DNA from: Granulosicoccaceae bacterium
Lineage (GTDB): Bacteria > Pseudomonadota > Gammaproteobacteria > Granulosicoccales > Granulosicoccaceae
Assembly (NCBI GenBank): GCA_020629835.1
Contig: JAHDCO010000031.1
Location: 1-45,211 of the forward strand
Direction: 5' to 3'
DNA: 45,211 bases
Part shown: positions 1 through 45,211 of the stretch, in pieces
Numbering within the stretch: the first letter of the stretch is position 1
Layout of the letters: the number at the start of each line of letters is the position of its first letter
Notes under the pieces: generated by a model
What the model saw: only the letters and a program-made list of their open reading frames with translations
What the model was told of the DNA's origin: nothing
The model's database searches: none
Made by a program: the position numbers and the translations under genes

Positions 1-772
1 GGTGCTGTGTAAACGGAGCACTCATTCTGTGTGACAACACCACCTGCATGCACTCACCAGCGGTGATGTAGTCTTTTATAGTGAGCACGGCTTTTTTAAA
101 TTCCGCTTCACCCATTTCGCTAACAAAGGCACTTTCATCTAGCGGCTGCCCCTCACCTTCGTTAGGCAACACGGCGTTAGTCGTTTTTAATTGCCGAACT
201 AACACCCCCAATCTTTCTTGAGCAAGACCAAAGGCATGCTCTTGCGTGGCGTCAGCCAACACCAACACGTGCAGCTTCCCGCTGAGATTGTCCAGCACCA
301 ATAATTCGTCAGCCACCATCAGTAGGATATCTGGGGTACCTAAAGGATCTGGGTGAGTATTCGCACCCAATCGAGGCTCAACCAAGCGAACTGTGTCGTA
401 ACCGAAGTAACCCACTAACCCGCCGGTTACCGTTGGTAACCCGGCCAATTCAGGCAACTTGAATTGGCGCTGGTATTCGTCAATCCACGCTAACGGATCG
501 TCGGCCTCCAGTGTTTGAACGATTTCACCGGCTTCAATCTCGGTAATGGTGTGGTTATGAACCTCTAAACGGCGCTGGCTGGGTAACCCCACAATCGAAT
601 ACCGACTCCACTTCTCTCCACCCTGCACGGATTCAAACAAAAACGAGTAAGGCTGATTAGCCAATTTCAGAAAAGCGGTCAGTGGGTTCTCAAGGTCGGC
701 CAGCATTTCCACGTGCACGGGTATGCGGGTGTAGCCGGCTGCGCGAAAGCGCTCGAATTCGTCGATGTTCAT
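1..772 (-). CDS. trpE: anthranilate synthase component I, N-terminal part (runs off the window)
   Basis: This is the first 257 codons of a TrpE protein, which with TrpG makes anthranilate from chorismate in tryptophan biosynthesis. The protein begins MNIDEFERFRAAGYTRIPV and continues with the family stretches LANQPYSFLFESVQGGEKWSRYSIVG and GGLVGYFGYDTVRLVEP. It ends at the window edge in the segment ITAGECMQVVLSHRM, where the chorismate-binding domain begins. The N-terminal LLES-type (here LFES) and S residues that bind feedback tryptophan are present. A Shine-Dalgarno-like AGGA lies about 7 bases before the ATG. The next gene on this side is a divergent fumarase 256 bases away. Everything after residue 257, including the catalytic domain, is outside the window. 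Confidence 0.93.
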   Translation of the reverse strand, partial: MNIDEFERFRAAGYTRIPVHVEMLADLENPLTAFLKLANQPYSFLFESVQGGEKWSRYSIVGLPSQRRLEVHNHTITEIEAGEIVQTLEADDPLAWIDEYQRQFKLPELAGLPTVTGGLVGYFGYDTVRLVEPRLGANTHPDPLGTPDILLMVADELLVLDNLSGKLHVLVLADATQEHAFGLAQERLGVLVRQLKTTNAVLPNEGEGQPLDESAFVSEMGEAEFKKAVLTIKDYITAGECMQVVLSHRMSAPFTQH

Positions 773-870
773 GAACTGTCCTGGAGGGTTACTGCGGGCT
801 CAATGCCAAACACGGTCTAGAGGTGGGTGGCGGGTTAGCGACTGGTTAACAAGTGGATTGCAACCGGGGC

Positions 871-942
871 TTAGCGTCGCCAACGCCATCGGCGAGATAG
901 GGAAGGACTGTTCATGGGCACAAGTAAACCAAGGCGGGGCAT
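871..942 (-). CDS. possible trp leader peptide (Trp-codon ORF upstream of trpE)
   Basis: A short ORF lies about 100 bases upstream of trpE on the same strand. It reads MPRLGLLVPMNSPSLSRRWR and then WRR and stop, with two Trp codons split by one Arg codon just before the end. A second in-frame ATG at 915 would give a 14-residue peptide. The Trp codons lie inside a segment (876-887) that can pair with 829-842 apart from a two-base bulge, as the 1:2 stem of a trp attenuator would. Against it: I see no T-tract terminator before trpE, and the best promoter (923-951) would start transcription near 916, making the shorter form nearly leaderless. It may be chance. Confidence 0.3.
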   Translation of the reverse strand: MPRLGLLVPMNSPSLSRRWRWRR

Positions 943-951
943 CACCGTCAA
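923..951 (-). promoter_or_regulatory. putative sigma-70 promoter for trpE
   Basis: On the minus strand a TTGACG box (946-951) and a TTTACT box (923-928) are separated by 17 bases. These match the sigma-70 consensus at 5/6 and 4/6 positions. A start about 7 bases downstream would give a leader of roughly 140 nt before the trpE ATG at 772. No experimental support is visible. Confidence 0.4.
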
Positions 952-1028
952 CCCCTGATAGGCACGAACACCGAATTTTGCGAGTCGGGTATCCTTGCTC
1001 TCTCCTTTTTTCCAGATTTCACGTGGCC

Positions 1029-2564
1029 ATGCCTAGCATCCAACAAAACGATTTAATCGATAGCGTTGCCGACGCGCTGCAGTTCATCTCTTACTACCAC
1101 CCCAAAGATTACATCGACGCGGTATATCAGGCCTACCTTCGAGAAGAATCGAAGGCCGCGAAGGATGCCATGGCCCAAATCCTGGTCAATTCGCGTTTGT
1201 GCGCTGAAGGTAAACGCCCTATTTGTCAGGACACCGGCATCGTCACGGTGTTTGCAAAAATCGGTATGAATGTGCAGTGGGAAGATGCCACGATGGACTT
1301 TTCGAGCATGGTCAATGAAGGTGTTCGTCGAGCGTATACCCACCCGGACAACACGCTCAGAGCCTCGATTTTGCACGACCCCGCAGGCGCTAGAAAAAAT
1401 TCAGGCGACAACACACCAGCCGTCATTCACACCGAGTTGGTGGCTGGCGACACCGTCGATATTCAAATAGCTGCAAAAGGTGGTGGCTCGGAGAATAAAT
1501 CGAAAATGGTCATGTTGAACCCCAGCGACAGTATTGTTGACTGGGTCGTAAAAACCGTACCCACCATGGGTGCCGGTTGGTGCCCACCGGGCATGCTGGG
1601 TTTAGGCATTGGCGGTACCGCAGAAAAAGCGGCCGTCATGGCCAAAGAGGCGTTAATGGAGCCTGTCAATATTCAGCAATTAAAAGACCGAGGGCCTCAA
1701 AATCGAGCCGAGGAATTACGGTTAGAAATTTTTGAAGCTGTGAATGCTCTGGGCATTGGCGCACAGGGGTTGGGCGGACTAACAACAGTGGTCGATATCA
1801 AAATCAAAGACTACCCAACCCACGCCGCCTCCCTGCCGGTTGCAATGATTCCCAACTGCGCTGCCACCCGCCACGCACACTTTACGCTCACAGGCGATGG
1901 CCCAGCTTTACAAACCGCTCCGTCATTAGACGACTGGCCTGAAGTGACCTGGGAGGCCGGTGCCTCTTCTCGGCGAGTGAATTTAGACACGGTAACCCCC
2001 GAAGAGGTCGCTAGCTGGAAGCCAGGCGAAACACTGTTGCTGAACGGAGCCATGCTGACCGGTCGAGATGCTGCACATAAGCGCATTCAAGGTCTTTTGG
2101 ATTCTGGTGAAGGCCTTCCAGACGGTGTCGATTTCAATAACCGTTTCATTTATTACGTCGGCCCTGTAGATGCGGTCCGAGACGAAGCGGTTGGACCTGC
2201 CGGCCCGACCACGTCAACGCGCATGGATAAATTCACCGACATGATGCTAGCGAAGACCGGGCTGCTGGGCATGATCGGTAAAGCAGAACGTGGTCCTGCA
2301 GGCATTGAAGCAATCAAAACACACAAAGCGGTTTATCTGATGGCCGTGGGCGGTGCAGCTTATCTTGTGTCGAAAGCGATAAAGTCGTCTAAAGTTGTAG
2401 CGTTCGAAGATTTAGGTATGGAAGCCATTCATGAGTTTGTCGTGGAAGACATGCCAGTCACGGTAGCCGTCGACGTTAACGGTGAAGCCGTGCATCAAAC
2501 CGGCCCCGCCTTATGGCGTGGCAAATTAGAAAGCGGCGAAGTAAAACCTGTGTATTTTTCATGA
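1029..2564 (+). CDS. fumA: class I fumarate hydratase (4Fe-4S, FumA/FumB type)
   Basis: A 511-residue single-chain class I fumarase, which interconverts fumarate and malate in the TCA cycle in the cytoplasm. The N-terminal alpha domain carries PICQDTGIV (Cys66), HTELVAGD, GGGSENKS and GWCPPGMLGLGIGGT (Cys186). The segment IPNCAATRH (Cys278) supplies the third cysteine for the oxygen-sensitive 4Fe-4S cluster. The C-terminal beta domain has GRDAAHKRI, YYVGPV and GPAGPTTSTRMD. An open frame extends upstream to 765, but that part has no family similarity and overlaps trpE antisense. I chose the ATG at 1029 (MPSIQQND), where class I fumarase similarity begins; the ribosome-binding site is weak. 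The stop overlaps the start of the following lipoprotein gene. Confidence 0.93.
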   Translation: MPSIQQNDLIDSVADALQFISYYHPKDYIDAVYQAYLREESKAAKDAMAQILVNSRLCAEGKRPICQDTGIVTVFAKIGMNVQWEDATMDFSSMVNEGVRRAYTHPDNTLRASILHDPAGARKNSGDNTPAVIHTELVAGDTVDIQIAAKGGGSENKSKMVMLNPSDSIVDWVVKTVPTMGAGWCPPGMLGLGIGGTAEKAAVMAKEALMEPVNIQQLKDRGPQNRAEELRLEIFEAVNALGIGAQGLGGLTTVVDIKIKDYPTHAASLPVAMIPNCAATRHAHFTLTGDGPALQTAPSLDDWPEVTWEAGASSRRVNLDTVTPEEVASWKPGETLLLNGAMLTGRDAAHKRIQGLLDSGEGLPDGVDFNNRFIYYVGPVDAVRDEAVGPAGPTTSTRMDKFTDMMLAKTGLLGMIGKAERGPAGIEAIKTHKAVYLMAVGGAAYLVSKAIKSSKVVAFEDLGMEAIHEFVVEDMPVTVAVDVNGEAVHQTGPALWRGKLESGEVKPVYFS

Positions 2565-2887
2565 TGACAAGAAGCCTCGTTATAGCGGTAACCTCGTTGT
2601 TGATTCTCACTGGATGCGCAGCAAGTTCCGGCGGTGGCGGTACTTATACCGGTGGAGGTACACGCGCTTTAGCGTGCAAGCAAGGTGATGAAGCCATAAG
2701 TTCTGCAAATGAGTGCCTGACCGATGATGCGGCTTGCTATCAGCTAGCCGATAAATCCTGGTGCACCGGAGAACGTGGTCTTACCTGCCCCACGGGATCG
2801 AGTGAAATGCCTGCTGGCGCAGTCTGCCCGCGCGGTTCTCGATGCTTCGACGCTAGCGAAAGTCTAACGTGCGTGGTGACGTATTAA
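2561..2887 (+). CDS. small cysteine-rich lipoprotein, unknown function
   Basis: A 108-residue protein beginning MMTRSLVIAVTSLLILTGC, a signal peptide with lipobox LTGC (lipidated Cys19), then a Gly/Ser-rich tether. The mature part has eight further cysteines within about 70 residues, enough for four disulfide bonds, so an extracytoplasmic, disulfide-bonded module tethered to a membrane is likely. The ATG lies within the last bases of the fumarase gene (ATGA overlap; a second ATG at 2564), so it is probably translated by coupling from that gene. I do not recognise the family. Nothing in the sequence links it to fumarase function. Confidence 0.75.
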   Translation: MMTRSLVIAVTSLLILTGCAASSGGGGTYTGGGTRALACKQGDEAISSANECLTDDAACYQLADKSWCTGERGLTCPTGSSEMPAGAVCPRGSRCFDASESLTCVVTY

Positions 2888-2898
2888 AGGTGACTTAA

Positions 2899-2915
2899 TT
2901 AATACGATGTATTAA
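2899..2915. repeat. short AT-rich inverted repeat between convergent genes
   Basis: TTAATAC and GTATTAA, separated by three bases, form a perfect 7-bp inverted repeat after the lipoprotein stop. It may be part of the transcription end signals here, but there is no T-tract on the plus strand. Confidence 0.3.
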
Positions 2916-2922
2916 AGAAGCA

Positions 2923-2940
2923 CCGAACTCTCAGGTTCGG
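2923..2940 (-). terminator. putative terminator downstream of rpe
   Basis: CCGAAC and GTTCGG form a 6-bp stem with a 6-base loop, immediately beyond the rpe stop codon. Read on the minus strand it is followed by TGCTTCTTT, a weak T-rich tail. It lies between the convergent lipoprotein and rpe genes. Confidence 0.45.
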
Positions 2941-2943
2941 CGG

Positions 2944-3627
2944 TTACGAAGACAGTTCAGCACGAAAAGCGGACATCACTGAGTCATAGCGATTAGCGCC
3001 TGAACCATCCGCTGCATTGAAGATGGCTGAACCCGCCACAAAGGTGTCCGCACCGGCTTGCTGTATCTGGGCGATATTTTGCACCTTCACACCACCATCA
3101 ACCTGTAAGCGGATGTCTTTGCCAATGGCGTCAATCCGTTTGCGTACGTCAGCGAGCTTGGTCAAGGTGGACGGAATAAACGATTGACCACCAAAGCCTG
3201 GGTTTACCGACATCAGCAAAACGATATCTAAAGTTTCTAATGCGTAGTCTAAGTAGTGCAGTGGCGTGGCCGGATTAAAGACTAATCCACACTGCAGCCC
3301 TGCATCTCGCACAATCTGCAGAGAGCGATCAATGTGCTGACTGGCTTCGGGGTGAAACGTTATGCTGGTTGCACCGGCTTTAATAAACTCTTCTATCAGC
3401 GCGTCTACCGGTGTCACCATAAGGTGCACATCAATCGGTGCGGTTACTCCATGATTACGCAACGCGGTGCAAACCAAAGGCCCAATAGTCAGGTTTGGCA
3501 CGTAATGGTTATCCATAACATCAAAGTGGATCCAATCAGCGCCACTGTGGATAACCGAATCGACTTCATCACCTAAGCAAGCAAAGTTTGCAGATAAAAT
3601 TGAAGGGGCAATAACGGGATTAAGCAT
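2944..3627 (-). CDS. rpe: ribulose-phosphate 3-epimerase
   Basis: A 227-residue TIM-barrel enzyme interconverting ribulose-5-phosphate and xylulose-5-phosphate in the pentose phosphate pathway. Family motifs are clear: [14 protein letters not shown] near the N terminus, [12 protein letters not shown] with the metal-binding Asp/His, [18 protein letters not shown] and the phosphate-binding LQVDGGVK. Length is normal for the family. In many Pseudomonas-type genomes rpe is followed by gph and trpE. Here no gph is present, and the fumarase and lipoprotein genes lie between rpe and trpE in the opposite orientation. Confidence 0.95.
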
Positions 3628-3790
3628 GAGGTAATTCGCAAAAGTTTAGGGTATCAAGGGTACCCGTTTTAACGCTTGAGTTACTGGTAAGCAAGAAATA
3701 TGAAGTACTTCACCAGAGCGAAACTTGCGCACAGGCTTAGCGCATATCCGCCGCTACCTCAATTGTTACAAGAATGCTTCAGAGAGTTCA

Positions 3791-5014
3791 ATGTCGGCTG
3801 CAAAGTCGTTCAATTCTGAGAACAGAGTCACTCAACCATACAGTCCGCTGGAACTGGTGGATTTGCGTCAGGAACATGCTGGGTTATCCCAGTCAGTTAG
3901 AGCAAGTTTGAGTCTCTTCTTCACCCATATTATCGATCACGAAGTCATGACCGCTCGGGTTGCTAACACAGCAACAGAAACTCGAGTTCAGCTTCAAAAT
4001 CTGAATGGTGTATCTGAGCAACGCGAGACTCAAAGTGCGTTGCCTGAAGCGCTCAGGGCATTACAAAACTTGCTGCCCGAAGTGAGCCATACAGACTTCC
4101 AGAGTCACACGTTTCAAGTGATCACAGAAGACTACACTCAGGATGTCAGCTGCCTGTACCTGGAGTCGCCCCACGGCGATCAATGGTTGGTGCGTGCCAG
4201 AGCCGCAGAGCCGGTTCCGATGCTACTGGACAGCCTGGGTATTGAAGCTAACGAGCTTCGACACATTCGCAAAGCTCTATCGGAAAAGCGTGGCCTGATC
4301 AGTATCGGCACGGCGCACCGACAGCATTTGGAAGATTGGCAACGAGCCATATGCCGTGAACTCTGCACTCCGGATCGATCGGTGGTGTCGCTCGGGCCCC
4401 GTCTGCTGGAGGACTTCCCACGCATTGCACAATCGGTCATTCCCGCCGGAGAACGTTGGGATCAACGTCTGTGGCAACTGGCCAGTCAAACCGACGCTAA
4501 CGTCATTGTTCTGGCCGATGATGGCACCCACGACTTTAGCCCGTCGCAATTGGGCGTGCTGGCCGACCGCTGCCTGGTGGTACAGATCATCCAGGCACCG
4601 GATATCCAGGTTTTGGCGAACCGAACCCCCAGCGGAACCCAGGTTCATCGAGTGATCATGCATCACGCAGTGAGATGTTTATGCGACCACTGCAGCCAAC
4701 CCCACCCCAACCCCTCACGCGTGGACTACGGCTTTCTGGATCGGGCACTACCGACGTTGTCTGACGGCGTGAACGCCTGGCTATCGGCCAGTCAGTCAAC
4801 ACACTTCAAAAAACCCTCGGGGTGCGACCACTGCGCTTCGGAGGGTTACCACGGTGAAAAAAGCGTTATTGATGCCGTCGGTGACCCTGCAACCTTGATA
4901 AACGTTGCTGAGAATATCGATCTGCACGCGATAGCGTCTGCGAGAATGTCTGTGCTTATTGAGATGGCTCGTGGGGGGGGGATTAGTTTGGATGAAGTTC
5001 GGCGGCTACTCTAA
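3791..5014 (+). CDS. degenerate GspE/PilB-type secretion ATPase relative, P-loop lost
   Basis: A 407-residue protein whose C-terminal half follows the order of the GspE/PilB (type II secretion/type IV pilus) ATPase fold, with key residues missing. Where a Walker A loop is expected there is RGLISIGTAHRQHLEDWQRA (residues 167 on), without GKT/S. The Walker B region reads ANVIVLADDGTHD (about 236-248) in place of the usual VGEIRD-like motif. The tetracysteine zinc motif of GspE is kept: CDHC at 298-301 and CDHC at 345-348, the second followed by EGYHGEKSVIDAV, like the family's GYxGRxGIYE. The ATG at 3791 has AGAGAG upstream; an open frame reaches 3725. No other secretion genes are nearby. Probably a non-hydrolysing paralogue; function unknown. 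Confidence 0.6.
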   Translation: MSAAKSFNSENRVTQPYSPLELVDLRQEHAGLSQSVRASLSLFFTHIIDHEVMTARVANTATETRVQLQNLNGVSEQRETQSALPEALRALQNLLPEVSHTDFQSHTFQVITEDYTQDVSCLYLESPHGDQWLVRARAAEPVPMLLDSLGIEANELRHIRKALSEKRGLISIGTAHRQHLEDWQRAICRELCTPDRSVVSLGPRLLEDFPRIAQSVIPAGERWDQRLWQLASQTDANVIVLADDGTHDFSPSQLGVLADRCLVVQIIQAPDIQVLANRTPSGTQVHRVIMHHAVRCLCDHCSQPHPNPSRVDYGFLDRALPTLSDGVNAWLSASQSTHFKKPSGCDHCASEGYHGEKSVIDAVGDPATLINVAENIDLHAIASARMSVLIEMARGGGISLDEVRRLL

Positions 5015-5021
5015 CGAAACT

Positions 5022-5039
5022 GCCCCAGTTTGGTGGGGC
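5022..5039 (+). terminator. hairpin after the GspE-like gene
   Basis: GCCCCA and TGGGGC form a 6-bp GC-rich stem with a 6-base loop, just downstream of the stop codon at 5014. There is no T-tract. It overlaps the inferred left end of the insertion sequence, so it may belong to that end and not to the upstream gene. Confidence 0.3.
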
Positions 5040-5085
5040 TAGGTACCACCTTCCTTCAAGTCAATCAAAACCCTCAAACGGCAGC

Positions 5086-5988
5086 CTATGACTGGCGCCG
5101 GTAATTCCCTCTTCGTTCCAAGCGCTCACAAAGCAAATCAATATAGATGTCGATGTGATCCGCTAATCGCTCCGGTAGCTTAGTTGTGCACCAGGTTCGC
5201 CGATTCAATCGATTTACCTTAGCCCGTACATTGGCGAACGAATGGTTGATGACAAATAGCGGATCAAACCGTGTCTTCTTCAGCTCTCCCTGCCCAACCA
5301 CAGAGCCCCTATCACTTAAATGCACGCTGTAGGAACCGCCTGGAAAAAACGCTTTTATCAGAGCGGGATAATGTTTATGCCCGTCTATTTTGAAATGAAC
5401 ATCGTCTGCTAGATAAGTTTGTAGCTCTGCAAAAAGCGCCTGCCTCTGCTCAATGCTGTGATCATTCCGTTTGCCGTAGCGTTCTCTTGCAATCTTTGCC
5501 AAAGGCCCGAACGCAGGAATAGACGCCACCCGAAACCCTAAGGGAATTCTGAGGTTATCGATGACCGCCATCGGAACCGTGAGGGGTTTGCACTTCGTGT
5601 GTTCGAAGGTTACCAAGTCATCAAACTGCACCGATTTAATCGGGCCTTGGGCAGCGACGAAGGTTTGCAGTCGCTTTTGATGTTTCTTTCGTGCCCTTTC
5701 ACCCAGCCATACAAGACGTGCAGCAACGGTTTTAACATTCACACCGACCAAATCCGCAATATCTCGCGGGCACATATTACTGGCCAAACAAAAGCGAACC
5801 GTTTCGTTAATGCGACGTCGCTTTTGTCGGTAGGTGGGTGTGAAGGTCGCGTTGGAAAATTTCTTACCGCAATCTTTACAGCGGATGCGCTGAATGGATT
5901 TTGAATCGTCGGCCCGATGATAAAAGCCGTCGCGAACTAGCGATGAGCGCGGTGCGTCGCAGCGCGGGCAATGTGTGGTCGCGTCCAT
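5086..5988 (-). CDS. IS1/IS1595-type transposase (zinc ribbon, DDN catalytic domain)
   Basis: A 300-residue transposase. Residues 7-40 form a zinc ribbon (C7-P-R-C10 and C37-K-D-C40), followed by a helix-turn-helix-like segment (CPRDIADLVGVNVKTVAARL). The catalytic domain has QFDDLVTFEH (Asp123), FKIDGHKHYP (Asp202) and FVINHSFANVRAKVNRLNRRT (Asn248). The last block aligns with the ERHN..LR..LKRLTRKT block of IS1-type enzymes, with Asn at or near the Glu position. Parts of the IS1595 family are known to use a DDN triad, so the protein may be active. It is intact, reads into the insertion sequence and is the element's only gene. Confidence 0.8.
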   Translation of the reverse strand: MDATTHCPRCDAPRSSLVRDGFYHRADDSKSIQRIRCKDCGKKFSNATFTPTYRQKRRRINETVRFCLASNMCPRDIADLVGVNVKTVAARLVWLGERARKKHQKRLQTFVAAQGPIKSVQFDDLVTFEHTKCKPLTVPMAVIDNLRIPLGFRVASIPAFGPLAKIARERYGKRNDHSIEQRQALFAELQTYLADDVHFKIDGHKHYPALIKAFFPGGSYSVHLSDRGSVVGQGELKKTRFDPLFVINHSFANVRAKVNRLNRRTWCTTKLPERLADHIDIYIDLLCERLERRGNYRRQS

Positions 5989-6057
5989 GCGAACCTCTCT
6001 ATTTTTTGTGTGGAATTACGATATCAGATTATTTCATCACCAGTGTACTGGTGCAGT

Positions 6058-7386
6058 TTAAGCTGCTTTCTTGTCTTCGACTTCCACCCCAACACCACCA
6101 TCAACATCCAACCCACCAACAACACGTAAGGCAGGATGTGCAACCGGATCCACTCGGTCTTCAATGTAGCGATGCTCTTCAGCCAGTTCAGCAGACCACG
6201 TTACTCCGGTTGCCGAATTCTCAGTCAACTGTGCAACGAAGCTTCCGTTTAGCTGATTGTTCTCTACCAGGTATTGTCTGAACGAGGCAAACAAGCTTCG
6301 ATTGACCACACCAGGTCGACCCCAAAAGGATTCCAGGGATCGTTGTGCCGTTAAGCCTGGCAAGTTGTAAATTGCCTTTCCTAATGTCTTTACGGGTGTA
6401 CCGTGAAACAGAGACGACATACCTACAGTGCTGTTAATCAACACGGTGCCTTCAGCATGCTTTAGTAATGTTGGCAGACACACATCGTGCACGTAGAACA
6501 CTCGGCCTTGTAAGCCGAGCTCACCGATTAAATTTTCGAACAGGATACTGTAGTCTTTGTAGGCTCGATCCATCGGATGATGCTTAAACACGATGGCCTT
6601 GTTCGGTGCGGCGTGGCGTGCGAAAGAATTCAGTACGTCACCAATAAAATGTTCAATAGAATTAAACTTTGAATGTACTACTACCTGCATATCGCAGTGA
6701 ACCTGTAACGGGCAGACGAAGTAATTGTCCTCGTATTCTTTGACCACATTCTTTAAAACGTTTTTTTCAGTACGCTGGAACCACCACTTTCGAAATCCGC
6801 TGCGTATCCAACGCGCACCTTCAGAGAATACCCGTAGCGTGCGGTGGTGTTGGTAGTTTGGGAAGTGCTTTCGTTGCAGACGGCATTTGATGTAATACGT
6901 CATCGCGTAACTAGCTGAACGAAAGAAGGTTTTTGTCGGTAATGAATTTTCATCGGCCAACATTTCTTCTTCCGACACCGCGGGCAAATCAGTCAGATCC
7001 AACGTCTGCTGCAACATGGGTGAATGACCGTTTACACCATGCTCTTCTAACGTAATGTAGTTAGGCCTAATGTATCCTTCTTCGAAAACGAATAGTCTGA
7101 TACCACGTCGTTTGGCAATTTTTCGGGCCTCCCGATGGTATGCACGGCAATCACCGAACAAGTACATTCGTCCAATGTCTTTGTTGATGATTAAGCGTTC
7201 TAGATACGTATCCCAATCTTGCAGGGTACCCGTATAGTCAACCGCTTGTGGTTGCGAATAAAAGTGACGGTCACCAGCGTTCAGATTTACTTTCCAAACG
7301 TTAAACCCTCGACTACTAAGCTCATCCGAAAAACGGCTGAAAAATGGGCCGATGGGGCCTTGCAGTAGAAGTACATTAGGGTTCAT
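6058..7386 (-). CDS. kpsS: capsule linker beta-Kdo transferase KpsS
   Basis: A 442-residue KpsS-family protein. KpsS adds the first Kdo to lysophosphatidylglycerol, starting the poly-Kdo linker on which group 2-type capsules are exported; it acts at the cytoplasmic face of the inner membrane. Family features are VLLLQGPIGPFFSRFSDEL at the N terminus, KVNLNAGDRHFY, GDCRAYHREA, FEEGYIRPNYITLE, FKHHPMDRAY and NSTVGMSSLFHGTPV. Its start overlaps the end of kpsC by 11 bases, so the two are co-translated. It is about 50 residues longer than E. coli KpsS, mainly as a C-terminal tail rich in Val, Gly and Asp. The stop codon lies at the inferred IS boundary, so the last residues could have been altered by the insertion. 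Confidence 0.9.
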   Translation of the reverse strand: MNPNVLLLQGPIGPFFSRFSDELSSRGFNVWKVNLNAGDRHFYSQPQAVDYTGTLQDWDTYLERLIINKDIGRMYLFGDCRAYHREARKIAKRRGIRLFVFEEGYIRPNYITLEEHGVNGHSPMLQQTLDLTDLPAVSEEEMLADENSLPTKTFFRSASYAMTYYIKCRLQRKHFPNYQHHRTLRVFSEGARWIRSGFRKWWFQRTEKNVLKNVVKEYEDNYFVCPLQVHCDMQVVVHSKFNSIEHFIGDVLNSFARHAAPNKAIVFKHHPMDRAYKDYSILFENLIGELGLQGRVFYVHDVCLPTLLKHAEGTVLINSTVGMSSLFHGTPVKTLGKAIYNLPGLTAQRSLESFWGRPGVVNRSLFASFRQYLVENNQLNGSFVAQLTENSATGVTWSAELAEEHRYIEDRVDPVAHPALRVVGGLDVDGGVGVEVEDKKAA

Positions 7387-9634
7387 AACGACAACCTTTT
7401 ACTAAATTCGCCACTTTGGTCATCTGCCTTTGCATCCAATGAACTTCTTCATTAGCAACTGACCTGTGCTCTTCTAATCGTGACAACATCATTTCCGGAG
7501 ACATGAACTCTCCGCTTTGAACATCGAGATAACGTGGGTATTCTATGAGTGTCAGGTACACTAGTTCGTCCAACGTCCTTCGCCGCGTTCGTCGTGTGCA
7601 GGTTTGTTTGTCATCTGTCAAACCCCAACCTGCGTAAAAAGGTAAACCGTAAGTAGTTACAGACCTACCCCGCATCAAAGCTTCAAATCCCGCTAAAGAT
7701 GTCATGGTATGAAGTTCCTGACACCACTCCAAGCCTGCAGTTATGCTTGACGTTGTATTCACTTCATCCGCCCAATTTAACGGGTTTTCCACAGCACCTT
7801 TACGGTTGCCGGCTAACACATCAGGATGCGGTTTGTAGACCACATAAGCTTCAGGGTTAGCCAGTCTTACTGCTTGTAGTAGCGCTGTGTTGTCAGAAAC
7901 ATCCGTACAGCCCTTTTGAATTGAGGCATCATCCTCAACCTGGCCTACAACCAGTACATTTCGGTTAACGGCCGGTTTTGCGAATCGTTTAACGCGTTTT
8001 CCGACGTTATACTTTGTCAAATCGGCGACCAATATCCTCTGTCTCAATCGCTGGGCTCTTTGTACCTGTGGAAGCGATAGATCGGCCGTATTCAGTAAAT
8101 TCTCTAAGTCACTGGGTCCGGATGGGTCAAAATACAGTCCAGTGGCATCTACCACTAAAGAACCTGGCGGGGTGAAGTCGGATCCCAGCCCGGCTGATCG
8201 CAAAAATCCATCTTCCAACCGGTAAACCGGAGCTTTCTGGGCAGACGCCCCTTCTGAGCCCTCTGGAGAGTCGTCGTTAAAGTGACGGAAGCTCCAGGTT
8301 GCATCGACTGCTTTAGAAGCTAGCTGAGCATGCTGCGTATCGTCTGACTTTGATTGAGAAGGCTGCACAACATCCGATACTGGCTGGGCAGGCGGCACAA
8401 CATCCGATATCGGCTGGGTGGGCTGCAAACAATCTGTGGGTGACTTAGATACTGGTAAAACGTCTTTTTGAATATGTCGACTACGGGGTTTTGTGCCGAA
8501 GCTCACAGATCCGTCAGGAGACCTTAAATACTGCCTTATGTAGCCTCGCTTCCAGGGAGTGATACCAACACAGTGAAATTCTTTCGCATTTTTGGCGAAG
8601 TAATCCTTCTGTAATTTCACATGCTCTAAACAGTCGTGCAGCTGCCACTCGGAACCATCGACAGGATTTATGTAGCGAGCGAGTTCAATGTGTGCCACGT
8701 GAAATAGCTCATCAAGTGTCCGCTTTTGTTTTCGTCGCGCGGATAAGGCTGGCGTGCGGTAACGATCGTCTGTCAGGCCCCAACCGGCGTAAAATGGTTG
8801 TCCGAAGACTGATACTGGTGTTTCGCACAACAGGGCTTCATAACCCATCTGCGAGGTGCCCACGTACACGCGTTCAGCAGCCTTCAACCAAGGGATGGGG
8901 TTATCGCCTTCTGCACTGATGGTTATACCCTGCGATTTGGCTGCCTCTGTCAGGTACCCTTTTTGAAGCCCTGCAACAACATCGGGATGTGTGCGCACAA
9001 CCACGTTCGCATTAGGATTTTCCTTCACTGCCAAGTGAAGCATATGTAGGAAGTCCTCCCTTACCATTCCGCCTAGTCTTACCGAGGCATCAGCAAAGGT
9101 TTGATCGATAACTAAAACAAACGGCTCATTGTGCTGGGGTATCCGGGCACGGCGACAGTAGTTGTATTTGGTGATGTCAGAATCCACGAGCCTTTGCCGA
9201 CACTGAGCGGCGTATTGCAGCGCTTCATCGGGACACATAGCGTGGAACTCGGCACCTTCTAGATTAAGTAGCTGCTCGATTCGCGAGGGCTGGGTGGCAT
9301 CGTAGTAAACACCAAGGTCGTCCACCAGCATCGAATACATACGTCGGCTGTGTGCACTCTTCGATGCGCTACGTACCCAACCATCTTCAAGATACAGGAC
9401 GGGGGAATCGATATCCTTGGCATAACTGATGCCCGCCTCAGCGGTTTCCTTCCGCCCCCAAACCACCACAGCGAGAATGTCGTCACCTCGCCGAACTTCG
9501 TTGGGGCTTAGTACAGCGTCTACACCAAGAAAGCGATCAATATGCGCGATATGACGGATACCCGCGGAGGTGGCGATCATCACCTTGCGTTTGGGCGATA
9601 CCACGGGTCGCTGTTGTCGGCTGAAATTTGACAC
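7376..9634 (-). CDS. kpsC: capsule linker poly-Kdo transferase KpsC, with repeat-bearing insert
   Basis: A 752-residue KpsC, the dual-module retaining Kdo transferase that extends the poly-Kdo capsule linker. The two modules repeat the same motifs: LEDGWVRSA/LEDGFLRSAG (residues 82 and 473), VVRTHPDV/VYKPHPDV (212, 599) and FYAGWGLTDD (281, 666). Between them, roughly residues 385-465, lies an insert with four ten-residue repeats of the type QPxQPxSDVV (404-443); it replaces the usual VVVWG strand region of module two. The frame opens at a GTG (9634). Met19 (9580, MIATSAGIRHI) matches the usual KpsC N terminus and may be the real start. The gene begins 13 bases after an unknown tail-anchored protein gene and overlaps kpsS. 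Confidence 0.92.
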   Translation of the reverse strand: MSNFSRQQRPVVSPKRKVMIATSAGIRHIAHIDRFLGVDAVLSPNEVRRGDDILAVVVWGRKETAEAGISYAKDIDSPVLYLEDGWVRSASKSAHSRRMYSMLVDDLGVYYDATQPSRIEQLLNLEGAEFHAMCPDEALQYAAQCRQRLVDSDITKYNYCRRARIPQHNEPFVLVIDQTFADASVRLGGMVREDFLHMLHLAVKENPNANVVVRTHPDVVAGLQKGYLTEAAKSQGITISAEGDNPIPWLKAAERVYVGTSQMGYEALLCETPVSVFGQPFYAGWGLTDDRYRTPALSARRKQKRTLDELFHVAHIELARYINPVDGSEWQLHDCLEHVKLQKDYFAKNAKEFHCVGITPWKRGYIRQYLRSPDGSVSFGTKPRSRHIQKDVLPVSKSPTDCLQPTQPISDVVPPAQPVSDVVQPSQSKSDDTQHAQLASKAVDATWSFRHFNDDSPEGSEGASAQKAPVYRLEDGFLRSAGLGSDFTPPGSLVVDATGLYFDPSGPSDLENLLNTADLSLPQVQRAQRLRQRILVADLTKYNVGKRVKRFAKPAVNRNVLVVGQVEDDASIQKGCTDVSDNTALLQAVRLANPEAYVVYKPHPDVLAGNRKGAVENPLNWADEVNTTSSITAGLEWCQELHTMTSLAGFEALMRGRSVTTYGLPFYAGWGLTDDKQTCTRRTRRRTLDELVYLTLIEYPRYLDVQSGEFMSPEMMLSRLEEHRSVANEEVHWMQRQMTKVANLVKGCRYEP
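8306..8425 (-). repeat. four 30-bp tandem repeats inside kpsC
   Basis: Codons 404-443 of kpsC are four consecutive, diverged 30-bp units encoding QPTQPISDVV, PPAQPVSDVV, QPSQSKSDDT and QHAQLASKAV. The first two units are nearly identical at DNA level (ACAACATCCGATA occurs in both on the plus strand). Such in-frame repeats can change copy number by slippage without breaking the gene. Confidence 0.8.
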
Positions 9635-9647
9635 GTATCAGGCGCGT

Positions 9648-10358
9648 CTAGAAGAAGACCCAAAACACGCTGATGCCAATAGCGAGTCCTACCGCTACAT
9701 CGGCAATCAAACGTTTGCGAGCTGCGACACGCTCACTTTCAGTTTCCAACTCAATCTGAGGTAACACGGTTTTCTTACCACCGCCAATTTCATCGGCGAT
9801 GTCTTTGAACTTTTCCAGTTTGATGTCGCATAACGCTGCGTAAGCGATAAAGTCGTTGACCGCTTTTTCACCGCCATCACCCGGATTGGAACGAATCATT
9901 TGGGTCAGAAAATTCATGGCAAGCATGTTTATGTTCTGCAACTGGGCTAGCCGTCGCACATGGCCAATGTCTTTTTCCAACATGACCAATGTATCCAGGT
10001 ACTCACGTAGCTGCTCTTGTGTAATTGCGGCGCTGCCGTAGGCTTTTTTCGATGCCGCAACGGCCGTGTTGATGACGTCGTTTTGTTCTTCCGGTTTGTC
10101 CTGAACGCCCAGTTCAATCATGGCGTTCAGCGTATGGAATTGCACACCGCGCGCACGAATTTCTTCGCGAATGTTGTGCGAATCCCCCATCAGGTTGCAC
10201 ACCTCTTCCACCAATTGGCGCACCGTGTTTTTGTGCTCGGTGTGCTCTGCTGCGGGAGAAGGTGACTCTACCGGGGCATCGCTGGGTTTTTCTGCGACTT
10301 CGGCCAAGGCAATATAGCTCCGTTTTCTGGGGTATCTTGGATGCATTTTCCAAGCCAT
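9648..10358 (-). CDS. unknown helical, tail-anchored protein upstream of kpsC
   Basis: I do not recognise this protein. It is mostly predicted helix, with a Pro/Ser-rich N-terminal stretch, a body rich in Glu, Arg and Ala (for example VRQLVEEVCNLMGDSHNIRE), and one hydrophobic segment at the extreme C terminus (DVAVGLAIGISVFWVFF) preceded by RKRL. That is the layout of a C-tail-anchored inner-membrane protein with its bulk in the cytoplasm. It ends 13 bases before kpsC and has the same orientation, so it is probably the first gene of a three-gene unit with kpsC and kpsS. The start is uncertain: candidates are TTG 10412, ATG 10400, ATG 10358 (chosen), ATG 10346, or a TTG near 10316 that has GGAG upstream. 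A role in placing or regulating the linker enzymes is inference only. Confidence 0.7.
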   Translation of the reverse strand: MAWKMHPRYPRKRSYIALAEVAEKPSDAPVESPSPAAEHTEHKNTVRQLVEEVCNLMGDSHNIREEIRARGVQFHTLNAMIELGVQDKPEEQNDVINTAVAASKKAYGSAAITQEQLREYLDTLVMLEKDIGHVRRLAQLQNINMLAMNFLTQMIRSNPGDGGEKAVNDFIAYAALCDIKLEKFKDIADEIGGGKKTVLPQIELETESERVAARKRLIADVAVGLAIGISVFWVFF

Positions 10359-10384
10359 AAGAATGGCGGGGCTCTTGCTTCTTC

Positions 10385-11443
10385 GTGTCAACGAACCCAT
10401 CGGTAAAGACAACCATCAAAGCTACTGCAGTAAACAATCCAGCAGGTCCCCAGGCGAATAAACCAACGGTTGCTGTCGTGCTATGCACGCACAATGGGGC
10501 GTCGTGGGTGAAGTCGCAGCTGGAATCTCTGTTTGCACAGCAGCATCCTGTGGCTGTGCGTGTGTTCGATGATGCGTCTACCGATGACACAGTCGCGATT
10601 ATCAAAGCTAACTGTGCAAACCGAGACGTTACCTGCGTTGAGCGTCCAAGCGCTGTTGGCGTCGTCAAAAATTTCGCTCAGGGCATCCAAAGCGTGCTCG
10701 ACGAAGGTTTTGATTACATTGCCTTGTCGGATCAGGACGATGTTTGGGATCCGGAGCGGCTAACCCAGGGCTTGGCGGCGATTGAACGAGCAAGACGGTC
10801 GGCTCAGGCACCTGCCGCACAACTCGCTCACAGCGATCTCACCATGGTGGATGCGCACAATGGCGTTGTTCACCCCTCCTTCATAAAGTGGCGCGGCTAT
10901 ACCTACGATGCTAAACAGCCTTTAGCATCCGTTCTGGGTCAAAACGGCGTGATGGGGAATACCATCTTAATGAACCGAGAGCTGGCTGAACTCGCCTTGC
11001 CCTTTCCAGATGACGTGCACATGCATGACTACTGGCTGGCTGTGGTTGCTGAGCTACTCGGTGAACGTCACTTTATTAACCAGCCGTTAGTTAACTATCG
11101 AATTCATGAAAACAACGTCAGCAACTCTTCCGAATCGGTGGGCGTTGGTTTTCAGGCAGTATTTCGCGATTGGTCGCTAAAAAAGTTCTTGCGGCGTGAT
11201 TTTCGACTGCCGTTTAAAGAAGACAGTCGCCTGGGCGCAGTTCAGCAGTTATTAAAGGACGACAGATTCAGCACGATTTCTGCAGATGATCGGCGCACGA
11301 TTAAAGCATTTGCAGCCTATCTTGAATTTAAGGGCCCTCGTTCGGCGCTGTTGGCGTCTGTAATCAAACACCGCTTTTTAAAGCCTGATTGGCGCCACCG
11401 ACTGCGCGTGTACGTCAACATTTTGACCACCCAGCGCTATTAG
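10385..11443 (+). CDS. family 2 glycosyltransferase (rhamnosyltransferase-like)
   Basis: A 352-residue GT-A fold glycosyltransferase. After about 28 variable residues the domain starts with VAVVLCTHNGASWVKSQLESLFAQ, followed by VFDDASTDD and YIALSDQDDVWDPERL, which holds the DxD-type metal/nucleotide-sugar motif. This combination is typical of GT2 enzymes annotated as rhamnosyl- or alpha-glycosyltransferases of surface polysaccharides; the sugar cannot be read from sequence. HMHDYWLAVVAELLG is the acceptor-side His/Asp block. The frame opens with GTG at 10385, about 25 bases from the divergent tail-anchored gene, so the two promoters must overlap or lie inside the genes. It is the first of four plus-strand genes forming the capsule-specific region. 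Confidence 0.85.
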   Translation: MSTNPSVKTTIKATAVNNPAGPQANKPTVAVVLCTHNGASWVKSQLESLFAQQHPVAVRVFDDASTDDTVAIIKANCANRDVTCVERPSAVGVVKNFAQGIQSVLDEGFDYIALSDQDDVWDPERLTQGLAAIERARRSAQAPAAQLAHSDLTMVDAHNGVVHPSFIKWRGYTYDAKQPLASVLGQNGVMGNTILMNRELAELALPFPDDVHMHDYWLAVVAELLGERHFINQPLVNYRIHENNVSNSSESVGVGFQAVFRDWSLKKFLRRDFRLPFKEDSRLGAVQQLLKDDRFSTISADDRRTIKAFAAYLEFKGPRSALLASVIKHRFLKPDWRHRLRVYVNILTTQRY

Positions 11444-11546
11444 CCTGCTTTATGTCACCGAGCATTGTTCGTGGCACGTAACTCGCATGAAATCCGTCAC
11501 AAAAAGGCTGTTAGGCCGTGAACCGTAATGAGGTTGTATAAGACAC

Positions 11547-12347
11547 ATGGCATCCGATAAACAAGCGTCTGTAGCGTCACCGGATATCTTCATCGTTGGT
11601 GTGATGAAGGGCGGCACTACCGTGCTGCACGACTATATTTGCACACACCCCAGGATTCGTGCGGGTAGTCAAAAAGAAATTCACTACTTCTCACTGTTCT
11701 ACCATGAAGGCCCTGAGTGGTATGCCAACCACTTTAAAGACGTCAAACCGAAGTACCGCACCATTGATGCTAGCCCAACCTACTTTGACGCCACAAATAC
11801 GGCTCAGCTTCCCCGATTAATTCGAGGGTTTACTGAGGACCCCAGAGTCATTCTGATTACGCGCGACCCAATTCAACGGGCCATCTCTCAATTTGTACAC
11901 CTGCGCAAAGTTGCCAAGATTGAGTGTTTGATGGACATGGACATTGACGATTTCTTCGCCCAGGATCTGGAATCCGTATTTCGCCAAAACACAGGCCCAG
12001 CCTATTTCCTAAACCAGGTTCTGACATTCAGCTTGTACCAACACAAGTTTGCTACGTATCGACAACAGTTCGAACCCCACCAGTTGTTGGTGTTAGACAA
12101 CAACGAATTGCGCAATCAACCAAGAAAGACAATGGAGAAAGTCTTCAGCTTTCTAAACGAAGACTATTACCACGATGAACAGTTCGGTGAAGAAAAGTAC
12201 TCAAACGGCAGTGCGATTTCACAGATCTCAAAGGCTAGCTTCGATCGGTTAGCAGGACTGCTGTACCCCGATTACGAGATTTTCTGTCAGCAAGCTGGTA
12301 TCGAATTCAAACAGGCGATGTACGATGTTAAACGCTCTGCAGCATGA
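11547..12347 (+). CDS. PAPS-dependent carbohydrate sulfotransferase
   Basis: A 266-residue cytoplasmic sulfotransferase of the heparan-sulfate/NodH-like type, which moves sulfate from PAPS to a sugar hydroxyl. The 5'-phosphosulfate loop is visible as GVMKGGTTVLHDYI (residues 18-31) and the 3'-phosphate site as RDPIQRAISQF (106-116). QKEIHYFS supplies the family's K-E-xx-Y/F-F block. The C-terminal part has LVLDNNELRNQP, corresponding to the E-L segment of this family. It overlaps the next gene by 23 bases. Its place among capsule glycosyltransferases suggests that the exported polysaccharide is sulfated, as in many marine bacteria. The acceptor is unknown. Confidence 0.85.
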   Translation: MASDKQASVASPDIFIVGVMKGGTTVLHDYICTHPRIRAGSQKEIHYFSLFYHEGPEWYANHFKDVKPKYRTIDASPTYFDATNTAQLPRLIRGFTEDPRVILITRDPIQRAISQFVHLRKVAKIECLMDMDIDDFFAQDLESVFRQNTGPAYFLNQVLTFSLYQHKFATYRQQFEPHQLLVLDNNELRNQPRKTMEKVFSFLNEDYYHDEQFGEEKYSNGSAISQISKASFDRLAGLLYPDYEIFCQQAGIEFKQAMYDVKRSAA

Positions 12348-14346
12348 TCCGGTTCATGTAGGAAAAGACGGTTGGCTCTTTTTGGTGAAGGGGTCGAACT
12401 CGGTTATAAATTTGTACCAAAAACGCTCGTCCTTTACCAATGAGTTAGCCGAGCGATGGGTGACTCTGCTTCAAAGCAGAGTACAAAAATTAGCCGATAA
12501 GAACATTGATTACCTATTCTTGCCTGCGCCAGAGAAGCTTACCGTTATGCATCAGCATTACGACGGTAAGATTATCAATATACACGGTAGCCCAATCCAT
12601 ACCATGGTGAACAACCACCATGCTCAGGTGCCTTGCATCGTTAATGTTCTACCCGCTTTCTCCAAACTGGTTGATGCCAATCGTCCTTATTGGAAAACCG
12701 ATACCCATTGGTCTTTTTGGGGCTGCTTTGCGGCTTATCAGGTTTTATGTGCACGCATGGGTATTCCATCCCGGCCAGAACTATTGCAAGCACCGTTCGA
12801 TGAAGGCGATGTACTGTTTGACCTGGGCGCTAAACTCGCAGAACCGGTAAGAGAGCGAGCTCGCTTTTATAAACTCACCCAAACTGCTGAACGTGTTTAC
12901 GCTAACCCGATGGTTCGCTTCAAAGAACGAAACCAACTCGTTAATGAGGCACATCTGCATGTGGGTTCTCATGTTGTTTACAAAAACACATCCCCGCATG
13001 TAGCGCAAAAGAAAGTGATTCTCTTTGGCGATTCGTTTTCTGAATACCGCCCTCACCTACTAACAGGCATGCTGGCAGAAACAGTTTCTGAACTGCATTT
13101 CATCTGGAATGCCCGCCTGGACTATGAATACATCAGCCTTATTCAGCCCGACATCGTTATCAACGAATTAGCTGAACGATTTATGGTTGAAGTACCTAAA
13201 GACGATCTTTGTGTACAAGCGTTTAGTAACGCGCGAGTAGACGGATACAAGAAGCAGCGCTTGGAAAAAGAAGAAATGTCATCTTCTGCACCTGCGATGT
13301 TCAAGCAAACCGTCCTGCTGCCAGAAGAACAATACCCGCTTCCCCGGCCTGAAACTGTTCAGGAACACCCTGAGGACGTGGGCTTTGATCAGGATTTGAA
13401 TATCAACCGTGTTCAGATGAAAGAGATTGAGCGAGCACGATTGTTTTTCGATGGTGCAAACTGCATCGTCAAAACTGAAGAAGGTCATTCGATTGCACAA
13501 TTCGGCGATCGGGTAAATGAAGTCTTAAAACCGTGGACACCGTGTAAAAAGCTGGCGGGTACTACGTTGTTACTTGGCTACTCCCAAGGGGCACACTGCT
13601 ACTACCATTGGATGCTCGACATTCTTCCAAAATTAGGCTTACTGAATAAAGCCGGGTATAAGCTAGAAGATATCGATCATATCTTGGTTAGAGAGGTCAA
13701 TGATAAGTTCCAGAAGGAAACCTTGGAACGTTTAGGGGTTGATCTAAACAAGGTAATTGAAACAAAAGAAGAGCCGCTTTATCAGTGCGAGCGTTTACTG
13801 CACATTGTGCTGGACAACGGTATCAACATGAAAATGAACCGGTTTATCCCCAGCTGGTTAAATCAACAAATCCAGCCGGCGAGCACAACCGGCGAGCGAT
13901 TGAAGCTGTATGTCACCCGGCCTACTGGCGTAAGACGCGGTATCGACAACGAGGATGAATTACTGCCAATTTTCGAAGAACAGGGTTATACCGTCAAAGC
14001 CATGGAAGGGCTTAGCGTAGCGGAACAAGCCGAATTGTTTAGTCGAGCCGATGTGATTGTGTCACCCCATGGCGGTGCGCTAACTAATATGGTCTTTGCT
14101 CAACCGGGGACCACGGTCGTGGAACTGTTCGGCCGACATGTGTATCCGTACTACTATGGCTTAGCCGCGGTGTGCGAACACCCCTATCACGCCATCATGG
14201 AAGCGCCTGAGGAAGATTTTCAACGCCTGGTTAGCCATAAAGTGGCTCAGGATTTTGGCCACGTATCGCATCAGCAGAAAACACGGGCTCAATCGTTTTC
14301 TGTAAGCCCTGATTTGTTACGTAAAACCTTGGCTGCAATCGGCTAG
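12325..14346 (+). CDS. fusion of AlgJ/AlgX-like SGNH acyltransferase and GT61 glycosyltransferase
   Basis: A 673-residue two-domain protein. Residues 1 to about 300 match the AlgJ/AlgX SGNH fold: VGKDGWLFLVKG near the start, KTDTHWSFWG (Asp126, His128) and VILFGDSFSE (Ser237). This gives the Ser-Asp-His triad used to O-acetylate alginate and related polymers. Residues from about 405 to 640 are a GT61 (DUF563) domain with LLLGYSQGAHCYYHWMLDILP, YVTRPTGVRRGI and VSPHGGALTNMVFAQPGTTV. There is no signal peptide, unlike periplasmic AlgJ/AlgX, so acylation would take place in the cytoplasm during assembly. The start lies inside the sulfotransferase gene. The GT61 half resembles the next gene, pointing to duplication. 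Confidence 0.82.
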   Translation: MLNALQHDPVHVGKDGWLFLVKGSNSVINLYQKRSSFTNELAERWVTLLQSRVQKLADKNIDYLFLPAPEKLTVMHQHYDGKIINIHGSPIHTMVNNHHAQVPCIVNVLPAFSKLVDANRPYWKTDTHWSFWGCFAAYQVLCARMGIPSRPELLQAPFDEGDVLFDLGAKLAEPVRERARFYKLTQTAERVYANPMVRFKERNQLVNEAHLHVGSHVVYKNTSPHVAQKKVILFGDSFSEYRPHLLTGMLAETVSELHFIWNARLDYEYISLIQPDIVINELAERFMVEVPKDDLCVQAFSNARVDGYKKQRLEKEEMSSSAPAMFKQTVLLPEEQYPLPRPETVQEHPEDVGFDQDLNINRVQMKEIERARLFFDGANCIVKTEEGHSIAQFGDRVNEVLKPWTPCKKLAGTTLLLGYSQGAHCYYHWMLDILPKLGLLNKAGYKLEDIDHILVREVNDKFQKETLERLGVDLNKVIETKEEPLYQCERLLHIVLDNGINMKMNRFIPSWLNQQIQPASTTGERLKLYVTRPTGVRRGIDNEDELLPIFEEQGYTVKAMEGLSVAEQAELFSRADVIVSPHGGALTNMVFAQPGTTVVELFGRHVYPYYYGLAAVCEHPYHAIMEAPEEDFQRLVSHKVAQDFGHVSHQQKTRAQSFSVSPDLLRKTLAAIG

Positions 14347-14384
14347 AACAGCCGAATACAAGCCGTGTGTAGAGCCTTTAAACT

Positions 14385-15539
14385 GTGTTGGCTTTGAATC
14401 GATCGACGCTACCTCAATCAGAGGTGGCGTCATCGTGTTTAGCACCGGCAGCCACCTACCCGCTCACACCACCCAAGCTGTATACATCAAACCGGCTAAC
14501 CGAAGGTTATTCCACGCATTGGACATCCTGTGTCGAGGTAGACACAGCAATGCACGCAACGCCTGTCAATTGCATCAGCGTATCCAATGCATCGGTGTAT
14601 TTAACCGGCGGACGACACGCCGTGAGTACCGCGTCAGGAGATGCGGTGTCTGTGCATCGTGTCGATGATGAGCTATTAGCCAGCTTACCCTGGCAACCGC
14701 ACAGGCACCTATCGGGGGAAACGCTGTTACTCGGGAATTCAGCCGGTGCGAATTGTTATTACCATTGGATGATGGATGTGCTTCCAAAGCTTGCGTACCT
14801 ACAAAACGCAGGCGTAGATTTAAACAAAATTGATCACTTCCTGGTAAGAGAAATTGCCCACCCTTTTCAAACAGAGAGTCTTGCCCAGCTAGGTATCGGT
14901 TTAGACTGTGTGGTTGAAACCGCACGTCATCCCTATTGGACCTGTGATTCTCTAAAAATGGTAAATCTGGTACATAACGTTAATCTGTCGATGCACCCTA
15001 TGGTGCCAGAATGGGTCAAAAAGAATTTCTCAAACGGTTACTGTGAAAATTCCGTTACTCCTCCATGCCCCGCAAACAAAGATGCAGCGGGCAAGTTAAA
15101 GCTATTTATTCAACGTCCTGACGGGGTTCGACGAGGGGTTAAAAACCAGCCAGAGTTAACGCAACTACTGGAGTCCTATCACTTCCAGTCAGTGACGATG
15201 GAAGGCATGACAATCAGGCAGCAGGCTGAGCTGCTAAACCAGGCAAGCGTCATCGTATCCACTCACGGTGGAGCCTTGACCAATATGGTTTATGCAGCAA
15301 GGGGCACCACCGTCATTGAGTTATTTGGCCACCATGTTTACCCCTACTATTGGGGATTAGCCAATCTATGCGGTCATGATTATCATGCCGTTTTACAATC
15401 CCCGAATGACTTGCCGTCTTTGGTTCAAGTAAAAACAGCGATGTCTGTGGGAACGGCAAAAAACCAGGCGATCACTCAGCGCGCAGACTTTGTCGTAGAT
15501 TGCGTAGCGGTGGAACAGTGCCTTAACGCAATCGGTTGA
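14385..15539 (+). CDS. GT61 (DUF563) glycosyltransferase
   Basis: A 384-residue GT61-family protein. Conserved parts are GETLLLGNSAGANCYYHWMM (111-130), LKLFIQRPDGVRRGV (238-252) and VSTHGGALTNMVYAARGTTV (291-310), followed by ELFGHHVYPYYWGLANLCGHDYH. Bacterial GT61 enzymes are often xylosyl- or related transferases, which would fit the UDP-xylose synthase encoded nearby, but this is inference. It is a clear paralogue of the C-terminal half of the preceding fusion protein, with the same spacing between motifs. The frame opens with GTG at 14385; similarity begins only near residue 90, so the exact start is uncertain. Confidence 0.82.
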   Translation: MLALNRSTLPQSEVASSCLAPAATYPLTPPKLYTSNRLTEGYSTHWTSCVEVDTAMHATPVNCISVSNASVYLTGGRHAVSTASGDAVSVHRVDDELLASLPWQPHRHLSGETLLLGNSAGANCYYHWMMDVLPKLAYLQNAGVDLNKIDHFLVREIAHPFQTESLAQLGIGLDCVVETARHPYWTCDSLKMVNLVHNVNLSMHPMVPEWVKKNFSNGYCENSVTPPCPANKDAAGKLKLFIQRPDGVRRGVKNQPELTQLLESYHFQSVTMEGMTIRQQAELLNQASVIVSTHGGALTNMVYAARGTTVIELFGHHVYPYYWGLANLCGHDYHAVLQSPNDLPSLVQVKTAMSVGTAKNQAITQRADFVVDCVAVEQCLNAIG

Positions 15540-15545
15540 AATAAA

Positions 15546-15579
15546 AAGGGCGGGCAGTCAGTTATGGCTGCTCGCCCTT
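15546..15579. terminator. bidirectional rho-independent terminator
   Basis: AAGGGCGGGCAG (15546-15557) and CTGCTCGCCCTT (15568-15579) form a 12-bp stem with one G-T pair and a 10-base loop. It is flanked by AAAA on the left and TTCCGGTTGTTTT on the right, so it could work in both directions. It lies between the convergent GT61 and rmlA genes. Confidence 0.8.
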
Positions 15580-15599
15580 CCGGTTGTTTTCAATAGCGA

Positions 15600-16505
15600 T
15601 TAGGCTGTGCGACGTAACGGTACGACGACCCCTTCACCTTCTTGCTCCACCAGGTTGAGTAAGTACTGACCGTAGTTACTCTTCATGAGCGGTGAGGCTA
15701 GCTGAATTAATTCACCATCGTCAATCCAGCCATTCCGCCAGGCGATCTCTTCTGGCGCGGCAATCTTCAATCCCTGGCGGCGTTCGAGTGTTTCAACAAA
15801 CTGCCCGGCTTCCAGCAAGCTCTCACAAGTGCCCGTGTCTAGCCAAGCGTAGCCTCTGCCCATCAGTTCAACTTTTAAATTCTCTCGTTCCAAGTACACC
15901 TTGTTGACATCGGTGATTTCCAGCTCGCCTCGCGGTGAGGGCTTAATATCTTTGGCAATATTTACGACGTCGTTATCGTAGAAGTACAACCCTGTCACGG
16001 CATAGTTGGATTTGGGTTTTAATGGCTTTTCTTCGATATCCAAAGCAGTGCCTTCGTCATCAAAGCTAACCACACCGTAGCGTTCAGGATCACTGACTCG
16101 ATAAGCAAATACCGACGCGCCTGACGGTTGAGATGCAGCGCGTTGCAACTGTGCACTTAAATTACCACCGTAGAAGATATTGTCACCCAGAATCAATGAA
16201 ACGGGATCATTGCCAATGAAGTCTTCACCGAGCAGAAACGCTTGTGCCAAACCATCAGGGGACGGTTGTACGGTGTATTGAATGTTGATACCCCATTGAC
16301 TACCGTCTCCCATCAACTGTTCGAACAGTGGAAGATCACGCGGAGTGGATATCAGCAGTATGTCTTTGATTCCCGCCAGCATGAGCGTACTGACCGGGTA
16401 ATAAACCATCGGCTTATCGTAAACGGGAAGTATTTGCTTTGACACGACTTGTGTCAGTGGGTGAAGGCGAGTTCCTGAACCACCTGCTAAGACAATGCCT
16501 TTCAT
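15600..16505 (-). CDS. rmlA: glucose-1-phosphate thymidylyltransferase
   Basis: A 301-residue RmlA/RfbA that makes dTDP-glucose from glucose-1-phosphate and dTTP, the first step towards dTDP-rhamnose and other dTDP-deoxysugars. It begins [20 protein letters not shown], the nucleotide-binding loop, and has [50 protein letters not shown] and [10 protein letters not shown]. The frame opens at a TTG (16520), but the ATG at 16505 matches the family start. The partners rmlB, rmlC and rmlD are not in the window, so either they lie elsewhere or another dTDP-sugar is made. It lies 93 bases downstream of uxs on the same strand, with a strong hairpin between them. Confidence 0.93.
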
Positions 16506-16557
16506 TGATACCGCATCCAATAACTAAAATCTTAACGCAAATGGTGCAAGTTTCAGT

Positions 16558-16585
16558 CCGGCATACACGCCTGTGTGTATGCCGG
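16558..16585 (-). terminator. strong hairpin between uxs and rmlA
   Basis: CCGGCATACAC (16558-16568) and GTGTATGCCGG (16575-16585) form a perfect 11-bp stem with a 6-base loop, just after the uxs stop. There is no T-tract on the minus side, so it may be a processing or partial termination site that sets the ratio of the two transcripts. Confidence 0.5.
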
Positions 16586-16598
16586 ATATATCAGGATA

Positions 16599-17591
16599 TT
16601 ACGCGGCGCCGCGAGCGGTTACTTCGCCTGCTTTCAACAACTGGTCAAAGTATGCAATGGTCTTTGTTAAACCCTGTTCCAAGTCAACCTGAGGTTCCCA
16701 ACCTAATTGCTCTTTGGCTTTTGTGATGTCTGGACGACGCTGTGTCGGATCATCGCTGGGTAATTCATGGAATTCCAACTTCGACGACGAATTCGTCATG
16801 GCGATAACTTTTTCAGCCAGCTCTAGAATCGTGAATTCACCCGGGTTACCAATGTTGATAGGCCCGGTGATGCTGTCATCTGAATTCATTAATCGAACAA
16901 ACGCTTCGATCAGGTCACTGCAATAACAGAAAGAGCGAGTTTGATCGCCTTTGCCATAAATCGAGATGTTCTGCCCTGTCAATGCCTGGACGATAAAGTT
17001 CGAAACCACACGGCCATCATTCGGGTGCATACGAGGGCCGTAGGTGTTAAAGATCCGGCCAACCTTTATGCGCAGCTTATGCTGGCGGTGGTAGTCAAAG
17101 AATAGCGTTTCCGCACAGCGTTTACCTTCGTCATAGCAACTTCTAAAACCTATCGGGTTTACGTGACCCCAATAGTCTTCCTGCTGTGGATGCACCTTCG
17201 GGTCACCGTAAACCTCACTGGTGGAGGCCTGGAAGATCTTAGCGCCTGTGCGCTTTGCCAAACCCAGCATGTTGATCGCACCGTGTACCGACGTTTTTGT
17301 CGTTTGCACCGGATCGTGCTGATAGTGAATCGGGGATGCAGGGCACGCCAGGTTATATATTTCATCTATTTCCAAATAGACTGGAAACGTAACATCATGG
17401 CGCATCAATTCAAAATTCGGGTTATCCATTAAGTGCTGGATATTTTGCTTACTCCCCGTGAAGTAGTTATCCATGCAAATGATGTCGTGGCCCTCACCCA
17501 ACAAGCGTTCGCTCAGATGGGAGCCTAGAAAACCGGCGCCGCCGGTGATTAGGATTCTTTTACGTTCAATGTTGACGTTGCTTGTGTTCAT
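16599..17591 (-). CDS. uxs: UDP-glucuronate decarboxylase (UDP-xylose synthase)
   Basis: A 330-residue extended short-chain dehydrogenase that converts UDP-glucuronate to UDP-xylose. The NAD loop is [12 protein letters not shown] (15-26); Asp41 in CMDNYFTG binds the ribose. The signature [20 protein letters not shown] (81-100) and catalytic residues in STSEVYGDP and SCYDEGKR (Tyr153, Lys157) are those of Uxs enzymes. [21 protein letters not shown] is also diagnostic. I chose the ATG at 17591; the open frame to 17633 adds 14 residues without family similarity. It supplies a pentose donor, most likely for the capsule. UDP-glucose dehydrogenase, needed to make the substrate, is not in the window. 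Confidence 0.92.
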
Positions 17592-17884
17592 CAGGCCGGA
17601 GGCTCTCGTCGCAAGGTTTGATAATGAGTACAAAAACTATAGTCGGTGATTCGTCGCCCGCTGATGGTTTATCGCCAACCAAAGAATTTCACACTCTGAG
17701 TTCGCAAGGACTACGCCACACTACGCATTGCGGCCAAGAGTTGACGGGGTTCAGTTACACGAACGAGACTCTGCGCACCCCGAGCACTCCATCACACTTA
17801 CTACCCCACATTTCATGACCCGTTAAGTGTCATTTTATTGCCGCCTACGGCATACTCGAACGACTCTCAACTGCGCATGACATT
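17592..17884. other. intergenic region between uxs and the divergent hydrolase gene
   Basis: These 293 bases must hold promoters for uxs (minus) and the hydrolase (plus). I see no pair of -35/-10 boxes good enough to call. A 64-codon open frame (17624-17818) with a weak AAGG upstream has no recognisable similarity. Confidence 0.5.
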
Positions 17885-20800
17885 ATGGCTTATCGTCGAT
17901 ACTTTCGGCTTGCTCTGACCGCCTGGGTGGCGCTGATCGGCTGCCAAATCGGGCCCGTGGCTGCGGCTACCGTATCTGGTGACCTGGTTAAGTGGCATCC
18001 GATCACGCTGGATTTTGACGGTCCATCCAGCTCAGAAACCGCAGTCACACCCAATCCATTTTTGGACTATCGATTGGATGTCGTATTCACGGCACCCAGT
18101 GGCGCCAAAACGCGTGTCCCTGGATTTTTCGACGGTGATGGCCAGGGCAATGGCTCAGGTAACGTTTGGCGAGCCCGCTTTTCAGCCAACGAGGTGGGCG
18201 AATGGCAATATTCTGCAACCCTGCGTCAGGGTACCAACGTCGCGATCCAATTAAACCAAGATGCGGGTCAGGCCATTGACTTGCCAGGAAACACGGGTCA
18301 ATTCACGGTGAGTGAGCGAAACGCAGAAGCACCCGGGTTCCTATCCAAAGGACGGTTAAATTATGTCAATAACCATTATTTGAAGTTCGATGATGGTCCC
18401 TATTGGATAAAAGGTGGCACAGATAGCCCCGAAAACCTGCTCGGCTTTGAAGGCATTGACGGAACGGTAAGTCATGGCGGCATCAATCCAAACTTTCTGC
18501 ACGACTACGCGCAACACACTCAAGACTGGAATAGCGAAGACCCACTGTTCGAAAATTCTCAAAACGGCGAAGACAGTCGCGGACTCATTGGCGCTCTGAA
18601 TTATCTGGCGTCGGTGGGTGTTAACTCAGTATATTTTCTCCCCATGAATTTGGGTGGAGACGGTCAAGACAGCTACCCGTTTGTCGGTGCAAGCAACAAC
18701 GCTTTTGATAAGACGCACTACGACATAAGTAAGCTGCATCAATGGACAAGCGTCTTTAATCACGCTCAACAAAAAGGACTGTTCCTGCACTTTGTCTTGA
18801 CAGAAACCGAGCCAGACAACGAACGGTGGCTAGACAACGGTGCAATGGGAAACGAACGCAAACTGTTTTTTCGTGAGCTTGTTGCGCGCTTTGGTTACTT
18901 GCTGGCCGCTAAATGGAACCTGGGAGAAGAAAATGATTTTCCTGTGAGCGAGTTACGTCAGCACGCCAGCTATTTAAACTCGATTGATTGGTCCAAAAAA
19001 CCAGTCACGGTGCACACCCAAATCAATGACTTCCGCGACTATGTGCAAATAGTCGGAGACCCGCTTTTCACAGCAACATCCATTCAATACGACTGGCAGT
19101 TTGCAGGCGAATTCGTAGAACGCTGGCGCGAAGAATCCACCGCCGCAGGCGTACCCTGGGTATTGGATATGGATGAGAACACCGGCGGTGTTTCACCTAC
19201 TAACGCATCAATCCGCCGTAAACAGATTCTGTACGATGTGTATTTCAGCGGCGGTCAAATCGAATGGTATTTCGGGTATCACCCGTTGCCTCTGGGCGGT
19301 GATGTTACCGCGGGGAATTTTCGGTTACGCGAATCGATTTGGCAGTACACGACCTACGCACGCCAGTTTATGGAGAACGAACTGCCGTTTTGGATGATGG
19401 AACCTGCGGATAACTTAATCAGCGGTGAACACGGTTTGTATGGCGGTGCTGAAGTGTTTGCTAAGGCAGGCGATATTTACGCAATTTATCTACCTCAAGC
19501 CTCACAAAACGCTACTTTGGATTTAAGGTCGACGTCTGGAAATTTCACGCTGCGCTGGTACAGCCCGCGAACGGGAAAGTTCGAGGGTTCTTCGACTGGA
19601 TTAAATGGCGGCAGCCTTCAATCGTTAGATTCACCACCATCCAATAACAATGATGATTGGGTAGCGCTGGTAAAACGCGATGGGTACACATTTGAAGTAC
19701 CTGCGGCCGAACCTGCACCCGCACCTTCGGCCGTCCCCCCACAAGCCCAGGAACCAGACGGTGAGCCACAGCCAACAACAGAGCCAGTTTCGCCCGATGA
19801 TCCAACGTCGGCTGATGAGCCAACGGTCTCACCGAATCCAACATCTGCGCTGCCGAGCTTCTTGCCGTTCAAGGCTCCCGAGGCCATTCCAGGCACCACC
19901 ATTAGTTTTTCTGTCGTAGCGATTGATATGGACGGCGTTGCTCCGGTAGTCACCGTTGAACAAGACCTTCCTCAGGGTGTGCAAATGGTTGGTTTAGGTG
20001 GCGGTGAACTCAGATTTATCTGGGACATCCCAAGCGATCAAACTGAGCCACTAAATCTGGTTGTCGTGGCCCGGGATGCCATCACCGAAGGGGCCAACAT
20101 CAGCACCAATATTACGGTGCCTGTCACTTCCATCGTGACAAATGCAACGACACCCGCGCTGACGCCGGAGCCTGCACCCGAACCCACGCCAGAACCTGCA
20201 GCCGAACCTGCAACCGAACCTGCAGCCGCACCTGACCCAGCGGCAGCACCTGTGGCTACGTCTAGAGAAAACCACCTTCCGCTGCTGGTATCGCTTGATG
20301 ATCGCACCGTGATGGTTGGTGAACGATTAGCAATTCCGGTGGTTGCAGTCGACCCGGACGGGTTTGTGCCAGCGGTGTGGTCCAACGACTTACCGGTCGG
20401 CGCAGCTTTAGATGATGCCGGCAACGGTACGCGCACGCTTAATTGGATACCAGAGCCCAATCAGTTGGGTGTGCATGTCATCACTATGGAGGTTCAGGAC
20501 GCTGTCGAAAGCTCAGTCAAAATTACGCGCGAATGGCGTTTAACAGTGATTGATCAAACGGTGGATACGGCTCCACTGTTCTCACAACCCGGTGCTTCGG
20601 TGGTCACAAACTCACCGCCAATCTTCAGGGCCATACCGAAGCAAACGGTGGCTGTCGGCGAACTGTTAGCCTTGCAGATTAAACCAATCGACCCAGAGGG
20701 AATTGCGCCCCACCTACAGTTGGTGACGGCGCTACCCGGTGCTGAATTTAACGACTTGGGTAACGGTGGACGAGAGTTACGCTGGACACCCACCGAGAAT

Positions 20801-20899
20801 GATGTTGGCTTAACCACACTACAATTCATTGCTACCGATAGTTTGAACAGCGAGATCAGTTCATCACTAACGGTAGATGTGCAAGTGGTAGCGCAGTAA
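17885..20899 (+). CDS. exported DUF5060-type glycoside hydrolase with cadherin-like repeats
   Basis: A 1004-residue exported protein. Residues 1-28 are a signal sequence that fits both type II cleavage (LIGC, Cys20) and type I cleavage (PVAAA). Residues about 32-142 look like a DUF5060 beta-sandwich (LDVVFTAPSG, FFDGDG, GEWQYSATL, TGQFTVSE). Residues about 150-560 look like a TIM-barrel of the putative glycoside hydrolases that follow DUF5060 (YLKFDDGPYWIKGGTDSPEN), with WNLGEEND (345-352) as the likely acid/base region. Pro/Glu-rich linkers (about 606-655 and 758-790) separate three Ig/cadherin-like modules with the phrase VAxDxDGxxP (678, 820, 935). It may trim or release the capsule at the surface. 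The substrate is unknown. Confidence 0.75.
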   Translation: MAYRRYFRLALTAWVALIGCQIGPVAAATVSGDLVKWHPITLDFDGPSSSETAVTPNPFLDYRLDVVFTAPSGAKTRVPGFFDGDGQGNGSGNVWRARFSANEVGEWQYSATLRQGTNVAIQLNQDAGQAIDLPGNTGQFTVSERNAEAPGFLSKGRLNYVNNHYLKFDDGPYWIKGGTDSPENLLGFEGIDGTVSHGGINPNFLHDYAQHTQDWNSEDPLFENSQNGEDSRGLIGALNYLASVGVNSVYFLPMNLGGDGQDSYPFVGASNNAFDKTHYDISKLHQWTSVFNHAQQKGLFLHFVLTETEPDNERWLDNGAMGNERKLFFRELVARFGYLLAAKWNLGEENDFPVSELRQHASYLNSIDWSKKPVTVHTQINDFRDYVQIVGDPLFTATSIQYDWQFAGEFVERWREESTAAGVPWVLDMDENTGGVSPTNASIRRKQILYDVYFSGGQIEWYFGYHPLPLGGDVTAGNFRLRESIWQYTTYARQFMENELPFWMMEPADNLISGEHGLYGGAEVFAKAGDIYAIYLPQASQNATLDLRSTSGNFTLRWYSPRTGKFEGSSTGLNGGSLQSLDSPPSNNNDDWVALVKRDGYTFEVPAAEPAPAPSAVPPQAQEPDGEPQPTTEPVSPDDPTSADEPTVSPNPTSALPSFLPFKAPEAIPGTTISFSVVAIDMDGVAPVVTVEQDLPQGVQMVGLGGGELRFIWDIPSDQTEPLNLVVVARDAITEGANISTNITVPVTSIVTNATTPALTPEPAPEPTPEPAAEPATEPAAAPDPAAAPVATSRENHLPLLVSLDDRTVMVGERLAIPVVAVDPDGFVPAVWSNDLPVGAALDDAGNGTRTLNWIPEPNQLGVHVITMEVQDAVESSVKITREWRLTVIDQTVDTAPLFSQPGASVVTNSPPIFRAIPKQTVAVGELLALQIKPIDPEGIAPHLQLVTALPGAEFNDLGNGGRELRWTPTENDVGLTTLQFIATDSLNSEISSSLTVDVQVVAQ

Positions 20900-20915
20900 C
20901 CAATTGCCGAAAACC

Positions 20916-20946
20916 GACCGGTTGCAGCTTAGGCTGCAATCCGGTC
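20916..20946. terminator. hairpin between convergent genes, stop codon in the loop
   Basis: GACCGG-TTGCAGC (20916-20928) pairs with GCTGCAA-T-CCGGTC (20933-20946), a 13-bp stem with one bulged T and a 4-base loop. The TAA stop of the 1544-residue minus-strand gene (20929-20931) lies in the loop. There is no T-tract on either side. Confidence 0.5.
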
Positions 20947-23900
20947 AGTATCTTCTGAAGGCTGATCTAAGCCAAACTGTTCTCGAAGCTCTATGACGTA
21001 AGCATCCAGCGATGCTTGTATCTCTTTACGTTCCGCGAACTCTGGGCTGAGCTCACTGAGCACCACCTGGTGCATGGCCTGGATTTCATCCAAATGTTTT
21101 TGATGGTCCAGTGCATGAGTGACACTCTCCGCATGGCGACGATGTGTGTTCAACGATCGCTTTATGTAAGAGACATCACGACCGATGGTCAACAACGCTT
21201 GTAGATATAGGCGCCAGTCACCTACCAGTTTATAGGATGTCAGCTCATCACCCAGAGCGTTGAGTGCATCGTCTAAGTCGCGTCGATTCCAAACCACAGA
21301 GCTAACGTTCATTATGACGTTCTTAACCGCCATGGCGCGGGCTACAAATTCATCACCTGGTAACGTAAAGCTGCGACTAAACAATGACGCATCAACAGTA
21401 TCGTAATAATAGGAATAGCTTGGCGCTAATACCTTGTCATTAGTATCGATCTGCACGGAGTCGGTGAAGCTAAGCGCGGTGTTTTGATTGTGCTGAGCCA
21501 CGCTGGCAAGTAAAAAGTTAGGATCCGCCCAATCGTCAGCTTCAGCGATCCATACCAAATCGCCTCGCACCATGGACAACCCCTTTTTCCACTGTTTGAA
21601 CGTGTTTCCACTGTTGATGCCATTCGGTGTAAAACGGATTCTTCGGTTGGCCATGTCGGCTACCTCTTCAATGCGTTCTACGCTGTTATCGGTGGAGCAG
21701 TCGTCCAATACAATGGTTTCAAAGATCGGATACGTCTGATCAAACACTGACATCAACCGTGAAGACATGTACTGTTCGTAGTTGTAGTTCGGCACCACAA
21801 CGGAGACTTTCTTCAACGCTGGTTGTACCCACTGCAATAACTCAAAACAGTAATCATCAAACCGGCAAGATTCCTCTACGTAGTTGGCCCGCTGCTGTTT
21901 CATTTCCGCAGAATCCTGAAACAGCGCTTCGTGTATCTTCTGAAGCGTCTCGGTCGGTCGGTTCTTTGGAATGCAATAGCCGTATTCACCCACCAACGAA
22001 TCAAAGCCTGTTGTACCTTCATGCAGTACAACCGGCACACCAATGTCCATCGCTTCCAACACGACGGTTGGATACGGATCTTCGCGTGACGACAAGTACA
22101 AGGCATCGCTTGCTGAATAGTAAGCGGGCACATCATCGGTGTAATCCACCAGATGCAAGCGCTCCATCAGTTCATCGCTGAGATCGGCTGTTAACCACAA
22201 GTCGATATCGACAGCTCTTCCACCTACCCAGACAAAATGCACGTCATCACGTTCGGCAATCATCTGCTTAGCGGTTTGTAGGAATAAGTCAAAGCCCTTG
22301 CGCAAATCGGCATAACCAACATTCAGAACCAGCTTGTGATGATCATCTACACCCAACGCTGCACGGACCTTGGCACGCGCTTCTACATTGAATTCAACTG
22401 ACTTGTATGTACCCTGCGGACGAATATGGTGAACCGCGGTACCCATGGTGGCAAATTGATCAAACCCCGCTTCCACCATCTCTGCTGGGAACACCACATG
22501 GTCTGCACAGCGTGCAATGTCCTTAACGTTGTCTTCCAGACCGTATTCAGTTATCAGATTTGGCAATTCGTGAATCAACGATACTACCGATACCCCAAGA
22601 TCTTTCAACGCAGGCACCAAGTCACCGGTAACCGTTGTGTTACAAATCGCTGTAGCAATATTGTGTTCTTTGACAAGGTTAGCCAACGCCTGGTCGCCCA
22701 GACCCTCTAATACCGTGGTAGGCGCTAACCTGCCGTACTCGTGCACCATCGGTCCACCTTTTTTGAGTACGATCACGACCTTCATACCGAACTGCTTACG
22801 GCACGTTTCAGCGATACTCTTTAAGAGCATCTGAGCGCCGTGGCGATGACCATCATGGCCCACAAGTAAGATGGTTTGTCGTTTCTCATCCGACACCAAA
22901 CCATGAACTGCACGCTGAGTGGCATTGAGATACGCATGACCGTAATGCACATCCGGCTCTAAGTACGCACCTTCTGCCCATTCATTCCAGGCATTGATGA
23001 ACACTAACGATTCGCCCTGGAACGGGTTTTCCTGAGAAAACTGCATGGCTCCTCGAAGCCAACGTTCATACTTCTCTGGGGTAGATCCATGCAGGGTCAG
23101 GCCTCGCCCTTCCCGTCGTGCGTCATTATCCCAGTGAGGGGAAACTGTTTTAATCAATGGGAAACTTGGTGTCGGCTCATTTAACGAAGAGTCGATCACT
23201 GCAGAATAATCTCGAGCGTTACCCACGTAGTTCGGGTCAATGATGTTTAACTTTGCGTTCATGTCCGGCACGTCTGCACACAGCTTGTGTGGCGGAAATT
23301 CCACGGCACCGTCCAGGCTGTATTCGGTCGGATTCTCATCACCAAAGCCCTGTACCATCAGCACCCAGGGTTCGACACCACACGCCGCTTCCCATTTGCG
23401 CTTCCAACGCGCAATGGTCTCTTCAGCATTGGGTAACAAACCCGGTCGATACAAGATAAACAACGGACGACCGTCTACGCGCGTGTAGCGCGGATGGTTG
23501 AAGTAACGGGCGGTATCGGCAATGAAAGCGTCTTCGTCCTCATCGCGATAGTCTTGCTGGATCAGTACCTGTCCTGCAAAACCATCCCATGTACGTGTCC
23601 AATTTTCATTTGCCCACATAATGCAGAAGTCTTGATCGATATCAGCGTCTGCGAACAGATCCAATGGCTTATCCATTAAACGTTCACCATTGAACCAGTA
23701 GTAGTAGAAGCAAAAAGCCTCAATGCCAGCTTGTTTGGCCAACGCACTCTGTGCTTTTAACGTCTCAACATTAGTAAGATCATAAAAACCTAAATCCCGT
23801 GGAATGCGCGGTTGGTAATGATCTTCAAAACGTGGCGTTCCTCGTGACACATTGCGCCACTCGGTAAATCCCTTACCCCACCATTCGTCGTTACGATCAA

Positions 23901-25563
23901 ACGCATAAAACTGCGGGAGAAAGAAGGCAATCGCCCGGACCTTTGCGGGTAGAAGTGATGCATCAATTCGACTTTTATCTTCAAACAGCGGCCCCGGATT
24001 AGCGAAGCGTTTAATCTGACTGGCCACATCAACTTTCGGTGAGCCGATCGCTCGCGCAGGCTGACCAGGCGTTGTTGGTTGTGCCGTGAACGTGTGGCGA
24101 TTACCACGCAACGTTTGCCAGCTACGCTTTGCACCGAGCTGAACACCGGTGAGTGTCCATTGACACGCACGCTGTACAGCGTGAGCAGTACCCTTAGCGG
24201 CAGCCACTGACCCTCGACTCATACGTTCACCCAAGGAGGTGTTTTGTGAGATGGTGTAGGCGTAGGCATTTTTATGTTCAGCAGCCTTCGCCTCGGCCAT
24301 GGCCAATGTCGGTATGACAGGCGCTACCGTGGAGTAGGTCTCGGTATCCTTATCACCAAAGCTGGCTGCACCGCCTGAATCTAAACGACGACGGCAATGC
24401 GTGACCGGATTGGTTAAATCACCTTCGGACATCTCCTGCTCACGATACTGCTGCGCATTAAATTCAGCCGACGGCTGCCAATCACGCAAGCATCCGATCT
24501 CATAGTAGTGATCCACCATATCGGTGTTTGAAGTAAAAGCCTGGCTGTATCGAGCGGCGTAGTAAATCGGATCCATAATGGCGTTTGGTTTAAGCCGTGA
24601 CGGCCGTCCAACCGCTAAGTAATGCGCAAACGCGTTTGGCACGGTCTCCGGCAAGCGATAGTGCTTTCGGTACCAACTGGGGTCGAAGCGCTCGTTTGGC
24701 ATACAGCCTAAGCCCTCACCCACAGCGACGTAGTGATCAAGCGCGTTCTGTGTGTGAGACAAATGTTGTGGGCAACTTAAGCGGTACCACAATTCATCAA
24801 AACTGCCCACCGCGCGAATAACGTTTCGCGCTTCTGCCACAGTCGGGCTGTCGAACTCAGGCTCACTGGCAAATTGAATACTGTGCGCTTTGAAGCCAGC
24901 AGGATCTCGATAGCCTGCTTGCGCCTCGCGCAACCCGGAGCGGGCAAAATGTTCATACCCTGAACGCAACTTACCCTGATCAATCGCTGCTTGTACATCG
25001 GCGTTGGCGTTTAAGTAACGTTGTTCATCAAAGCTCTCCACAGCAGACGCCGGCAGTACTCGAAACTCATTAGCGCGCTGCGCCACATGCCGGCATAACA
25101 CCAGCATACTTCGCCCAGCGGTAAGCCCGTAGGTACGCTGTTTTTTCGGGTTCACACATTCGCGCATGGCTAGCACACAATCGCGCAAATACTGAGCGTG
25201 CAATACCAACGCAGGCTTATTAGCAGGTTGTACGATCCGCTTTGCATCCGCTGCTTTCAAGCGAAAATGCAACGTGTTTAGATAAGCGGTGGCAAGATAG
25301 AGGTGTTGCCGAGCTATGCGGCGTGCCGGCAAAGGATGGGGTTTGGCTTTTTTGACACGCAAAGCACCTGGCAAGAAGGTGTTTGGGATGGGTAGCTGGG
25401 TAATGGCTGCGCTGATCGCATCCAAATCACCCGCCTCTGCAGCATCAACATCCATCAGGGACAGTAGTTGTTCGATGGCTTGGCTATAAGCATCCAACGC
25501 CTCATAAACAGGCTTAGTCGCTTTCTTTACACGCTTACTATGTATCTTTAAAGATGAGGCCAT
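20929..25563 (-). CDS. giant capsule glycosyltransferase: WbsX, GT4 and GT2 domains
   Basis: A 1544-residue multidomain protein. Residues 1-170 are helical. Residues about 178-390 hold four or five copies of the FDxxWYxxxY...HYxxxG repeat often found at the head of large polysaccharide enzymes (FDEQRYLNANADV, FDELWYRLSC, FDPSWYRKHY, MDPIYYAARY). Residues 541 to about 890 are a WbsX domain (AIAFFLPQFYAFDRNDEWWG, GIEAFCFYYYWFNGE, WANENWTRTWDG, INAWNEWAEGAYLEPD). Residues about 896-1225 are a GT4-like domain (LNVGYADLRKGFDLFL, SSREDPYPTVVLEAMDIGVP). Residues about 1252-1480 are GT2 (VSVVVPNYNYEQYMSSRLMS, LDDCSTDNS, AEADDWADP). It starts 10 bases after kpsD. It probably catalyses several chain-building steps. 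Confidence 0.88.
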   Translation of the reverse strand: MASSLKIHSKRVKKATKPVYEALDAYSQAIEQLLSLMDVDAAEAGDLDAISAAITQLPIPNTFLPGALRVKKAKPHPLPARRIARQHLYLATAYLNTLHFRLKAADAKRIVQPANKPALVLHAQYLRDCVLAMRECVNPKKQRTYGLTAGRSMLVLCRHVAQRANEFRVLPASAVESFDEQRYLNANADVQAAIDQGKLRSGYEHFARSGLREAQAGYRDPAGFKAHSIQFASEPEFDSPTVAEARNVIRAVGSFDELWYRLSCPQHLSHTQNALDHYVAVGEGLGCMPNERFDPSWYRKHYRLPETVPNAFAHYLAVGRPSRLKPNAIMDPIYYAARYSQAFTSNTDMVDHYYEIGCLRDWQPSAEFNAQQYREQEMSEGDLTNPVTHCRRRLDSGGAASFGDKDTETYSTVAPVIPTLAMAEAKAAEHKNAYAYTISQNTSLGERMSRGSVAAAKGTAHAVQRACQWTLTGVQLGAKRSWQTLRGNRHTFTAQPTTPGQPARAIGSPKVDVASQIKRFANPGPLFEDKSRIDASLLPAKVRAIAFFLPQFYAFDRNDEWWGKGFTEWRNVSRGTPRFEDHYQPRIPRDLGFYDLTNVETLKAQSALAKQAGIEAFCFYYYWFNGERLMDKPLDLFADADIDQDFCIMWANENWTRTWDGFAGQVLIQQDYRDEDEDAFIADTARYFNHPRYTRVDGRPLFILYRPGLLPNAEETIARWKRKWEAACGVEPWVLMVQGFGDENPTEYSLDGAVEFPPHKLCADVPDMNAKLNIIDPNYVGNARDYSAVIDSSLNEPTPSFPLIKTVSPHWDNDARREGRGLTLHGSTPEKYERWLRGAMQFSQENPFQGESLVFINAWNEWAEGAYLEPDVHYGHAYLNATQRAVHGLVSDEKRQTILLVGHDGHRHGAQMLLKSIAETCRKQFGMKVVIVLKKGGPMVHEYGRLAPTTVLEGLGDQALANLVKEHNIATAICNTTVTGDLVPALKDLGVSVVSLIHELPNLITEYGLEDNVKDIARCADHVVFPAEMVEAGFDQFATMGTAVHHIRPQGTYKSVEFNVEARAKVRAALGVDDHHKLVLNVGYADLRKGFDLFLQTAKQMIAERDDVHFVWVGGRAVDIDLWLTADLSDELMERLHLVDYTDDVPAYYSASDALYLSSREDPYPTVVLEAMDIGVPVVLHEGTTGFDSLVGEYGYCIPKNRPTETLQKIHEALFQDSAEMKQQRANYVEESCRFDDYCFELLQWVQPALKKVSVVVPNYNYEQYMSSRLMSVFDQTYPIFETIVLDDCSTDNSVERIEEVADMANRRIRFTPNGINSGNTFKQWKKGLSMVRGDLVWIAEADDWADPNFLLASVAQHNQNTALSFTDSVQIDTNDKVLAPSYSYYYDTVDASLFSRSFTLPGDEFVARAMAVKNVIMNVSSVVWNRRDLDDALNALGDELTSYKLVGDWRLYLQALLTIGRDVSYIKRSLNTHRRHAESVTHALDHQKHLDEIQAMHQVVLSELSPEFAERKEIQASLDAYVIELREQFGLDQPSEDTDRIAA

Positions 25564-25573
25564 GAGTCTATTC

Positions 25574-27277
25574 TTACAATTGCACTGCTACGGATGCCGC
25601 AATGGCAATCTTGTAAATGATGTCAACAATGGTTGATGCGATTTGTAGGTTCTTAACCGGTACTTTGGGAAGTACGATGACTTCATCACCAGGTCGAACC
25701 ACAGGATTTTCGCCGCGGGAAACCTCACCGTTGGCGTGGACTAACACTAAGCTTTGCTGCATCGCCTGATGCGAGAAACCGCCGGCTAATTCGATATAGT
25801 CTCGCGCACGTCGCCCTTCTTTGAACAACATCGCTTGAGACACCAAAACCTCACCGCTGAGTAACACCGATTCACTGACTCGAGGAATGGTGATGGTGTC
25901 GCCAGCTTCCAGCAGTACGTTAGCGACCGTACCGTTGTCCGCAACTACCAAGCGCCCCTGGGGTTCCACTGATCGTGCTCTGGCAACAAACTCCCCAATC
26001 AGCTGGGCCTCTTGCGCTCGAATAATGGCTTCACGATCGGTTTGCGAGGACGCCGTCAGGTAACGAGCTTCCAGTCGAGCAAGGCTCTCTTCCAATGCGG
26101 CTTTTTGACGTTCTGCAACCGATAGTCTGCGAACTGAAATAGCGGTGGGATCTGCCAGTTCAGTGTCTATCGCAATGTGGTCCAGCAAATCGCGTAACCG
26201 CGTATTCTTCGGTACCGCGTAACGGGACGGACCCAGGTGTGCGCCTTCAACATCTACCACAATGACATCATCGTGCTGGTCTTTACGAAAGTGCACCGCA
26301 TCGCCGTCTTCTAAAATGAAGTCGTTGAATTCGCGTAACGGAACATAGGTAGAAAATGACTTGCCGCCACGAATCCCGGAGACACCAACATAACTGACAC
26401 CGGGTAGAGCTGATGCTGCGTACAATAATTCACGCCCAGTGTATTGAGCACCCAACCATTCAAATTCTGCCTGGTTGGTGACATCGCCGGTCACACTAAC
26501 GGAGCGTCCCTTCTGACCCACGACCAGGGTGTCACCATCACGAAATTCAACGTTCGGCAATTCACCTCGTAGCAGAAAGTCGTACAAGTCGATGGTGGCG
26601 AGAGTTTCACCGTCACGAAGCAGACTGATATTTCTATAGCTGCCACGTATCGGATCTACGCCTCCGGCCCTGTCCAGGAAATGCAATGCCGAGTTTGAAG
26701 GTATACCACCAAATCGTCCGGGTGCAGGCACGTAGCCGGTAACAAACACTGCAACGGGCTGCGTACCGTTCAAGCTGGTGTACACCTTTACGTTATCGGT
26801 GAACACGCTGCTAACGCTTTGCTGCACACGATGGTTGAGATCCCGGTTTGCAACGCCTGCCACTGGCACCGGACCAACGCTGGGTATGAACAGGTTGCCC
26901 TGCGGATCAACCACTTGAATATCGTTAAAGTCGACCGCCCCCCAGACACGCACAGTCACCCTATCGCCGGGTTGAACTAGATAGTCTGCGTTAAGGCCAT
27001 CCTCATGACTGTTACTAAAGCCACCGCGAAACAACCGTGCGCCAAACGGTTCCGGGCCATTTATGCCAGAAGACGATGACGGCGCGGTCGCCGATGCTCT
27101 GGCTGCCGGCGTTGACATCGAAACCAGAGGCTGGGAAACAGGATCTTGCTGCAGTAATTCTGCAGCACTTAGCGCCCTTGCCGCATTGTCGGCAGCAACT
27201 AAAGGCCCGGATGATTGGGCATTAGCGACTGCCGAGACGGCGAGCAAAGCGAACGTATAGGTAAATCGTTTCAACAC
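25574..27277 (-). CDS. kpsD: capsule outer-membrane export protein (OPX family, KpsD-like)
   Basis: A 567-residue outer-membrane polysaccharide export protein, the periplasm-spanning exit channel of the ABC-type capsule exporter. A signal peptide (LKRFTYTFALLAVSAVANAQ) is followed by the polysaccharide-export domain YLVQPGDRVTVRVWGAVDF, VDPQGNLFIPSVGPVPVAG, then several SLBB-like units (VFVTGYVPAPGRFGG, VSVTGDVTNQAEFEW, SVLLSGEVLVSQAMLF). Length is close to E. coli KpsD and much longer than Wza. There is no lipobox, as in KpsD. It lies between kpsE (73 bases upstream) and the giant glycosyltransferase (10 bases downstream), so it is part of the long operon. Confidence 0.92.
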   Translation of the reverse strand: MLKRFTYTFALLAVSAVANAQSSGPLVAADNAARALSAAELLQQDPVSQPLVSMSTPAARASATAPSSSSGINGPEPFGARLFRGGFSNSHEDGLNADYLVQPGDRVTVRVWGAVDFNDIQVVDPQGNLFIPSVGPVPVAGVANRDLNHRVQQSVSSVFTDNVKVYTSLNGTQPVAVFVTGYVPAPGRFGGIPSNSALHFLDRAGGVDPIRGSYRNISLLRDGETLATIDLYDFLLRGELPNVEFRDGDTLVVGQKGRSVSVTGDVTNQAEFEWLGAQYTGRELLYAASALPGVSYVGVSGIRGGKSFSTYVPLREFNDFILEDGDAVHFRKDQHDDVIVVDVEGAHLGPSRYAVPKNTRLRDLLDHIAIDTELADPTAISVRRLSVAERQKAALEESLARLEARYLTASSQTDREAIIRAQEAQLIGEFVARARSVEPQGRLVVADNGTVANVLLEAGDTITIPRVSESVLLSGEVLVSQAMLFKEGRRARDYIELAGGFSHQAMQQSLVLVHANGEVSRGENPVVRPGDEVIVLPKVPVKNLQIASTIVDIIYKIAIAASVAVQL

Positions 27278-27350
27278 GAAGGAGTGCTCGTTAGACGATG
27301 AGTATGGCGGTGCAAAAAATACGCCGACTGGGCCACAAAAATGACCGCGA

Positions 27351-28436
27351 CTAGCTGATGTGTTCTTTCAGCGCCGCCCACAGCAAACCGAAGATTAGGT
27401 ACGCCAAAAAGGAGTACACCATGACGATGATGACTTGCTGTAAACGTCGAGGCTCTGACGGTTCGTTCGGTAAGCTTGGCGGTACAAACGTCACCAGATA
27501 TTGCTTCTTCTTCAACGTATCAAGCCGTGCAATCTCAAGCGTCGATAAAGTGGCGGCAAATTGCTGACGAGCCATTTCCTCTTCCAACACCAACGGCTGG
27601 TACTCGGTCATTAACCCACCCAATGCCTGTTCACCATTACCAGTCGCCCGACCTTTCTCAATGCGGAGCTGGCGCTCGAGAGCGTTGATGCGGTTTTTTA
27701 ACGACACCACTTCAGGAGCACTGTCGCGCATGTAGGCGCGCTTTTCAGACAGTGCGGCGCGACTTTCAGTGATCGCCGATTCAATACCAGCAACCCGAGA
27801 AAATAGCGCGGATGATTCTTCCTGCGGGCTGAACGAATCGTGTTCACTCTTAAACGCAGCCATCGCCTGAGCGGCATTACGTAAACGCACTTCCGCGTTC
27901 GCCACCTCACGTCGTGCCGACGTCATGGCGTCCTCTTCCATACGATTCGATAGAGTGTTAATCACCTCTTCATTCAACGTAATGGCTTGCTGCGCAATCC
28001 GCTGCGCCATTTCCGGATCAAACGCTTTGACCGTTAACGTGATGACATCACTAAGAGAATCACGGTGCAAAATGACGTGATCGAGAAAGTATTTCAGTTT
28101 CTCAGTGTCAGAGCTGTCTTCATCCAATCGGCTAAGTAAATCAATATCGCCACTGGAGTAGTGGCTCAAAATGTCAACTTCCTGTTGTACACCCGCAAGC
28201 ATGTCGTGCGACTGGGCGTACTCCATGACCACTAAAGAATCCTGTCCGCCAGATGTGGGTGCGGTGCCAGATAATATGGCGGATAACCCATTCGAGGTGG
28301 TGGCGCCTTTCACCGCGCGCACCGCAAACTTAGCTTCAGATACGTAGATATCCGACGCAAATGCACCGTAGTACACCGCCGCCAACAACGTGGGTATACC
28401 CACTACGGTCAGTAAACTTTTAAGTATGGCATTCAT
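27351..28436 (-). CDS. kpsE: capsule export inner-membrane protein KpsE
   Basis: A 361-residue polysaccharide co-polymerase/membrane-fusion-like protein linking the KpsMT transporter to the outer-membrane channel. There is a membrane helix near each end (LLTVVGIPTLLAAVYYGAF; VIIVMVYSFLAYLIFGLLWA), a Wzz-like block SDIYVSEAKFAVRA just after the first helix, and a long periplasmic coiled-coil region (about 165-290, rich in Ala, Glu and Arg). VPPSLPNEPSEPRRL before the second helix is the typical proline-rich motif. It starts 4 bases after kpsT. Confidence 0.92.
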   Translation of the reverse strand: MNAILKSLLTVVGIPTLLAAVYYGAFASDIYVSEAKFAVRAVKGATTSNGLSAILSGTAPTSGGQDSLVVMEYAQSHDMLAGVQQEVDILSHYSSGDIDLLSRLDEDSSDTEKLKYFLDHVILHRDSLSDVITLTVKAFDPEMAQRIAQQAITLNEEVINTLSNRMEEDAMTSARREVANAEVRLRNAAQAMAAFKSEHDSFSPQEESSALFSRVAGIESAITESRAALSEKRAYMRDSAPEVVSLKNRINALERQLRIEKGRATGNGEQALGGLMTEYQPLVLEEEMARQQFAATLSTLEIARLDTLKKKQYLVTFVPPSLPNEPSEPRRLQQVIIVMVYSFLAYLIFGLLWAALKEHIS

Positions 28437-28440
28437 GGTG

Positions 28441-29103
28441 TTACGCGGCCCTAGTTTGCAGCATCTTGTATTCGTCCAGCGCGTCTTTTAAATCGTCATA
28501 AAGCGTCATAGACCCCTCATGCAGAATTGCGGCCATGTCACAGTTTCGGCGTATGGTTTGTTCGTTGTGCGACACTAAAATTACTGATGAATTGGCCCGC
28601 CGTTCAGCAAACGCCATACGAAACTTCTCCCGGTAACGCGCGTCCCCTGTTTCCAGCGCTTCATCCACCAAGTAATATTCAAAGTTGCACGCTAAGCTGA
28701 CCGAGAATGCAAACCGGCCCTGCATGCCGGCTGAATAGCTTCGAATGGGCTCGTCAAAATAGTCACCGAGCTCTGAAAATTCTTCGGTAAACGCCTCGAT
28801 GTATTTCGGGTCTTCACCATAAATGCGAGCAACGAAGCGGGCATTTTCACGGGCAGTTAATTTGCCTTGGAAACCGCCGGTGTAACCCAATGGCCACGAC
28901 ACACGCTTTGAACATTGCACATAGCCCGAGTCAGGCGTTTCGGCTTCACCGATGATTCGAATTAAGGTGGACTTACCCGCCCCATTGAGCCCCAGGATGC
29001 CAACGCTTTTCCCAACTGGAAATTCGGCACTGACGTTGTCCAACACGGTGTTTACACCGTTGGCCGTTTTATAGCGTTTACAAACGTTATGCAGTTTGAT
29101 CAT
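28441..29103 (-). CDS. kpsT: capsule ABC transporter ATP-binding protein KpsT
   Basis: A 220-residue ATPase that powers export of lipid-linked capsule polysaccharide with KpsM. Walker A is GLNGAGKST (38-46), the ABC signature is SYSAGMQGR (122-130) with the modified sequence usual for KpsT, Walker B is YYLVDEAL (143-150) and the switch His is in VSHNE (177-181). It is short, like other KpsT proteins, without the C-terminal glycan-binding domain of the Wzt type, so the O-antigen style of chain-end recognition is not expected. Its start overlaps the kpsM stop. Confidence 0.94.
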   Translation of the reverse strand: MIKLHNVCKRYKTANGVNTVLDNVSAEFPVGKSVGILGLNGAGKSTLIRIIGEAETPDSGYVQCSKRVSWPLGYTGGFQGKLTARENARFVARIYGEDPKYIEAFTEEFSELGDYFDEPIRSYSAGMQGRFAFSVSLACNFEYYLVDEALETGDARYREKFRMAFAERRANSSVILVSHNEQTIRRNCDMAAILHEGSMTLYDDLKDALDEYKMLQTRAA

Positions 29104-29957
29104 TAGCCATTAAACACCTTTCGCCGCAAGCCGCGATGTGCTGCTAATCCAACCGCTAAACTGCCGAACGCCCACGCACTTACATAACTCCAACTGCCGT
29201 GTGCGCTTTCAAATTCATAGAAGTATTCGGTACGCAGTAACTCCATACAGTGCAGCAGAGGGTTATATAAAACGTACTCTCTGACTTGAGCAGGAATGGT
29301 ATCGGCGATAAAAAACAAGCCAGACCCTAGAAACAATGGTCGGCCCATGACGAGCGAGGATACTTGTTTAACCGATGGCATCAACGGCTCTAAGGCCGCG
29401 AATAAAAATCCCAGCCCAACACCCATGATGCACATGAGTCCCAAGATCGCCAAAACACCCAATGGACGTTCAATGTTACTTTCGTAACCTAATAAATGCG
29501 CCATACCCAACATAAAGGCCAGTACAAACGCTGAAATAGCAATGGCCATTAACGCGCGTGAGATCAGTACATCAAAAGTGGTTACCTGGGGAAACGCCAA
29601 TAACGACTTGTTTGTTGAAATACCGTTTTGCATTTGTGTCCAGGGATCTTTAAACAGACTAAACGACACAATGCCCGTTAACATAAACGGTATCAGTGGC
29701 ATACCGCCCGGGCTATCACTGCGCATAGCACCGAAGATCAGCACGAATACCAAAACAGTTAATAACGGTTCTATAAACGCCCATAAAAAGCCGATCTTGT
29801 AATCACCATAGCGGCTAATGGTTTCACGCAGCATCAGTGCCCAGATCACCCGGGCTTGTGTTTGCAGCGCAGTAACCACGTCCACCCATCGAATCGGTGG
29901 GCGTTCCCTGGCTTGCAATGGCAGTGCTGGGATCCAGCTCCGTGTAGAGCCTGGCAT
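29103..29957 (-). CDS. kpsM: capsule ABC transporter permease KpsM
   Basis: A 284-residue ABC-2 type permease that moves the capsule glycolipid across the inner membrane. It has the family blocks ALMLRETISRYGDYKIGFLWAFIEPL, GIVSFSLFKDPW, FPQVTTFDVLISRAL and LYNPLLHCMELLRTEYF, and about six hydrophobic helices. An N-terminal extension of roughly 25 residues precedes the conserved start; a later start is possible. It lies 4 bases after the LysM lipoprotein gene and overlaps kpsT by one base, so the genes are co-transcribed. Confidence 0.93.
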   Translation of the reverse strand: MPGSTRSWIPALPLQARERPPIRWVDVVTALQTQARVIWALMLRETISRYGDYKIGFLWAFIEPLLTVLVFVLIFGAMRSDSPGGMPLIPFMLTGIVSFSLFKDPWTQMQNGISTNKSLLAFPQVTTFDVLISRALMAIAISAFVLAFMLGMAHLLGYESNIERPLGVLAILGLMCIMGVGLGFLFAALEPLMPSVKQVSSLVMGRPLFLGSGLFFIADTIPAQVREYVLYNPLLHCMELLRTEYFYEFESAHGSWSYVSAWAFGSLAVGLAAHRGLRRKVFNG

Positions 29958-29961
29958 GATG

Positions 29962-30717
29962 CTAACGCTCTTGCGCTAAGTGCGCTGGTATAAACAGCGT
30001 CATACCGCTTTGAATATCGCGCGCATCGTCAATGGCGTTATATTCTGCAATGGCTTGCCAATGAACGCCGGACCCGGTAGTTCGCTGAGCAAACTTCCAC
30101 AAGGTTTCGTTATCGATAACGATGGCCTGTTCGAGTAAACCCTCATCATCTAACGCACTATTGGCTGAGGCTGGGATGATGACGGCTGGGGGTGTCCAGT
30201 TGAGCGGATCACTGCCCTCAGTGGCAACTTCTTCTAACCCTGCTGCTTTAATCTCTTGCTCGCTCACCGCTGCAGCTTCCGATTCCACGGGCAACGCAGC
30301 GGCCATTGGAACCGAGACCGATGTCACCGCCGAACTGCTGATTGAACGGATCCATTCCCATTGACCGTTCGAACGCAGGCAGGCAATACGTGAATTCACG
30401 CGTACTCCTGAAGCCACGATCTCACGACACGGTCGGTTGCTGGCAGCAAAATACTCGCGAGCGACCATAGCGCTCGGAACACCCATGGGGTTGCCGGCGG
30501 GTAAATTCACACGCTGGCCGATATCCGCTGTGCCTACTAAATTAGCGCTGTCACTCGCGGTCAGGACCGAAGCGCCATTGCTTGATGCTGCACGTGCCGC
30601 AGAGCTACCCAGGGTTCCACCGTGGGTCCCACCCGGGGTTCCACCCGGAATAGCACAAGCACTGAGCAAAGCCGCAAAACTGACTGCCACGAGTGGTAAG
30701 GCGTTACGAATCATCAT
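29962..30717 (-). CDS. LysM-domain lipoprotein in the capsule export operon
   Basis: A 251-residue predicted lipoprotein. It begins MMIRNALPLVAVSFAALLSAC with lipobox LSAC (Cys21), then a Gly/Thr/Pro repeat (GGTPGGTHGGTLG) and a low-complexity Ala/Ser region. A middle segment has two Cys (NRPCREIV and IACLRSNGQWEW). The C-terminal 55 residues resemble a LysM peptidoglycan-binding module (NETLWKFAQRTTGSGVHWQAI, NAIDDARDIQSGMTLFIP). It is inserted between kpsF and kpsM, 4 bases before kpsM, and is not one of the classical kps genes. Anchoring the export channel to peptidoglycan is an attractive guess, not shown. The open frame extends to 30837, but the signal peptide fixes the start at 30717 or 30714. 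Confidence 0.8.
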   Translation of the reverse strand: MMIRNALPLVAVSFAALLSACAIPGGTPGGTHGGTLGSSAARAASSNGASVLTASDSANLVGTADIGQRVNLPAGNPMGVPSAMVAREYFAASNRPCREIVASGVRVNSRIACLRSNGQWEWIRSISSSAVTSVSVPMAAALPVESEAAAVSEQEIKAAGLEEVATEGSDPLNWTPPAVIIPASANSALDDEGLLEQAIVIDNETLWKFAQRTTGSGVHWQAIAEYNAIDDARDIQSGMTLFIPAHLAQER

Positions 30718-30754
30718 GTGTGTTCTGTACAGCAAAAGGGATACCCGACAGCGC

Positions 30755-31759
30755 TCAATTCTCGTCCGGGTGATCGGCGAAGATTTCCAGCAATCCACAC
30801 ACCTGGTCTTCTTGACCTTCTCGTGCATCGGTGACAACCAATGCGCGAATTTTGTATTTACGCATCAACACTTCTGCATCGGTAACCATGGAATTCGCTG
30901 AGATGGTGACCGGTACCGGTGTCATAAAATCGCGTACCGACTTATCCATCATGGTGGGGTCCATGATGAGCGCGCGGCGTAAATCACCATCTGTGAGTAT
31001 GCCCATGAGACGGTTACCCTCAACAATGATGGCCAATCCCAGACGGCCCGAGGTCATACAAAAAATGGCTTCTCGTACCGTTTCATCCGGGTTTATCAAT
31101 GGCAGGTTGTCGGTAATCATCACATCACCGACGCGCGACAGTAAGCGTCGACCTAACATCCCACCGGGATGAAACTGGGCAAAATCTGAAGGTTTAAAAT
31201 CTCGCGCTTTAATCAAGCACACTGCCAGCGCATCGCCCAAGGCCATAATCGCCAGTGCAGAGGTTGTGGGCGCTAGATTGTTGGGGCAGACTTCGCGCTC
31301 GATATCGACGCGCAGGACTACGTCAGCCTGACGGCCTAGCGTAGTATCCGAAGCGCCGACTATGCCGATGATTCGATTGCCGAAGTATTTCAATGACGGG
31401 ATCAGTTTGACCACTTCATCGGTCTCGCCGCTGTACGACAACAAAACGATTAAGTCATCGGAGGTGATCATGCCCAGGTCACCGTGTATGGCTTCACCTG
31501 GGTGCACATAGAAACTCGGTGTGCCGGTTGATGCAAACGTGGCGGCAATCTTTTTGCCCACAATGCCCGACTTGCCCATTCCGGACACGATAACCCGGCC
31601 CTTACAGCCAAGAATTAATTTCACCGCATCGTCAAATTCTGGGCCCAACTCGTCCGCAATGGTGTCGAGTGCACGGCTTTGACTGGTCAGCGATTCTACG
31701 GCAATGGGTACAAACGAAGAGCTGTCGCTCGTTTGTTGGCTGCGCTGAGTAAGGCTCAT
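30755..31759 (-). CDS. kpsF: arabinose-5-phosphate isomerase (KdsD/KpsF)
   Basis: A 334-residue isomerase making arabinose-5-phosphate from ribulose-5-phosphate, the first step to Kdo. The SIS domain holds GKSGIVGKKIAATFASTGTP, HPGEAIHGDLGMI, LSYSGETDEV and NLAPTTSALAIMALGDALAV; the C-terminal half is a CBS pair (DVMITDNLPLINPDETVREA; LMGILTDGDLRRAL; RDFMTPVPVTIS). Its position at the head of the kps export operon identifies it as the capsule copy (kpsF), though it might also serve lipopolysaccharide if there is no other kdsD. A gap of 37 bases separates it from the lipoprotein gene. Confidence 0.94.
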   Translation of the reverse strand: MSLTQRSQQTSDSSSFVPIAVESLTSQSRALDTIADELGPEFDDAVKLILGCKGRVIVSGMGKSGIVGKKIAATFASTGTPSFYVHPGEAIHGDLGMITSDDLIVLLSYSGETDEVVKLIPSLKYFGNRIIGIVGASDTTLGRQADVVLRVDIEREVCPNNLAPTTSALAIMALGDALAVCLIKARDFKPSDFAQFHPGGMLGRRLLSRVGDVMITDNLPLINPDETVREAIFCMTSGRLGLAIIVEGNRLMGILTDGDLRRALIMDPTMMDKSVRDFMTPVPVTISANSMVTDAEVLMRKYKIRALVVTDAREGQEDQVCGLLEIFADHPDEN

Positions 31760-31869
31760 GAGTGTGGTAATCCGGTTCTACTGCTTTTGGTAACCGGGAC
31801 GAAGCGATTTCTATACCAACCGCGTCACACTTTTTATTACATCAGGACTTTTAAGTCTTACAGGCCGAA

Positions 31870-33030
31870 TTAACGGGGATTTAACAACTGCCTGGACCGC
31901 TCAGCCAGCGCCAAAGCGCTTTCCGCGCTGTCGGACAAGCAGTTGATATGGCCCATTTTGCGTCCGGATCTCGCCTCAGCCTTGCCGTACAAATGCAGTC
32001 TTGCACAAGGCTCTGCCAAAACCTTGGCCCAGTCCGGTGCTTCGGGAAACCAGCTGTCTCCCAGCACATTGAGCATAGTCACTGGTGTTAGCAGCTCGGT
32101 ACTACCGGACGCCAGCCCACAAACCATGCGCACTTGCTGTTCAAATTGGCACGTCACCGTAGCATCCAGTGTGTAGTGCCCGCTGTTGTGGGGTCGTGGT
32201 GCCATCTCATTAAAAAACACACGCCCTTGGGTATCGATGAAAAATTCAAGCCCCAGTACACCGACGTAATCGATGCCTTGCGCGAGTTTTACCGCTTGCT
32301 CAATGACCTGCTGCTTCAATGATTCATCCACGGACGCGGGTACCGTACTGAGGTCTAATACCCCATTAACGTGGACGTTTTCGCCCACAGGAAAACACGC
32401 GACTTGCCCGTCAAAGCCTCTGCATAACACCACCGACACTTCTTTATCCAATTGAATGCGTTGTTCCAGGACGCAGGCAACGCCGTTGAGTGATTCAAAC
32501 GCCTGGCGCACGGCCGCTTCGTCCTCACACACCACTTGACCTTTCCCGTCATATCCAAGCGTGGCGGTTTTAATAATGGCGGGCAATCCCGTAGTGGCCA
32601 CGGCAGCCGCGATGTCATCGTCAGATTCAATGGCGGCAAACGGCGCCGGCGTTAATCCAAAACTTAACGCTGTGTTTTTCTCTAACCGCCGGTCCTGCGC
32701 TATGCGCGCGCATTCAGGGGATGGCGCAACGGGCACACGCTCAGCCAGCCGAGCAAGGCCTTGGTAAGGCACGTTCTCGAATTCAATCGTGACCACATCA
32801 CACAGTTCAGCCATGCGTTGCAACGCCTCAGCGTCATCGTAGGCTGCAACAACTTTATGGCTGGCCAGCTGCATGGCCGGTGCATTGGCCGCAGGATCTA
32901 ATACGGCCACCTCGTACCCGAGTTTTCGTGCGGCAATAACAAAATAGCGCCCCAACTGCCCCCCACCAATCATGCCCAGAGTGGCACCCGGTTGCAGCGG
33001 TGTGGCGGATGGTTTCATCAAGGCAGACAC
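31870..33030 (-). CDS. purK: N5-carboxyaminoimidazole ribonucleotide synthase
   Basis: A 386-residue ATP-grasp enzyme that carboxylates aminoimidazole ribonucleotide at N5 using bicarbonate and ATP in purine biosynthesis. It begins with GATLGMIGGGQLGRYFVIAA and has FENVPYQGLARL, IKTATLGYDGKGQVV, LEQRIQLDKEVSVVLCRG, GVLGLEFFIDTQGRVFFNEMAPRPHNSGHYT and HLYGKAEARSGRKMGHIN, all typical of PurK. It lies 55 bases downstream of purE on the same strand, the usual purEK order. Confidence 0.95.
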   Translation of the reverse strand: MSALMKPSATPLQPGATLGMIGGGQLGRYFVIAARKLGYEVAVLDPAANAPAMQLASHKVVAAYDDAEALQRMAELCDVVTIEFENVPYQGLARLAERVPVAPSPECARIAQDRRLEKNTALSFGLTPAPFAAIESDDDIAAAVATTGLPAIIKTATLGYDGKGQVVCEDEAAVRQAFESLNGVACVLEQRIQLDKEVSVVLCRGFDGQVACFPVGENVHVNGVLDLSTVPASVDESLKQQVIEQAVKLAQGIDYVGVLGLEFFIDTQGRVFFNEMAPRPHNSGHYTLDATVTCQFEQQVRMVCGLASGSTELLTPVTMLNVLGDSWFPEAPDWAKVLAEPCARLHLYGKAEARSGRKMGHINCLSDSAESALALAERSRQLLNPR

Positions 33031-33085
33031 GTTAGGTAGCGCTCATCGGTGAAGGTTTATTGGTTAGGCTTGAACTGCTGGGTGT

Positions 33086-33589
33086 TTATTCGTTATCACC
33101 GAGTGGCGGTACCACCATCGCACTGGCTTTGGCGTGCATGGCTGCGCGATAAACATCCAGACGTTCAGCGAGTGCAGTATCAGTTGTTGCCAACATAGCC
33201 ACGGCCAATAACGCTGCATTGGCTGCACCGGCATCTCCAATAGCCAGCGTCCCAACCGGTACGCCCTTTGGCATTTGCACGATGGAATGCAAAGAATCCA
33301 CACCCGATAGATGCTTTGATGCCACAGGCACCCCTAACACCGGTAACGGCGTTTTTGAGGCCAACATACCCGGTAGATGCGCCGCGCCCCCCGCACCTGC
33401 AATAAGGCATTTTAAGCCGCGATCTTTTGCGCTTTCTGCGTAGGCGAACATGGCATCGGGCATTCGATGAGCAGAAACCACCTTTGCTTCAAACGATACG
33501 CCCAGCTCATCCAGCACGTCCGCCGCATGCCGCATGGTTGGCCAGTCGCTTTCGCTGCCCATCAGAACCCCTACCCGCACTTCACTCAT
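33086..33589 (-). CDS. purE: N5-carboxyaminoimidazole ribonucleotide mutase
   Basis: A 167-residue class I PurE, which moves the carboxyl group made by PurK from N5 to C4. Motifs: [29 protein letters not shown] with the catalytic His, [48 protein letters not shown] and [12 protein letters not shown]. The open frame extends to 33691, but the ATG at 33589 ([12 protein letters not shown]) gives the normal length. Its start lies 76 bases from that of the divergent purC. Confidence 0.95.
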
Positions 33590-33665
33590 CGGCTCATCAA
33601 TCGTTTGTTCAACAGGCGGAAGAGTATACTTTACCTCTGCCTCGCCTCTTTGCTTGTACTGCACT

Positions 33666-34553
33666 ATGTCTGACGCTGGTCTACACACCACAACGATTCA
33701 ATCCTTGCCGCTGACCTACCGAGGCAAGGTGCGAGACATCTACACCATCGATGAGCACCACTGGCTCATCATCGCGACCGATCGCGTGTCCGCATTTGAT
33801 GTGATTTTGCCAAACACCATTCCAAACAAAGGCAAACTGCTGACCGAACTCGCCCTATTCTGGTTCGAGAAAACAGCCGACAAAGTACCCAATCATCTGT
33901 CCGATTTGTCGTTGGAAGACGTCTTACCTGACTCCGCAGAGCGCGCCCAGGCACAGGGTCGCTGCATGATCGCTAAACGCTTGCAGCCATTACCCATTGA
34001 GGCCGTGGTGCGAGGCTATCTGATCGGTTCAGGCTGGAAGGATTATCAGGCCACAGGCCAGATATGCGGTATTGAGTTACCCGCCGGCTTGCAACAAGCC
34101 GATGCCTTGCCCAACGTAATTTTCACTCCGGCAACCAAAGCCGAATTGGGCGATCACGACGAGAACATTTCGTTCGACACCATGAGTGACACCGTTGGTA
34201 AAGACTTAGCAGAGGCGATACGCACAACAAGTATTGATTTGTATACCCAAGCTGCGGCATACGCCAAGGCACGGGGTATCCTGATTGCTGATACTAAATT
34301 TGAATTTGGATTGGACGAATCGGGGCAGCTTACGCTGATGGATGAAATTCTCACGCCGGATTCATCGCGTTTTTGGGAAGCCAGCACCTGGGCGCCTGGT
34401 GCGTCTCCAGCAAGTTTTGATAAGCAGTATGTGCGGGATTGGTTGGAAACGCTGGACTGGGATAAAACGCCACCTGGGCCTGAATTACCCCAAAACGTTA
34501 TCGACGGTACCCTGAATCGATACCGCGAAGCCGTTGAGCGCCTGACTCAATAA
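33666..34553 (+). CDS. purC: SAICAR synthase
   Basis: A 295-residue phosphoribosylaminoimidazole-succinocarboxamide synthase of the longer (Ade1-like) type, which adds aspartate to CAIR. It has [97 protein letters not shown] and [14 protein letters not shown]. The start at ATG 33666 (MSDAGLHTT) is chosen over the frame's earlier opening at 33534, which overlaps purE. It is divergent from purEK, with the two start codons 76 bases apart, so control regions are shared. Confidence 0.95.
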
Positions 34554-34569
34554 GGCGCAGGCGCTCAAC
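34533..34569. terminator. hairpin at the convergent purC and fba ends
   Basis: GTTGAGCGCCTG (34533-34544) and CAGGCGCTCAAC (34558-34569) form a perfect 12-bp stem. The 13-base loop contains the purC stop codon (34551-34553). No T-tract follows on either strand. It lies between purC and the minus-strand aldolase gene. Confidence 0.55.
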
Positions 34570-34584
34570 CGCTGGCAGGGATTG

Positions 34585-35634
34585 TTAAGCGATACTGACT
34601 CGATCGTCTAAGTACACGTCCTGAATGGCATTAAGCAACTCAACGCCTTCATTCATCGGCTTTTGAAACGCCTTACGACCTGAGATCAAGCCCATCCCAC
34701 CCGCGCGTTTGTTGATAACTGCGGTACGAACCGCTTGCGCCAAATCGTTATCGCCCGAGCCACCACCAGAATTAATCAGACCGGCACGACCCATATAACA
34801 GTTGGCCACCTGGTAGCGCACCAGGTCGATTGGGTGATCGGTCGTTAATTCGTCATACACTTTGGGGTGTGTATTACCGAAGTTCAGATCCACATAGCCG
34901 CCGTTATTTTCGGCTTGTTTTTGCTTAACGATATCGGCCTGGATAGTAGATGCAATGTGATTGGCCTGACCGGTTAAATCAGCGGATACGTGATAGTCCT
35001 TACCGTCTTTTTTGAAGCCACTGTTACGTAAGTAAGCCCAAAGCACAGTCACCATACCGAGTTCATGTGCGCGGTAAAACGCTTCTGAAATCTCTTGAAT
35101 CTGCCGACGACTGTCTTCTGACCCGAAGTAAATGGTTGCGCCCACCGAAACAGCGCCCAGGTCAAACGCTTGTTCGACTTGGGCAAACAGCGTTTGCTCG
35201 TAAATGGTCGGTGTTGTAAGCGTTTCATTATGGTTCAGCTTAACCATGAAGGGAATGCGGTGAGCATAACGACGTGAAACCGAACCCAGCACACCCAACG
35301 TTGACGCAACACAGTTACAACCGCCTTCAATTGCCAGCTCCACGATGTTGGCAGGATCAAAATAAATGGGGTTTGGCGCGAATGATGCGCCACCAGAATG
35401 TTCTATACCCTGGTCAACCGGTAGTATTGATACATAGCCGGTCCCGGCCAATCGCCCCGAATTAAACACTTGTTGCATGGAACGTAACGTGGCCAGACCA
35501 CGGTCGGTATCCACCATGACTCGATCAACAAAATCAGGCCCTGGCACGTGCAGCATTTCCTTTGGAATGCCCTTGCACTGGTGTTCTAGTAAGTTTTCTG
35601 ATTCACTGCCTAGCAGCGATACCACGTCGTTCAT
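34585..35634 (-). CDS. fbaB: class I fructose-bisphosphate aldolase (FbaB/DhnA type)
   Basis: A 349-residue Schiff-base aldolase of the archaeal-type/DhnA family, cleaving fructose-1,6-bisphosphate in glycolysis or running in reverse. Family blocks: [81 protein letters not shown], and the phosphate site [25 protein letters not shown] followed by [12 protein letters not shown]. The expected Schiff-base Lys lies in one of the lysine-bearing barrel strands. It follows pgk by 90 bases in a tkt-gap-pgk-fba cluster, where most gammaproteobacteria have the class II enzyme. Confidence 0.92.
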
Positions 35635-35724
35635 GCGCGCTCCGATGGATGTCGATAGAGTCTTTACGACCTTTGAGCCTAACTGGTTAGCTTAGGCAAC
35701 AACAATGCGCAAGGTTCGGGCCAG

Positions 35725-36900
35725 TCAACTGTTGTGACGCTGTTCCAGCATAACGACCGCTGGTAGTTTTTTTCCCTCAACAAATTCTAAAAACGCACCG
35801 CCGCCTGTAGAAATGTAGGACACCCGGTCTTCGATGTCATATTTATCCACGGCCGCCAAGGTGTCGCCGCCACCGGCAATACTGAATGCATCCGATTCTG
35901 CAATGGCGTGTGCCAGGGTTTCTGTGCCAGCACCAAAAGCATCAAACTCAAACACGCCAACTGGGCCGTTCCAAATAATCGTACCGGCGCTTTTTAAAAC
36001 ATTCGCCAGAACATCCGCAGTGTCTGGCCCGATATCCAGAATCAAATCGTCCTCACCCACTGCCGCCACGGGTTTGATGGTAGCTGGTGCATCTTCACTG
36101 AACTCCGTCGCGCAAACCACATCGGATGGCACGGGAATACTGGCGCCACGTGCCTGAGCGGCCTGCATAAGACGTTTGGCCTCATCGATAAGATCGTCTT
36201 CATATAGCGACTTCCCCACCGCGTGACCGGCAGCCTTGATGAAGGTGTTGGCGATCCCTCCGCCAACGATCAGCTGATCGACCTTATCTGAAAGGCTTTC
36301 CAACACGGTCAGCTTGGTCGATACCTTAGAACCACCTACGATGGCGACCAAGGGTCGAGCTGGCGTTTTTAGCGCTTGCCCTAAGGCATCCAATTCAGCT
36401 GCGAGTAAAGGCCCGGCACAGGCCACCGGCGCTTTCAGGCCAACCCCATGGGTGGACGCCTGAGCGCGGTGTGCGGTACCAAAAGCATCCATGGCAAACA
36501 CATCGCAGAGCTGTGCGTATTGGGCTGATAAAGCTTCATCGTCCGCTTTCTCGCCCACATTGAATCGCACGTTTTCCAGTAATACGACTTCTCCGTCTGC
36601 TACATCGGGCGGTGTGGTCAGGTAATCAGTGATTAATCGCACCTCCTGACCCAGCAGCTCACTTAAACGCCTGGCAACCGGTGCAAGCGAAGCTTCATCC
36701 GAAGGTTGCCCTTCGGTGGGACGACCCAGGTGCGACATCACCATGGTTTTAGCACCCGCCTGAATTGCCAAACGTAACGTGGGCAGCGACGCACGAATGC
36801 GCTTGTCGGAGGACACTTCGCCATCGCTTAACGGTACGTTCAAATCTTGACGAATCAACAGACGTTGGCCCGACAAGGGCAATTCAGTGAGTAGTTTCAT
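35725..36900 (-). CDS. pgk: phosphoglycerate kinase
   Basis: A 391-residue phosphoglycerate kinase transferring phosphate between 1,3-bisphosphoglycerate and ADP. It begins with [21 protein letters not shown] and holds [81 protein letters not shown] and the C-terminal [14 protein letters not shown] with [15 protein letters not shown]. The ATG directly follows the gap stop codon, so the two are probably translationally coupled. Confidence 0.95.
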
Positions 36901-37899
36901 TTAGGCATTCATCATGGCGAGCGCGGTGTCGAGCATACGATTGGAGAAGCCCCATTCGTTGTCGTACCACGCACACGCTTTTACTAAGTTGCCGGACATG
37001 ACTCGCGTCATATCGGCGTCGAAATTAGAAGACGTGCTGGTGTGATTGAAATCAATCGATACCAGCGGCTTATCGTTATAGGCCAAGATCTTGCCGTCGG
37101 CCGCCTCTTTCATGATGGCATTGATTTCTTGCACCGATGTTTCGCGTTTCGCGGTAAAGGTTAAATCCACGATAGAAACGTTGATTGTCGGCACCCGCAT
37201 CGCAAACCCATCTAACTTGCCGTTCAGATCCGGCAGTACCAAACCCACGGCACGAGCGGCACCTGTGGTCGTAGGAATCATCGACATGGTGGCAGAGCGT
37301 GCGCGTCTCAGGTCGGAATGGTATACGTCGGTCAACACTTGATCGTTGGTGTAGGCGTGGATGGTCGTCATCAAGCCAGATTCAATACCCACCGATTCGT
37401 TCAACGCTTTCGCCATCGGCGCCAGGCAGTTGGTGGTACACGAAGCGTTGGACACGATCTCATCGCTCGCTTTCAGCGATCCGTCGTTCACACCAAACAC
37501 TACAGTGGCATCAACCGATTTACCCGGTGCAGAAATCAAAACCTTCTTCGCCCCGGCATCCAAGTGCATGGCGGCTTTTTCACGTGATGTGAATATGCCT
37601 GTGCATTCGAACACCACATCAACCCCCAATTCTTTCCAGGGCAGTTTGGCTGGATTGCGTTCAGCGAACACCTGAAAACGATCGTCGTTAATCACCAGAT
37701 GATCACCGTCAACTTTAACTTCGGCATTGAAGTGCCCGTGCGCGGTGTCGTACTGGGTTAGGTGTGCGTTGGTTTCCGGGTCACCCAGGTCATTGATTGC
37801 CACTACGTCGAATTCATCGGATCGGCCGCTTTCCACCAGCGCACGTAATACGTTGCGCCCGATGCGGCCATAACCGTTAATTGCAATGCGTACTGCCAT
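36901..37899 (-). CDS. gap: glyceraldehyde-3-phosphate dehydrogenase
   Basis: A 332-residue phosphorylating GAPDH. Motifs: [20 protein letters not shown] at the start, [10 protein letters not shown] with the Asp that favours [20 protein letters not shown], the catalytic [44 protein letters not shown] and [13 protein letters not shown]. The start at 37899 has a good Shine-Dalgarno (GGAAGGGA), better than the longer frame to 37962. Lies between tkt and pgk in one operon. Confidence 0.95.
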
Positions 37900-37964
37900 G
37901 TGTCCCTTCCCTAAATTGTGTTGTTTGTTTTCTATCGAAACAGTCAATCGGCGAGGTGGCACAC

Positions 37965-37976
37965 GGCGGTACCGCC
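37965..37976. repeat. 12-bp GC palindrome between tkt and gap
   Basis: GGCGGTACCGCC is a perfect palindrome in the 80-base gap between the tkt stop and the gap start. It could form a short RNA stem in the tkt-gap transcript. There is no T-tract, so termination is not evident. Confidence 0.35.
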
Positions 37977-37979
37977 TCG

Positions 37980-39980
37980 TTATGTGTTGTTAACTACCGC
38001 GCGAACCTTTTCGGTTAAGGCGGAAACGGTAAAACCAAAATGCTCAAAGACCTCTGCACCCGGGCCGGATTCGCCGAACGTGTCCATGCCCATCACGTCA
38101 CCGTCCAACCCCACGTATTTACGCCATAAATCGGGCGCACCGGCTTCAACGGCAACACGCGCCCGAATATCGGCGGGCAGCACCGCGGCTTTGTAATCAT
38201 CGTCCTGCGCATCGAACACATCAGTAGATGGCATAGACACCACACGAGTCGGAACGCCGTTACCGTTCAACTCAGCCGCCGCTTCCATGGTTAAGCCTAC
38301 TTCGGAACCTGTTGCAATCAGAATGGCCACCGGGGTATCCGACGGCTCGTGCAGGATGTATCCGCCTTTGGTTACGTTTGCGATTTGCTCGTCTGTGCGG
38401 GCCTGATGGACGAGGTTTTGACGGCTAAAAATCAAACTGATGGGATTTTCACGCCGCTCTAACGCCAGCTTCCAGGCAATCGCTGACTCCACCGCATCAC
38501 AAGGACGCCATACGGACATATTCGGTAACAGACGCAGCGTTGCCGTTTGTTCAACGGGCTGGTGCGTCGGACCGTCTTCGCCCACACCAATCGAATCGTG
38601 GGTATAGACAAAGATACCCGGCAGCTGCATTAACGCCGCCATTCTTAATGCGTTACGTGCGTATTCAGAGAACATTAAAAACGTGGCTGAATAGGGTCTG
38701 AATCCACCGTGCAACACGATGCCGTTTTGAATGGCAGACATGCCAAATTCGCGCACGCCATAGTGAATGTAGTTGCCGTCGGCTTCGTCCTGTATGCCTA
38801 CAGAACCAGACCATAATGTGTTGTTTGAGCCTGCTAAGTCTGCCGAACCACCCAACATCTCGGGCAGTAACGGACCAAAACCGTTCAGCGCATTTTGCGA
38901 GGCTTTACGCGAGGCAATCGTCTCGCCTTTTTCCACCACACTGGCAATAAATGCCTGAGCATCAGCTTCCCAGTTATCAGGCATATCGCCGGCCATGCGG
39001 CGACCGAACTCATCAGCTAATGCCGGGTGCGCATCGGCGTAGGCATCGAACGCTTCCTGCCAGGCATTTTCAGCCGCTTCACCTTTCTCCGTTGCGTCCC
39101 AGCCAGAGCGAATGTCGTTGGGAATTTCAAACGGCGCATGAGACCAGCCCAGTGCTTCGCGCGTAGCTGCGATTTCATCATCACCTAATGGGGCTCCGTG
39201 GCTGCTCTCTTTTCCGGCTTTTGCCGGTGAGCCGAAACCGATGGTGGTGCGGCAGCAAATCAATGTCGGTTTACTGGATTCGGCTTTTGCAGATTTGATC
39301 GCTTCAGCAACTGCCTCGGCATCGTGGCCATCGACATCAGCAATGACATGCCAGCCATAGGATTCGAATCGCTTCGGGGTGTCATCGGTGAACCAGCCTT
39401 CAACCTCCCCATCGATGGATATCCCGTTATCGTCGTACAGCGCGATAAGCTTGCCGAGCTTTAGAGTTCCTGCCAGTGAACTAACCTCGTGCGAGATGCC
39501 TTCCATTAAGCAGCCATCACCGAGGAAGCAGTACGTATGGTGATCAACAATCGTGTGACCGTCTCGGTTGAACTGAGCGGCCAGGGTTTTTTCCGCGATT
39601 GCCATACCCACAGCGTTCGCGATGCCCTGCCCTAATGGGCCTGTAGTGGTTTCAACTCCGGGGGCGTAGCCGTATTCCGGGTGACCCGGTGTTTTTGAAT
39701 GCAGCTGACGAAAATTCTTCAGCTCTTCCATGGGCAGGTCGTAACCACTTAAATGCAGCAGCGAATACAGGAGCATGGAGCCGTGGCCGTTTGACAGTAC
39801 GAACCGATCTCGATTTGCCCAATGCGGGTTTGCAGGGTTATGGCTAAGGAAGTCGTTCCATAGCACTTCTGCCATATCCGCCATACCCATGGGTGCACCT
39901 GGGTGACCAGAGTTGGCTTTTTGAACTGCATCCATACTGAGCGCACGGATGGCATTGGCAAGATCACGGCGCTGGGCCAT
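37980..39980 (-). CDS. tkt: transketolase
   Basis: A 666-residue thiamine-diphosphate enzyme exchanging two-carbon units in the pentose phosphate pathway. It shows [41 protein letters not shown], the ThDP motif [18 protein letters not shown] ending in [43 protein letters not shown] and [11 protein letters not shown]. The ATG at 39980 has AGGAG eight bases upstream and matches the family start; the frame opens 15 codons earlier. It heads the tkt-gap-pgk-fba cluster, so it and rpe in this window cover two enzymes of the non-oxidative pentose phosphate route. Confidence 0.95.
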
Positions 39981-40023
39981 GGCGGGACTCCTAGAATTCA
40001 TGTGAGTTGGATTTGGGGCGGTC

Positions 40024-40051
40024 ATTATAGGCCACCCACTTTGTTAGATAA
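40024..40051 (-). promoter_or_regulatory. putative sigma-70 promoter for tkt
   Basis: A perfect TATAAT box (minus strand, plus positions 40024-40029) is preceded after 16 bases by TTATCT (40046-40051), a weak -35. Transcription would start near 40017, some 37 bases before the transketolase ATG. Confidence 0.5.
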
Positions 40052-40134
40052 GGACCCCAAAACCTTTGCTGTATTAGCCTGTTCGAATCAGTGGGTAATG
40101 TTACTACACAAAATTACGACGTTCGTACTAGCCT

Positions 40135-40183
40135 CTTGTTACATACAAGCGCAAGTAGTTGTTAAAACAAGCGTTCAGCTTGT
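40135..40183. promoter_or_regulatory. paired ACAAG/CTTGT inverted repeats, possible operator
   Basis: Two inverted repeats with the same half-site lie 17 bases apart: CTTGT-N5-ACAAG (40135-40149) and ACAAGC-N5-GCTTGT (40167-40183), with opposite half-site order. They sit between the divergent tkt and rpoD genes, upstream of both putative promoters. The rest of 40052-40337 shows nothing I can name. Confidence 0.35.
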
Positions 40184-40337
40184 AGTAAGAACTCATAAGT
40201 ACTGAGAAACGCGGGTGTTTTTCGGGTGGTGGTTACAATTGACGCGAAGCTATTGAACCTTTGTAAAAAGGTCACAACATAAATCTGCGTCAAATCACAA
40301 AATTAACCCCACGCTATGAGCCATAGTTTCGTGTTGC

Positions 40338-40367
40338 TTGGGTAAAAATCGGCCAAATCAGTATAAT
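40338..40367 (+). promoter_or_regulatory. putative sigma-70 promoter for rpoD
   Basis: TTGGGT (40338-40343) and a perfect TATAAT (40362-40367) are separated by 18 bases. The start would lie near 40374, about 22 bases before the rpoD ATG, and CGGAG just upstream of that ATG is the ribosome-binding site. Confidence 0.6.
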
Positions 40368-40395
40368 GAGGGGTTTGGTTGACCGCGGAGAATGA

Positions 40396-42213
40396 ATGAC
40401 CAGTATGGCCATGAACAAAACACAGCAGTCAAACCTGAAGGAGCTCATTGCCAAGGGCAAGGAACAGGGGTATCTGACTTACGCAGAAGTCAATGACCAC
40501 CTACCGGACGGCATAGTAGACCCCGAACAGGTCGAAGAAATCATCGCCATGATTGGCGACATGGGCATCACTGTGGGCGAAGTAGCGCCCGATTCCGACA
40601 GTTTAAGCCTATCTGACAGCACTTCAACGCAAGATGAAGACGCAGCCGACGAGGCTGCCGCTGTACTGGCAACGGTAGACGGAGAGTTTGGTCGAACCAC
40701 CGATCCCGTGCGCATGTACATGCGCGAGATGGGAACCGTCGAACTCCTTACGCGCGAGGGCGAAATTGAAATCGCCAAGCGTATCGAAGATGGCTTACGA
40801 CAGGTATTGGCGGCGTTGGGTACCTACCCCGAATCCATCAACATGCTGCTGGAAAAATACCAACTGGTCCAGGAAGAACAGATGCGTCTGAGCGACTGCA
40901 TCGTAAACTTCATGGAAAAAGACGACACCATTCGTATCGCTGCGCCCGCTGGTGAAAAGGACGAAGAAGCACCGGAGAACACCGGGCCGGATTTGGAAGA
41001 AGTAAAGCGTCGTGTGACCGCCCTGTCGAAAGAATACGCCAAGGCGTTGAAAGCGATCGACGCAGCCGGTGGCCTGCAAGACGAGAAAGCTCAGGCGCAC
41101 ATGCAAAAGGTGTCCGAGATCTTCCTGGAATTCAAATACGCCCCCGTCTTTGTCGCAACGTTAGTGGCTGGCCTTCGTGGCCAGGTTGATCGCGTGCGAT
41201 CACTGGAACGTCAAATTCGCGATATCTGCGTTAAGACGTGCGGCATGCCGCGCATGAAGTTCATTGAAAGCTTCCCTGGCCGGGAAACTGACGAAACCTA
41301 CATCGACGACATCACCAAGGGCAGCAAAGCGGCCTGGGCTGAGAAGCTGATAAGCCAGCGCGCCGAAATAGAAATGTTGCAGCAGCGCATCTCTCAGATT
41401 GGTGTTGCCGCCATGCTACCGATCAATGAGTTGAAAGAAATCAACCGTCGCATGTCGATTGGTGAGGCCAAAGCACGTCGCGCCAAGAAAGAAATGGTGG
41501 AAGCGAACTTACGATTGGTTATCTCCATCGCGAAGAAGTACACGAACCGAGGCTTGCAGTTCCTGGATCTTATTCAGGAGGGCAACATCGGCTTGATGAA
41601 AGCGGTTGATAAATTTGAATACCGCCGTGGTTATAAGTTTTCAACGTACGCCACCTGGTGGATCCGTCAGGCCATCACCCGCTCTATTGCTGACCAGGCC
41701 CGCACCATCCGTATTCCGGTGCACATGATTGAAACCATCAACAAGCTGAATCGAATCAGCCGACAGATGCTGCAAGTCATGGGGCGCGAGGCAACGCCTG
41801 AAGAGCTGGCTGAAAAGATGGAAATGCCAGAAGACAAGATTCGCAAAGTGCTGAAGATTGCCAAAGAGCCTATTTCCATGGAAACGCCTATTGGCGACGA
41901 TGAAGATTCGCACTTAGGGGATTTCATCGAAGACCAAAACATTCTGTCTCCGGTGGATACAGCCACAGGGTTAGGTTTAGGGGAAACCACACACGAAGTA
42001 CTGGCTAGCCTTACTCCGCGTGAAGCTAAAGTATTGCGTATGCGGTTTGGCATCGACATGCCAACTGATCACACCCTGGAAGAAGTGGGTAAGCAGTTTG
42101 ACGTGACACGTGAGCGTATTCGTCAGATCGAAGCGAAGGCACTGCGTAAGCTACGCCACCCTACTCGTTCCGAGCAGCTGCGAAGCTTTTTGGATAGTGG
42201 GCAGGATCAGTAA
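40396..42213 (+). CDS. rpoD: RNA polymerase primary sigma factor
   Basis: A 605-residue sigma-70. Region 1.1 begins [24 protein letters not shown]; region 1.2 holds [21 protein letters not shown]; the acidic non-conserved region covers about residues 130-370. Region 2 is [22 protein letters not shown] through [20 protein letters not shown], region 3 [18 protein letters not shown], and region 4 [16 protein letters not shown] with the helix-turn-helix [20 protein letters not shown]. The ATG at 40396 is preceded by CGGAG; an overlapping ATG at 40392 is out of frame. The gene is followed by a CAU-anticodon tRNA. Confidence 0.96.
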
Positions 42214-42243
42214 AAGCGTCATCACATGACACGCAAGTTCAGA

Positions 42244-42269
42244 GGATGCTCAAGTAAGTCCGAGCATCC
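42244..42269 (+). terminator. hairpin downstream of rpoD
   Basis: GGATGCTC (42244-42251) and GAGCATCC (42262-42269) form a perfect 8-bp stem with a 10-base loop, 31 bases after the rpoD stop. Only a weak tail follows, so termination may be partial and the tRNA downstream may be partly co-transcribed. Confidence 0.5.
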
Positions 42270-42326
42270 ACTGAGTCATTGAAAAAACCTTGCTATTATT
42301 CGTTGTTCAGTAAAGCAGTAACGTTA

Positions 42327-42676
42327 GGGCCTGTAGCTCAGTTGGTTAGAGCAGGGGACTCATCAAATGGTGCGTTCATGTTGAAAGGCATGGAATGAAC
42401 GGGATGAATTCAGGGAAACCGTAGCAGTTTTTGACTCTACACGTGTAGAGTCGATTCCACAGCCGGCAATCCTGAGCCAAGCCAGGGGTACACCCTTGGA
42501 AGGTGCAGAGACTACCTGGGAACTTCAGTGTTCTTAATAACAGGCTAGAGCGTCCCGCACCCTACCCGCACTTAAGCATCGCCAGTGCGAAGGGTGATGA
42601 GATAGTCCACTCCGGCAGAAATGTTCGGGACAAGTGAATCCCTTGGTCGCAGGTTCGAGTCCTGCCGGGCCCACCA
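42327..42676 (+). tRNA. tRNA with CAU anticodon, probably tRNA-Ile2, split by a group I intron
   Basis: The two exons (42327-42363 and 42637-42676) join to a 77-nt tRNA with an encoded CCA end. The D-arm GTAGCTCAGTTGGTTAGAGC, anticodon stem-loop GGGGA-CTCATAA-TCCCT and T-arm GCAGGTTCGAGTCCTGC are all intact. The anticodon CAU could be elongator Met or the lysidine-modified Ile2. The acceptor pairs C4-G69 and C5-G68, which I recall as TilS determinants, and the GACTCATAATC...CTTGGTCGC block shared with E. coli Ile2 tRNA favour Ile2. The intron enters between positions 36 and 37, and no other junction restores the loop. Its place after rpoD is also typical of an Ile2 gene in Pseudomonas-type genomes. 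Confidence 0.92.
42364..42636 (+). ncRNA. self-splicing group I intron (Azoarcus-like, IC3 type)
   Basis: A 273-nt intron without an ORF. The 5' exon ends in U (anticodon CAU) and the intron ends in G, as group I chemistry requires. The guide GUG (42370-42372) pairs with CAU, giving the splice-site U-G wobble, and is followed at once by P2 (CGTTCAT 42373-42379 with ATGAACG 42395-42401) and GGGATG. P5 carries a perfect 20-nt palindrome (42433-42452). GCAATCCTGAGCCAAGCC matches the J4/5-P6 strand. P7 is GACTA (42510-42514) with TAGTC (42603-42607). P8 is CACCCT..CGCACT with AGTGCG..AGGGTG (42558-42596). The order and core sequences closely follow the Azoarcus tRNA-Ile(CAU) ribozyme as I remember it. 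Confidence 0.9.
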
Positions 42677-42702
42677 ATTTTTTTGCCGATTCCGGCAATT
42701 TC
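42677..42702 (+). terminator. putative terminator after the tRNA
   Basis: A seven-base T-tract directly follows the tRNA CCA, then TTGCCG (42683-42688) and CGGCAA (42693-42698) form a 6-bp stem with a 4-base loop, trailed by TTTC. Either the tRNA acceptor region plus T-tract or this hairpin could end transcription. Confidence 0.5.
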
Positions 42703-42743
42703 ACATTCAATATTGAATCTTCCTTCGATAGCGCCGCCTACGA

Positions 42744-42841
42744 GCGGTGGCGAATACTCACCGTGGACGCCACGAGTACTTCCATGTAGGCTTCGCGGCG
42801 GCATCCTTGCCGCCGAGACCACGGTGATTATTCACCTCCGC
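42744..42841. repeat. multi-hairpin inverted-repeat element (REPIN/MITE-like)
   Basis: Two 23-bp arms (42744-42766 and 42819-42841) are inverted copies of each other at 20 of 23 positions, including CACCGTGG with CCACGGTG. Between them lies a perfect stem GGCGGCA-TCCT-TGCCGCC (42797-42814), and the left arm joins a second small stem CGTGG-ACG-CCACG (42762-42774). The element is about 98 bp, non-coding, and lies between the tRNA and the MBL-fold gene. No second copy is evident in this window. Confidence 0.55.
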
Positions 42842-42894
42842 GCGCAGGCTCGGTTCTTAGCTTGTTGTCGTTCTTTTGTTTGCCTCTTAGGCGA

Positions 42895-43860
42895 TTAGCC
42901 TTCAAGCATCATCTGGTAACTAGCGGGTACGTATTGAAAACCACCTTCCCCGCGCGGCGCAACGTAACCTACGGCTGGGAATGGCATGTGATAACCAACG
43001 AAAGGAATTTTATCGGCGGACAACATGCCGAAAATTTTCTTTCGAGTCGCTGCGGCCGCGGCTTTATCCATGTCAAATTTAACTTCCCAATCTGGGTAAG
43101 CTAATGACCATACATAATGATTTGCGGTGTCGGCAATCAGTAGCAATTGCTCGCCTTCGGACTCAAGCATGTACGTCATATGCCCTGGGGTATGGCCGTG
43201 TGCTGCGACGCTGGTAATTCCCGACACGACCGAATCACCGTCACCAATGAACGTCATTTTTTCAGCCAGCGGTTTTACTTTTGCGTTGAAGTTGTCCGGT
43301 GCCGTTTTCGCCCACGCATCGTATTCCATTTGACCCGTTACATAGCGCGCATTTGGAAACGTGGGCATGCCGTCGTCGCCACTTAACCCGCCGATGTGAT
43401 CACCGTGCATGTGGGTGATAACGACGATGGTGACATCTTCTGGTGCGATACCTGCGGCTTGCAAAGGCGCGGTAATACTGTTCGGATTTAGCCCTGTATC
43501 AAATAGAACAACGTCGTCTCCCGCACGAACCACAGTTGGGGTGAAAAAGAACTGATTTTTATCCGCAGGAATAAAGTTCTCTGCGCTGACCGAGGCAAAC
43601 TCTTCAGCCGATACATTCATGCCGAAGATGGTCTGCGGATCCGGTGCTGTGCGTGTGCCTGCCAGCAAAGTGGAGACTTCCATACTGCCGATATTCATGG
43701 TTTGCTTTATTGCATTAGGCATTGCTGATGATTCCTGCGCTAACAAAGCTGTGGGCGCTATACCCAAGCCGGCAGCGGCTGTTGCTGCGGCAGACCCCAC
43801 TAATAAATTTCTTCGGCCGTTATTGACCGTGCTGATTTTCGTATCTTTGCTGAACGTCAT
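42895..43860 (-). CDS. Tat-exported metallo-beta-lactamase-fold hydrolase
   Basis: A 321-residue MBL-fold protein with a twin-arginine signal: NNGRRNLLVGSAAATAAAG, hydrophobic stretch, then ALLAQ, so it is probably folded with metals in the cytoplasm and sent to the periplasm. The zinc motif is THMHGDHIGG (His150, His152, Asp154, His155); later ligands lie in AHGHTPGHMTYM and LIADTANH, and LFDTGLNPN is the usual preceding block. It resembles the lactonase/hydrolase branch of the superfamily, so hydrolysis of a lactone or ester is likely; the substrate cannot be told. It is monocistronic. The signal peptide fits the ATG at 43860. Confidence 0.85.
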   Translation of the reverse strand: MTFSKDTKISTVNNGRRNLLVGSAAATAAAGLGIAPTALLAQESSAMPNAIKQTMNIGSMEVSTLLAGTRTAPDPQTIFGMNVSAEEFASVSAENFIPADKNQFFFTPTVVRAGDDVVLFDTGLNPNSITAPLQAAGIAPEDVTIVVITHMHGDHIGGLSGDDGMPTFPNARYVTGQMEYDAWAKTAPDNFNAKVKPLAEKMTFIGDGDSVVSGITSVAAHGHTPGHMTYMLESEGEQLLLIADTANHYVWSLAYPDWEVKFDMDKAAAAATRKKIFGMLSADKIPFVGYHMPFPAVGYVAPRGEGGFQYVPASYQMMLEG

Positions 43861-43937
43861 GATCCTGTTACTCCAAGGGATAAAAGTAGCTTAAGTTAGA
43901 TGTCCGCCGGTTCGTAAGTTCATCAAGCAGGTGCCTA

Positions 43938-43964
43938 TTTCCACAGTCCGGCAGCGTGTGGAAA
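43938..43964. promoter_or_regulatory. 8-bp inverted repeat between divergent MBL and YHYH genes
   Basis: TTTCCACA (43938-43945) and TGTGGAAA (43957-43964) are perfect inverted repeats 11 bases apart, about 80-100 bases upstream of the MBL gene in the 299-base divergent gap. They could be an operator or an RNA stem. I see no convincing promoter boxes elsewhere in 43861-44159. Confidence 0.35.
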
Positions 43965-44159
43965 CTGCCCTATCGTCACCATCCTCGTCATCGGTGTCGT
44001 TTTCACGAATTATCTAAGGTACGAGAGAGGAACGATATTGGTGCATCTTGTCCAATTATGTTTGTTGCGGCAATACGAAAACACAAAGACCTCATTTTTT
44101 ACACATTCCCTTTGTAATCTTTCTGCTGTAACAGCCCCCACCGCAAAACATCAATAAAC

Positions 44160-45211
44160 ATGAATTCGCCATTCCACACGCTTTCAATCACTCCCCCTCC
44201 TGTCCTGGTCTGCATCGCCCTTCTGCTCCCAATCATTGCAAATGCTCATGACGACACAGGAAACTGGATAGTTAACGACGACGGTGAACGCTCTGTGCAC
44301 ATACATGAGCAGGCTGGCGGTAATGGCGTAATAGTGAACGTCGAATCAGTAACTACTGAAACCATAGAAAACACTGACTACGTTCGAATACAAACTTCAG
44401 GGATTCCAAATTACCGCGTAACGGTGGATCAAGCCTTGTTGGACGTTTTACTTGCACGGCCAAAATCTCAGAATGACTTTGTTAACGGCACACCCGACAT
44501 CAAAATCGGTGACATTGTCGAATTTGGCCAAGACATTGGGTTTAAGAGTTCCACGGAAAACTGCAATTCAACAGGCGGTTCAGGCTATTGGCCACCTGGG
44601 CCTGGCTGCCCGACGGACGGTTCCAAATCATCGCTATTTACTTCAGCGCCGGTTACTGCCGAAGAAAGTTGTGAGACCGGACTAGGCGCAATCGGATACT
44701 TTTCAAACGGTACTTCGATCTACGATTGGAACGATGGTCAAAGCTACAACAACGAACGCGTTTGGCAACACACGGCAGCCAACGCTGAGATTCACGATCT
44801 GGATATTTGTTTAGGCCATGCCGCACGCGGCGACTATCATCATCACAACTACTCCGCGTGTTTAGCGGACCAACTTGGGGATGTAGGTGATGGTCATTCA
44901 CCCTCATATGGGCAAGCAGCTGACGGCTATCCCGTTCATGGGCCATGGCATGACGCCAACACCTTAGTGATCAGCAGTTGGCAAACCAGAGACTACAGTT
45001 CAACTGATTCAGTCACTGGTTGTGGCGAAGTGGGCGCTCGCACGTGCCTACTCGTCGATCAATACGACATAACCAAGGGAACGGTATCCACAAACAACCC
45101 AGGTCCTGCTACCGATGAGTTCATTACCAGCCTGTCTAAAAACCCTATTGCGGCATTGTCCGGTTTGTACTTCCAAGACTATTACCATGATGCATCTATG
45201 GCTTCATTAGG
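44160..45211 (+). CDS. secreted YHYH-domain protein, N-terminal part (runs off the window)
   Basis: An open frame of 350 codons to the window end, without a stop. The first 28 residues (MNSPFHTLSITPPPVLVCIA, then LLLPIIANA) form a signal peptide cleaved before HDDTG. The mature part contains the YHYH signature: GDYHHHNYSACLADQLGD followed by SYGQAADGYPVHGPW, with several Cys pairs (ENCNSTGG, GCPTDG, ESCETG, ICLGH, GCGEVGARTC) suited to an extracytoplasmic protein. YHYH-domain proteins are His-rich secreted or periplasmic proteins of unknown function, common in marine bacteria; metal binding is plausible. The start ATG (44160) lacks a clear Shine-Dalgarno. Confidence 0.8.
   Translation, partial: MNSPFHTLSITPPPVLVCIALLLPIIANAHDDTGNWIVNDDGERSVHIHEQAGGNGVIVNVESVTTETIENTDYVRIQTSGIPNYRVTVDQALLDVLLARPKSQNDFVNGTPDIKIGDIVEFGQDIGFKSSTENCNSTGGSGYWPPGPGCPTDGSKSSLFTSAPVTAEESCETGLGAIGYFSNGTSIYDWNDGQSYNNERVWQHTAANAEIHDLDICLGHAARGDYHHHNYSACLADQLGDVGDGHSPSYGQAADGYPVHGPWHDANTLVISSWQTRDYSSTDSVTGCGEVGARTCLLVDQYDITKGTVSTNNPGPATDEFITSLSKNPIAALSGLYFQDYYHDASMASL

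What the first reader, a model, noticed from the sequence alone, without database searches (positions are those of the whole stretch)
42327..42676. Group I intron of Azoarcus type inserted directly after the CAU anticodon
The tRNA is interrupted by a 273-nt ORF-less group I intron between nucleotides 36 and 37. The 5' exon CAU pairs with an intron GUG guide, the intron ends in G, and P2, P7 and P8 can be drawn from the sequence. tRNA introns of this class are well known in Azoarcus (a betaproteobacterium), Agrobacterium and cyanobacteria. A case in a tRNA behind rpoD in a gammaproteobacterium-like genome is unusual. Because CAU of Ile2 must be modified to lysidine by TilS, splicing has to precede or coexist with that modification.
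Basis: partly seen in the sequence, partly recalled or inferred. Interest (0 to 1): 0.85.

Follow-up and report, generated by a model that had tools for sequence, protein, structure and literature searches.

The report
Phage-like self-splicing intron in tRNA anticodon
A bacterial isoleucine tRNA gene is split, right after its anticodon, by what looks like an intact self-splicing RNA intron; the intron is common in related bacteria, but its build matches introns of phages rather than the textbook Azoarcus tRNA intron that sits at the same spot.

Summary
A group I intron (RF00028, 69.1 bits, E 1.3e-15) of 273 nt (42364-42636) splits tRNA-Ile2(CAU) between positions 36 and 37. The joined exons match uninterrupted tRNA-Ile2 genes in 5 of 27 genomes of the genus, 4 of them at 100%. 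No second tRNA-Ile2 was found in the genome. TilS is present.

Two parts of the interpretation fail. It is not of the Azoarcus (IC3) type: all 122 distinct introns compared carry a covarying helix between P7 and P3 (P7.1) that Azoarcus-type introns lack (look-alike L212) and that recurs, with the same conserved letters, in at least 120 viral contigs and the cyanophage S-PM2 psbA intron. With P7.1 cut out, the core still groups with phage introns, away from IC3 introns (100/99).

Best reading: a phage-type, ORF-less intron that occupies the Azoarcus site independently. Splicing is inferred, not shown.

The parts
40396..42213 (+). rpoD (605 aa), gene upstream of the tRNA
   Evidence: ORF; used as tblastn query; recognised as RpoD by eye, no family search run
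42327..42363 (+). tRNA-Ile2(CAU) 5' exon, ends at U36
   Evidence: matches uninterrupted tRNA genes of the genus
42364..42636 (+). group I intron, 273 nt, ORF-less
   Evidence: RF00028 69.1 bits; boundaries
42369..42372 (+). 3' strand of P1 (GGUG; the guide GUG is 42370-42372), pairs with C34 A35 U36 and intron base 1
   Evidence: P1 pairs kept in 30 of 30 rows; guide in 122 of 122
42374..42400 (+). P2 hairpin with GAAA loop
   Evidence: many two-sided changes
42400..42406 (+). P3 5' strand (partner 42551-42557)
42410..42475 (+). P4-P5 with a variable loop (P4 42410-42415 / 42470-42475); the loop holds a 20-nt palindrome 42433-42452
42482..42499 (+). P6 hairpin
42507..42514 (+). P7 5' strand AGAGACUA (partner 42602-42608)
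   Evidence: both P7 strands present in 122 of 122; coordinates
42515..42544 (+). P7.1 domain between P7 and P3: CCUG/CAGG outer helix, GAAC/GUUC inner helix
   Evidence: 464 of 464 cells paired, 45 with both sides changed; same letters in phage introns
42551..42557 (+). P3 3' strand
42558..42596 (+). P8 hairpin (42558-42563 / 42591-42596)
   Evidence: one search printed an earlier copy of the 5' letters, the position here is read
42602..42608 (+). P7 3' strand AUAGUCC
42612..42628 (+). P9 hairpin with GAAA loop
42637..42676 (+). tRNA-Ile2(CAU) 3' exon from A37 to CCA

Best explanation
This is an intact-looking, ORF-less group I intron of a phage-type (IA-like, P7.1-bearing) lineage that lives in the anticodon loop of tRNA-Ile2(CAU) in many gammaproteobacteria. 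In the transcript the anticodon CAU pairs with the intron's GUG guide to form P1, guanosine bound in P7 cuts after U36, U36 then attacks behind the final G, and the exons join to an ordinary tRNA-Ile2. TilS then makes lysidine at C34. Because C34 is base-paired in P1 before splicing, splicing most likely has to come before lysidine. Shown here: intron presence, boundaries, conserved core, P7.1, relationship to phage introns, no second copy found in the draft assembly. Inferred: splicing itself, its order with TilS, and descent from phages.
For: RF00028 hit. Uninterrupted tRNA-Ile2 in 5 of 27 genomes of the genus: 100% to the predicted spliced product in 4 (over positions 1-77 in two and 1-74 in two), 97% in one. 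The only other CAT tRNAs found in G000 are elongator and initiator Met, likewise among those found in single-contig G023. Guide, P7 strands and final G kept in 122 of 122 distinct introns. Guide and anticodon differ together across hosts: Ile2 CAU with GUG, Lys CUU with GAG (L044), Thr UGU with GCA (L186, L187, L189, L190), read by eye. P7.1 covariation. Core tree without P7.1: 27 P7.1 tRNA introns plus 17 viral introns against 27 IC3-like introns, 100/99; same split from P3 to P7 5' alone, 99/96. TilS present.
Against: No RNA data, so splicing is unproven. The trees use hand-picked rows, 92-138 short columns and some long branches, with warnings printed. The direction phage to tRNA is not shown. 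Two of the five measures do not beat the shuffles clearly (pairs with a change on both sides 3 against 1.8, 25 of 500 as high; pair types 4 against 4.1), because six of eight pairs vary little. The window intron lacks the P7.2 helix that, with a GUA linker, is used to assign subgroup IA2, so the exact subgroup is open. G000 is a 149-contig draft.
Confidence: 0.8

Rival explanations
1. It is an IC3 intron of the Azoarcus type, inherited or transferred at its usual tRNA-Ile site.
For: Same tRNA and insertion point; an RpoD-like gene also lies upstream of the Azoarcus-like L212; GAAA loops on P2 and P9 as recalled for Azoarcus.
Against: P7.1 in 122 of 122, absent from L212 and the other 26 IC3-like introns in the tree set (read); L212 falls with the IC3-like set and the window with the phage set. 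PMC4498298 (passages) says the phage T4 td ribozyme is similar to the Azoarcus and Synechococcus ones except for its P7.1/7.2 extension.
Confidence: 0.06
2. It is a chimera: a tRNA-type core that gained a P7.1 domain from a phage intron by recombination.
For: P7.1 is a place where introns take up foreign sequence (19 of 23 endonuclease genes in tmRNA introns sit there, PMC11915505 passages).
Against: The core without P7.1 also groups with phage introns.
Confidence: 0.1
3. It is a dead intron, and the tRNA is made elsewhere or not needed.
For: Some genomes of the genus have an uninterrupted gene; G000 is a draft and the tRNA lists scored only part of the candidates.
Against: Core letters conserved; no other tRNA-Ile2 found in G000 or single-contig G023; AUA codons occur (71 of 576 Ile codons in ORFs of 300 aa or more, some of which may be spurious).
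Confidence: 0.03
4. The intron is a regulatory gate that ties AUA decoding to GTP or Mg levels, beyond being a tolerated parasite.
For: Recurs in one essential tRNA in many genomes without an endonuclease gene (longest stop-to-stop frame 98 aa in 164 introns).
Against: Patchy within one genus: 10 split, 5 uninterrupted of 27 genomes; supported branches force at least 2 changes in a poorly resolved rpoD tree of 15 rows. No regulatory data.
Confidence: 0.05

Closest known systems
Azoarcus sp. BH72 pre-tRNA-Ile group IC3 intron
   Same: tRNA-Ile host (PMC3984707 passages), group I mechanism; insertion after the CAU anticodon and a GUG guide (recalled, not from a call)
   Different: lacks the P7.1/7.2 extension (PMC4498298 passages); its look-alike L212 groups with IC3-like introns; about 205 nt (recalled) against 273
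Cyanophage S-PM2 psbA group I intron (record AJ630128)
   Same: same P7.1 letters (CCUG...CUUAAUAACAGG) and a similar P4-P7 core
   Different: sits in a phage protein gene with a free-standing homing endonuclease next door (PMC6083498 passages); its P4 reads TTGCTGG, the window's TTCAGGG
Phage subgroup IA2 introns (T4 td, Pf-WMP3 DNA polymerase)
   Same: helix inserted between P7 and P3 (passages)
   Different: they carry P7.2 as well, and Pf-WMP3 an endonuclease gene; no P7.2 seen in the window intron
[quoted passage not shown]
   Same: putative group I introns in tRNA genes of gammaproteobacteria (PMC4853749 passages)
   Different: other tRNAs; the paper says it did not determine the structure or type of its rRNA and tRNA introns
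tmRNA group I introns
   Same: group I introns in a tRNA-like gene, few with endonuclease genes (PMC11915505 passages)
   Different: T-loop site; not placed in the trees here

Membership tests
Group I intron (RF00028) | covariance-model match above the gathering score | tested here: met
   69.1 against 50 bits
Group I intron (RF00028) | exon U at the 5' splice site paired with guide G; final G | tested here: met
Group I intron (RF00028) | P3-P8 and P4-P6 core with P7 | tested here: met
   P3 does not vary and P4 hardly varies inside this family, so they show little or no covariation here
Group I intron (RF00028) | GTP-dependent self-splicing | not testable with these tools
   needs RNA
Subgroup IC3 (Azoarcus type) | no P7.1/7.2 extension between P7 and P3 | tested here: not met
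   P7.1 present and covarying; contrast taken from PMC4498298 passages
Subgroup IC3 (Azoarcus type) | core sequence groups with IC3-like tRNA introns | tested here: not met
   the IC3-like set was picked by eye as tRNA introns without P7.1, plus L212
Phage-type IA introns | P7.1 between P7 and P3 | tested here: met
Phage-type IA introns | core sequence groups with phage introns | tested here: met
   100/99, 99/96; few columns; the 17 viral rows were found by the P7.1 letters, so phage introns without them were not sampled
Subgroup IA2 | P7.1 and P7.2 linked by GUA | tested here: not met
   only CUAGAG lies between P7.1 and P3 in the window; definition from PMC3428280 passages
Subgroups IA1/IA2/IC3 by subgroup model | best score among the GISSD subgroup models | not tested
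   models not on hand
tRNA-Ile2(CAU) | CAU anticodon, matches uninterrupted genes, TilS in genome | tested here: met
   Ile2 identity rests on resemblance to E. coli ileX (recalled) and on being the third CAT tRNA beside two Met tRNAs

The most novel reading that the evidence does not exclude
Phage-type group I introns independently colonised the same phosphodiester bond of tRNA-Ile2(CAU) that Azoarcus-type introns occupy in other proteobacteria, and also sit in tRNA-Lys and tRNA-Thr with a guide that matches each host's anticodon; since C34 is locked in P1 until splicing, the intron also fixes the order of splicing before lysidine and keeps the mischargeable CAU tRNA out of use until it is spliced.
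Probability: 0.45. Interest if true: 0.62.

Novelty: new variant of a known kind. Interest (0 to 1): 0.5.

Why it matters
If it splices as expected, an essential, apparently single-copy tRNA in many uncultured gammaproteobacteria depends on a ribozyme. Two different group I lineages would have settled the same bond, so tRNA introns cannot be filed as Azoarcus type by position alone. The guide-anticodon match across hosts gives a natural experiment on retargeting. It is also an annotation trap: of 26 tRNA-Ile2 loci in one set, an intron-aware tRNA finder named 22 as tRNA-Gln, 2 as Phe, 1 as Asp and 1 as Met.

Tried and rejected
Rejected: the ARAGORN tRNA-Gln(CTG) reading, since it puts the 5' cut after C and disagrees with uninterrupted alleles. 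Rejected: L116 and L133 of the pattern scan as chance hits. An earlier idea, that the intron moved from tRNA-Ile2 to tRNA-Lys and tRNA-Thr, is not borne out: one search puts L044 next to the Ile2 introns (96/75), but with viral rows added L044 goes with the viral introns (100/97) and the other six non-Ile2-set tRNA introns stand apart (97/77). The plasmid search matched only the 5' exon, in 2 records. The phage search found 82 records; the 20 listed are one crAss-like phage matching the intron core and 19 Pseudomonas phages matching the exons; the other 62 were not seen. The antisense ORF at 42562-42822 looks spurious.

Failures and dropped rows: a core-extraction script failed on 44 of 57 rows and was repeated, where L185 was dropped and L063 and L195 were left out for too few columns. 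Viral rows: 132 matches in 120 contigs, 90 with a complete core, 17 left after removing rows 82% or more alike. Not put into the trees: rRNA and tmRNA introns and several other group I matches (among them L200, L215, L216, L224-L227, L263, L267, L274, L276). L129 was left out of alignment A1 because a pattern cut it short. In some searches my coordinates for L314 missed its intron, so the empty search and that alignment row mean nothing; the S-PM2 row was read directly. The genus rpoD tree is poorly resolved. The tRNA lists scored 150 of 170 candidates in G000 and 150 of 210 in G023, so they are not exhaustive.

Literature: (open-licence PMC papers only; for the larger results only the listed top rows were seen). 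None of the listed titles and abstract starts describes tRNA-Ile2 introns of gammaproteobacteria or P7.1-bearing tRNA introns. I read passages only of PMC3984707, PMC11835236, PMC4853749, PMC4498298, PMC11915505, PMC6125680, PMC6083498 and PMC3428280. The 1992 report of the Azoarcus intron was not read.

Full report
OBSERVATION. The window holds rpoD (40396-42213) and, 113 bases after its stop, a tRNA gene split by 273 nt. The only Rfam match in the window at the gathering threshold is Intron_gpI at 42352-42628. Reading the exons gives tRNA-Ile2(CAU), cut between U36 and A37. The joined exons were searched in the own genome and the genus. Of 27 genomes of the genus, 10 have the two exons apart, 5 have an uninterrupted tRNA (100% identical in 4, two of these over positions 1-74, and 97% in 1), and in 12 neither form was found at E 1e-8 (only more distant tRNA matches, or none). 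One of the five, G015, also has a second, 55-base copy cut by a contig end. The uninterrupted genes settle the boundaries and the anticodon.

GENOME. The own genome is a 4.34-Mb draft in 149 contigs, 97% complete. Contigs of its genus mates have the lengths of named records: G018:C1, G019:C89 and G021:C7 equal CANLXI010000001 (uncultured Granulosicoccus), JALZWO010000089 (Granulosicoccus) and CALGLE010000007 (uncultured Granulosicoccaceae). The 26 tRNA matches of G000 include two CAT tRNAs, elongator and initiator Met by eye, so the split gene is the only tRNA-Ile2 found. Among the tRNAs found in single-contig G023 the picture is the same. Both lists scored only part of their candidates. TilS is encoded (157.7 bits against a cut-off of 93.6; two weaker matches stay below it).

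HOW COMMON. RF00028 matches 38 of 143 relatives, own genome included, 56 of 369 genomes drawn from the class and 34 of 398 drawn from the phylum. The tool says that its stricter filters lose some weak matches, and these counts cover all group I introns, not only this one. Of the 30 loci delivered, 26 are tRNA-Ile2 at this site. All 21 matches in the window's own family are of this kind. The 80 titles printed mostly name gammaproteobacteria or just Proteobacteria. An RpoD-like match ends within 1.5 kb upstream on the same strand in 85 of 117. Of the other 32, some are cut by the stretch held, some have such a gene further away or on the other side, and some show none although several kb were held. 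So the rpoD location is the usual one for this gene, not a sign of novelty.

ANATOMY. Consensus folding of 30 introns finds P1 to P9 apart from P7, which is a pseudoknot with P3 and cannot appear in such a fold; both P7 strands are kept in 122 of 122. P1 is CAUC/GGUG with an invariant U.G at the splice site. P2 and P9 end in GAAA in the window and most relatives. Between the P7 5' strand and the P3 3' strand lies an extra domain: CCUG and CAGG enclosing a second helix. On 60 aligned sequences (58 distinct) all 464 cells of its eight pairs are paired; 45 cells have both sides changed against a shuffled mean of 14.7, and none of 500 shuffles reaches the covariation score. Sliding the partners leaves 33 to 53% paired. 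Two other measures do not stand out: pairs with a change on both sides (3 against 1.8, 25 of 500 as high) and pair types (4 against 4.1). The outer four pairs never vary and so say nothing by covariation. A pattern for the domain fits 121 of 122 introns; the last, L159, has a longer loop and shows the same ends by eye.

NOT AZOARCUS TYPE. The 27 tRNA introns that I took as IC3-like go from P7 almost straight into P3. L208, another tRNA-Ile2 intron, has a P7-P3 insert of different letters, so the site holds more than two forms. PMC4498298 (passages) states that the phage T4 td ribozyme resembles the Azoarcus and Synechococcus ones except for its P7.1/7.2 extension. Of the two CAGG cases, L379 has a phage capsid gene and a LAGLIDADG endonuclease gene in the stretch held, L314 a DNA polymerase III alpha gene next to the motif; exon joints were not worked out. 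Cyanophage S-PM2 psbA is a named example.

TREE. With P7.1 cut out, 27 P7.1 tRNA introns stand apart from the 27 IC3-like ones at 100/99 (54 of 57 rows kept). Adding 17 viral introns keeps the split, with the viral rows on the P7.1 side (100/99). Using only P3 to P7 5' gives 99/96. Inside the P7.1 side the order is weakly resolved and changes, so the direction of transfer and the number of arrivals in tRNAs are open. The viral rows were chosen by their P7.1 letters and the tRNA rows by hand.

GUIDE AND ANTICODON. P7.1-bearing introns also sit in tRNA-Lys(CUU) (L044) and tRNA-Thr(UGU) (L186, L187, L189, L190). Their guides read GAG and GCA, each matching its own anticodon with U.G at the cut, and intron base 1 pairs as C-G or G.U with the base before the guide (read by eye). 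This supports P1. Whether they came from tRNA-Ile2 or separately is open.

MECHANISM. Two-step splicing with guanosine follows from established group I chemistry (PMC3984707, passages). Because C34 is in P1 until the exons join, lysidine is expected after splicing; that is inference. Unmodified CAU tRNA-Ile2 is a substrate of MetRS in E. coli (recalled), so keeping it unspliced until it is ready may even help.

VERDICT. Real, common in its group, and a structural variant: a phage-type intron at a site known for a different group I lineage. I found no description of it in the papers searched (calls named in Tried and rejected), which cover open-licence papers only. On checking, I withdrew the claim that the intron moved from tRNA-Ile2 to other tRNAs; the odds of the best reading did not need to change.

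Noticed in passing
L277, L279, L280, L285, L286: Group I introns in the T-loop of tmRNA genes of genomes in the same class (host gene recognised by eye); a known kind (PMC11915505).
   Followed up: no
L044: tRNA-Lys(CUU) gene with a P7.1 intron whose guide matches CUU instead of CAU.
   Followed up: partly
L186, L187, L189, L190: tRNA-Thr(UGU) genes with P7.1-bearing introns and a GCA guide.
   Followed up: partly
L208: tRNA-Ile2 intron at the same site with a different P7-P3 insert, ending in CCCG.
   Followed up: partly
L061, L257, L260: Group I introns that appear to lie in 23S rRNA genes in three genomes of the class (host gene recognised by eye).
   Followed up: no
window 42433-42452: Perfect 20-nt palindrome GACTCTACACGTGTAGAGTC in the P5 loop of the window intron; the loop varies among relatives.
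   Followed up: partly
L120 (JABDRC010000076.1): Contig of a MAG titled Halobacteria archaeon carries this tRNA intron and an rpoD 74% identical to the window's; most likely a mislabelled or misbinned record.
   Followed up: no
hits H2-H20: 19 Pseudomonas phages, phiKZ among them, carry an uninterrupted tRNA 93.5% identical to the window's joined exons; the match is annotated tRNA-Met in 11, tRNA-Ile in 1 and not at all in 7.
   Followed up: no
L314:2228-4039: Viral DNA polymerase III alpha gene with an intein domain next to a P7.1 group I intron.
   Followed up: partly
window 42895-43860, - strand: 321-aa ORF downstream of the tRNA that reads like a metallo-beta-lactamase-fold hydrolase (HMHGDHIGG motif, by eye).
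   Followed up: no
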